Both the position numbers and the translations under genes were made by a program. A stretch of 39,542 nt of DNA from the IMG/VR virus record IMGVR_UViG_3300009103_000067, positions 1-39,542 of that record; one strand, written 5' to 3'. The notes beneath the pieces are model-generated. The model worked only from the letters and a program-made list of their open reading frames with translations, did no database searches and had not been told where the DNA came from. Below, in pieces: positions 1-39,542 of the stretch (the stretch's first letter is position 1; each line of letters begins with the position of its first letter). The DNA is from a virus.

Positions 1-119
1 CTGACCAAGCTATGCACGAAAGTTTTGAGAACAGAATTAGCGATATACGTGCTACTGATGCCGCTACTGCGAACAAAAACGCTACTGTAACCGCTTTATT
101 AGGTATGACTTCAGACAAA
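1..119. repeat. Terminal direct repeat, copy 1 (circular overlap)
   Basis: These 119 bases are identical to 39424-39542. A single open reading frame continues in phase across the joined ends, which shows the molecule was circular or circularly permuted in the reads. The unit length is then 39,423 bp. An exact overlap of 119 also equals a k-mer size used by common metagenome assemblers, so the repeat is more likely an assembly overlap than a packaged terminal repeat. Confidence 0.95.
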
Positions 120-1382
120 TACCCTAATGGTAGAACCGATTTAGCCGCTATGGTTAAACAGGGAGTGTTACCACCTGCTGAAGCTATCTCAATGGCTATA
201 AAAGTTGAGCCTTTGTCAGACTTTGAAATTAAAATGCAATGGTTAAAAGATAATCCGAATGCTAGTGCTGAACAGAAAGCATTAGCCGGTATTACAATAC
301 CTGTAGAGACAGAATTTGACAAAAAATTTGCATTATTTACTGATGATAGTGAAACCAGTATATTAACTGAAGCTCAAAGAGAAATTGGATTAGGACAATT
401 ATTAGGTACTGCTGTTACAAGAGCAGACTTTGAAAAGAAAATAGATTTGTACAATGAATTAAAAGGAAAAAATGAACTAACTCCTGATATGTTGGAGTTA
501 CTTGGAATACCTAGAGAGAACCAAGCAGATTTTGAAAAGAAAATGAACGAATTAGAGTTACTTGCAGAAGAAAGCGGTATGAAGCCATTAGAGCTAATGA
601 ATAGAAAGATAGATTTAGTATCTAGTTACACAACTGATGATGGTAGGACAGATACTATGATTACTATGGCTTGGAGAGCTAAAGAAGCAGGACTCATACC
701 GGGAGAAGATGACTACAAAGACTTTATGCTGAACTATGGTGGTGGCGATACAAAAATTGATATTGATATTGACCAAGGAGACGATACCTCAGCTTATATG
801 GAAGCCGCACAAAAAGCGATGGTTGAGTCAGATAATAAAGAACTTGAAGCAGTTAGAAAAGCAGAAGCTAACATAAGAAAATTAGACCAAGTATTAAAAA
901 TTATTGATGAAGGAGACCCGAACTTAGGCGCATTATCAGGTTTTTATCAGACAGTAGACGAAGTTATGGCTAAGTTTGGCTTGTCAGAAGAATCTGCTCA
1001 GTCAGCAACAGATACACAATTACTCGAAGCTTTATTGGGTAGTGATGTATTTGGAATGATTGCCATACTAGGTATCGGCGCACGTGGTATTGATACACCT
1101 GCTGAAAGAGATTTCTTGATTAAGGTTATGACTGGTGAAAGAAAAATGACACCTGAAGCTCTTAGAAGAATGACTTTATACAGACGTAAATATTCAAGAA
1201 TGGTAATTGAGGACTATAACAATAGACTGAAGGATGGTTATTACAAATTATACATACAACACGCAAGACCACTTAAACACATAGATGTTACACCATTACC
1301 TGAATGGCAACCACCTGCTGTTGTAGACACATTAGATGCACAAAGAGCTAGTGAATTAGGTGACAAATATAATCTAAATTAA
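3..1382 (+). CDS. Internal virion protein, C-terminal part (gene crosses the circular junction)
   Basis: The reading frame is open to the window edge. Through the terminal repeat it joins the frame starting with ATG at 39231, giving a full protein of about 524 residues; the ATG at 12 is internal. The protein is acidic and largely helical. It contains short repeats built on F-E/D-K-K-M/I, for example FEKKIDLYNE and FEKKMNELEL, each followed by a Leu-Leu-Gly-Ile-like turn, and near its C-terminus the motif RGIDTPAER. Both motif types recur in the protein at 32010-32831. It lies between Gln-rich internal virion proteins and the portal, so a role as an ejected or core virion protein is inferred. 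No enzymatic domain is recognised. Confidence 0.75.
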   Translation, partial: DQAMHESFENRISDIRATDAATANKNATVTALLGMTSDKYPNGRTDLAAMVKQGVLPPAEAISMAIKVEPLSDFEIKMQWLKDNPNASAEQKALAGITIPVETEFDKKFALFTDDSETSILTEAQREIGLGQLLGTAVTRADFEKKIDLYNELKGKNELTPDMLELLGIPRENQADFEKKMNELELLAEESGMKPLELMNRKIDLVSSYTTDDGRTDTMITMAWRAKEAGLIPGEDDYKDFMLNYGGGDTKIDIDIDQGDDTSAYMEAAQKAMVESDNKELEAVRKAEANIRKLDQVLKIIDEGDPNLGALSGFYQTVDEVMAKFGLSEESAQSATDTQLLEALLGSDVFGMIAILGIGARGIDTPAERDFLIKVMTGERKMTPEALRRMTLYRRKYSRMVIEDYNNRLKDGYYKLYIQHARPLKHIDVTPLPEWQPPAVVDTLDAQRASELGDKYNLN

Positions 1383-1384
1383 AT

Positions 1385-4018
1385 ATGGAATACTCGTACG
1401 AAGATTTAATATTGATGCTTGACAGAGCAGACAAAGCAGGTAATGCAGGTGATGCTCAAGAAATTGTGGCTCTCATTAGGAAATATTATCCGGATGGTAA
1501 GATATCACAGGCTGTAACACCACAAGATATTATAGACCAAGCCTACATTACTGAAGAAGGGTTAGGCAACGTAGCTGTTTTAGTCGATACAGACCAAACA
1601 GACCAAACAGTACAACATCAGTTAACTAATGATGGTGTTATACGACCGCCTACAGCCGCAGAAAACATAACTCAAACAACAAGACCTGCATCTGAATTAG
1701 TCGCTACATTAGATGAGGGCCAAATAGTAACACGAGACCCAAATGGAATCATTAGTTATGTAGACCAAATTAATCGTATCGTTACAGATAATGAAGAAGT
1801 AGTAGCGGCGGCTATGGCCTACTCACGAGGAGAAGAGACAGAACATCCTGCTAAGGTGTATTCAAGATTGAAAGCAATGGAGAATGTTGGCTTTACACAG
1901 AATCCAATTAATTACATGGCAGGACTGACAGGAAACATTGTAGAAGGTGGTTTAGGTTTAGGAAGCTACAGAGACGAAGCAATGGGAGGTTTGAACAATG
2001 CTGTAAACTGGTTATACCAAGCCGCTACTGGTCAAGGAGATTTTGCTGACCAAGGTGGAGGGCAGTTTACTAAACCCGGTCTCCCGGAAAACCTAGTAAT
2101 GACAGGAGACCAAATTTCAGCAAAGTCAGCGCAAATTGATGAAGATTTCGATGAAGCTTATGGAAAAACTGCAATAGCTATGAACGTAACAGGTGGATTA
2201 CTGACTGGTTATATGGCAGGTTCAACTAAAGCGGCCCAAAGGCTTTATAAATGGATTAATGGCTTACCTAAGATATGGAAAGGAATGGCATTAGGCGGTA
2301 CTGGCGGCTTAATAGGCGGAACAGAAGGTGCTATCTACGGATATGGAAGAGGTGAACCCGGTGATAGAGTTGATGAAGCTATTTCTCAAAGTATATTAGG
2401 AGCAGGAATAGGTGCAGTTGTAAACCCAATGATAATGCCTATACAATATGGATGGTCAAGAATAGCAAATGGACTTAAAGACAAAAGTACAGAAGCTATA
2501 GCATCATTGTTTCAAGTCACAAAAGATACCGCACGAATTATTAAAGAAACTGTTGGTGAGACAGGTGCAACGCTAGAGGATATGTTAGCAAATTTAAAAA
2601 GAGGTGGTGATGAGGCTATGTTAGCAGATGCAGATATAGCCACACAAGTTATTACAGATGCAGTAGCGGCGGCAGGTGGAGAGGGCGCATCAACAGTAAA
2701 TACAGCATTAAGACAAAGGGTAACTAACACATATCAAAATCTAGATACTGCAATGAATCAGAATATAGCTGATTTACCATACATGAAGAAACATCCTGAT
2801 ATAAAAGCAGACCCTCAAGAAATAGCGGAACAACAAGCCAAAAAGACTGCTCCGAAGAGAGAAAAAGCATATCAGAAAGCATACGCTCACCAAATTGATT
2901 ATCTAACTCCAAAAGGTGAAGCAGTTAAAAAAGCTCTAGATGATATTGATGAAGATATGTTGACTGAAATATTAAAAAGAGTAAATAGTTCAATTAAAAA
3001 AAGCACAGGCGATACTACTGAGTTGACTTTAAATCGTACTATTAATGCCGCAGGTGATGAGGTAATTACTTTGGGCAGAATGCCTACTATGAAACAGCTT
3101 GATTACATAAAACGTGAATTAAGCCACATTGCATACAGTACACCGGGAGTACCGGCGGTAGGAGAGCCATTACCTGCACTAAGTCAACGAGCAAAAGATG
3201 CTTTAGAGTTACGTTATAATTTGTCAGAAGCTTTAAAAGCGGCTAATCCTGCTTATAAGAAGGCAGTCAAGCTAGGACAAGACAAAATAACACGTGAAAA
3301 CGCTTTATACATGGGTTACCGCATGTTAAACCTTGAAGTCTCTCCGCAAATGGTTACGAGAATGCTAAAAGATGCAGGAGAGGCTGAGAAACAATACGCT
3401 AGGATGGGTATAAGAGCAAATCTAGAGTCTATTGTTCGCAGGATGAGGCCTACACCTTCAAGAATGCCGGATTCTAAAGAATTAGATGAAATGTGGAAAA
3501 TCCTATCATCTTTGGATAACCGAGACATATTAAGACAAGTTTTAGGGCCAAAAGAATTTAAAGCTATGGTCAAGGAGTTAGACAAGGCAGAAGTAGCTAT
3601 TAAATTGAGAGTCTCAGTAGCAGAAAATAGTAAGACAGCCATACGTAGTAATGTTTACAAGTCTATTGAACAGGCTACTGATGAAGCCTCTACAATTAGA
3701 CAAACCATGGCAGAAGGTAGAGGAATAGAAGCAACAAGAAAAATTATACAAAGAATTAACGAAACACAAGCTATTTCTAGAAAACACAAAAAACTTGTAT
3801 TAAGAGAACTTGCAAACGCTATGACTGGTACAAAAGGAAAAGCGGCTATGGAACAATTAAAAGAAGTTTATAATGCTGTTAAGCATGGACAGCAAACAAT
3901 GGAACATATTGAATATCTATCTAATTTACTGGCTACACGTATTAACTTAAACTTAATATCAGGTGCAGTTACAAAAGGAAGAGAAATTAGAGATTACGTC
4001 CAAGGGGAGCAAGAATGA
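1385..4018 (+). CDS. Large internal virion (ejection) protein
   Basis: This 877-residue protein starts two bases after the preceding stop, without a clear Shine-Dalgarno site. Residues roughly 265-355 hold Gly/Ala-rich hydrophobic segments (LGGTGGLIGGTEG and SILGAGIGAVV), which look like glycine-zipper membrane-active stretches. The rest is long charged helices with predicted coiled coil towards the C-terminus. Podovirus ejection proteins commonly combine these features, and the position directly upstream of the portal fits. The family was not identified, and no lysozyme or transglycosylase motif was seen, although a divergent muramidase domain cannot be excluded. Confidence 0.65.
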   Translation: MEYSYEDLILMLDRADKAGNAGDAQEIVALIRKYYPDGKISQAVTPQDIIDQAYITEEGLGNVAVLVDTDQTDQTVQHQLTNDGVIRPPTAAENITQTTRPASELVATLDEGQIVTRDPNGIISYVDQINRIVTDNEEVVAAAMAYSRGEETEHPAKVYSRLKAMENVGFTQNPINYMAGLTGNIVEGGLGLGSYRDEAMGGLNNAVNWLYQAATGQGDFADQGGGQFTKPGLPENLVMTGDQISAKSAQIDEDFDEAYGKTAIAMNVTGGLLTGYMAGSTKAAQRLYKWINGLPKIWKGMALGGTGGLIGGTEGAIYGYGRGEPGDRVDEAISQSILGAGIGAVVNPMIMPIQYGWSRIANGLKDKSTEAIASLFQVTKDTARIIKETVGETGATLEDMLANLKRGGDEAMLADADIATQVITDAVAAAGGEGASTVNTALRQRVTNTYQNLDTAMNQNIADLPYMKKHPDIKADPQEIAEQQAKKTAPKREKAYQKAYAHQIDYLTPKGEAVKKALDDIDEDMLTEILKRVNSSIKKSTGDTTELTLNRTINAAGDEVITLGRMPTMKQLDYIKRELSHIAYSTPGVPAVGEPLPALSQRAKDALELRYNLSEALKAANPAYKKAVKLGQDKITRENALYMGYRMLNLEVSPQMVTRMLKDAGEAEKQYARMGIRANLESIVRRMRPTPSRMPDSKELDEMWKILSSLDNRDILRQVLGPKEFKAMVKELDKAEVAIKLRVSVAENSKTAIRSNVYKSIEQATDEASTIRQTMAEGRGIEATRKIIQRINETQAISRKHKKLVLRELANAMTGTKGKAAMEQLKEVYNAVKHGQQTMEHIEYLSNLLATRINLNLISGAVTKGREIRDYVQGEQE

Positions 4019-6105
4019 AACAAGAAGCAATGACAGAAGACCAAATTCAAGGCATAGCTAAGGATGCTCTAGATGCCGCAAAATCATTCGTTGAAAGTGA
4101 AATAGCTGACGATAGAATGAAATCTCAGCGATATTTCGAGGGTGAGGTCGATATTGGCGAAGAAGATGGACGTTCTAAGATAGTTTCTACTAAAGTAAGG
4201 GATACCATAAGGGCGATTAAGCCTAGTTTGATGCGAGTGTTTTTATCCTCAGAGAACCCTGTAGAGTATATTCCTACCAGTCAGGAAGATGTAGTAGGCG
4301 CAGAACAAGCCACTAAATACGCTCATTGGAAATTTCAGCAGTTAAATGGTTACAGGTTACTTAACGATGCCATACACGATGCTTTAGTTAAGAAAACCGG
4401 TATATTAAAAATTTGGTGGGAAGAAAACACTTCAGCCACTATTCATACATACTCAAACGTAACAGAAGATGAAATGGCGGCTATTGTCAACGAAGAAGAT
4501 GTAGAAGTCATTGAACATACTGAAGAAACAGAAATTGAAATTGATGAAACAGGTGTACAAACACAGGAAGCAATGCATTCACTTAAAGTAAGCCACAAAA
4601 AATCAAATGGTGAGCTGAAAATGGAATCTGTACCACCTGAAGAGTTCTTAGTAGATAGAAACGCAAAGAGCATTGAGGATGCATACATTGTAGCGCATAG
4701 AACAGAAATGCGTGTAAGTGATTTAGTAGAGATGGGTTATGACTTTGATATGATTTCAGAATTATCCGGTATAACCTCAGATGATTCTTATAATGATGCA
4801 GAAGATTTTGAGCGTAAAGGTTACGAACAAGATGAAGAAGAAAATACACAAGACATTTCAATGAAAAAAGTTTCTGTTACTGAAGCTTATATGAAAATGG
4901 ACAAAGAAGGAACAGGTATTGCCATGATGTACAGAATACTAATGGCAGGTGGTGATGATAAAGTCTTAGAGTGTGAGCCTTATGGTGATGTGCCATTTGC
5001 AGTATTTGAAATAGACCCTGAGCCACATACATTCTTTGGACGTAGTGTTGCAGACCTACTTATGAATGACCAAGATTCTTCTACAGCAATGCTTAGAGGT
5101 ATGATGGATAATGTAGCCTTGACTAACTCCCCAAGACAAGGCTATGTTCAAGGTCAGGTCAATGTAGACGATTTAATGAACAATGAGATAGGTGGACTCG
5201 TAAGATTGAAGTCACCACAAGCGCTTGTAGATATTGCAACTCCTTTTGTCGCAGGTCAGGTATTAACTGCGATGCAATACATGGACGATGCTGTTGAAGC
5301 TAAATCAGGTGTAAGCCGGGCTTCTATGGGGTTAGACCCTGATGCATTACAAAATACCTCAGCTACTGCGGCTCGTCTACAAGCACAACAAGGTTCAGCT
5401 CAGATTGAGGTTATGGCTCGAAATATTGCCGAGGGCGGTATGAAACGTCTATTTAAGCTAATGCTCAACCTATTAGTAGAAAATAGCTGTGAAGAGACTT
5501 TAATGCGCTTATATGGCAATTTCCAACCAGTAGACCCAAGGGTTTGGAACACAGCTATGGATATACAGGTAAATGTGGGTGTTGGTACAGGTCAGGAAGC
5601 TGAAAGACATGCGGCTTTAGCTCAAGCACTACAAATGCAGTTACAGATATGGAATCAATATGGTAGTGGTAATGGCCTTTGTTCATTGACTGGAATACGT
5701 AACACAATGGGTGATATGTTAGCTTTACAAGGTGTTAAGAATGTTGATAGATACTTTAACCCAATTAATCCTGAGATTGAAGCTCAGTTAATTCAACAGC
5801 AACAAGAACTGGCGGCACAGTCTCCGGAAATTACTGAAGCTGAGGCTCTAGTACAAGCAGAACAGTATAAAGCTGATAAGAAAGCTGAAATGGATATGGT
5901 TAAACTTCAAATAGATGCACAAAAAGCACTAGCAGTAGATGACAGAGAGCGAGATGCATTAGACCAAGAATTGATGATTAAAGTAGCAGAAATACTAGGA
6001 AAGTATGGCACTTCTGTAGATACCGCACAAATAAAAGCGGCTCAAGAGAAGGCTAGATACCCACAAGAATCACCTGCAAAAGCAGTAGAGGGAGGTAGAT
6101 TCTAG
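4015..6105 (+). CDS. Portal protein (P22/SU10-like)
   Basis: This 696-residue protein forms the dodecameric portal through which DNA enters and leaves the head. The N-terminal region has the pattern typical of P22/SU10-like portals of aquatic phages: a DRMKSQRYFEGEVD-type segment, then VRDTIRAIKPSLMRVFLSSE, then the HWKFQQLNGYRLL and HDALVKKTGILKIWW motifs. The length is close to the 725 residues of the P22 portal. The C-terminus is Gln/Glu-rich and helical, consistent with a barrel. The start overlaps the upstream stop as ATGA and is preceded by AAGGGGAGCAAG. A small gene, the scaffold and the capsid gene follow. Confidence 0.88.
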   Translation: MKQEAMTEDQIQGIAKDALDAAKSFVESEIADDRMKSQRYFEGEVDIGEEDGRSKIVSTKVRDTIRAIKPSLMRVFLSSENPVEYIPTSQEDVVGAEQATKYAHWKFQQLNGYRLLNDAIHDALVKKTGILKIWWEENTSATIHTYSNVTEDEMAAIVNEEDVEVIEHTEETEIEIDETGVQTQEAMHSLKVSHKKSNGELKMESVPPEEFLVDRNAKSIEDAYIVAHRTEMRVSDLVEMGYDFDMISELSGITSDDSYNDAEDFERKGYEQDEEENTQDISMKKVSVTEAYMKMDKEGTGIAMMYRILMAGGDDKVLECEPYGDVPFAVFEIDPEPHTFFGRSVADLLMNDQDSSTAMLRGMMDNVALTNSPRQGYVQGQVNVDDLMNNEIGGLVRLKSPQALVDIATPFVAGQVLTAMQYMDDAVEAKSGVSRASMGLDPDALQNTSATAARLQAQQGSAQIEVMARNIAEGGMKRLFKLMLNLLVENSCEETLMRLYGNFQPVDPRVWNTAMDIQVNVGVGTGQEAERHAALAQALQMQLQIWNQYGSGNGLCSLTGIRNTMGDMLALQGVKNVDRYFNPINPEIEAQLIQQQQELAAQSPEITEAEALVQAEQYKADKKAEMDMVKLQIDAQKALAVDDRERDALDQELMIKVAEILGKYGTSVDTAQIKAAQEKARYPQESPAKAVEGGRF

Positions 6106-6350
6106 TGGCTAACAAACTTTCAATTGTAGAAAAATCTGCTAAGATGAGAACATTACAGGCTGATGACACATTTCAATTAGCCTTTAAAGAGATTACTGAA
6201 CAGCAAGTCGCTGTTTTTGTAAATGCTGATTCCACAGGGGAACAGCGAGAGGAAGCACATAACATAATTTGTGCTTTAAGGAAGATTGAGGATTACTTCG
6301 ACTCGGTACATACTGATGAAGCAATGCAAAATCGTAAACGTAAGAAATAG
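6105..6350 (+). CDS. Small protein between portal and scaffold
   Basis: This 81-residue protein begins with GTG overlapping the last base of the portal stop codon, with GGAGG about ten bases upstream. The sequence is mixed charged and probably helical and ends in a basic RKRKK tail. No family is recognised. Its place between portal and scaffold suggests a head-assembly or minor virion role, but nothing in the sequence shows this directly. Confidence 0.7.
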   Translation: MANKLSIVEKSAKMRTLQADDTFQLAFKEITEQQVAVFVNADSTGEQREEAHNIICALRKIEDYFDSVHTDEAMQNRKRKK

Positions 6351-6361
6351 GAGACAGCATC

Positions 6362-7348
6362 GTGGCAAAAGACACAACTGAAACCAAACCAATCAGCACC
6401 ATAGAGGATGCTGTAGAGAGCATTGTTGCTCCAAGTGAAGAACCAACTGAAGAAGTTTTAGAAGCTCAGGCAACGGAAGAGGCTACTGAAGAGGTAGAAG
6501 CTACTGCTGAGGCTGAAACTGAAGAAGTTGAAGAAGAGGAGGAAGTTGAAGCTTCTGACTCGGATGACGAAGACCTTATAGAAGAGCCAAGTCAAGAAGA
6601 GCCTGAATTATATTCTGTCAAGGTAGATGGACAGGAGAGACAGGTAACCTTAGATGACTTAAAGCAAGGCTATAGTGGACAAGAGTACGTCCAACAAGGT
6701 ATGCAGGAAGTTGCGGCGGCAAAGAAAGAAGCCGAAGCAGTCTACACAGCCTTGAATAATGAACGTCAGCAAATGGCTGATTTATACAATCAACTCCAAA
6801 ATGGAGGATTTGCACCTGAGCCAGTTAAACCTACTAAAGAGGAATTTGATGCTGACCCTATTGGGTACATGCAAAAGAATCTTGAGTATGAAGAGGCAAA
6901 GGCTAATCATGATAGGCAAATGGCACAACTCCAACAGGCTTCACAGCAAAATAGTGTGGCCCAACAGAACGCTAAACAAGCTTATCTACAAGAACAGATG
7001 CAAATACTCCAAAAAGAAATCCCTGAATTTGCGAATAAAGATTCACGCACAAAATTAAGGGAGCAGTTAGTCGCTACCGGTCAATCTAAGTATGGTTACA
7101 CTACTCAGGAAATTGACCAAATATCTGACTATCGAGCGATTAAAGTATTGCACGATGCTATGAAGTATCAGGATATTATTTCAGGTAAATCAAAGGCCCA
7201 AGTGAAAACTAAGTCTGCGAAACCTGTGGTAAAGCCGGGTGCTAAGAAAATGGCAACTCCAAATGCTAAAGTACGTTCTCGCCAAAAGGCAAAACTAAGG
7301 GAAACTGGCAGTATCGATGATGCTGTTAGTTTAATTGTTAATAGTTAA
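6362..7348 (+). CDS. Scaffolding protein
   Basis: This 328-residue protein starts with GTG, with AGGAGA nine bases before it. Residues 15-80 are almost solid Glu/Asp, the middle (about 115-230) is Gln-rich predicted coiled coil, and the last 60 residues are strongly basic (KSAKPVVKPGAKK). An acidic N-terminus, helical core and basic capsid-binding tail, placed directly upstream of the major capsid gene, is the standard scaffold arrangement. Assignment rests on composition and context. Confidence 0.82.
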   Translation: MAKDTTETKPISTIEDAVESIVAPSEEPTEEVLEAQATEEATEEVEATAEAETEEVEEEEEVEASDSDDEDLIEEPSQEEPELYSVKVDGQERQVTLDDLKQGYSGQEYVQQGMQEVAAAKKEAEAVYTALNNERQQMADLYNQLQNGGFAPEPVKPTKEEFDADPIGYMQKNLEYEEAKANHDRQMAQLQQASQQNSVAQQNAKQAYLQEQMQILQKEIPEFANKDSRTKLREQLVATGQSKYGYTTQEIDQISDYRAIKVLHDAMKYQDIISGKSKAQVKTKSAKPVVKPGAKKMATPNAKVRSRQKAKLRETGSIDDAVSLIVNS

Positions 7349-7362
7349 TAGGGAGAAATATC

Positions 7363-8322
7363 ATGGCTCAACCTACAAACACGTTTGACAGTTATGATGC
7401 AAAAGGTATTCGAGAGGACTTGGAGAACGTCATTTATGACATATCCCCTGAAGAAACACCATTTTATTCTAGCTGTAAGAAAGTGACAGCCAGTAATACC
7501 TACCATGAACATCAGACAGATGCGTTAAGAGCATCTGCGGCTAATGCTCATATTGAGGGTGATGCAACAACAGCAGAAGCAAGAGTTGCAACCACTCGTC
7601 TAGGTAATTACACGCAAATCTTCAAAAACGCTGTAGTCATTCCTGATACCGACAAAGGCTTAGACAAAGCCGGTCGTGCATCTGAGATGGCATATCAGAC
7701 TTTGAAGATTGCAAAAGAGCAAAAACTCGACATCGAGAAGGCACTCTTTGACAACAACGCAAGGGTAGCAGGTTCAGCATCTGCGGCTCGTGAATTAGCA
7801 GGAGCGCCTTGTTGGTTTACTTCTACTATTCAAAACAAGGGTTCAGGAGGCGCACACGCTTCAGGTGATGGTACTGATGCTCGTACAGATGGAGCGCAAT
7901 CAGTATTCAACCAAACCAAATTTGATGCGGCAATGCAATCAATTTGGGAGAAGGGTGGTAAACCTGATGTTGTTTATCTAAGTGCATTTCAGATGAACAA
8001 GGCATTAGACTTTGAAGGTATGAACAACCAACGCTCTACTATTGGAGCGGCAGTTGGTGGTACTAACGCAGTTGTAAATGCTGTAGATGTATATGTAACA
8101 CCTTGGGGTACAGTTGATTTTGTACCTACTCGTGAAAATCGAAGCAGGGATGTTTTCATCATGCAGAATGACATGTGGGCAGTCGCTGTTCTTAGGGGAA
8201 CTAAGAATGTCGAACTAGCCAAAACTGGTGATAATTCAACTCGTCAAGTTGTGACTGAGTTGACTCTCGTTTCTAAGAATGAGAAAGCATCAGGCATGGT
8301 TGCAGACTGTACTACTTCATAA
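7363..8322 (+). CDS. Major capsid protein (SU10/DUF5309-type)
   Basis: This 319-residue protein is preceded by a good GGGAGA site. The N-terminal run TNTFDSYDAKGIREDLENVI, the SPEETPFYSSCKK segment and the later LGNYTQIFKNAVVIPDTDKG segment are characteristic of the DUF5309/SU10 major capsid family, a HK97-fold group. The C-terminal half has the typical KFDAAMQSIWEKGGKPDVVY and VDVYVTPWGTVDFVPTREN strand pattern. It follows the scaffold gene and is itself followed by a strong hairpin, consistent with high expression. Confidence 0.92.
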   Translation: MAQPTNTFDSYDAKGIREDLENVIYDISPEETPFYSSCKKVTASNTYHEHQTDALRASAANAHIEGDATTAEARVATTRLGNYTQIFKNAVVIPDTDKGLDKAGRASEMAYQTLKIAKEQKLDIEKALFDNNARVAGSASAARELAGAPCWFTSTIQNKGSGGAHASGDGTDARTDGAQSVFNQTKFDAAMQSIWEKGGKPDVVYLSAFQMNKALDFEGMNNQRSTIGAAVGGTNAVVNAVDVYVTPWGTVDFVPTRENRSRDVFIMQNDMWAVAVLRGTKNVELAKTGDNSTRQVVTELTLVSKNEKASGMVADCTTS

Positions 8323-8339
8323 TGAGGTAGAATAATAGA

Positions 8340-8366
8340 GTGGGAGGTCTGAGTTAAGCCTCCCAC
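8340..8366 (+). terminator. Stem-loop after the capsid gene
   Basis: GTGGGAGG (8340-8347) and CCTCCCAC (8359-8366) form a perfect 8-bp stem with an 11-base loop, 18 bases after the capsid stop codon. There is no T-run, so this is at best a partial or factor-dependent terminator, or a 3' mRNA-stabilising hairpin for the capsid message. Confidence 0.55.
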
Positions 8367-8381
8367 ACTACTAGGAGAAAC

Positions 8382-8675
8382 GTGAGCAAGATTAAAGAAA
8401 CTGTACATCACGACAATAAAACTGGTAAGATAATTGTCGAGAGTACATACGACAACAACCCTGCACTTGAAAGGGTAGAACAACTTAATAATGCAAAGGT
8501 TGGTCTAACTGGGGAGAACAGGTTAGTTGGTTCGATACCAATTCACATCATAAAAATGTGGTGTACTGAGGCAGGTATCAAATGGAGTGATATAGAGGCT
8601 CGTAAGCAAGTCGTGAAGAGAAAGATTCTTAGTGGCGAATTTGATAAACTTCGAGTATGGAAAGGAACTTTTTAG
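8382..8675 (+). CDS. Small basic protein downstream of capsid
   Basis: This 97-residue protein starts with GTG and has TAGGAGAAAC immediately upstream, which decides the start. It is charged and basic at the C-terminus. The segment IHIIKMWCTEAGIKWSDIEARKQVVKRKI is mostly amphipathic helix. No family is recognised. It sits between the capsid gene and the collar-domain fibre and is probably a minor virion or tail-assembly component by position only. Confidence 0.65.
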   Translation: MSKIKETVHHDNKTGKIIVESTYDNNPALERVEQLNNAKVGLTGENRLVGSIPIHIIKMWCTEAGIKWSDIEARKQVVKRKILSGEFDKLRVWKGTF

Positions 8676-8687
8676 AGGAGATTTAGA

Positions 8688-9872
8688 ATGGCAGATACAA
8701 CGACTACAATATACTCCTTGGTGAAGCCAGAAGTAGGAGCTTCTGCTGATACTTGGGGTACAAAGTTAAATACATCACTAGACACGCTAGATTCGTTATT
8801 AGCAACAGGTACTAGCGTAAAAGGTGGTGATATAGCATCAGCTTCACCTTTAGTTATTGATACTGATGGCAGTTACTTCGATGTAACAGGAACTACTGGT
8901 TTTTCAGCTATGACTGTAGCGGCTGATAAACAATTCGCTTTGCAGTTTGATGGTGCATTGGTAATGACACATCATGCTACTAATTTAGACTTACCGGGTG
9001 AGGCAAACATAACAACAGCCGCAGGGGATGTAGCAATCTTTCAATCGACAGGTGCTAATACAGTCCAATGTCTAAGTTATACGAGGGCAGATGGTACACC
9101 AATAGCAATAGGTGATAATTCAATAGATAGTGATGCTTATGTTGATGGAAGTATTGACGAGGTACACCTATCAGACAATTCTGTTGATAGTAGAGCCTAT
9201 GTAGATGGAAGTATAGATTTAGCACACATGTCTAGTGAATCTGTAGATGAAGATAATCTATATATTTCAAATGCAGGAACTAATGGTTATTTCCTGCAAA
9301 AGCAATCAGGCAATAATGGTGGAATGACTTGGGCAGAAGTGCCTGAAGGTGAAGACTATATACCTAATGGTACTGTAATGGTTTTTTTCCAAGCATCAGC
9401 ACCAACTGGATGGACAAAAGTTACAACTCAGAATGATAAAACATTAAGGGTTGTATCTGGTTCAGGTGGTGGTACTGGTGGTGATTGGGCAATGTCATCA
9501 GGTGAGACAACATCTTCGGATGGCGCACACACCCACACATCAGCCGCACATACTCATGGTGCAGGTTCTTTTGCCGCAGGAGCGCATACACTAAGTACAG
9601 GTGAAATGCCTTCGCATAATCACTCATATACAAGATACTCGTCACTACAAACTGGCGGCCCGGGTAACCCTGCTTATGGTGGATTTCCTGCTTGGAGAAG
9701 CACATCAAGTCAAAGTACAGGTAGTAGTGGTAGTGGTAGTTCTCACTCTCACAGTTTATCAGGAACTTCGGCTTCAACAACTCCGGGTGCAACTGGTTCA
9801 TCAGGAGCGCATACACATACCATACAAGCACCACAGTATATTGATGTTATAATCTGTAGTAAAGATGCCTAA
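8688..9872 (+). CDS. Tail fibre with collar/receptor-binding tip
   Basis: This 394-residue protein follows an AGGAGA site. Its N-terminus ([20 protein letters not shown]) is the adaptor segment common to fibres of aquatic phages. Residues about 142-192 hold imperfect repeats of the pattern [13 protein letters not shown]. From about residue 226 there is a phage tail collar domain: [16 protein letters not shown], repeated His-Thr-His motifs ([22 protein letters not shown]) and a Gly/Ser-rich middle. His-rich tips of this type bind metal and form the receptor-contact head. The last 8 bases overlap the next gene. Confidence 0.85.
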
Positions 9873-10179
9873 AGGTAAAAAAGATTTAGAAATAGTATTT
9901 ACTTGTCCTCTTGGGAGTGAGTGTGAAGAGATAAAGGATAATAAAATACATAGGTGTATGTGGTACACCAAGTTGGTAGGGATGAATCCAAATACTGGTA
10001 AAGATATTGAGGATTGGTCTTGTGCTATATCTTGGATGCCCACATTACAAGTAGAAATGTCTCAGACTAATAGAGGACAGACACAAGCACTTGAATCTTT
10101 TAGGAATGAAACAGTAAAAGGGCAGTCAGAGTTTAATAAGATTTTGGCAAATGGTAGAACAAAAAGATTAAATAATTAA
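9865..10179 (+). CDS. Cysteine-containing small protein
   Basis: This 104-residue protein starts inside the end of the fibre gene. Four cysteines (14, 20, 31 and 53) lie in the N-terminal half in a CPLGSEC ... HRCMWY ... WSCAIS arrangement that could bind a metal ion or iron-sulphur centre. The C-terminal half is polar and helical. Similar four-Cys proteins occur near fibre genes of marine phages to my recollection, without a known function. Metal binding is an inference. Confidence 0.65.
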
Positions 10180-10189
10180 AGGAGATAAG

Positions 10190-10612
10190 ATGGCAATTAT
10201 ATCAATGACCAGACCTGATGATGCGGTGACTGTAGATGGCAATGGACAATCAGTTGACTTATCTTCATTGGCTTCAAATATTCATGCTATTCAATGGGAT
10301 GGCTCGACTGGACATATTGAGTACAATGATGGTACGGCAAACGAAACTATAGACAGTATGTCACCATACACAGCTTATACAGATGCTCATGCAACTGCAA
10401 AGGCAACAGAAGATGCGGCACTTGCGGCAGAGGCTCAGTCTCGTCAGGATGACCAAGATGCAATGGATGCTTGGGCGGCATCATATAAAGGCAAAAGACA
10501 GGCTGAATATCCAAGTATTGGTGACCAGTTAGACGCATTGTTTCATGCAGGAACATTCGATGCAACAATGACAGCAACAATTCAAGCAGTAAAGGACAAA
10601 TATCCAAAATAA
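10190..10612 (+). CDS. Tail fibre accessory protein
   Basis: This 140-residue protein has a strong AAAGGAGATAAG site. The N-terminal half is a small beta domain (VDLSSLASNIHAIQWDGSTG) and the C-terminal half a helix ending in YPSIGDQLDALFHAG and IQAVKDKYPK. That C-terminal motif is common in short phage proteins next to tail fibres, often annotated as tail fibre assembly or tail proteins. It is followed by genes of a different, more AT-rich character. Confidence 0.65.
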   Translation: MAIISMTRPDDAVTVDGNGQSVDLSSLASNIHAIQWDGSTGHIEYNDGTANETIDSMSPYTAYTDAHATAKATEDAALAAEAQSRQDDQDAMDAWAASYKGKRQAEYPSIGDQLDALFHAGTFDATMTATIQAVKDKYPK

Positions 10613-10619
10613 GGATTAA

Positions 10620-11324
10620 ATGAATGAGCAAATTGTCTATTATGGATTTACCAATAATCCAGATAGACCACATGGTTTACTACATGGTAAAGAACCAACA
10701 CCTGCGATAAAAGAGTTTGTGGGTGATGCTCATGATTTAAGATTTTTAAAGTGTCCTGCATACAAAGATGTAATGCGAAATGTCTTTGCAATTCCTTCTT
10801 GGTTTACTTTGGAATTAGTAGTTGAGTCAATTGGATTAGGCTCTAATATTGTATCTCAAGATTTCCTTGATAACTATATAACAACTCATAGTGAGAAGAA
10901 AAATGTATATGCAGTAGAACAATCCATGATGTGCATAGCCAAAGATGATTCATTGCTAATGACACAAGAACCTGCATCTATGACAGATAATTCTTTTACA
11001 AGAAGTTGTGGTGTTATAAGTGGAACATTTGATATTGGAAAGCACTTTAGAATGTTGTCTTGTGCTTTTTTTGTCAAACAGGGTGTTAATAAAGTAAATA
11101 TCAATGAGGATGATTCCCTCTATTATTTAAGATTTCATACTGATAAGAAAATAAAGTTTGTTCCATTTTTTATGAGTCCTAAGTTTGAGTCTCTTATATT
11201 AAATCTTGGATTTCAAAATACAAACTCAAATTCTTGGAAACCCTTGGAATATTACTATAAGTTGTTTAAGAAAAAGAATTTAAAGAAATTACTTGTAGAA
11301 GAAATTAAGAAAAATCTCTTATGA
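10620..11324 (+). CDS. Hypothetical protein upstream of the oxygenase trio
   Basis: This 234-residue protein starts at ATG 10620 after AAGGATTAA and overlaps the next gene by four bases. No domain is recognised. It has several Cys and many Phe/Tyr residues and a Lys-rich C-terminus (KLFKKKNLKKLLVEEIKKNL). It is cotranscribed with three 2-oxoglutarate oxygenases, so it may be a partner or a substrate. That is inference from position. Confidence 0.65.
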   Translation: MNEQIVYYGFTNNPDRPHGLLHGKEPTPAIKEFVGDAHDLRFLKCPAYKDVMRNVFAIPSWFTLELVVESIGLGSNIVSQDFLDNYITTHSEKKNVYAVEQSMMCIAKDDSLLMTQEPASMTDNSFTRSCGVISGTFDIGKHFRMLSCAFFVKQGVNKVNINEDDSLYYLRFHTDKKIKFVPFFMSPKFESLILNLGFQNTNSNSWKPLEYYYKLFKKKNLKKLLVEEIKKNLL

Positions 11325-11890
11325 TAAACCATGCCTTTTCTGTTCCTGTAGGACAATATGACCTCAACAGAGAACTTACAAAACAAGAGAAAGATTTTCT
11401 TGATAGTTTGGAGATGGTTGATAACCAACATAATTTAGTTAGTGATAACAGTTATGTGTTGGAAACTTTAAGTGAACTAAAAAAAGAATTAGAGAATATT
11501 GTAAATACTTATGCCAATGAGATATTCAACCTAACAGATGATGCTGAATTATATATAACACAGTCTTGGGTTAATCATACCAATGTTGGGCAAAGGCATC
11601 ATAAACACTATCATTACAACTCACTTATATCTGGAAGCCTTTATATAGATGTAGAACCAATGCGAGATGCGATTGAATTGTGGCGAGATGAAAAACCATT
11701 CTTTAATTTGTATAAAGATACAAGTAGTTGGTTTCCATGTGAAAAGGGCAGAGTATATTTATTTCCATCACATATAGAGCATTCAGTAAGAACTGTAGAG
11801 AGTGGAAACACAAGAGTAAGTTTGGCTTTTAATACTTTTATAAAGGGTGCAATAGGTACAAAACAGACAATGACGAGGTTAATAATATGA
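11321..11890 (+). CDS. Fe(II)/2-oxoglutarate oxygenase 1
   Basis: This 189-residue protein resembles the putative 2OG-Fe(II) oxygenase family frequent in marine cyanophages. The core shows QSWVNHTNVGQRHHKHYHYN with H96 and H98 as probable metal ligands, then LISGSLYID, then a distal LFPSHIEHSV (H151/H154) and R165 in RVSLAFN as probable 2-oxoglutarate contact. Such enzymes hydroxylate proteins, nucleic acids or small molecules; the substrate here is unknown. Start and stop overlap both neighbours by four bases (ATGA), giving translational coupling. Confidence 0.8.
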   Translation: MINHAFSVPVGQYDLNRELTKQEKDFLDSLEMVDNQHNLVSDNSYVLETLSELKKELENIVNTYANEIFNLTDDAELYITQSWVNHTNVGQRHHKHYHYNSLISGSLYIDVEPMRDAIELWRDEKPFFNLYKDTSSWFPCEKGRVYLFPSHIEHSVRTVESGNTRVSLAFNTFIKGAIGTKQTMTRLII

Positions 11891-12468
11891 ATGTTTTAGA
11901 TTATGTTACTGTTGAAAATCTTATGTCCGAAGAGTTTTGTAAAGATTTTCTTAAATTGACAGATAAACAAGAATGGGAAAAACATCGGTGGACATATTCT
12001 AATGAGCCATTTAAAGAATCATCTCATAAAGAGAAAGAGGTAGATATACAGTCCACTACTGTTGAAATGCAAAATGCATTAAATCCTTATATTCAAAGGG
12101 CAACAGAAACATATCTGGATAAATTCCATGAAGATGGTTTGGTTTTTTCGGGTAATACAGATGAAAGAATTTGGATAGTAACTGAATTTACTTCCCCTCG
12201 TCTTAACAAATATGAAGTTGGCACTAAGATGAGAAAACACTATGACCATATTCATAGTTGTTTTGAAGATAGAAAAGGAATACCAGTTTTATCTTTTGTA
12301 GGGGTTTTTAATGACGATTATGAGGGTGGCAAGTTCATGCTAAGAGATACAGAGTATGTTCTAAAAACTGGTGACATACTAATCATGCCTTCTGTTTTCT
12401 TGTATCCTCACGAAGTTACAGAGATTACAAAAGGCACTCGGTATTCATTTGTTGCGTGGGCATTCTAA
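11887..12468 (+). CDS. Fe(II)/2-oxoglutarate oxygenase 2 (prolyl hydroxylase-like)
   Basis: This 193-residue protein carries the facial triad of prolyl-4-hydroxylase-type oxygenases: H118-x-D120 in MRKHYDHIH, H175 in YPHEV, and R185 in TRYSFVAWAF for 2-oxoglutarate. Between them lies FNDDYEGGKFMLRD, the usual Y-x-GG-x-L/F strand, and the GDILIMPS turn. It is a complete double-stranded beta-helix domain of usual length. The substrate is not predictable. It overlaps the upstream gene as ATGA and the downstream gene as TAATG. Confidence 0.85.
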   Translation: MNVLDYVTVENLMSEEFCKDFLKLTDKQEWEKHRWTYSNEPFKESSHKEKEVDIQSTTVEMQNALNPYIQRATETYLDKFHEDGLVFSGNTDERIWIVTEFTSPRLNKYEVGTKMRKHYDHIHSCFEDRKGIPVLSFVGVFNDDYEGGKFMLRDTEYVLKTGDILIMPSVFLYPHEVTEITKGTRYSFVAWAF

Positions 12469-13064
12469 TGAAAGTTGTTAGAGGTGTGGTATCAGAAGAG
12501 TTATCAAGTTTTCTAACTGATTACATTCGCACCTATAAAGATGCCATTACATATATGTTCTCAAGTGGTTATATAACAGAAGATTTAAAAGACTTAGGAA
12601 CATATAGGGATAGACAGGTTTTAGGAACATTCTCCCAATATTCCAATAGGACTATAGAAACCCTATTAAAAAGATTAAGACCAAGGGTTGAGGAAGAAAC
12701 AGGAAAAACTCTTTTTGAATCGTTCTCTTATCTTCGTGCTTATAAGAATGGAGATGAACTATTAAAACACAAAGATGTGAATGCTTGTGAGATTGCTTGT
12801 ACTATACACTTAGGTGGGGATTTATGGAGTATCTTCTTAGAGGGAGAGGAGATTGTCTTAGGGGTTGGCGATATGCTGATATACGATGGTGTTAATGAAT
12901 TTCATTGGAGAGATAAGTTTATAGGTAATGATTGCATACAAGTCATGCTATTTTATTTAGATGCCACCAGAAAAGACATTGATGAACAAAAATATGATGG
13001 TAGACCACTTCTAGGAGTTCCTGTATATTTTAATAACAGGGAAACACTAGAGAGCGATTATTAA
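12468..13064 (+). CDS. Fe(II)/2-oxoglutarate oxygenase 3
   Basis: Translation most likely starts at ATG 12468, which overlaps the upstream stop as TAATG, giving 198 residues; an in-frame GTG at 12456 lies within the previous gene. The core has YLRAYKNGDELLKHKDVNAC with H101-x-D103, then GDMLIYDGVNEFHWRD with H146 and a nearby arginine, and a C-terminal strand IQVMLFYLDA. This is the pattern of a divergent 2OG-Fe(II) dioxygenase. The arginine that holds 2-oxoglutarate is not clear. It is the third consecutive, mutually divergent member of the same fold. Confidence 0.72.
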   Translation: MKVVRGVVSEELSSFLTDYIRTYKDAITYMFSSGYITEDLKDLGTYRDRQVLGTFSQYSNRTIETLLKRLRPRVEEETGKTLFESFSYLRAYKNGDELLKHKDVNACEIACTIHLGGDLWSIFLEGEEIVLGVGDMLIYDGVNEFHWRDKFIGNDCIQVMLFYLDATRKDIDEQKYDGRPLLGVPVYFNNRETLESDY

Positions 13065-13085
13065 ATTAACTATAATGGTGATATT

Positions 13086-13658
13086 ATGACTGACAGACTT
13101 CGCAACAATTTGATAGCGGGTTTAATCGTATTCGCATTTTGGTGTATCTTCGTCATTCCTGTCATGGCGGCTGACCCAATCGTCACTCAGTCCACATCCA
13201 CCTCTACAGTCGATAACACGACAAAAACCACAACGACAGTAAAAACGAATCCACCTTCAGCCATATCACCAAGTATCAATGCAAGTAACTCAGACCTATG
13301 TGTCGTAGGAGTCTCAGGTGCTGTACAGACACAGATACTCGGCATCTCAAGTGGACTTACAGTCAGAGATATGAACTGCGAGAGACTTAAACTCAGTAAA
13401 TTACTCTTTGATTTAGGCATGAAAGTTTCTGCTGTATCTATACTTTGTCAAGATGAGAGGGTGTTCAGGGCGATGAAAATGAGTGGAACACCATGCCCAA
13501 TAAATGGACTAATTGGTGAGGATGCTCAGGCAGAATGGGATTTAAACCCTAAACTTGTTCCTAGAGCAGAAACTAAACCATTGAATAAAGGAGAATGGCT
13601 TGACAAATTTGCGAATGGTCTTATCGCTGTTATTCTTATGGCTCTCTTGGCACGTTAA
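13086..13658 (+). CDS. Exported/membrane protein with N-terminal signal and C-terminal hydrophobic segment
   Basis: This 190-residue protein starts after GGTGATATT. A signal-type segment (residues 8-29, ending PVMAAD) is followed by a Thr/Ser-rich linker and a compact domain containing DLCVVGVSGAVQTQILG, VRDMNCERLKLSKLLFDLGM, LCQDERVFRAM and TPCPINGL, with four cysteines that could form disulphides in the periplasm. A second hydrophobic stretch (about 173-188) ends the protein. I have seen this cysteine domain in marine phage genomes, always of unknown function. The last 59 bases also encode the start of the next gene in another frame. Confidence 0.72.
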   Translation: MTDRLRNNLIAGLIVFAFWCIFVIPVMAADPIVTQSTSTSTVDNTTKTTTTVKTNPPSAISPSINASNSDLCVVGVSGAVQTQILGISSGLTVRDMNCERLKLSKLLFDLGMKVSAVSILCQDERVFRAMKMSGTPCPINGLIGEDAQAEWDLNPKLVPRAETKPLNKGEWLDKFANGLIAVILMALLAR

Positions 13659-15564
13659 CGCAGACTATGAAGTAATCACACACCAAGTGGCAGATGACCA
13701 ATGGATTCAGGTGGACTTGCCTTTCGACTTTCCATTCTATGGCGAGGTGTTTGGCACTTCGTTCATGTTCACCAATGGTGTTATCGGCTTTATAAACCCG
13801 ACTGAGATTCCCGGTACTGGAATTGTCAATGATGGTCTGTGCTGTAATGCGTATGACTTCACACAATCAAACAACAACTATGGCTCTCATGGTGCTGTTA
13901 GATTTAATTATCTTATTGCTCCATGGCATACAGACCTGATTGACCATCCAAACTCAGATGGTGTAATGATGACTCAGGGTGGTTGTGATACTGTTGACTC
14001 ATGCTATCAGTCTTATTTTTGGGAGAATATCTCAGAATACTATGACAATACAGACCTCAATACATTCTCGACAACGATAGAACCACTCGGAAGTATCCTG
14101 TTTAATTACACAAAGGTTGATATTCAATCGCATTCAGTCTCGGTTTTCATTAGTGGTGACTTCTCAAATAGTGACGAATACGAGCAATGGTATTACAATC
14201 ATCCTACGAATGGAGGAGTGTACTGGAACTCTGCTGATACAGAACCCATTGAAATACCTGAGACTCTCTCGATATGTGAGGTAGCACCTGATGCTTCCCT
14301 GACCTGTCTATACAGACCATCTACTTGGGCATCAGCTTACTATGACCAACAATGTGGCATAAGTGCATTGTACGATAGTGGCTGTACTGGTTACGAAACT
14401 GCTTATTTCAATCAGCAATGTGGATTGGATGCCTTGTATGACCCTAACTGCGATGGATACATGACTGCCTATATAGACTCCCAATGTCTACTCGACCCAT
14501 TATATTCAACAACTTGTACAGGTTGGGCGAGTGCATACGCTGAAGAAGTCGCTGAAGAAACCGAATCAGAGAACGAAGAATATGGAGTTCCAGACGAAGA
14601 TTTTGAAGAATACGAAGTTTTCGAGCCTGAAAATACCTTTTCTGAGTCCACAGGCTTTGATTTAAGCCTAGATTTTGACCTGACTGATACCTTTGCTTCA
14701 GTCAATATGCCTGAATTAGAGGAATATGATGTATCTTTCGAGGACATAATGATAGAATTTGAACAGGAAATCGAAGAACAGATGGAAACATTCTTTGCTG
14801 AGATGGACATTGAAATGCCTGAAATGGAAATGCCTGAAATGGAAATGCCTGAAATTGAAGAACCAATTGAGGAGGTGTTAGATGAGCCTATGGAAGAACT
14901 TGAAGAAACTGTTGAAGAACCTACACAAGAACCTGAGACAGAAACCGAACCAATCGAAGAAGAAACCAATGAAGAGGAGGTATTAGATGAAGAGAGTGTC
15001 GAGCCTGAAGAAGAAGAAAGCCAAGAGGAAGAGAGGGCTTCAGATGAGGAGATTGATGAGGCAGTTGAAGAAGAAGCAGAGGAGGAAGTAGATGAAGAGG
15101 AATCGGAAGAGCAAGAGGCTGAAGAAACTGAAGAGGAAGCTGAAGAGGAACGAGAAGAACCTGAATCTGAACCCGAAGAAAAAGAAGTAATGGTCGCTAA
15201 GGTCGAACCCAAGAAGATGACAGCCAAAGAAAAACAAAAAGCTAGAGAGAAGAAGATGAGAGAAATCATCACAGACAAGTTAAAAAATCTAGCAGTTGAG
15301 ATGGGGGAGGCAAGTTCTCTTGAAGCTCAAAAGCAGTTGCAGAACATAATTCTAGCATTACTCAACTACAACCAGGGATTCTCAAGTTATAATCTTTCAC
15401 TAGCTGATGGTAATTTCTATGAGTCTCGTGTGATTTATGACATACGATTACCTGATAGTCTAAGAGGCAGAAGGATTGGATTAGCTTCCGAACTACTGCA
15501 CAAACAGCTTGTAGACATACAATGGAGCGAAGATTATGGCAGAAGTAGAGTACGGGGGGATTAA
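13600..15564 (+). CDS. Very acidic exported protein with cysteine repeats
   Basis: The start is chosen at TTG 13600 because AAGGAG (13588-13593) lies six bases before it; ATG 13615 has no such site. The 654-residue product has a signal peptide (cleavage near VNAD), an NIDO-like beta domain (residues about 20-225, with DLPFDFPFYGEVFGTSFMF), and three tandem repeats of the form TAYxxQQCGLDALYDPxCxGY. An extremely Glu-rich region (about 305-535, with repeated EMPEME) follows, then a basic helical C-terminus. It is probably displayed outside the inner membrane or on the virion. The function is unknown. Confidence 0.78.
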   Translation: MTNLRMVLSLLFLWLSWHVNADYEVITHQVADDQWIQVDLPFDFPFYGEVFGTSFMFTNGVIGFINPTEIPGTGIVNDGLCCNAYDFTQSNNNYGSHGAVRFNYLIAPWHTDLIDHPNSDGVMMTQGGCDTVDSCYQSYFWENISEYYDNTDLNTFSTTIEPLGSILFNYTKVDIQSHSVSVFISGDFSNSDEYEQWYYNHPTNGGVYWNSADTEPIEIPETLSICEVAPDASLTCLYRPSTWASAYYDQQCGISALYDSGCTGYETAYFNQQCGLDALYDPNCDGYMTAYIDSQCLLDPLYSTTCTGWASAYAEEVAEETESENEEYGVPDEDFEEYEVFEPENTFSESTGFDLSLDFDLTDTFASVNMPELEEYDVSFEDIMIEFEQEIEEQMETFFAEMDIEMPEMEMPEMEMPEIEEPIEEVLDEPMEELEETVEEPTQEPETETEPIEEETNEEEVLDEESVEPEEEESQEEERASDEEIDEAVEEEAEEEVDEEESEEQEAEETEEEAEEEREEPESEPEEKEVMVAKVEPKKMTAKEKQKAREKKMREIITDKLKNLAVEMGEASSLEAQKQLQNIILALLNYNQGFSSYNLSLADGNFYESRVIYDIRLPDSLRGRRIGLASELLHKQLVDIQWSEDYGRSRVRGD

Positions 15565-16156
15565 GGTAGGTGGCAGTAAGCTACTGCTGATAATTCCACT
15601 ATTCGGAACAATCATCGGTGGACTGTGGGGTGGCTTTGAAGTGTATCAGCGGTATTTATCCATGGAAGAAAAAATAGACAGCTTTGTATCCCCTGACCTG
15701 AGCGAATACGACAAACGAATCGCTGTAATGAATGAGCAATTTAAAATCTTAGAGACTCAGAGCGAGTATTTTTCAAAACAGATTGAACTCTATGAAGGTG
15801 AGATAATTATGGTTAAGGAGATTGGTGAAGACCACTATATCTCTATTAAAGACTTGAAGAACTCAATGAGAGAGGACATCAACAGACAAGAGAAGATAAT
15901 CGACGATGTAGAGGACGAGATAGCAGGTATCGAGGATAGTGTCAGAAAGACCATAGACATAGCAGAGCAGAGGTTCGAGAACAAACGTGATGCTTTGCAG
16001 AACGACTACGATGCGAAAGCAGATACACTCAGGACTTCAATAGACCAAAAGATAGGTGATTTAGAAGCAAGAATCAGCAAGAAAATGGAGACAATGCAAA
16101 ACGAATTGAACACCAAGCTCCAACGTTCATTAGATAACCCATTGGCAAACAATTAA
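15536..16156 (+). CDS. Membrane-anchored coiled-coil protein
   Basis: This 206-residue protein overlaps the end of the previous gene by 29 bases and uses GGAGCGAAG as its ribosome site. A single membrane segment (residues about 15-34, LLLIIPLFGTIIGGLWGG) is followed by an almost uninterrupted coiled coil of about 150 residues ending in the periplasm or cytoplasm. The layout resembles inner-membrane spanin subunits but is longer, and no lipoprotein partner is adjacent on this strand. A lysis or envelope role is plausible, not shown. Confidence 0.68.
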   Translation: MAEVEYGGIKVGGSKLLLIIPLFGTIIGGLWGGFEVYQRYLSMEEKIDSFVSPDLSEYDKRIAVMNEQFKILETQSEYFSKQIELYEGEIIMVKEIGEDHYISIKDLKNSMREDINRQEKIIDDVEDEIAGIEDSVRKTIDIAEQRFENKRDALQNDYDAKADTLRTSIDQKIGDLEARISKKMETMQNELNTKLQRSLDNPLANN

Positions 16157-16169
16157 AAAGAGGATTATA

Positions 16170-16370
16170 ATGGCAGTTACAGAAAAAAGAATCGGAAACA
16201 TCGAAAAGACATTGGTTAGACATGATGAACAAATAGCAAAACTATTCTCAGAAGTTGTTGAGGTAAAAGAAATAGTCACATTCTCTAAGGGATTGTTGAA
16301 AGGTGCGTTTGCTATTCTCATATTTTTAGGAATAGCTGACTTGGGTTTATTGGACACATTTAGAATGTGA
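16170..16370 (+). CDS. Small single-span membrane protein
   Basis: This 66-residue protein follows AGAGGATTATA. The N-terminal half is an amphipathic helix (EKRIGNIEKTLVRHDEQIAKL), then one membrane segment at about 42-62 (LLKGAFAILIFLGIADLGLL). The layout matches haemolysin XhlA-like or holin-type phage proteins, which have a short coiled coil followed by one span. A holin or holin partner role is inferred from this and from the membrane-protein cluster around it. Confidence 0.65.
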   Translation: MAVTEKRIGNIEKTLVRHDEQIAKLFSEVVEVKEIVTFSKGLLKGAFAILIFLGIADLGLLDTFRM

Positions 16371-16387
16371 TGCACTTACAGAATATA

Positions 16388-16396
16388 TGATATAAT
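16388..16396 (+). promoter_or_regulatory. Extended -10 promoter candidate
   Basis: TGATATAAT is a perfect extended -10 element (TG-N-TATAAT). A transcript initiated six or seven bases downstream would begin at or next to the ATG at 16403, which has no Shine-Dalgarno sequence, so a leaderless message is possible. No convincing -35 is present. Confidence 0.35.
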
Positions 16397-16402
16397 CACT
16401 TC

Positions 16403-16837
16403 ATGATGGCATTATTCACAAACATAGCTCCAATAGCTCTTGGCTTTGTGGCTAAACTGTTTGCTCTGAAACAACATGCGGCATCAGAGAATCAAAAGCT
16501 CATGATGCAACAGTTCGCCGCCAAGGATAAAGCAATTAATGATGCTAGAGAGATGGCTCGTAACGAGTCACCTATGGCGGCAATGAATAGAAGGGTTATT
16601 ATTCTAGTGATACTAGGATTGATTATCTTTACACAAGTAGCACCACCACTATTGAACTTACCAACAGTCATACCTACTGAGATAGAGGGATTTAACTTCT
16701 TTGGTATTCAATTTGTACCTGAAGTTGTTGAGTACGTTACTATAGAAGCAGGTTCAGTAGTAAAATTTGAAGAGGTTTTTCAATGGGCCGCCATGATAAT
16801 CGAGTTCTATTTCGGCGCACAATTAGCTAAAAAATAA
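16403..16837 (+). CDS. Holin-like membrane protein
   Basis: This 144-residue protein has a hydrophobic N-terminus (LFTNIAPIALGFVAKLFAL), a charged linker, a strong membrane segment at about 64-84 (RRVIILVILGLIIFTQVAPP) and a further hydrophobic stretch near the C-terminus (WAAMIIEFYFGAQLA). Two or three spans, size and location recall the three-span holin group found in aquatic phages and gene transfer agents. The assignment is tentative. The start lacks an upstream ribosome site and sits just after a TATAAT. Confidence 0.68.
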   Translation: MMALFTNIAPIALGFVAKLFALKQHAASENQKLMMQQFAAKDKAINDAREMARNESPMAAMNRRVIILVILGLIIFTQVAPPLLNLPTVIPTEIEGFNFFGIQFVPEVVEYVTIEAGSVVKFEEVFQWAAMIIEFYFGAQLAKK

Positions 16838-16847
16838 GGAGAAAAGT

Positions 16848-17006
16848 ATGACCAAGAAAAAAGTAGCAAAGAAAGTAACCCCTCAGCAACCAAAAGTGAA
16901 AGTAACCCCTAAGCAACCAAAAGTTGCAGACTCTGTAAGAGTCGCACCACCACAGTTAGGGTTCTTTGAAAAGATATGGAAGTGGTTGAAGGACAGGATT
17001 AAATAA
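16848..17006 (+). CDS. Cationic 52-residue protein with amphipathic tail
   Basis: ATG 16848 follows a strong AAGGAGAAAAGT site and the frame ends at TAA 17004-17006. The N-terminus is Lys-rich and contains the duplicated motif VTPxQPKV. The C-terminus (LGFFEKIWKWLKDRIK) would form an amphipathic, aromatic, cationic helix like membrane-active peptides. It is the last rightward gene, after two membrane proteins, so membrane disruption or DNA condensation are both conceivable. No family is recognised. Confidence 0.65.
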   Translation: MTKKKVAKKVTPQQPKVKVTPKQPKVADSVRVAPPQLGFFEKIWKWLKDRIK

Positions 17007-17018
17007 TGTATCCTGTTT
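16991..17018. terminator. Stem-loop between converging operons
   Basis: ACAGGAT (16993-16999) and ATCCTGT (17010-17016) form a 7-bp stem, extendable by two G-T pairs, and TTTAATTAAAT follows on the rightward side. It overlaps the end of the last rightward gene and lies just before the end of the leftward operon, where a bidirectional terminator is expected. The T-run is poor. Confidence 0.4.
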
Positions 17019-17029
17019 AATTAAATAGA

Positions 17030-17311
17030 TTAGTCGTATTTCTTTGTTCCCATCTGCATTACTATTTTCCACAACTCTTTTTCGTATTCCTCGTCAGCTT
17101 GTTTTTCTTCAGCTAGTTTCTTAGCTTTGCGAGTAGGTCTCTTGCCTCCTTTAGCCGGATTGTGTGGCTCAAAAACTTTCTTTGGGTCTGAGTGCCTAGT
17201 TAATCTATTACGTGCGGCAGACTCAGTCACTCCAAGCTCTGCCGCCAATTGCCGAGTTGTAATCTCTTGCCCATCATCCAATACATAGACAAGAGTTCTT
17301 AACTTTCCCAC
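17030..17311 (-). CDS. Helix-turn-helix DNA-binding protein
   Basis: This 93-residue protein starts with GTG coupled to the upstream small gene through a TAGTG overlap. Residues about 17-40 (ITTRQLAAELGVTESAARNRL) form a clear helix-turn-helix, followed by a basic Lys/Arg-rich linker (KGGKRPTRKAKK) and an acidic helix. It is the last gene of the leftward operon and may be a late regulator or feedback repressor. Operator sites are not identified, although the CGTACG repeats next to it are candidates. Confidence 0.75.
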   Translation of the reverse strand: MGKLRTLVYVLDDGQEITTRQLAAELGVTESAARNRLTRHSDPKKVFEPHNPAKGGKRPTRKAKKLAEEKQADEEYEKELWKIVMQMGTKKYD

Positions 17312-17427
17312 TAAACAATGTATGACTCATAGTGATAGAACCATGTTGCAATGTACAACGCTGACCCTGCTATAACCCAAATACACATGTGTTTAATTAC
17401 CTTTGCGGCAGTTATTAAATCTTTCAT
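17311..17427 (-). CDS. 38-residue membrane microprotein
   Basis: The ATG at 17427 is preceded by GGAGGGAAT, a near-perfect ribosome site, and the frame closes with TAG sharing its G with the next gene's GTG. The peptide has a short charged N-terminus and one hydrophobic segment (residues about 14-29, MCIWVIAGSALYIATW). Good signals on both ends make it a real gene. The function is unknown. Confidence 0.65.
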   Translation of the reverse strand: MKDLITAAKVIKHMCIWVIAGSALYIATWFYHYESYIV

Positions 17428-17442
17428 ATTCCCTCCTAAAAA

Positions 17443-17484
17443 TTCGTACGATAGAAAATTATTTTCGTACGATAGAAAATTATT
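17443..17484. repeat. Two tandem 21-bp repeats with the TCGTACG-N6-AATTATTTT element
   Basis: Two identical 21-bp units (17443-17463 and 17464-17484) each hold TCGTACG, ATAGAA and AATTATTTT. The second copy overlaps the stop codon of the anti-sigma-like gene. The same bipartite element occurs twice more inside the SSB gene at 18230 and 18269. CGTACG is palindromic, which suits a dimeric DNA-binding protein. Confidence 0.9.
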
Positions 17485-17668
17485 TTGGAGCTATCTGATT
17501 AATTAAAGCGTTGCGAGTTGAAGTAAATACCGCAAGTCTCTTGGCTAAATCATTTGCTTCAGGTGTGTCTTCTAGGATAGCAGTAAGTATGTCCATAGCC
17601 TTGCCACCTTTCAACTCACCATCAGCGAACTTCATCAAATCTTCATCAGAAAAACGCTTACTCTTCAT
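17480..17668 (-). CDS. Anti-sigma-factor-like small protein
   Basis: This 62-residue protein begins with ATG 17668 after GGAGAGATT. Its N-terminus (KRFSDEDLMKFADGELKGGK) and the following helix with a Pro-Glu-Ala turn match the first helices of anti-sigma factor N-terminal domains, which read S-D-E-D-L-x-x-x-x-D-G-E/Q-L. It lacks the zinc-binding His and Cys residues and the membrane span of full-length anti-sigma factors. A host sigma-factor-binding role is an inference. The start overlaps the previous gene by 11 bases. Confidence 0.6.
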   Translation of the reverse strand: MKSKRFSDEDLMKFADGELKGGKAMDILTAILEDTPEANDLAKRLAVFTSTRNALINQIAPK

Positions 17669-17795
17669 AATCTCTCCATCTATACGATACAGGTTTATCA
17701 GGCATTCCCAAACTCATAAGTAGGAATGTTATGGTTGCACCTATTAGTCCTGCGACCACAAGTGCAACCAATCCCATGAATGTGTTAAAGAGCAT
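17658..17795 (-). CDS. 45-residue single-span membrane protein
   Basis: ATG 17795 (with another in-frame ATG at 17798) lies inside the end of the SAP/HeH-like gene and the frame ends at TAA 17658-17660, overlapping the next gene. Residues about 3-30 are one membrane helix (FMGLVALVVAGLIGATITFL), followed by a short polar tail ending YRWRDYEE. The ribosome site is weak, so translation probably depends on coupling. No family is recognised. Confidence 0.55.
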   Translation of the reverse strand: MLFNTFMGLVALVVAGLIGATITFLLMSLGMPDKPVSYRWRDYEE

Positions 17796-17967
17796 CATAG
17801 ACTTCATCGACCAACGTAGTCTTACGTTTACGCTTGTCTAATTCAATCCCATGCTTACGTCCTATCTTTTCTAACTCAGCAGGACTTTTTTCCATAAGAA
17901 CCTCTTTGTTCAAGGTTGCACTTATGTATGGTTTATGCTCACTTCTACCATAGTTGTACTTACTCAT
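17785..17967 (-). CDS. SAP/HeH-like small basic protein
   Basis: This 60-residue protein starts by an ATGA overlap with the lipoprotein gene. Residues about 28-58 (SPAELEKIGRKHGIELDKRK) followed by K-T-T-L-V-D-E-V match the helix-extended loop-helix pattern of SAP, HeH and Rho-N motifs, which bind nucleic acid. The N-terminal half is polar and Tyr-rich. A DNA- or RNA-binding role is inferred. Confidence 0.62.
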   Translation of the reverse strand: MSKYNYGRSEHKPYISATLNKEVLMEKSPAELEKIGRKHGIELDKRKRKTTLVDEVYDAL

Positions 17968-18170
17968 AACTCTGTCTCCTCTATTATTATAGGCTTATCT
18001 TCCAAAAACCCATCACATGCTGTGGGGGTTTCGCTCTCGCACAATAACTGTTCATTGACCACATTAGGTGGCAATAGCAATGAATCTTGTTTCTCAGCCA
18101 TCATGTTCTCAAATGCACTACAGCCTGATACTAAGAGTGCTAGTGCAAATATTTTAAAATGGTATGTCAT
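17964..18170 (-). CDS. Small lipoprotein
   Basis: The ATG at 18170 is preferred over the TTG at 18176 because GGAG lies seven bases before it, inside the end of the SSB gene. The 68-residue product has a short signal peptide and a lipobox V-S-G-C with the lipidated Cys at about residue 17, so it should be anchored in a membrane. Two further Cys are present in the mature part. Candidate roles are outer-membrane spanin-like protein or superinfection exclusion; the sequence does not decide. Confidence 0.7.
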   Translation of the reverse strand: MTYHFKIFALALLVSGCSAFENMMAEKQDSLLLPPNVVNEQLLCESETPTACDGFLEDKPIIIEETEL

Positions 18171-18648
18171 CTTCAAACTCCTTATCTAATTCAACAGGGG
18201 GAATTTTCTGTGGAGCGACATCAAGATGCTCGTACGCTGACGAATTATTTTGAGGCTCAGGATTTTTCTCGTACGCTGACGAATTATTTTGAGGCTCAGG
18301 ATTTTTGGCTGACAGAACTTGTATCGTTGAACCAAACCCGGAGAGCTTGACCTCAGTAACATATTTTTTGACACCTGACTTGTCCAAATAGTCTCTGTGA
18401 GTTAGCTGTCCTTCAACGTAAAGCTGTGAACCTGTACCAAGGCTTAACTTCTGAACAATCTCAGCGACCTTGTTAAAACAGGTAACTCGATGATACTCAG
18501 AACGTTCTTGCTTCTCCCCGGTCTGCTTGTCTGTCCAAGATTCATTTGTTGCTAAATTTAACAGAGCAACTACTCCACCTTTAGAAGTTGGTTTTATCTC
18601 AGGCGGTTGTGTTAAATTACCTACTAGTATTACTTTATTGATGCTCAT
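18154..18648 (-). CDS. ssb: Single-stranded DNA-binding protein
   Basis: This 164-residue protein starts at ATG 18648 after GAAGGAGAAGTA. The OB fold is recognisable from INKVILVGNLTQPPEIK, then LATNESWTDKQTGEKQER and SEYHRVTCFNKVAEI, up to LYVEGQLTHRDY, as in bacterial SSBs. The C-terminus ends EFEDDIPF, the canonical acidic tip that recruits replication and repair proteins. The flexible linker contains a perfect 13-residue duplication (KNPEPQNNSSAYE type) caused by a 39-bp tandem repeat. It lies next to a Rad52-like annealing protein, forming a recombination unit. Confidence 0.95.
   Translation of the reverse strand: MSINKVILVGNLTQPPEIKPTSKGGVVALLNLATNESWTDKQTGEKQERSEYHRVTCFNKVAEIVQKLSLGTGSQLYVEGQLTHRDYLDKSGVKKYVTEVKLSGFGSTIQVLSAKNPEPQNNSSAYEKNPEPQNNSSAYEHLDVAPQKIPPVELDKEFEDDIPF
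18229..18306. repeat. Two tandem 39-bp repeats inside ssb
   Basis: Units 18229-18267 and 18268-18306 are identical over 39 bases and in frame, duplicating 13 residues of the SSB linker. Each holds TCGTACG, then CTGACG, then AATTATTTT, the same bipartite element as the 21-bp repeats at 17443-17484. Confidence 0.92.
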
Positions 18649-18673
18649 TACTTCTCCTTCAATTAAAATTAGG

Positions 18674-18692
18674 TGACTGCTTAGGGCAGTCA
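18674..18692 (-). promoter_or_regulatory. Stem-loop upstream of ssb
   Basis: TGACTGC (18674-18680) and GCAGTCA (18686-18692) form a perfect 7-bp stem with a 5-base loop in the 103-base gap before the SSB start. There is no T-run. It may be an mRNA-processing or stabilising hairpin in the leftward transcript. Confidence 0.4.
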
Positions 18693-18751
18693 ATCCAGTA
18701 GCGTTTGTCTTTAACTAACGAGCTATAGGATGCCCGACAACAGCGTAGGTG

Positions 18752-19411
18752 CTACTTAGCCTCTGCGTTCTTTTTAGCGTAAGCCTTAGCATATGCCTGA
18801 TTCTCGGCTTCTTTTTTCTCAGCCTTGGCTTTGGCTACCTGAGCTTTTTTATCCATGTATTCACGAATATAAAGCTCCTCCTCCCCGGTTAGAGTATCCA
18901 TAACTGCCGCTCTGAGGTGTTGATTGCCATGCATATCAGACCTGCACTCTTCAATACCCTGTTCATCTTCATTAGCTATAGCTTCTTTGAAAGCTGTAGA
19001 CACATAAGCAGTTAAGACCTTCATAGTCTTCACGTGGGCCGCAACCTGAGACTGCTGAACGATAGCATTTTGAATTTCATCTTCTGAGGCTATCTTACTC
19101 CCATCACTCATGAACCCGGTAGCAAAACTAATGGCCCGGCCTATCGAACTGGTCTCACAGTTCTCAAGAGCGCTAGACTGATTGACCTGCGTACTGCCAC
19201 GAATCTCCTCAGCATGTCCAGTAGCAAGAATTTTGCCATTGACAATTACTTGAGTCTGACTAACGACCTTCTCTTCATCGTTAACGAGAAAGGTAGTGAC
19301 GATTTGGCCCTCATCGCCATAGGCTTCTTTGAAAGCTTTGACCCTCTCGCCAACATTAGCGTAGGGTTTGTCTTTCTTTGCTCCAATCATTTGTGTTTTC
19401 ATGTCAGCCAT
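18752..19411 (-). CDS. Putative Rad52-like single-strand annealing protein
   Basis: The start is ATG 19411, overlapping the upstream stop as TAATG with GGAGAG seven bases before; the longer frame is spurious. The 219-residue protein has a beta-rich N-terminus ending ATGHAEEIRGS, then ALENCETSSIGRAISFATGF, a motif comparable to the conserved A-x-x-D/T-x-x-x-R-A-L-x-x-x-G helix of Rad52/Erf-type proteins. A Lys/Glu/Ala-rich helical tail follows. Adjacency to SSB supports a role in annealing single strands during recombination-dependent replication. Family assignment is from pattern only. Confidence 0.6.
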   Translation of the reverse strand: MADMKTQMIGAKKDKPYANVGERVKAFKEAYGDEGQIVTTFLVNDEEKVVSQTQVIVNGKILATGHAEEIRGSTQVNQSSALENCETSSIGRAISFATGFMSDGSKIASEDEIQNAIVQQSQVAAHVKTMKVLTAYVSTAFKEAIANEDEQGIEECRSDMHGNQHLRAAVMDTLTGEEELYIREYMDKKAQVAKAKAEKKEAENQAYAKAYAKKNAEAK

Positions 19412-19644
19412 TATGCACTCTCCTGTCCTTTGTAATGATACCGGGCATAAGAACATGGTTCACCAAACTTGTTCTTACCTTTGACATTTTCAGTATCAAA
19501 CTTATGGCCTAACTCTTTTAAATCAAATACCACAGCCGCTATTCTTGTGATGCTGTAAGTGTCCTCAGCTTCACGATGTGTGATACTACCATGAGTCCTG
19601 ACATAAGCTAGGACTCGTTCTTTCTGACTAGATAGTTTTTTCAT
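19411..19644 (-). CDS. Winged-helix DNA-binding protein
   Basis: This 77-residue protein has the profile of small phage winged-helix proteins: SSQKERVLAYVRTHGSITHREA, then AVVFDLKELGHKFDTE and a C-terminal beta wing with GEPCSYARYHY. It could be a local regulator or a replication accessory. The start ATG follows AAGGAGACGTA; the end overlaps the annealing-protein start (TAATG). Confidence 0.68.
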   Translation of the reverse strand: MKKLSSQKERVLAYVRTHGSITHREAEDTYSITRIAAVVFDLKELGHKFDTENVKGKNKFGEPCSYARYHYKGQESA

Positions 19645-19762
19645 TACGTCTCCTTAATTGTTTGTTTAATTTAACAGCCGCACGTTCCTCTCGTCTGCGC
19701 TCCTGCCTTGATTTACTTTGCTTTTTCAAGCGATAGTTATGAGTGGTCGCTTTCTTTGTCAT
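19628..19762 (-). CDS. 44-residue highly basic protein
   Basis: ATG 19762 has GGAGG upstream (inside the preceding gene) and the frame ends at TAG 19628-19630, overlapping the winged-helix gene by 17 bases. Nearly half of the residues are Lys or Arg (for example RLKKQSKSRQERRREER), suggesting nucleic-acid binding or neutralisation of an acidic partner. No family is recognised. Confidence 0.55.
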   Translation of the reverse strand: MTKKATTHNYRLKKQSKSRQERRREERAAVKLNKQLRRRNEKTI

Positions 19763-19856
19763 CCTCAGCCTCCACCTCTTCATAACAGCCAGTCTCCTCA
19801 TTGAAGACTATCAGGCCCTCCTCCTCAAGACCCACTACATCTGAATGTCCGTTCAC
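19737..19856 (-). CDS. 39-residue acidic protein
   Basis: GTG 19856 overlaps the preceding stop as GTGA with GGAGGG directly upstream, and the frame ends at TAA 19737-19739. The product is strongly acidic (LEEEGLIVFNEETG and EEVEAEDDKESD). It overlaps the following highly basic protein by 26 bases. The opposite charges suggest a possible complex. The function is unknown. Confidence 0.5.
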   Translation of the reverse strand: MNGHSDVVGLEEEGLIVFNEETGCYEEVEAEDDKESDHS

Positions 19857-20173
19857 TTGCCCTCCTTCATGAAACCTAATGTATCTTGCAATAGGTCATC
19901 AAGCATGTCAGAAAAGTCATATTCAAACGTTTGGTCTCCATCCCTGTACTTTCCCTCTACCCACACAACATGGTCGTAGAATCGAAGATTTAGGACTTCT
20001 AGGATAGCGTTGCCAACTAACACAGCATCGTTAACATTGAGAGTTTGCTCAAGGTCATCTACCTTATGCTCAACGTCAGCCAAAATTTCCATGGCCTTGG
20101 CAAGACACTCTTCACGAGCTTCATCCCTGTACCATTCGTTTTGGGTTGTAAAAACTCTATTTTCTGAAACCAT
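19853..20173 (-). CDS. Hypothetical acidic helical protein
   Basis: This 106-residue protein is led by TATAGGAGATAGAT. It is acidic, with a helical N-terminal half (EECLAKAMEILADVEHKVDD) and the C-terminal segment YDFSDMLDDLLQDTLGFM. No domain is recognised. It is part of the leftward early operon and directly precedes the acidic/basic microprotein pair. Confidence 0.65.
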   Translation of the reverse strand: MVSENRVFTTQNEWYRDEAREECLAKAMEILADVEHKVDDLEQTLNVNDAVLVGNAILEVLNLRFYDHVVWVEGKYRDGDQTFEYDFSDMLDDLLQDTLGFMKEGK

Positions 20174-20182
20174 ATCTATCTC

Positions 20183-20488
20183 CTATATTGTTATATTATT
20201 TTTGAGCCACTCTCTGCAATCACTTAGCTTTGCAGTCATTGGGTGACCCTTCCAAGGGTCAGGGTATACACACTCTGCACCATGAAGATGTAAGTCAATA
20301 TCCCAATACTTTCCACCGAAGTGTTCGGTCTTGGTATAGCTACCACCTTTATGGATTGACCAATTACCCGGCATTGAAGCATGGATGAGGTAATCACCGC
20401 ACTCGTAGATAGCTGTGTTATGCAATCTAGTGTGCCAATCTTGACCTTGTGCCTCTGAGTTAGGTTGGGTTAGTTTAGTCAGCTTCAT
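20183..20488 (-). CDS. Hypothetical His/Trp-rich protein
   Basis: Two ATGs are possible; 20488 is preferred because the AGGAG site then has the same six-base spacing as its neighbours, whereas for ATG 20494 it abuts the codon. The 101-residue product is rich in His, Trp and Tyr (DWHTRLHNTAIYECGDYLIH, DIDLHLHGAECVYPDPW), which could bind metal. No family is recognised. Confidence 0.65.
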   Translation of the reverse strand: MKLTKLTQPNSEAQGQDWHTRLHNTAIYECGDYLIHASMPGNWSIHKGGSYTKTEHFGGKYWDIDLHLHGAECVYPDPWKGHPMTAKLSDCREWLKNNITI

Positions 20489-20507
20489 ATCCATCTCCTA
20501 TATTGTA

Positions 20508-20526
20508 CGTTACTCAATCGGTAACG
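20508..20526 (-). promoter_or_regulatory. Stem-loop upstream of the 20183-20488 gene
   Basis: CGTTAC (20508-20513) and GTAACG (20521-20526) form a perfect 6-bp stem with a 7-base loop just before the TATAGGAGAT leader. It is an operator or processing-hairpin candidate. Confidence 0.3.
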
Positions 20527-20556
20527 AATTAATTATATCACTTTCGATAAATGATG

Positions 20557-21246
20557 TTAGCCTAAATTTAACAAGAACTCCTCTGAGTAGTTTGTTGAAT
20601 TTAACACTCTTGTGTAATCCATCTTAATAATTACAGCCATGTCATCGAGAATAATATCCTGAACGATTCCCATTTTTTTAAGCTTCATGATGTCTCGCTT
20701 ATCAAGGTCGTTCTGCTCCAAGATACTTTTTACATTCTCAGGCTTATCATCAGCTCCCCAAACAGCAACACACAATTGCTCCTTGTCATTCCATTGATGC
20801 TCCGAGTATTCAAAGAGCTTGTAGATAGAGCTGACAGGATTCTCCCCGGCTACTCCATCCTCACCTTTCCAGTCTAACAGCTTGTGCTGATGACTCCTGA
20901 TACGATTCAGGTAAGTCTCATCCATAGGGAAGTCTCCGGAAGGTCTTGACTTAGGTTGCTTATGCTTAGAGAAAAACTCTATAGCATCGTCCAAACAGGC
21001 CCTGTAGTTTTTAATCATAGTCAGGCCATCAGTCATACCATCATGTCCGCCTGAAGAGTGGCTGAAGCTCACTACACCATCATCCATCTGTATAGTTATA
21101 CAATCGCTCCACCATCCTTTCGGCTGATATTTTAAATAGGTAACCGGGTAGATTTTTTTACCGCTCCAGTCACAGTCATCGTATGTACCCATGGTACAAA
21201 CAAAACCTCTCTTGAGGTCTTCCTTACTCCAATCATGTTGTTTCAT
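20557..21246 (-). CDS. Hypothetical protein of the early operon
   Basis: This 229-residue protein follows the TATAGGAGATTTAA leader. It is mixed charged, with a Trp/Asp-rich N-terminus (YDDCDWSGKKIYPV, PKGWWSDCITIQMDDG), a SFSHSSGGHDGM loop and a C-terminal helical part. No known domain is recognised. Its place next to the metalloprotease suggests host-takeover functions, but this is only context. Confidence 0.68.
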   Translation of the reverse strand: MKQHDWSKEDLKRGFVCTMGTYDDCDWSGKKIYPVTYLKYQPKGWWSDCITIQMDDGVVSFSHSSGGHDGMTDGLTMIKNYRACLDDAIEFFSKHKQPKSRPSGDFPMDETYLNRIRSHQHKLLDWKGEDGVAGENPVSSIYKLFEYSEHQWNDKEQLCVAVWGADDKPENVKSILEQNDLDKRDIMKLKKMGIVQDIILDDMAVIIKMDYTRVLNSTNYSEEFLLNLG

Positions 21247-21291
21247 TTAAATCTCCTATATCATTATTAAAAGTTTGAGGCTTCTCATCAG

Positions 21292-21331
21292 TAGTGTCCT
21301 AGCCTCTGACACTAGACTCCCCGGAGGGAGT
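21292..21331 (-). promoter_or_regulatory. Two adjacent perfect hairpins in an intergenic gap
   Basis: TAGTGTC/GACACTA (21292-21298 with 21308-21314) and ACTCCC/GGGAGT (21316-21321 with 21326-21331, loop CGGA) lie back to back between two leftward genes. An alternative GAGGCT/AGCCTC pairing would break the first. There is no T-run. They may be RNase sites, stabilisers or an attenuator. Confidence 0.45.
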
Positions 21332-21338
21332 TTCGAAC

Positions 21339-22061
21339 TTATCTGTAGCTTCCTAAACCACCACCTTCTCTGTCGTTTTCAAGAATTAGAAGGAGGGCAT
21401 TTTCGTATGCTTTGCACCAGTTCATATTGTCTGCTCTCCAACTCATTCTCATGTCGAAGACTTCATCACAAGTACATTGATAATCTTTAACCTCTCGCAT
21501 CTCATAACACTCACAGGTATCCCGGTCATCATAGACTTCGATTTCCCGAAGCTCCTCTATATTGTGACGTTCAATAACCAACCACTCGAACTGCTTCATC
21601 AAGTCCTTGCATTTCTGCTTGTACGAAATCCCCTTCTTGCGAGGTTTAGGTTCATCGAGTGCATTAGGTTTTAACAAATCCTCACGAGTAAACCTCTTAG
21701 AGATTTCATCAAGGTGATGTTGCTCTAGTGGATATTTTCTGTACTGGTGATGACGATAACCATAAGAGTGCATCAACTCATGTGCAAACACTTGAGCAAT
21801 CCATTCAAGGTCAGCCAGTTTATTGATAGACATTCTCAGATGCCAGTCTTTTCTTCTAAACCTACCGGGTTTGCCAACACAAGCTACACCACTAACATCA
21901 CGTTGGGGTATTCCACCACCATTCCTGCTAATCAACTTAACTGCAAGAGTTGACCAATGAGGCAACCTGCCTTCGTACTTGGCAAGTTGCTTATGGATAA
22001 GACAAAACAAACTGTGCAGTTTCTTAGTCTCATATAGAGAAGTGTTTTTAATTATCTTCAT
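21339..22061 (-). CDS. Metzincin-motif zinc metalloprotease
   Basis: ATG 22061 is chosen (TAATG overlap with the preceding gene) rather than the upstream TTG. The 240-residue protein contains AHELMHSYGYRHH, with H94-E95-x-x-H98-x-x-G101-x-x-H104 exactly matching the metzincin zinc signature HExxHxxGxxH. A preceding WHLRMSINKLADLEWIAQVF strand-helix fits small phage peptidases. The C-terminal half has a CxC...CxC cluster (183, 185, 196, 198) that may bind a second zinc. The substrate is unknown; host protein cleavage early in infection is the simplest guess. Confidence 0.75.
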   Translation of the reverse strand: MKIIKNTSLYETKKLHSLFCLIHKQLAKYEGRLPHWSTLAVKLISRNGGGIPQRDVSGVACVGKPGRFRRKDWHLRMSINKLADLEWIAQVFAHELMHSYGYRHHQYRKYPLEQHHLDEISKRFTREDLLKPNALDEPKPRKKGISYKQKCKDLMKQFEWLVIERHNIEELREIEVYDDRDTCECYEMREVKDYQCTCDEVFDMRMSWRADNMNWCKAYENALLLILENDREGGGLGSYR

Positions 22062-22426
22062 TACTTGTCTCCCCAATCTTTACGAGGGTCAATTTTAATA
22101 AAGGCATCCTTTGCATTGCGAAGGGCAATCTTTATATCAATAACCTCACCTTCAAGTTGACGATTCCTGTCGTAAATCACCTGCATAGATTCTTGCAGTT
22201 TAGAGATTTGCTCCTGCTGTCTCTGTATGACTCCTAATAGAGTCACTTGAGGTTTAAGGTGGTCGTGAGGGTTCACAGCAGAATCAATATCAAGTACGTC
22301 AGAAGACACCATATTGCCATCCTCAGTAAGTAACCCTGTCCAGTTGTTGCCAAGGTTTGCCCATCCCTCGATACGCTCATCAACTTCGTCATTGAAGTTG
22401 TCTACATCATAAGTTGAAATCCCCAT
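22061..22426 (-). CDS. Coiled-coil hypothetical protein
   Basis: This 121-residue protein has an acidic N-terminus (STYDVDNFNDEVDERIEGW) and a C-terminal coiled coil of about 45 residues (VIQRQQEQISKLQESMQVIY) ending KDWGDK. It is translationally coupled at both ends (TAATG). No family is recognised. Confidence 0.68.
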   Translation of the reverse strand: MGISTYDVDNFNDEVDERIEGWANLGNNWTGLLTEDGNMVSSDVLDIDSAVNPHDHLKPQVTLLGVIQRQQEQISKLQESMQVIYDRNRQLEGEVIDIKIALRNAKDAFIKIDPRKDWGDK

Positions 22427-22707
22427 TACTCACCTCCATTAAATAATTGGTTCATGCCTTCAAAAACAATATTGAAAGCGGCTACAGACCTATCGTCATT
22501 CCTGAAATAAGGAGGCTCGGTCATTGCCTTGCATACGTGCATACCCTCAAGTAAGTCACCATTGCCTTCCTTCTTGACTACTTCAACAGCTTCTAAGTAT
22601 GTCATGTCAGTAGCACATCCAACTGAACAAAAAACTTCATTGTAATCAGCCTCAGCTTCACCACAATCAAGACCCAATTTTGAACCACAGTTTTTACAGT
22701 TTTTCAT
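22426..22707 (-). CDS. Zinc-ribbon small protein
   Basis: This 93-residue protein opens with MKNCKNCGSKLGL and continues with VFCSVGCATD, so C4-x-x-C7 and C27-x-x-x-C31 form a typical zinc ribbon or treble-clef-like knuckle. The remainder is helical and acidic. DNA or protein binding is expected, but the partner is unknown. The leader ATAGTAGGAGATATT-type sequence is a variant of the operon's shared ribosome-site box. Confidence 0.7.
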   Translation of the reverse strand: MKNCKNCGSKLGLDCGEAEADYNEVFCSVGCATDMTYLEAVEVVKKEGNGDLLEGMHVCKAMTEPPYFRNDDRSVAAFNIVFEGMNQLFNGGE

Positions 22708-22777
22708 AATATCTCCTACTAGTTAAAAAGTCTTTCTTGTTACAACTAAGAACACTCAGCGAATGCTCTTGGGTGTA

Positions 22778-22795
22778 ACCCCTCCGAAGAGGGGT
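22778..22795 (-). terminator. cUUCGg hairpin
   Basis: On the leftward RNA this reads ACCCCTC-TTCG-GAGGGGT, a perfect 7-bp stem closed by the very stable cUUCGg tetraloop. It lies directly after the stop of the 22803-23123 gene. No T-run follows, so it is more likely a stabiliser or partial terminator than a full terminator. Confidence 0.55.
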
Positions 22796-22802
22796 GTTGG
22801 GT

Positions 22803-23123
22803 TTAAGCGTTGACAATGTATTTGTCGTAATCAGCTTCTGAGATAAGCTTGTCATCATCCATCTCGTTATAGTAAGCTAGACTAAGCTCATGCATATTTT
22901 GGATTTCATGGAATGCATCTTTCAATTTATCCCAGTTGTAAACATCAGAATGAATTAAGTAACTACTTATGCCGCTAAGTTCATGGCTGATAGAACTCTG
23001 AAGATGATTAACCATTTCCCATCTACCATCTGCATGATACTCCGCTAATACTTCAATACTAACAGCGATAGAACTTCTTACATCATCTATAATTTTTTGA
23101 TTTTTTTTGCTAAGGTTTTTCAT
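22803..23123 (-). CDS. Hypothetical helical protein
   Basis: This 106-residue protein is led by TATAGGAGATTTAA. It is all-helical, acidic at the C-terminus (YYNEMDDDKLISEADYDKYI), with a basic N-terminus (NLSKKNQKIIDDV). No domain is recognised. It is the first gene after the strong terminator at 23259-23287, so it probably has its own promoter, for which a TATAAT is present. Confidence 0.68.
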   Translation of the reverse strand: MKNLSKKNQKIIDDVRSSIAVSIEVLAEYHADGRWEMVNHLQSSISHELSGISSYLIHSDVYNWDKLKDAFHEIQNMHELSLAYYNEMDDDKLISEADYDKYIVNA

Positions 23124-23155
23124 TTAAATCTCCTATATGGTTAAAGTTTTTATTT

Positions 23156-23185
23156 CATGTTCCTATCGAACATGATGTAATTATA
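23156..23185 (-). promoter_or_regulatory. Promoter with overlapping inverted-repeat operator
   Basis: On the leftward strand TATAAT (23185-23180) is followed by a perfect 7-bp inverted repeat CATGTTC-GATAG-GAACATG (23174-23156) that would begin at or near the transcription start. It lies between a strong terminator and the next gene, where a promoter is required. The -35 is poor (TTAAAC at 19-base spacing), suggesting activation or a phage-modified polymerase. Operator or 5' hairpin cannot be distinguished. Confidence 0.45.
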
Positions 23186-23258
23186 CAGCAAGTTGATACG
23201 TTATGTTTAATTAAATAAAAAAAAATGTTAACTGCCACTTTACACTTAACAATCGGAC

Positions 23259-23287
23259 AAAAAAAAGGGAGGCCCTCCTGACCTCCC
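23259..23287 (-). terminator. Intrinsic terminator
   Basis: On the leftward strand GGGAGG pairs with CCTCCC across a 9-base loop and is followed directly by eight T residues. This is a textbook Rho-independent terminator 18 bases after the DUF932 gene stop, so the first two leftward genes form their own transcript. Confidence 0.9.
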
Positions 23288-23304
23288 CATATGTTAGTTA
23301 AAGA

Positions 23305-24141
23305 TTAGGCCGCTATAAGCAACTCATTAAGCATAGGCAGGACTTTTCTTACCTTAGCCTCACGATTGTATATAGTAGCAACTTTGTTAGCCTCATTCTT
23401 AAATTTAGCGTGGCTAGACCAGTCAGTTAAAGTATTGAAGACTGCCCAAAGGTTCTTACCCATCTCATCAACGTACTTGAGGTAAGTCTCTTCAAGTAAA
23501 GCTTCAAGCCTGTCACTCTTACCTGCAACCTGCTTAAAGATACGAGTAGCTTGTAGGTTAGTAACTGGAGACTTAGGGTACGACTTCCAAACTTCAGCGT
23601 TCTTAGTGTACACCTCAAGAGCTGTCTCAAGTTTAGCTACAGCAACGTCAGTATCAAGAGAGCTAGTGTGCTTAGAGTTGTAGCTAGAGAATGCATCAAC
23701 AACAACTTGACCATTCATACAAGCTATTCTCACAGCTCCTACCATTGACATGAACTTCCAAGAACCATCGTATGAATTTAATACCATGATTCTAAGCTGA
23801 ACAGAATCTCCGGGAGCTATCTCAATCTCATGGGCCGGGAACGTATAAGTAACGATTGTCTTAGCACCATAGTGTGATTGCTGAATAACCTTAGTCATCC
23901 CAGTTCTGTCTAAATCAGAAGCCAGTATAACTTTATGGAACTCAGGCATGATGTCAGCGTTCTGAACTAGGTTGTAGTTCTTACCAACAACTGCGATAGG
24001 TGAGCCATCCTCATTAGTGATAGCTTTGTGTGTTGTGAGTATCTTAGTAGTCTCAGGACTAGTAAAGCCAACAGCTAATGAGCTTTCAAAAACTCTGTTG
24101 TACTCGTTTACATCTTCTGTTACGATTTCTAAATGTGACAT
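23305..24141 (-). CDS. DUF932 family protein
   Basis: This 278-residue protein belongs to DUF932, the phage/plasmid-like protein family of unknown function that is typical of early regions. Recognisable parts are an N-terminal domain with NEDGSPIAVVGKNYNLVQNA, then TYTFPAHEIEIAPGDSVQLR, LNSYDGSWKF and the family hallmark VGAVRIACMNGQVV, and a helical C-terminus containing NLWAVFNTLTDW. The usual length is about 250-350. It is followed by a strong terminator and led by the TATAGGAGATACAC box. Confidence 0.85.
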   Translation of the reverse strand: MSHLEIVTEDVNEYNRVFESSLAVGFTSPETTKILTTHKAITNEDGSPIAVVGKNYNLVQNADIMPEFHKVILASDLDRTGMTKVIQQSHYGAKTIVTYTFPAHEIEIAPGDSVQLRIMVLNSYDGSWKFMSMVGAVRIACMNGQVVVDAFSSYNSKHTSSLDTDVAVAKLETALEVYTKNAEVWKSYPKSPVTNLQATRIFKQVAGKSDRLEALLEETYLKYVDEMGKNLWAVFNTLTDWSSHAKFKNEANKVATIYNREAKVRKVLPMLNELLIAA

Positions 24142-24185
24142 GTGTATCTCCTATATTGTGGGGAGCTTTTGCTCCCCGGTTAAAA

Positions 24186-24524
24186 TTAGCTTGTGAAAAA
24201 ATGTGCAATGATACCTTCAGCTTCGATTGCTTCTTGGTCAGCTTCATACTTCTTAGCCATTGCCGCAATTTCTTTGCGTTCCCAACTTCCAACCATAGTG
24301 TCAAACTCACCTTCAGTTGGGTCAAGACCATCTAAATGCATATCAGCATCAACATAATTCCAGTTGACGATTCCACAGTCTAGGTTCTCAGGTCTAACAA
24401 CTGCTCTGTCGAATGAAGCCTGAAGGATAGCTCTACGAGCCTCACCTTTTTCCATACGCTCTTTAGAATCAAGTCTAGCTAGTTCGATGTCATCTAGTTG
24501 GTTTAAAATTTCTCTTGTGTTCAT
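24186..24524 (-). CDS. Small acidic early protein
   Basis: This 112-residue protein is the first gene of the leftward operon, about 40 bases from a predicted start site. It is acidic and helical (EILNQLDDIELARLDSKERM) with a central NLDCGIVNWNYVDADMHLDG segment. No family is recognised. First-position genes of this kind are often host-takeover proteins, which is inference. Confidence 0.68.
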   Translation of the reverse strand: MNTREILNQLDDIELARLDSKERMEKGEARRAILQASFDRAVVRPENLDCGIVNWNYVDADMHLDGLDPTEGEFDTMVGSWERKEIAAMAKKYEADQEAIEAEGIIAHFFTS

Positions 24525-24572
24525 TTGTATCTCCTATTTTGTCAAACCCCAAATCATTTCGGGATTGATATA

Positions 24573-24601
24573 AATATACCTTATATAATATGAGAATGCA
24601 A
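24573..24601 (-). promoter_or_regulatory. Leftward early promoter
   Basis: Reading leftward, TTGCAT (24601-24596), a 17-base spacer and TATATT (24578-24573) make a good sigma-70-type promoter. The start would fall near 24566, giving a leader of about 40 bases with a ribosome site before the first leftward gene. Confidence 0.55.
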
Positions 24602-24620
24602 GAACTATTTAATTAAACAG

Positions 24621-24650
24621 AAAATAGGGTCAGAAATTAGACCTATTTTT
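24621..24650. terminator. AT-rich hairpin flanked by A and T runs
   Basis: AAAATAGGGTC and GACCTATTTTT pair with one bulged G across an 8-base loop. A/T runs on both sides allow terminator function in either direction, which would insulate the leftward promoter from rightward transcripts and vice versa. Confidence 0.45.
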
Positions 24651-24671
24651 CAGGGAAACTTTCAGCTTTTT

Positions 24672-24689
24672 AAGTCATGCAAGTCATGC
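24672..24689. repeat. Tandem 9-bp repeat AAGTCATGC
   Basis: AAGTCATGC occurs twice head to tail (24672-24680 and 24681-24689) followed by ATG. It is an iteron- or operator-like site 70 bases upstream of the leftward promoter. Confidence 0.7.
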
Positions 24690-24920
24690 ATGTTTTTTAG
24701 TTAATTTGACAGAATTTGAAAAGTGGGCCTTCAGCAAGGGGTCAAATCTTCGATTCTAGAGGTGCAAGATGTCTAGCTTAATGCTAGTATGTCTTTTCAA
24801 TAATCTCTAGTTTGCTACATTTATATACAACTCGATATGCTACTTTTTATAGCAGAAAAAATTATTTTTTTAAGAAACTTTTTTCGATGATTCAATTTAG
24901 TTTATCATCTCTTTTATGCG

Positions 24921-24990
24921 GTTTAGAAATTCAATGCTTCAAAAAGCAAAAACCCCAAGAGTGATTGATGCCTCTTGAGGTCTTCTAAAC
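24921..24990. other. Three-helix structured element
   Basis: GTTTAGAA (24921-24928) pairs perfectly with TTCTAAAC (24983-24990). Enclosed are GCTT/AAGC (24936-24947, 4-base loop) and CCCCAAGAG/CTCTTGAGG (24953-24961 with 24972-24980, one mismatch). The helices together form a three-way junction of 70 bases. No known RNA family was matched, and hammerhead core sequences are absent. Confidence 0.5.
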
Positions 24991-24998
24991 TTGGTGTG

Positions 24999-25028
24999 CT
25001 GACCACCTGTTCTGAGATGTATTATACT
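24999..25028 (+). promoter_or_regulatory. Rightward promoter candidate
   Basis: CTGACC (24999-25004), an 18-base spacer and TATACT (25023-25028) form a modest promoter. A transcript would start near 25035, about 12 bases before the left arm of the long inverted repeat, which fits a dedicated RNA or a long leader of the 25548 gene. A second, weaker candidate is TTGTAA-N16-GATAAT at 25275-25302. Confidence 0.35.
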
Positions 25029-25402
25029 TAAATTCTCACAAAAGCAAGTTGGTTTAGCTCACCATTGATACGACAGGTGAAATGTCTGACTTCGGTTTCA
25101 CTCACACCTGAAAACAAAAAAGAGATTCAGCAATTGTATTCCGCATAACTGTTGATTGATGTTAGATTAAGAAGCTTTATATTGGTAACCACCTTGGAGC
25201 GATAAAGAAATCTAGCGCAGAGTGCAGAAGGCTGAGTACCTATTACAAGGTAGCGATGACTCTGACCTGATTAGTTGTAATCGTTTCAGGCATACGGATA
25301 ATACTGCGATGCGCTTTATACCGATGAAATTCTCTAGAGTCTGCCCAAAACAGGCTCTAGGGATTTCTGTACTCCGAAACCCTCAGCTCCACGCTTAACC
25401 CG

Positions 25403-25490
25403 ATAAAAAAAAAGAAAGAAAAAAAAGGGATTTATCCCTCAGCTTTACCAAGGAGAGTCGCTGAAAGCGAAACATAAAGCTAAACCAACT
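25403..25490 (-). ncRNA. Candidate antisense small RNA ending in a terminator
   Basis: Read leftward, this stretch has AGCTTTA/TAAAGCT (25481-25475 with 25447-25441) enclosing TCGCT-TTC-AGCGA, followed by AGGGA-TAAA-TCCCT (25439-25426) and a T-rich tract. Hairpin, hairpin, terminator is the usual build of a small bacterial RNA. It would be antisense to the 3' part of the larger candidate RNA. A convincing promoter was not found; TTGACT near 25526-25531 lacks a -10 at proper spacing. Confidence 0.35.
25405..25439 (-). terminator. Terminator-like hairpin with T tract
   Basis: On the leftward strand AGGGAT-AA-ATCCCT is followed by seven to eight T, then C, TTT, C and nine T. It has the features of an intrinsic terminator, although the stem has only about five GC-containing pairs. 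On the rightward strand the same bases form a long A-rich tract before the hairpin. Confidence 0.55.
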
Positions 25491-25547
25491 AACGCACAGT
25501 ATCTTTTCTGATACAATTAAATCTAAGTCAACTAATTATTTAAGGAT

Positions 25548-25763
25548 ATGGATACTAAAGGAATAATCTATTACAAATCTATCCCTGCTGAAATCAAGAA
25601 GCTAGGCATAACCCAAAAAGAATGTGCAGAGATGATGGGAGTAAGCCTATCCGGTTTAACTCATAGAATCAAAGCTGACAGGCCGCAATTTCATTTAGCC
25701 ATTTTCGGATTAGCCTCGTATCTTGGAGCAGAGGGCGGTAACTTACAGTCCAATGTCAAATGA
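25548..25763 (+). CDS. Cro-like helix-turn-helix regulator
   Basis: This 71-residue protein contains IKKLGITQKECAEMMGVSLS followed by GLTHRIKADRP (residues about 15-46), a standard Cro/C1-type helix-turn-helix in which ITQKECAEMMGVS is the helix-turn and SGLTHRI the recognition helix. It is the first gene of the rightward operon, directly after the structured region, so it probably controls one or both divergent promoters. AAGGA stands unusually close to the ATG. Confidence 0.75.
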   Translation: MDTKGIIYYKSIPAEIKKLGITQKECAEMMGVSLSGLTHRIKADRPQFHLAIFGLASYLGAEGGNLQSNVK

Positions 25764-25917
25764 GGAAACTGCTGAAACTATTAATGAGCTGATGCATTTA
25801 CTCAGTAAAATTGATGACCATAAATTAAAGTCAGATTTAGAGGATAAGATTATCGGATTATGTGATATGCTTAAATATAATTTGATTATTGATAAAATTA
25901 AGAGTGAGAAACGATGA
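25753..25917 (+). CDS. 54-residue helical protein
   Basis: ATG 25753 overlaps the end of the regulator gene by 11 bases; an earlier in-frame TTG at 25723 is less likely. The product is acidic then basic and fully helical (TINELMHLLSKIDDHKLKSD). No family is recognised. It may be translationally coupled to the regulator. Confidence 0.55.
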   Translation: MSNEETAETINELMHLLSKIDDHKLKSDLEDKIIGLCDMLKYNLIIDKIKSEKR

Positions 25918-26269
25918 GCATGAAGTTCAGAAAGCCATATGTCAGTATCTAGACATGAGAGGAACATTTTATTTTGCTGTTCCTAATGGTGGTAAGAGAA
26001 GTAAGAGTGAGGCCGGAAAGTTTAGAGCTGAAGGAGTGAAGAGTGGTATCCCTGACATCTGTCTAATCATGTCAGGATTTGCGTATTTTTTAGAGGTCAA
26101 GAGGCCCAAGAATGGTAAGACACCAAAGGGTAGATTAACCGAAAACCAAAAGAATATGATTGATAAATTAAATGAAAATGGATGTGAAACTGCTGTGGTA
26201 TATTCTGTAGCAGATGTAATCTCACAACTGATAGACTGGGGATTCAATGCAACAGACCGCAATAACTAA
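25904..26269 (+). CDS. VRR-NUC domain nuclease
   Basis: Translation probably starts at GTG 25904 (121 residues); TTG 25889 is an alternative and neither has a good ribosome site. The whole protein is a stand-alone VRR-NUC domain (PD-(D/E)xK fold): HEVQKAICQYLDMRG, VPNGGKRSKSEAGKFRAEG, then GIPDICL with D51, FLEVKRPK with E64 and K66 as the E-x-K pair, and a QKNMIDKLNENGCETAVVYS helix-strand. Such phage nucleases cut branched DNA and resolve junctions before packaging. Confidence 0.9.
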   Translation: MRNDEHEVQKAICQYLDMRGTFYFAVPNGGKRSKSEAGKFRAEGVKSGIPDICLIMSGFAYFLEVKRPKNGKTPKGRLTENQKNMIDKLNENGCETAVVYSVADVISQLIDWGFNATDRNN

Positions 26270-26561
26270 ATCAGCACGTGGCAAAGCCTGTACCTTTGCT
26301 AGTGATGTCTGTGACCCCGGCCCAAACAATGAGAACGTGGTCTTCTGTCATGAGAACTCAGGAGGTATGGGAGCTAAGGCTAAAGATAGTAAGGGGAGAG
26401 ACATAGGTTTTTATGGTTGCCATGCATGTCATAAATTGTATGACACATTGGAACATCCATACTACAAGCCTTACTTCATTAAAGAGATGGCTCAGTTTGC
26501 TATCACTAGAACCAAGAGGCAACTGATAAAGCAATGCCTTGTAGATGAACACTACTCATGA
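26247..26561 (+). CDS. YbcO/DUF1364-like nuclease
   Basis: This 104-residue protein matches the DUF1364 (YbcO) pattern: SARGKACTFASDVCDPGPNN with two Cys, then VVFCHENSGGMGAKAKD, and GCHACHKLYDTLEHP, together giving a Cys/His zinc site and HNH-type active centre. Lambdoid phages carry this gene among the nin recombination genes. Here too it stands between VRR-NUC and a NinB-like gene, which supports the identification. Confidence 0.78.
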   Translation: MQQTAITKSARGKACTFASDVCDPGPNNENVVFCHENSGGMGAKAKDSKGRDIGFYGCHACHKLYDTLEHPYYKPYFIKEMAQFAITRTKRQLIKQCLVDEHYS

Positions 26562-26980
26562 CTAATACGCTGACAAGAATATTAAAACGAGACCAACCCA
26601 AAGCTCACATCGTGGAGGGCATGACCAAACTTTTTTTTCAGAAGACTGGTGTTGATGATGCTTTGATAACTATTAAAGAGAATAGAAACACTCGTACCGG
26701 GAGACAAAACAATCTGTACTGGGGAGTTATTATTAAGCAAGTTAAGGATGAGACTCGGAACTCAAAGGAGGCAATTCATGACCATTTTCGTGAGGAGTTT
26801 TTAGAGGTGAGATATGAGCAGGTTGCAAGAAAATCTCAAAAGGTGTTAAAATCTACTACAGAATTAAACACTAAAGAGATGGGAGAGTACATTGATAATT
26901 GTGTTTTGTACATTCAAGGAGAGTTGCTACCGGGATTTAAACTTGACTTGCCTGATGATTGGAAAGAGTTAGTTAATTAA
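26558..26980 (+). CDS. NinB-like recombination protein
   Basis: This 140-residue protein has the NinB signature of a basic strand pattern followed by RTGRQNNLYWGVIIKQV, comparable to the R-x-x-x-Q-N-x-x-Y/L-W motif of NinB (Orf), which supports RecFOR-type loading on single-stranded DNA in lambda. The size agrees with about 145 residues in lambda. Start by ATGA overlap. It completes a YbcO-NinB-nuclease module. Confidence 0.75.
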   Translation: MTNTLTRILKRDQPKAHIVEGMTKLFFQKTGVDDALITIKENRNTRTGRQNNLYWGVIIKQVKDETRNSKEAIHDHFREEFLEVRYEQVARKSQKVLKSTTELNTKEMGEYIDNCVLYIQGELLPGFKLDLPDDWKELVN

Positions 26981-26984
26981 ATAG

Positions 26985-27224
26985 ATGGCTAAAGAACTTA
27001 AAGAACTTGATGACTGTACACCACTAGAACTGCATGAAGAGATACGCAGTATAGATTGCACTCAGGAGAGAGCGCATGAAATTAGAAGGTATGCAGAGAT
27101 GGTCAGTCATGAAGAGATATTTGAACCTGATGGTGGTCTTGCTTGGTCTAAGTTGGCAGAAGCAGTAGAAGACTTGTGGGGAGACTGGGAGCATTGGCAC
27201 ACTTACGATAGGAGAGGATTCTAA
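26985..27224 (+). CDS. Small acidic hypothetical protein
   Basis: This 79-residue protein is acidic and helical with a Trp-rich C-terminus (LAEAVEDLWGDWEHWHTYDR). It is coupled to the small terminase by TAATG. No family is recognised. Confidence 0.65.
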   Translation: MAKELKELDDCTPLELHEEIRSIDCTQERAHEIRRYAEMVSHEEIFEPDGGLAWSKLAEAVEDLWGDWEHWHTYDRRGF

Positions 27225-27595
27225 TGGCTAGACCAACTAAGTGGAGTAAAGAGATAGAAGAGAAGGCTGTCGCTTACATAACTAACTACGCAACGTATGG
27301 AGATATGATTCCAAGCATTGAAGGAATGGCTGAAGCTTTAGGCTTACACCGAGACACTTTGTACGCTTGGGCCAAGCAAAAAGACAAGGGGTTTTCCGAC
27401 ATATTAGGGAGATGTATGCAAGTTCAGGCTAAAACTCTTGTAAACAATGGCCTCAACAACACATTCAACTCAGCGATAACTAAGCTCGTATTAGGTAAGC
27501 ATGGATACCACGATAAGATGGAGCAAGACATAACATCGAGTGATGAATCCATGAAGCCAACTATTATTCAATTAACTACAAAAAAAGATGAGTAA
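27224..27595 (+). CDS. Terminase small subunit (GP3/Sf6-type)
   Basis: This 123-residue protein follows the GP3-like DNA-packaging family closely: MARPTKWSKEIEEKAVAYI, then IPSIEGMAEALGLHRDTLYA (helix-turn-helix), WAKQKDKGFSDILGRC, NNTFNSAITKLVLGKHGYHD. It recognises the packaging site and activates the large subunit. Two very small membrane-protein genes separate it from the large terminase. Confidence 0.88.
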   Translation: MARPTKWSKEIEEKAVAYITNYATYGDMIPSIEGMAEALGLHRDTLYAWAKQKDKGFSDILGRCMQVQAKTLVNNGLNNTFNSAITKLVLGKHGYHDKMEQDITSSDESMKPTIIQLTTKKDE

Positions 27596-27692
27596 ACCAA
27601 TAATAGTTTTGATTGTTTTAGGTGTCATACTTTTCATAATAACTCTGTTCATTGGTGTTGATGCCTTGATGTGTACACCACCATGTGTCTAG
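27588..27692 (+). CDS. 34-residue membrane microprotein
   Basis: ATG 27588 lies inside the end of the small terminase gene and TAG 27690-27692 is immediately followed by the next ATG. The peptide is one hydrophobic helix (IIVLIVLGVILFIITLFIGV) with the C-terminal motif MCTPPCV, two Cys that could form a disulphide outside the membrane. Close packing between coupled genes supports it being real. Confidence 0.6.
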   Translation: MSKPIIVLIVLGVILFIITLFIGVDALMCTPPCV

Positions 27693-27986
27693 ATGAAGGA
27701 GATGACAGAAGGAGAGCGCAGTATGATGCGTTTCAGGTGGGTGACACTTGGAATTTATCTGCTGATTTGCTTCTATGACTTCTTATTCGTACCTGTGTGG
27801 TATGGCCTCAATAGACCTAACATTACTGCATTCATGGATATAGTTAATTCAACAGAGGATACATTAGTGCAACTTGAACTGCTCACCAAATTAACTGGAC
27901 AGCACAGTCCTTTTACGCTTCTCGGAGGAGGATTGTTTCACCTGACCTTCCTGTCTATTTTAACAGCTAGTGTTTGGAAGAAATGA
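27693..27986 (+). CDS. Two-span membrane protein, possible holin
   Basis: This 97-residue protein has membrane segments at about 16-38 (WVTLGIYLLICFYDFLFVPV) and 72-93 (LGGGLFHLTFLSILTASVW), separated by a loop with acidic residues. Size and layout suit a class II holin; small holin or Rz genes often precede terL in P22-like phages. The ATGA overlap couples it to the large terminase. Functional assignment is tentative. Confidence 0.62.
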   Translation: MKEMTEGERSMMRFRWVTLGIYLLICFYDFLFVPVWYGLNRPNITAFMDIVNSTEDTLVQLELLTKLTGQHSPFTLLGGGLFHLTFLSILTASVWKK

Positions 27987-29287
27987 AGAACGCAGTAGCA
28001 GACGTTCAGCTACCCGGAAAGCTCATCCCGGTATTTGAAGGTACAGCTCGAATCAGAGGAGCTTACGGAGGCAGAGGCTCAGGTAAGACACGTTCATTCG
28101 CATTGATGACTGCTGTCTTTGGTTATCGTTGGGGAATGAGTGGACTACGTGGCACTATATTGTGTGGTCGTGAGTTCATGAACTCGCTTAGTGAATCATC
28201 TATGGCTGAGGTTAAGAATGCTATCCTGAGTGTTGATTGGTTAGCAGACTACTATGAGATAGGTGAGAAGTACATCAGGTCTAGAGATGGCAATATAACG
28301 TACACATTCGCAGGTCTGAGACGTTCATTAGATAGTATCAAGTCGCAGTCTCGCATACTCATTGCTTGGGTAGATGAAGCTGAGTCAGTAAGTGGTAGAG
28401 CTTGGGATTTACTTATGCCTACTGTTCGTGAAGAGGATAAGAGCATAGGCTTTTCATCAGAGATATGGGTAACGTGGAATCCGGAGAGCAAGTACAGCGC
28501 AACGCATGAACGATTTAGAGAGAGCTTTCCAAGTAACAGTAAGATAGTAGCTCTACAATGGCAGGACAACGATTGGTTTCCTGAAGTTCTCAACGAGCAG
28601 AGACTAGAAGATAAAGAGAAGCGACCCGACATGTATGAACACATTTGGGAGGGCGGCTATCTTGTTTATTCAGAGGGCAGTTATTATTCTACTGAATTAC
28701 GCAGAGCTAAGGATGAAGACAGAATCACTAAGGTAAGATACGATAGAGGCAAGGGTGTCATAACAGCATGGGATTTAGGTATAGGTGATTCAACAAGCAT
28801 AGTCTTTGCACAATTCATTGGAGCTGAGGTTCACATTATTGATTTCTATGAAGCATCAGGTGCAGGTCTTGAACACTATGTCAAGGTTCTTCAGGACAAA
28901 GGTTATGTCTATGACCAACACGTTCTACCACATGATGTCAGAGTACGAGAGCTTGGTTCAGGTAAGTCTCGTGTTGAGATGTTGGAAGAGCTAGGCATAC
29001 ACAATATTGAGATAGCACCTCAACTACTTATAGATGATGGAATACAACAAGTCAGAACTTTGTTAGACAAATGTTATTTCGATGAGGTATCATGTGAGAA
29101 ACTCGTTGACTCCTTACTTGCTTACAGTAGAGAGTGGGATGACAATGGAAATACTTGGAGAATGAGGCCCAAGCATGATTGGAGTTCACATGCGGCAGAT
29201 GCTATGAGGTATCTCGCTATAGGATACAGACCATTCAACGAGAATTGGGATAAACCATTAAGGAGAAACTTGCAAGGAGTTGTATGA
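27983..29287 (+). CDS. terL: Terminase large subunit
   Basis: The start is ATG 27983 (ATGA overlap), giving 434 residues. The ATPase half has Walker A GGRGSGKT at 29-36, Walker B ILIAWVDEAE with D131-E132, and the coupling motif TWNP at 164-167. The RNase H-like nuclease half has D264 in WDLGIGDST, D318 in LPHDVR and D406 in HAADAMRY. It is the packaging motor. The combination with a GP3-type small subunit suggests headful packaging, consistent with a circularly permuted genome. Confidence 0.95.
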   Translation: MKNAVADVQLPGKLIPVFEGTARIRGAYGGRGSGKTRSFALMTAVFGYRWGMSGLRGTILCGREFMNSLSESSMAEVKNAILSVDWLADYYEIGEKYIRSRDGNITYTFAGLRRSLDSIKSQSRILIAWVDEAESVSGRAWDLLMPTVREEDKSIGFSSEIWVTWNPESKYSATHERFRESFPSNSKIVALQWQDNDWFPEVLNEQRLEDKEKRPDMYEHIWEGGYLVYSEGSYYSTELRRAKDEDRITKVRYDRGKGVITAWDLGIGDSTSIVFAQFIGAEVHIIDFYEASGAGLEHYVKVLQDKGYVYDQHVLPHDVRVRELGSGKSRVEMLEELGIHNIEIAPQLLIDDGIQQVRTLLDKCYFDEVSCEKLVDSLLAYSREWDDNGNTWRMRPKHDWSSHAADAMRYLAIGYRPFNENWDKPLRRNLQGVV

Positions 29288-29496
29288 CAGGTTTGCTTGG
29301 TGCAATGACATTAGAAGAGATAAGCTCAATGCCTCGTGAGGGATGGGCCAACGTCAACGACCCTCCTGAAATAAGAGAATGGCTATTCACTCTACCGGAC
29401 GAACAGTTCTTTGAGGTTGAACGACTGAGACAACAGGCAGACCAAGCCGGGCAGATGGATGCGTTTTATCAATTCTTGCAACGGATAATGCCATGA
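29284..29496 (+). CDS. Small protein after terminase
   Basis: This 70-residue protein is coupled to terL and to the next gene by ATGA overlaps. It is helical and acidic with a REWLFTLPDEQFFEVERLRQ segment. No family is recognised. Small proteins in this place often act in head completion, which is only context. Confidence 0.65.
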   Translation: MTGLLGAMTLEEISSMPREGWANVNDPPEIREWLFTLPDEQFFEVERLRQQADQAGQMDAFYQFLQRIMP

Positions 29497-31970
29497 CACC
29501 AAAAGGCTTACTTAATCAGGAAGATAAAGACCCTGTTGAATTAAATGGACTGCTCAGTAATGCTTGGGGAGGTGTCTCTAAGTTCTTTACTGGTTTACTG
29601 GATGTTGACCCTGAGCTTCAAGCAAGGAGAGATGCAGAAGCTGAAGCCTTATATGCTGAGAGAGCAGAGAGTCCATTCTTTCAGACATTTGGTTGGGGTG
29701 AAGGCAACGATGAGAGAAGCGGCAACTGGTTACAGAATCTACCTGAAAGCATCGGACAAATGTATCGAGATGGTTCATTCATGGCTACCAATCCCGGCCC
29801 ATCAACTGAAGCTATAGGAAGTTTACTAGCAGGTGGTGTGCTTAATTTAACACCGGTAGGTGGACTACTTGGTGAGGATATAGGTGTTGAACAACGTGAG
29901 ATGGCTAATCAGTTTGGTTCATATCTTACAGACACGTTTGGTTCATGGGAAGGATTCAAGGAAGAGTTCAGGAAGAACCCGGCTGAGATAATATCCATGG
30001 CAGTTGGTGCAGGGTTTGGTGTCAAAGCTCTAGCCAAAGTAGCCACTAATCCTGATGTACAAGCTAAGTTCATGAATGAGATGAATGGCATCGTAGCCGC
30101 CGCTAATCAAGGTCATTACGGAATGCAGTCACCACTCATTACTTTCCAAGGCAACAACAGAGGTGCAATCTACAGACAATTAGACATGGATGCTGTAGGT
30201 TCTAACTCAGGCACAATGGTTCAAGGTTGGGGTCAATACGTTAGTGGAATGAAGCATGAAGGTAAGCGATATGCAAGATATGATGCTGACATGCTTGAAG
30301 ACTTCCATGAGCAAATGAAGCTAGAGAAAGACCCAATTATTAAAGATATACTGGACAGAGCCGCTGATGGTTTTTACCCTGACACAATCCGAACTGACGT
30401 TCTAGCTAATTTAACAGACCCTGCTGACATTGCCAAAGCTAACAAAGCATTAGCAGATGTTGAGGCACGATTCGATACAGCCGCTAACCAAATATATGAA
30501 ATTGAATTAAGTGACGATGCAATCAAGACATTCATTAATCGTGAGGCTCGAAAGGCTGACCAAACACCTGCTGTTCAAAAGGAGATGACGAGACTTGGGT
30601 TAGGAGATGATGCTACCGGGCAGACCCTTTATTCTGAATTAACTAGACACTATCTCAATAGCGTTCCACATATGGGAAAGAGTATGTTTGACCTGAGCTT
30701 CAATGCTAAGAAGGCCGCATCACAACATCTCAATAACTTAGGTATTAAAGGTATGTCCTTCACAGATAGGTTCACAAAAGCACGTAATCTTGCCGCAGGA
30801 AAGGAAGCAGGTGACCCTCGTAACTACGTCTTGTACAGCGATGACACAACTAAGATATTGAAACGTCAGGACATAGACATAGACAAGAACACTCCACCAC
30901 CTGAAGGTGTTGAACAAGGTCTACTTACTCTGCCACTAGATGAAGGTTCTGTTAGATTAAGCAACAGAGTTACAGAGCAAAGAGCTTTAGCTGAAGGTAC
31001 ATTTGATGAAGGTGGTACGATAGTCAAGGGTGAGAACAACATTATTATTCCTGACATTGACCTCAGAAATCTTGAAGGCTTCCCATATGTAGCTACTTAC
31101 GCAGACTTATCTCGTGCAGGAGGATACTTGACACACGTTAATGGCACTAAGTTTCCTAACCCGGTGAAGCTAGAAGGTGGACAGGACTTCATGATTATCC
31201 CGGAGAACGTAGACAGAGGTATTCTATGGGCCTCACACAGAGATGCTATTAGTTCAATCATACGACAGGCCGGTGAAGCTAAACAATTGTATGGCAAAGA
31301 CCCAATCTATTTACCATTTAGAATGTCTCCTACTGGCTTAGACTTCAGTCACCAAGTAGTAGATTCAATGTTACAGTCAGCAATACAAGGATTAAACAAG
31401 TCTCAGAAGGCCAAGCTAGACAAAATGATTAGGACTCAATCTAAGGATTTAGAGACAGGTAAGCTCGTTAATCAAAAGTGGAAAGGCATAGATGCAGAGA
31501 ATCCATTAGCCGGTACAACAGGTGCTGAGAGAAAAGCTATTGCAAGAATTATTGATGTTAACTTCAGAGATGGTGCAGGTATCTATACTAAAGGTGCAGA
31601 AAATGGTGTCTTATCATGGACAAAAGCTAGACTTGCAAACACAGACCCCAAACAATTAAACAAACAAGAAGGCACATTACAAAATGTAGGACAGATTGAA
31701 TTGAATGACCCTCTTACAGCGACTAGACCAAGGATGCATTCAAGTTATGATGCATCATTAACTGGTGGCCCGGTTGGTATATTGAGTCATGACCTACACA
31801 TCGCAGACTTAAACCCTATTATTGCAACAGGTGGACAACGAGCAGGACAAAGAATTACAAGAGAAGGTTTACTTCCGAATGAGATTAGACAAATTAATAC
31901 ATCGAACCACATGGGATTACTTACTCATGATTTGCTGATGGAGATGGAAAAACAAGGAAAATTCAATTAA
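29493..31970 (+). CDS. Large protein with an ART-PolyVal-like ADP-ribosyltransferase domain
   Basis: This 825-residue protein has an N-terminal segment with hydrophobic helices (about 105-180) and then a domain at about 212-458 resembling the ART-PolyVal group of phage ADP-ribosyltransferases. Recognisable parts are a degenerate FQGN start, YRQLDMDAVGSNSGTMVQGW followed by GQY (usually G-x-GLYF), IYEIELSDD, LYSELTRHYLN, QHLNNLGIKGMSFTD and the terminal NYVLYSDDTTKIL. The first His-Gly of the active site reads Gln-Gly here, so activity is uncertain. The C-terminal 350 residues are unassigned. It is likely a virion protein delivered with DNA. Confidence 0.68.
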   Translation: MTPKGLLNQEDKDPVELNGLLSNAWGGVSKFFTGLLDVDPELQARRDAEAEALYAERAESPFFQTFGWGEGNDERSGNWLQNLPESIGQMYRDGSFMATNPGPSTEAIGSLLAGGVLNLTPVGGLLGEDIGVEQREMANQFGSYLTDTFGSWEGFKEEFRKNPAEIISMAVGAGFGVKALAKVATNPDVQAKFMNEMNGIVAAANQGHYGMQSPLITFQGNNRGAIYRQLDMDAVGSNSGTMVQGWGQYVSGMKHEGKRYARYDADMLEDFHEQMKLEKDPIIKDILDRAADGFYPDTIRTDVLANLTDPADIAKANKALADVEARFDTAANQIYEIELSDDAIKTFINREARKADQTPAVQKEMTRLGLGDDATGQTLYSELTRHYLNSVPHMGKSMFDLSFNAKKAASQHLNNLGIKGMSFTDRFTKARNLAAGKEAGDPRNYVLYSDDTTKILKRQDIDIDKNTPPPEGVEQGLLTLPLDEGSVRLSNRVTEQRALAEGTFDEGGTIVKGENNIIIPDIDLRNLEGFPYVATYADLSRAGGYLTHVNGTKFPNPVKLEGGQDFMIIPENVDRGILWASHRDAISSIIRQAGEAKQLYGKDPIYLPFRMSPTGLDFSHQVVDSMLQSAIQGLNKSQKAKLDKMIRTQSKDLETGKLVNQKWKGIDAENPLAGTTGAERKAIARIIDVNFRDGAGIYTKGAENGVLSWTKARLANTDPKQLNKQEGTLQNVGQIELNDPLTATRPRMHSSYDASLTGGPVGILSHDLHIADLNPIIATGGQRAGQRITREGLLPNEIRQINTSNHMGLLTHDLLMEMEKQGKFN

Positions 31971-32009
31971 TGGATGATATACTATTGTTAAATTAGACAG
32001 GAGCAGGGC

Positions 32010-32831
32010 ATGGACGAGAAGATTAAGCAAATCATTGCTGAGTTACTAGGCAAAGCACCATTAGCAAGAACAGGAATCCAAAACTCATTGTTATCACGTG
32101 GATTTGATACTCCTGCAGAAAGGGAAGCATTCTTGGGAGGTATATTAGGAGCAGGGTCACACTTGGCAGGTGATGAACTTATGGCCGCAGGACTTGACGA
32201 TGGGTTCTTACCGGGAGCTGTAACAGGAGGAGTAGCAGGAGCAGGAGCAGGAGCAGGACTGACAAATTTTCAAGAGAAGATGGACTTCATAAAAAATAAT
32301 CAGACTTTGAGTGATTTTGAAAAGAAACAACTATTAGGTATTGTTCCGCAGGAGGCACAAACAGCTTGGCAACAGAAGATGCAATACATACGAGATAATC
32401 CAAATGCAACATTTGATGTTGGACTTGGTATTGATGGTCAAGAAGAAGGCTACACCTTTACTGGTGATGGTGGATTAAGTGAAGTAGGATTGGCAGAGTT
32501 CAGAAGGCGCTACAACATTCAACCTAATCTTGGTGGTGGTAGTGATTCTTCAAACTTAGGATTTACACCAAATGTTGATGCAATATCAAACTTATCGTCA
32601 GACTTTGTAGGTGGATTTACTGGACGTGGTCTCGATACACCTGCTCAGAGACACAGTATAGGCGAGATAATGGGTGCTTTAAGTCCACAAGAACAAGACA
32701 AAGTTAAAATGATAATATCGCATATGACACCTATGCAACAGGAAGACTTCATAAATGGAATGATGGATGGTAGTATTGACCCCGGCGGCTATGGTGTTCA
32801 AGACGAAGCTTTACCATTCGGTTGGCAATAG
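32010..32831 (+). CDS. Gly-rich virion-associated protein sharing motifs with the junction gene
   Basis: This 273-residue protein has a GGAG site seven bases before ATG. It contains RGFDTPAERE near the N-terminus and RGLDTPAQRH near the C-terminus, a Gly/Ala-rich zipper (VAGAGAGAGL), and helical FQEKMDFIKNNQTLSDFEKK and WQQKMQYIRDNPNAT repeats. The same motifs occur in the internal virion protein spanning the genome junction. A structural or ejection role is inferred from the sharing and from its place before the adaptor gene. Confidence 0.65.
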   Translation: MDEKIKQIIAELLGKAPLARTGIQNSLLSRGFDTPAEREAFLGGILGAGSHLAGDELMAAGLDDGFLPGAVTGGVAGAGAGAGLTNFQEKMDFIKNNQTLSDFEKKQLLGIVPQEAQTAWQQKMQYIRDNPNATFDVGLGIDGQEEGYTFTGDGGLSEVGLAEFRRRYNIQPNLGGGSDSSNLGFTPNVDAISNLSSDFVGGFTGRGLDTPAQRHSIGEIMGALSPQEQDKVKMIISHMTPMQQEDFINGMMDGSIDPGGYGVQDEALPFGWQ

Positions 32832-32840
32832 GGGATAGTT

Positions 32841-33467
32841 ATGGCTTTAAATACTTTCACAGCACTAAAAGCAAGTGTGGCTGATTTCCTAAACAGAGAT
32901 GATTTGACAGCAGTTATCCCTGACTTTATTTCATTAGCTGAGGCACAAATCAACAGAGATGTACGACATTGGAAGATGGAAGCTCGTTCAAGTGGACAGC
33001 AAGACCCTTCAGACGAGTACATGCAAATACCTGCTGATTGGGTTGAAACGATAAGATTACACCTTACAGGAAGTGGCACGTCAGTAGTTAATCTCATATC
33101 AAGAGATGCGATGGCAGACAAACGTCAAGGAGACAATGATACAAGTGGTACACCAATGTACTACACACATGCAGATGGACAGTTTCAGTTATATCCAACT
33201 CCAAATGCAACAACAGATTTTGAATTACATTACTATCAGAAGATACCTTCTCTGATTAGTAATTCTGATAATTGGCTTTTGTTAGATTCGCCTGATGTTT
33301 ACCTCTATGGAGCGTTATTACATTCAGCACCCTATCTGGCAGAAGACGAGAGGGTGGCAATTTGGGCGCAGATGTATAGTGCCGCAGTTGCTAGATTAAA
33401 TGAAGCCTCAGAGTCAGCAAGGTATAGTGGCTCAGGGTTGAAACTTAAAATAAGAGGATTAGGATAA
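32841..33467 (+). CDS. Head-tail adaptor (gp4/SU10 adaptor-like)
   Basis: This 208-residue protein shows the adaptor pattern common to SU10-like and P22-like podoviruses: ALKASVADFLNRDDLTAVIP, then FISLAEAQINRDVRHWKME, IPADWVETIRLHLTG, YYTHADGQFQLYPTP, LHYYQKIPSL and a C-terminal YLYGALLHSAPYL helix. It docks under the portal to extend the DNA channel. It is coupled by TAATG to the next tail gene. Confidence 0.82.
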   Translation: MALNTFTALKASVADFLNRDDLTAVIPDFISLAEAQINRDVRHWKMEARSSGQQDPSDEYMQIPADWVETIRLHLTGSGTSVVNLISRDAMADKRQGDNDTSGTPMYYTHADGQFQLYPTPNATTDFELHYYQKIPSLISNSDNWLLLDSPDVYLYGALLHSAPYLAEDERVAIWAQMYSAAVARLNEASESARYSGSGLKLKIRGLG

Positions 33468-33850
33468 TGTCATTTTCAAATTTTTTAGAGACAGAAATAC
33501 TAGACCATGTATTTGCAGGAGCGGCTTACACAGCACCTTCTACAAAATACTTAGCATTATTTACTGCCATCGCAGATGGTGAAGCAGGTTCGGTAACTGA
33601 GATTTCAGGCAATGCTTATGCAAGACAAACAGTTGCATTTACTACTTCAGGTAACACAACTTCAAACAATGCGGCTGTTGAATTTCCTACAGCAACAGGT
33701 TCTTGGGGTACAGTTACACATGTTGGTATATATGATGCTTCAACATCAGGTAACTTAATGGCTTATGCGACTTTATCGTCAAGTAAGGCAATTGCTACTG
33801 GTGATGTATTTCGTGTTCCATCTGGTGACCTAGATATAACATTGAATTAA
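33467..33850 (+). CDS. Small tail fibre/tip protein
   Basis: This 127-residue protein matches the widespread short tail protein pattern MSFSNFLETEILDHVFAG, PSTKYLALFTAIADGE, ISGNAYARQTVAF, AVEFPTATGSWGTVTHVGIY and GDVFRVPSGDLDITL. It is a compact beta-rich domain, usually part of a fibre or tail tip. It precedes a long Thr/Ser-rich tail protein with which it may assemble. Confidence 0.8.
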   Translation: MSFSNFLETEILDHVFAGAAYTAPSTKYLALFTAIADGEAGSVTEISGNAYARQTVAFTTSGNTTSNNAAVEFPTATGSWGTVTHVGIYDASTSGNLMAYATLSSSKAIATGDVFRVPSGDLDITLN

Positions 33851-33864
33851 TAAGAGCCAGTTAA

Positions 33865-35496
33865 ATGGCTTTTGAATATAGCGAATCGGTCTATGGTGTA
33901 AGAACCTATGGCTCTAGTGTTGGTGAGGTTATAAATGCCTCGGCATCAACTACAGCAACATCTTCTATTGCCAATGTAAATTGGGTAGTAGCAATAGGTG
34001 CTGATGCTTCGATGACTTCTACTGCAAGTATTACTTGTAGTGGTGAAGTTGTAGTTATAGAAGATACTTCAGAGTTCGATTATGGTACAGGTTTGTATGG
34101 TGCAAACCAATTTGGAATAGAAAACCTACAAACCATAGTATCTGCTACATCATCTATAGCCAATGTAACATGTGAAAGGATAAGACTTGCTACTGGTATT
34201 GTTGCCGCAGAATCTGCCATAGTTACGATTGGTGGTTTTACTGCAAATGCAAGTGGCACAATTACAGTTACGAGTGCTACTACTGTAAGTGCAGAAAAGA
34301 TTAGACCAACAAGTGCAACTGTTACAAGTGCTTCTTCAGTAACTGCAAATGCAACTTGTACATTTAACTTTACGATACCGATTGCAGTCACTTCGACTAC
34401 AACCTGTGCCGCAGAGGAGTTCTTCCTTGAAAGTTCTGACAAGATGGTCTATGGACATGGACTGTATGGTATGGAGGTTTATGACCAAGCAGACCTTCAA
34501 ACCATTGTCTCTGCGACATCAGTTGGTACAACAGCATCTTGCGAGAGAATACTAGCAACTACTACTGCTACTTCAAGTGCAGTAGCAACTATAACAGCAA
34601 GTGGTAGAAGAGTACCTGAAGGTTCTGTAATAATAGATGGTACATCAACAACTACAGTAACCACTACAGGTAATGGCTCAAGGGTTAGAACGAGTGGTGG
34701 TACAGCAACTCCTGAAGCAACGATTGCATCAGCAGGTCAGATAGTAGGAGAGAGAAGTGCTACTGTAACCGCTGTTGCCTCAAACACAGTTAGTGCTGTG
34801 ACAGTTGTGGCGGCAGATGCTACACTTACAGCAACAGCAACTATAGCCGCTGTATGTAATAGAGTCAGGTTTGGTTCAGGTGTTCCAACAGCAGTTGCGA
34901 GTATAACTGTATTAGGATTTGCTACACGAGGTGGAATTGCATCAACGACAAGCCTTGGTGCTTACACAATTACCTATGAGGTAGGACACCAAGATGTGGG
35001 AGGAAACCACAAATACTTTATATCAGAGGTAGGAACACAAGTTCAGCAACCAACATTAGTGCTTGTTGAAGGCAACACTTATGTCTTTAATTATCCTTCA
35101 GCACACCCATTTAAGTTTTCAACGACTTCAGATGGTACGCATGGTGGTGGTTCAGAATACACAACAGGAGTGACACACAACAGTTCAACACAAGTGACTA
35201 TTGTAGTTCCTGCTGATGCTCCAACTCTTTATTACTATTGTGGTAGTCATTCAGGAATGGGTGGAACAGCAAATACTCCATCAAATTTGGCAGAGGCAGT
35301 AGTAACATCAGACTCAGAGAAAATTTTCCAAGGCAATACTGTGTTAGAAGCAGAAGCTTCATTTTTAGCATCAGGATTTGGAACGATTGTAAGTAGTGGT
35401 ATAGTAAGCTCAACTTCAGTAACAACTACAATAGGCAGAGAGAAATGGGAGATAATAGTGAATGACACAAATACATGGACAGAGATAGCGGCATAA
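33865..35496 (+). CDS. Tail protein with cupredoxin-like domain
   Basis: This 543-residue protein is Thr/Ser/Ala/Val-rich beta repeat sequence. Two units of about 120 residues each begin YGxGLYG and continue LQTIVSATS and CERI (residues 73-106 and 196-229). Residues about 366-472 are a plastocyanin-like domain: LVEGNTYVFNYPSAHPFKFS, then GGGSEYTTGV and LYYYCGSHSGMGG, with H414, C459, H462 and M465 in place of type-1 copper ligands. The repeats are expected to form an elongated fibre or spike and the cupredoxin a receptor-binding or stabilising module. Confidence 0.8.
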   Translation: MAFEYSESVYGVRTYGSSVGEVINASASTTATSSIANVNWVVAIGADASMTSTASITCSGEVVVIEDTSEFDYGTGLYGANQFGIENLQTIVSATSSIANVTCERIRLATGIVAAESAIVTIGGFTANASGTITVTSATTVSAEKIRPTSATVTSASSVTANATCTFNFTIPIAVTSTTTCAAEEFFLESSDKMVYGHGLYGMEVYDQADLQTIVSATSVGTTASCERILATTTATSSAVATITASGRRVPEGSVIIDGTSTTTVTTTGNGSRVRTSGGTATPEATIASAGQIVGERSATVTAVASNTVSAVTVVAADATLTATATIAAVCNRVRFGSGVPTAVASITVLGFATRGGIASTTSLGAYTITYEVGHQDVGGNHKYFISEVGTQVQQPTLVLVEGNTYVFNYPSAHPFKFSTTSDGTHGGGSEYTTGVTHNSSTQVTIVVPADAPTLYYYCGSHSGMGGTANTPSNLAEAVVTSDSEKIFQGNTVLEAEASFLASGFGTIVSSGIVSSTSVTTTIGREKWEIIVNDTNTWTEIAA

Positions 35497-35500
35497 TATT

Positions 35501-36979
35501 ATGGCATTAATACCTTTACAATTACCACCGGGTCAATATCGAAACGGAACAGACTTCGAGGCTTCAAATCGTTGGAGAGATGCTAGTTTAGTTAGATGGC
35601 ACGATGGCTCTATGAGACCTGTAGGTGGATGGACAAGCAGAAAGACAAGTGCGTTTGCCGCCGCACCAAGAGCTATGATTTCTTGGCTAGACAATTCAAG
35701 TGACTCCTATTTAGCAGGTGGTACATACAACAAGTTATATTACGTAAATCCCTCACATACAGTTTACGATATAACTCCATCAGCATTGACATCAGGAGAT
35801 TTGAATGGTTCGTTGAATGAAGGTTATGGTGGAGGATTTTATGGACATGATGCATATAGTAGAGCGCCGACCAGTTCAGGTATTTATGCAGAAGCGACAA
35901 CATGGGCATTGGACACATGGGGAGAATATCTTCTAGCATGTTCTTCTAAGGATGGAAGGATTCACGAGTGGCAACTCAATACAGGTGTGGTTGCACAGAT
36001 AGTCGCTAACGCACCAACAGGTAATAAAGCAATGGTGGTAACAGAAGAGAGGTTCGTATTTGCATTAGGTGCAGGTGGTAATCCTCGTAAAATAGCATGG
36101 TGCGACCAAGAAAACAATACATCTTGGACACCTTCAGCCACTAACCAAGCAGGTGATTTTGAATTACAGACTGTAGGTCAGATAATGTGCGGCTTACGGA
36201 TGAGAGGCAGAACACTCATCTTAACTGATAACGATGCTCACGTTGCTACTTACTCAGGTGCGCCATTCGTATATGGATTCGAGAGAGTTGGTACAGCCTG
36301 TGGAGTATCATCAAGAAGAGGAGCTGTGGCTATTGATGAGGGTGCGTTTTGGATGGGTAAGAAAGGATTTTTCCAATTTGATGGCTCAGTAGCTAGTGAA
36401 ATACCATGTGAGGTGGCTGATTATGTGTTTGATGATATGAACGCTTCACAAATAAGCAAGGTCTATGCAGTCCATAATTCACAACATGGTGAGATATGGT
36501 GGTTCTATCCAAGCGCTACTAATCTTGAAAATGACAGATATGTTTCACTTGATTACAAAGAAGGGCATTGGGCAACTGGTGAATTAGATAGAACAGCAGG
36601 TGTTGACCAAGGTGTATTTAGTAATCCAATATGGTCAGATGCGAGTGGCAACTTATACAATCAAGAAACAGGTTACACGCATGGTTCAACAAAACCATAT
36701 GCTGAGTCAGGTTCAATTAGTCTTGGTAATGGTGACAGTATTATGAAAGTTACCCAACTTATCCCTGACGAAAAAACACAAGGTCAAGTAGAGGTTACGT
36801 TTAAGACACGTTTTTATCCTAATGATAGTGAGACATCACATGGTGCTTATACTCTGTCTAATCCAACAGACGTAAGGTTTCAGGGTAGACAAGTAAGAAT
36901 TAAAGTACAGGGAACTGGTAATGACAACTGGCGGTCAGGCATTATGAGAATAGAGGCTAATCCGGGAGGTAGGCGATGA
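35501..36979 (+). CDS. Tail hub/DNA stabilisation protein (P22 gp10-like)
   Basis: This 492-residue protein is a beta-propeller-like tail hub: LPPGQYRNGTDFEASNRWRD at the start is the hallmark opening, followed by LVRWHDGSMRPVGGW, then repeating strands such as ERFVFALGAGGNPRKIAW and RRGAVAIDEGAFWMGKKGFF, and a C-terminal VRFQGRQVRIKVQG. The closest named relatives are the P22 gp10 phage stabilisation proteins and similar nozzle proteins, which plug the tail and keep the packaged genome inside. Confidence 0.8.
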   Translation: MALIPLQLPPGQYRNGTDFEASNRWRDASLVRWHDGSMRPVGGWTSRKTSAFAAAPRAMISWLDNSSDSYLAGGTYNKLYYVNPSHTVYDITPSALTSGDLNGSLNEGYGGGFYGHDAYSRAPTSSGIYAEATTWALDTWGEYLLACSSKDGRIHEWQLNTGVVAQIVANAPTGNKAMVVTEERFVFALGAGGNPRKIAWCDQENNTSWTPSATNQAGDFELQTVGQIMCGLRMRGRTLILTDNDAHVATYSGAPFVYGFERVGTACGVSSRRGAVAIDEGAFWMGKKGFFQFDGSVASEIPCEVADYVFDDMNASQISKVYAVHNSQHGEIWWFYPSATNLENDRYVSLDYKEGHWATGELDRTAGVDQGVFSNPIWSDASGNLYNQETGYTHGSTKPYAESGSISLGNGDSIMKVTQLIPDEKTQGQVEVTFKTRFYPNDSETSHGAYTLSNPTDVRFQGRQVRIKVQGTGNDNWRSGIMRIEANPGGRR

Positions 36980-37191
36980 GTATTGCAACTCCACCGCCAC
37001 CACTAGGCAAGGATTGGAAGCCTTGGGCAGAGCGTTTATCTAAGTTTATGACGAACACTAGAAACAAATTACAATTTAAAGATTCAAGTTCTAAAGCTAC
37101 TGAAGATGGCATTATTATGTGGGATGAAGCACAAAATGCTGTTGTAGTATCTAAAAATGGAGCTTGGGTTAAGTTAAAATACGACCCATGA
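36976..37191 (+). CDS. Small tail-region protein
   Basis: This 71-residue protein starts by an ATGA overlap with the hub gene after GGAGGTAGGC. It has a Pro-rich N-terminus, a basic helix (WKPWAERLSKFMTNTRNKLQ) and a C-terminal beta part (GIIMWDEAQNAVVVSKNGAW). Short proteins of this layout often follow hub genes in aquatic podoviruses. Its function is unknown. Confidence 0.7.
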   Translation: MSIATPPPPLGKDWKPWAERLSKFMTNTRNKLQFKDSSSKATEDGIIMWDEAQNAVVVSKNGAWVKLKYDP

Positions 37192-37565
37192 GTATACAAG
37201 AAGATTTAATGCGAAGTAAAGACTGGATAGAGTCAGCTCTTAAAAAAGGTGGCGAAACGCATGACTTTAAAGACATCGTAGATGGAGTAATGAAAGGAGA
37301 TTTTCAACTATGGATGGGGTCAAACGGATGTGCAGTAACTGAGATAGTAGTGTATCCTAATAAGAAGGTTCTTCATGTGTTCTTAGCAGGTGGCGATAAA
37401 GGCTACGGAATTAAACAGATTACAGACATGCATGATGATGCAATAACTTGGGGTAAACACCAAGGATGTATAGGGATGACTGTTACTGGTCGGAGAGGAT
37501 GGAAGAAGATTCTCGAACCTAAAGGTTGGTCAGAGCAGTTTACAACTTTATTAAAGGAGTTTTGA
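37188..37565 (+). CDS. GNAT-like tail-region protein
   Basis: This 125-residue protein has the recurring phage pattern VTEIVVYPNKKVLHVFLAGG, then a helix and GCIGMTVTGRRGWKKILEPK, which looks like a truncated N-acetyltransferase fold (strand, strand, helix, strand, R-x-G-W). These proteins sit near hub genes in many podoviruses. The acetyl-CoA loop is not obvious, so it may be structural rather than catalytic. Coupled by ATGA. Confidence 0.65.
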   Translation: MSIQEDLMRSKDWIESALKKGGETHDFKDIVDGVMKGDFQLWMGSNGCAVTEIVVYPNKKVLHVFLAGGDKGYGIKQITDMHDDAITWGKHQGCIGMTVTGRRGWKKILEPKGWSEQFTTLLKEF

Positions 37566-37566
37566 C

Positions 37567-38241
37567 ATGAGTAGCGGCGGCGGAAAAGGGGGAAAGAAAC
37601 AAACAGAAACAACGATACCTGATTGGGTTAGAGGCCCGGCGGAGAGAAATTTACGAAGAGCTGAACAGGTACAGCAATTAAAATACATGCCATACACAGG
37701 CCCACAGGTTGCGGCCTTCAATGAAACACAAAATGCGGCAATGAATAATAACATTGCGGCGGCAAAAGCATTTGGTTTGTTAGACCCTAATAGTACGCTA
37801 ACAGCTACAACTGGAACACCTACTCCAACAGAATATGCCGGTGGCTTTAGAGGTTATGGCTCTATCGGACTATATGACCAAGCTTTAGCAGAACTTACAG
37901 CTAGAGACCCTGCAAATATGGCGGCATACAACAGCCTATTTGGTAACGCTATACCTGCAAATAACTTCGGTAGAGGCGGAGGTGGTGGCGGTGGTGGTGG
38001 AAATATTACACATAATCCGCCTAGCAATAGACCGAGACTACCATCAGACTACAATGCGGCAAAATGGGGAGCTGACAGAGTATTAACAGAGACTAGCAAA
38101 GGTGGCAAGGGTGGTCGAGGCGATGTAGGTGGAAATAGAGATTTGCGTTCTAATTTCAAAAGAAGAAGTTTAATTAATAGGAGAAAAGCAATTACTTCAG
38201 CAAGAGGTGAGAGAAATAAAAGATTTGGAGGTAACTACTAA
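37567..38241 (+). CDS. Gly-rich internal virion protein
   Basis: This 224-residue protein follows AAAGGAGTTTTGAC. It begins with SSGGGKGGKKQTETTIPDW, a common opening of podovirus virion proteins, contains YTGPQVAAFNETQNAAMNNN, then a run of nine Gly and a strongly basic C-terminus (RRSLINRRKAITSARGERNK). A role in DNA ejection or binding to packaged DNA is inferred from composition and neighbours. Confidence 0.65.
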   Translation: MSSGGGKGGKKQTETTIPDWVRGPAERNLRRAEQVQQLKYMPYTGPQVAAFNETQNAAMNNNIAAAKAFGLLDPNSTLTATTGTPTPTEYAGGFRGYGSIGLYDQALAELTARDPANMAAYNSLFGNAIPANNFGRGGGGGGGGGNITHNPPSNRPRLPSDYNAAKWGADRVLTETSKGGKGGRGDVGGNRDLRSNFKRRSLINRRKAITSARGERNKRFGGNY

Positions 38242-39221
38242 TGGCTAATCAAGGACTACCCGGCGGACAAACAACTCCACCAAACATCAACAGCCTAGCC
38301 GCTCAAGGCATACAGGGTGCAGGGATGGGTACTGCATTAGGCATGGGATATACTCCAAGTCAGGTTGGTGTAGCAGGTACAAGTGCTTCAGTTACTCCAA
38401 CCAATGTAACACCAATGGGTTTAAGTAATACTGTAACACCTAATCAATTAGCTACTACAAACCTAGCTCCTTACATGAATCCTTACACTCAAAGTGTTAT
38501 TGATGCTAATGAGGCTGATATTCTACGTGGTGCAAGTATTGGAATGGGCCAACTTCAAGGAGCGGCACAGGCGGCAAATGCTTTCGGTGGTTCACGTCAT
38601 GGTGTAGCAATGGGTGATATTGGTAGAGAAACATTACAACAACTTGCACAATCATCAGCAGGACTTAGACAAGCAGGTTATGGCAATGCACAACAGGCGG
38701 CATTACAAGATATTCAAAACAATATGCAAGGTCAGTTAGCTAATCAAGCAGGAAGTCAATTTGATATAAGCACAGGTTTACAAGGTCAGTTAGCTAATCA
38801 ACAAGCAGGATTACAAGCACAACAGTTAAATCAACAAGCAGGATTACAGGATATATCTAATGAACTACAAGCTTCACTAGCTAATCAACAAGCAGGTCTA
38901 CAAGCACAGCAACAAAGACTTGGTGCGGCTAATCAATTAGGTCAATTATCAAATCTTGGATTTGGAATGGGTCAAACTGTAAATAGAAACCTTGCACAAC
39001 AAGGCGCACAACAACAAGCGTTACAACAAGCTTTATTTGATGCGGCACAGCAACAATATCAAGGATTTGTTAATCATCCTGCACAGGGTCTTGGTTATGT
39101 AACAGGCGCATTGAATGCCGGGCCTGTTCAAACACCAAATACAGTAACACAAACGAAGACACCGGGTCTGTTTGATTACCTAACACTAGGTGCAAACGCT
39201 TATACCGGTAATGCGGCTTAG
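38241..39221 (+). CDS. Gln-rich internal virion protein
   Basis: This 326-residue protein is coupled by TAATG. The N-terminal third is Gly/Pro/Thr-rich; then YMNPYTQSVIDANEADILRG and AANAFGGSRHGVAMGDIGRE lead into a Gln/Ala-rich helical repeat region with repeating LANQQAGLQAQQ units (about residues 165-235). YMNPYTQxVID with the FGGSR motif is widespread in internal proteins of podoviruses. It probably forms part of the ejection apparatus with its neighbours. Confidence 0.75.
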   Translation: MANQGLPGGQTTPPNINSLAAQGIQGAGMGTALGMGYTPSQVGVAGTSASVTPTNVTPMGLSNTVTPNQLATTNLAPYMNPYTQSVIDANEADILRGASIGMGQLQGAAQAANAFGGSRHGVAMGDIGRETLQQLAQSSAGLRQAGYGNAQQAALQDIQNNMQGQLANQAGSQFDISTGLQGQLANQQAGLQAQQLNQQAGLQDISNELQASLANQQAGLQAQQQRLGAANQLGQLSNLGFGMGQTVNRNLAQQGAQQQALQQALFDAAQQQYQGFVNHPAQGLGYVTGALNAGPVQTPNTVTQTKTPGLFDYLTLGANAYTGNAA

Positions 39222-39230
39222 GAGATAGAG

Positions 39231-39542
39231 ATGAGTTTAGGACTAGGACAATTATTAGGAGGAGCTATACTTGGAAGTGGTTTGTTCGGCGGTAATGACG
39301 AGGACGAAGAGAAACAAGGCATCATGGGTGGTCTTACAAACATTAGTAACTCTATGTTTGCCGGGATGTCACGAGAACAGGTGTACAGACTAGGCCAAGG
39401 CTTCAATACAATGCGTTTAGAGCCTGACCAAGCTATGCACGAAAGTTTTGAGAACAGAATTAGCGATATACGTGCTACTGATGCCGCTACTGCGAACAAA
39501 AACGCTACTGTAACCGCTTTATTAGGTATGACTTCAGACAAA
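39231..39542 (+). CDS. Internal virion protein, N-terminal part (continues at position 3)
   Basis: ATG 39231 follows TAGGAGATAGAG. The frame runs off the window edge and, through the terminal repeat, continues into the gene ending at 1382, for a total of about 524 residues. The N-terminus is Gly/Leu-rich (LGLGQLLGGAILGSGLFGGN), a glycine-zipper-like hydrophobic segment, followed by an acidic turn and a helix containing REQVYRLGQGF. Confidence 0.8.
   Translation, partial: MSLGLGQLLGGAILGSGLFGGNDEDEEKQGIMGGLTNISNSMFAGMSREQVYRLGQGFNTMRLEPDQAMHESFENRISDIRATDAATANKNATVTALLGMTSDK
39424..39542. repeat. Terminal direct repeat, copy 2
   Basis: Identical to bases 1-119; see copy 1. The reading frame is continuous when the two copies are superimposed, so the genome closes without a frameshift. 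Confidence 0.95.

Follow-up and report, generated by a model that had tools for sequence, protein, structure and literature searches.

Gene layout around the intergenic region

The window, the whole 39,542-nucleotide stretch of viral DNA that we analyzed, begins and ends with the same 119 bases (1-119 and 39424-39542, a direct terminal repeat), indicating that the record is a complete genome, probably circular or terminally redundant, with ~39.4 kb of unique sequence. The leftward genes extend from 24524 to about 17000 and encode a match to phrog_11717, which we read as a putative ERF-like annealing protein, together with a single-strand DNA-binding protein (SSB), a DUF932 protein and proteins of unknown function. 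The rightward genes extend from 25548 to the end of the record and round to about 17000; this block carries a cro-like helix-turn-helix (HTH) gene and the VRR nuclease, HNH, NinB, terminase, portal, capsid and tail genes. A gene-free gap of about 1 kb separates the two divergent blocks and contains the interval 25047-25490, for which the original prediction had proposed a new structured RNA or RNA-based origin. Its placement between divergent operons was confirmed by gene annotation. Landmarks of the two blocks are as follows:

18154-18693, minus strand: SSB gene, found in 16 of 23 RNA-bearing records, many of which are fragments
25500-25517, plus strand: PR, promoter of the rightward operon, with the extended -10 TGATACAAT at 25509-25517
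25548-25763, plus strand: cro-like HTH gene, invariably the first gene rightward of the RNA

The extended -10 of PR has the form TGATA[C/T]AAT in 36 of 38 relatives. It is overlapped by a palindrome, TATC-N6-GATA (25500-25513), which is kept in many relatives and is likely the operator of the cro-like protein. The structure model of that protein was helical and gave weak lambda-repressor-like matches only, none with an E value below 0.7. Elsewhere in the genome we noted an auxiliary metabolic cluster (11321-13064), in which two 2OG-Fe(II) oxygenase-like proteins are followed by a PHROG ferrochelatase-family match, and a minus-strand gene (21339-22076) whose product contains a metalloprotease-like HELMHSYGYRHH motif and is perhaps SprT-like; several relatives have such a protein among the leftward genes near the RNA. 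No tRNA genes were found in the genome.

Distribution of the element

We scanned IMG/VR with TerL and recovered relatives that carry the region in the same place at about 70-85% identity. One RNA core pattern matched 71 IMG/VR contigs, again with the RNA in the same place, and our alignment comprised 38 non-redundant sequences (mean pairwise identity 61% prior to the removal of one duplicate). The gene order varies little: SSB, the phrog_11717-like gene and further leftward genes, the RNA, and then the cro-like gene, R2, VRR, HNH, NinB, TerS and TerL. An independent search with the cro-like protein found the RNA in 47 of 47 and then in 52 of 52 newly fetched loci, two sets that overlap in contigs. 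Since these loci were fetched by the protein, the presence of the RNA in them is unbiased by the RNA pattern.

No Rfam release 15 family reached its gathering score across the whole window, and nothing credible appeared at E values up to 10; GOLLD, ROOL and HEARO, which the original prediction had offered for comparison, gave no match in the Rfam covariance comparison. Neither the interval nor the cro-like protein matched the named phages searched, the RNA had no match among the plasmids searched, and the RNA pattern and the cro-like protein had none in the bacterial genomes searched. Given these absences, the RNA represents a new family, present in at least 71 environmental phage contigs; few ornate phage RNAs are known, and this large structured one is a well-supported addition.

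The divergent member L201/L253 encodes a cro-like protein with 55% identity over the matched stretch, and its terminase is only 37% identical. It retained the RNA core (covariance model E value of 1e-10, stems re-paired) as well as both the first and the A-run hairpins, and SSB, HNH and NinB lie close by. The conservation of the core despite a terminase of 37% identity suggests that the RNA travels with the DNA-metabolism genes and not with one terminase type.

Extent, strand and structure of the long RNA

The transcription unit on the plus strand consists of the following:

24880-24908, plus strand: P+, putative promoter of the long RNA (-35 TTTTTC at 24880-24885, -10 TATCAT at 24903-24908)
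24915-25491, plus strand: long structured RNA, with a predicted 5' end, a place conserved in relatives, and covariation

The aligned position of P+ is conserved, and many relatives have the near-consensus, sigma70-type form TTGACC-17-TATGAT. We infer from the sequence a start site at about 24914-24916. On the 3' side, conserved structure continues to 25470 and conserved sequence to 25491, and the RNA is predicted to reach at least 25470. The transcript would thus be a non-coding RNA of roughly 500-600 nucleotides that passes both ends, 25047 and 25490, of the interval to which it had originally been assigned. The terminator scan detected no plus-strand terminator after the long RNA and ahead of the cro-like gene. 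No small reading frame is conserved across the relatives, though the nucleotides are, in agreement with the earlier observation that the interval is free of reading frames.

Covariation was scored in an alignment (A1) corresponding to 25070-25372 of the window, for a structure of 64 pairs. In A1, 98.1% of the cells were paired, 28 pairs showed changes on both sides and 234 cells were doubly changed. No shuffle out of 500 reached these three figures, and with the partner displaced by 1-3 columns 33-43% of cells were paired. The pairing cells of the long RNA contained 219 G-U against 13 A-C combinations, an excess that fixes the plus strand as the RNA strand; the fold of the whole interval, compared with shuffles, gave z = -4.0 on the plus strand and -1.5 on the minus strand. 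A minus-strand RNA was ruled out by the base-pair counts and the fold scores together.

The original prediction was built around a perfect 13-bp inverted repeat, which is indeed exact (25047-25059 and 25478-25490, with 418 nt between the arms) and, as had been supposed, improbable by chance: a perfect 13-bp repeat turned up in 1.5% of resamplings when the 1-kb region was redrawn under a first-order Markov model. One could argue for a chance repeat, or for a DNA-level element devoid of RNA structure, from the fact that the repeat alone is expected at about 1.5% in 1 kb and is not conserved beyond one sub-clade. The 98.1% of paired cells, the 28 doubly changed pairs and the strong G-U strand bias refute this explanation, to which we attach practically no weight; together with the conservation and the lack of an Rfam match they bear out the claim of a new structured RNA.

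The structural elements, in order, are as follows:

25074-25110, plus strand: hairpin with the strongest covariation, 6 of 6 outer pairs changed on both sides; also in divergent L201
25128-25151, plus strand: hairpin, 95.9% of cells paired, changes one-sided only
25152-25391, plus strand: core five-stem junction, closed by 25152-25158 with 25384-25391; closing helix 95% paired
25160-25217, plus strand: core stem 1, 98.6% paired, 5 of 6 pairs changed on both sides
25218-25264, plus strand: core stem 2, 100% paired, with a conserved internal-loop sequence; re-paired in divergent L201
25266-25290, plus strand: core stem 3, 100% paired, 4 of 5 pairs changed on both sides
25291-25326, plus strand: core stem 4, 91.5% paired, no compensatory changes
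25328-25366, plus strand: core stem 5, 98.5% paired, upper pairs changed on both sides
25404-25440, no strand assigned: A-rich tract and then hairpin AGGGA-UUUA-UCCCU, re-paired in many relatives; also in divergent L201
25458-25470, plus strand: hairpin CGCU-GAA-AGCG, alternating with CUCC-GAA-GGAG, 93% paired, with changes on both sides

The five core stems are joined by linkers of 0-1 nt, and the helix that closes them contains 47 G-U against 3 A-C combinations. The apical part of core stem 1 is missing in L005, L008, L076, L078 and L091. Three abutting hairpins had been described at 25266-25290, 25291-25326 and 25327-25367; all three are present, conserved across the 38 sequences and separated by 0-1 nt, and the compensatory changes looked for in them were found in core stems 3 and 5 and not in core stem 4. 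The terminator scan flagged the U-rich stretch 3' of core stem 5 as terminator-like, and this tail is not conserved, reading AUUUCUUU, AUUACUU or AUUGAUU. Read on the minus strand, 25404-25440 is also terminator-like (stem 25440-25425, then a T-run), although some family members have a weak T-run or none.

The antisense unit and the 5' domain

A second, opposing unit, which the original prediction had not noted, overlaps the 5' domain of the long RNA, and the arms of the 13-bp repeat lie near it and at the 3' side:

24943-25014, minus strand: putative antisense small RNA of about 70 nt that could base-pair within the leading ~100 nt of the long RNA
24993-25063, plus strand: stem P2, long-range, with arms at 24993-25006 (5') and 25048-25063 (3')
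25021-25047, minus strand: P-anti, putative antisense promoter, TTGCTT-15-TATAAT here, usual form TTGCCA/T-16-TATAAT
25047-25059, plus strand: left arm of the 13-bp closing stem, in the window sub-clade only (the window, L032, L036, L041, L092 and close kin)
25478-25490, plus strand: right arm of the closing stem; its CUAAACC could also pair with GGUUUAG at the RNA 5' end (24920-24926)

A leftward promoter matching P-anti (TTGNNN-15/16-TATAAT) is present in 37 of 38 family members. The antisense RNA consists of a short hairpin and then an intrinsic terminator (stem 24984-24948, T-run 24947-24943) whose 14-pair stem had 92.6% of cells paired and 10 of 14 pairs changed on both sides; read on the minus strand, it contained 85 G-U against 13 A-C combinations. 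The opposing promoter and terminator would make an antisense RNA of ~70 nt over the 5' domain, including one arm of P2. At the level of sequence, we consider the structured RNA and its antisense unit established. The antisense domain is absent from L201/L253, suggesting that it is an accessory module.

Stem P2 is mutually exclusive with a local hairpin, GGUG...CACC (24993-25008), and its 5' arm lies inside the antisense-covered segment. Arms from the same genome paired at -10.8 kcal/mol compared to -7.6 +/- 0.42 kcal/mol for shuffled partners (0 of 300 shuffles; relatedness among the sequences was not removed from this comparison), and per-sequence folds also supported P2. The switching suggested earlier from alternative pairings found support at P2 and its local competitor, and lost it at ACCTTG (25191) and CAAGGT (25246), where CAAGGT covaries with a local partner at 25238-25241.

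The 13-bp closing stem did not hold up as a family feature: its left arm is absent outside the window sub-clade, and within the sub-clade most members carry one uncompensated A-C. When the antisense-covered bases of the window RNA were barred from pairing in silico, P2 was lost and the closing stem formed, so that this stem may well represent a possible antisense-bound state of the window sub-clade. The same masking in 33 sequences raised 5'-3' pairing in 11 and lowered it in 7, an effect that is not family-wide, and we rejected an antisense-driven 5'-3' closure of the whole family as unsupported.

An antisense RNA against the 5' region and a predicted 5'-3' pairing both recall hok mRNA, which raises the possibility that the long RNA is a structured messenger for a small protein, such as a hok/sok-like type I toxin under antisense control. 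With nucleotides conserved across the relatives and a small reading frame not, this proposal is nearly refuted and we regard it as very improbable.

Replication genes

In the window genome we recognized SSB and recombination genes only, and no polymerase, helicase, primase or initiator; protein family scans thus upheld the earlier remark that the phage has no recognizable replicase. Two near-complete relatives have a similar gene set. DnaB-type and SF2 helicases were absent from 23 RNA-bearing records, many of them fragments, and DNA polymerase A and DUF5906 from the 12 RNA-bearing records tested. The family scans recognized no replicon-encoded initiator, but the leftward block includes several proteins without an assigned function, and an initiator could be among them.

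Paracoccus phage KLEP18-1, the closest named relative by terminase (51%), carries helicase and primase-polymerase genes in its rightward operon and had no match to the RNA core model. The Prim-Pol family PF09250 had no match anywhere, including KLEP18-1, and was therefore uninformative. Neither the replication families tested nor the RNA had a match in Sulfitobacter phage pCB2047-A, so the lack of replication genes is not specific to RNA-bearing phages. GC skew changes sign at the RNA region, as does gene direction, and we discarded the skew as an origin signal because of this confounding.

Possible function of the RNA

ColE1 initiates from RNA II, which starts about 550 nt upstream of the origin, with an RNA I of about 110 nt directed against the RNA II 5' end and no initiator protein (PMC5043065, PMC11012335). 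Like ColE1/pMB1, the phage locus appears from its sequence to specify a long non-coding transcript of similar length from a sigma70-type promoter (PMC5043065, PMC11012335). It likewise has a predicted short antisense RNA, with opposing promoter and terminator, that covers the first ~100 nt; antisense pairing would be expected to change downstream folding, and the family scans recognized no initiator protein. The phage RNA is nevertheless not a sequence homologue of the plasmid system: it resides in phage genomes, has no sequence, Rfam or plasmid similarity, and was seen with no Rom. Its antisense RNA has two hairpins, unlike the three of ColE1 RNA I, and the antisense domain is missing in the most divergent member. 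We dropped a further parallel, in which the A-run and hairpin at 25404-25440 corresponded to the ColE1 origin through the pMB1 motif AAAAAAAGGATCTC...GATCC as the RNA/DNA junction; the existence of the motif in plasmids was confirmed, and we take it to sit at the RNA II promoter.

This anatomy accommodates the earlier phrase 'large regulatory RNA or replication primer', with the primer as the leading reading. The pattern of replication genes, including the contrast with KLEP18-1, and the sense/antisense layout favor an RNA-primed origin, and we tentatively propose that a ColE1-like, antisense-controlled transcript opens or primes the phage origin; this is the likeliest of three live explanations, at somewhat below an even chance. 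In the proposed sequence of events, host RNA polymerase would make the long RNA while the antisense RNA arises from the same DNA and, by pairing with the 5' hairpins, blocks the formation of P2. As phage copies accumulate, a smaller fraction of transcripts would adopt the productive fold. Transcripts in that fold would remain hybridized to the template at their 3' end (past the core, about 25400-25490), host RNase H would trim the hybrid, and host DNA polymerase I would extend the RNA as a leading-strand primer. The host replisome could then take over, with the phage SSB and recombination proteins making concatemers, and the phage would hence need no initiator, helicase, primase or polymerase of its own. 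It is conceivable, although the balance leans against it, that a lineage of tailed phages dropped all replication enzymes in this way and starts copying from a structured RNA primer set by its antisense, an RNA-only switch. A true primer would explain how phages devoid of replication genes are copied and would make the phage a replicon with RNA as its sole control.

Phage T4 is known to prime from R-loops (PMC3016281). The locus resembles the T4 oriF and oriG R-loop origins in that a phage transcript is the candidate primer and the genome also encodes recombination proteins (PMC3016281). The two differ in that oriF R-loop formation is described as independent of specific sequences, antisense control is not described in T4, and T4 encodes its own replisome. 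Against priming, the long RNA lacks a G-rich/C-rich pair like that of the ColE1 RNA II hybrid element (longest G run 3 and C run 4 within 24915-25492). The fixed site just upstream of the cro-like operon also counts against the primer, since a leader RNA would fit it too.

Such a leader would form the 5' end of the rightward (recombination, packaging and structural) operon and act in cis on the polymerase that transcribes it, either through put-like antitermination or through attenuation, and the antisense RNA would switch it off. The cro-like operon lies downstream of the RNA in every locus examined with no plus-strand terminator in between, no N- or Q-type antiterminator was recognized among the proteins scanned, and the U-rich, terminator-like stretch after core stem 5 also counts in favor of a leader. 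That tail is not conserved, however. A conserved extended -10 promoter belonging to the operon itself follows the RNA in 36 of 38 relatives, so that many transcripts would be made without the leader. In the put antitermination RNAs of HK022 a structured RNA heads a phage operon, as it would here, but the present RNA is far larger, has an antisense partner and precedes an operon with its own promoter. We consider a leader rather unlikely.

Slightly less likely still is a trans-acting role, in which an ornate RNA or RNA-protein complex of the GOLLD/ROOL kind would work, for instance, on the host machinery or inside the virion, and its position and antisense would set only the timing. Its size, compact multi-stem core and conserved internal-loop sequences would suit a tertiary structure or protein site, and GOLLD and ROOL, whose function is unknown, are likewise large non-coding phage RNAs with a high degree of structure (PMC12286853). 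The present RNA differs from them by its lack of an Rfam match, its antisense partner, its fixed place upstream of a cro-like gene, and a genome with no tRNA genes, whereas GOLLD and ROOL are often near tRNA islands (PMC12286853); an RNA acting in trans would also have no need to adjoin one gene in every genome. If either the leader or the trans-acting explanation were true, the locus would still represent a new family of large phage RNA under antisense control.

Other features of the intergenic region

A second non-coding block at 24720-24800 (CTTCAGCAAGGGGTCAAATCTTCGATTCTAGAG...) shows nucleotide conservation only in the window sub-clade (L005, L032, L036, L041 and L092) and is possibly a further small RNA or regulatory site. 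Two plus-strand terminator-like hairpins (24627-24644 and 24676-24692) precede P+ where the leftward operon begins; the hairpins within 24627-24698 may serve to insulate the long RNA or to terminate a different short transcript. At its positions 3922-3970, close to where the RNA region ends on the 3' side, L032 carries an inserted, inverted copy of window 24656-24704 that is 78% identical. Variable inserts occur between the A-run hairpin and the 3' hairpin in L022, L092, L106, L110, L113, L122 and L201, and the hairpin-like motifs in these inserts (GAGCGAAGCGATGCG, CGAACGAAGTGGAGTGCGTTC) are related, giving the impression that hairpin modules at the 3' side have been exchanged.
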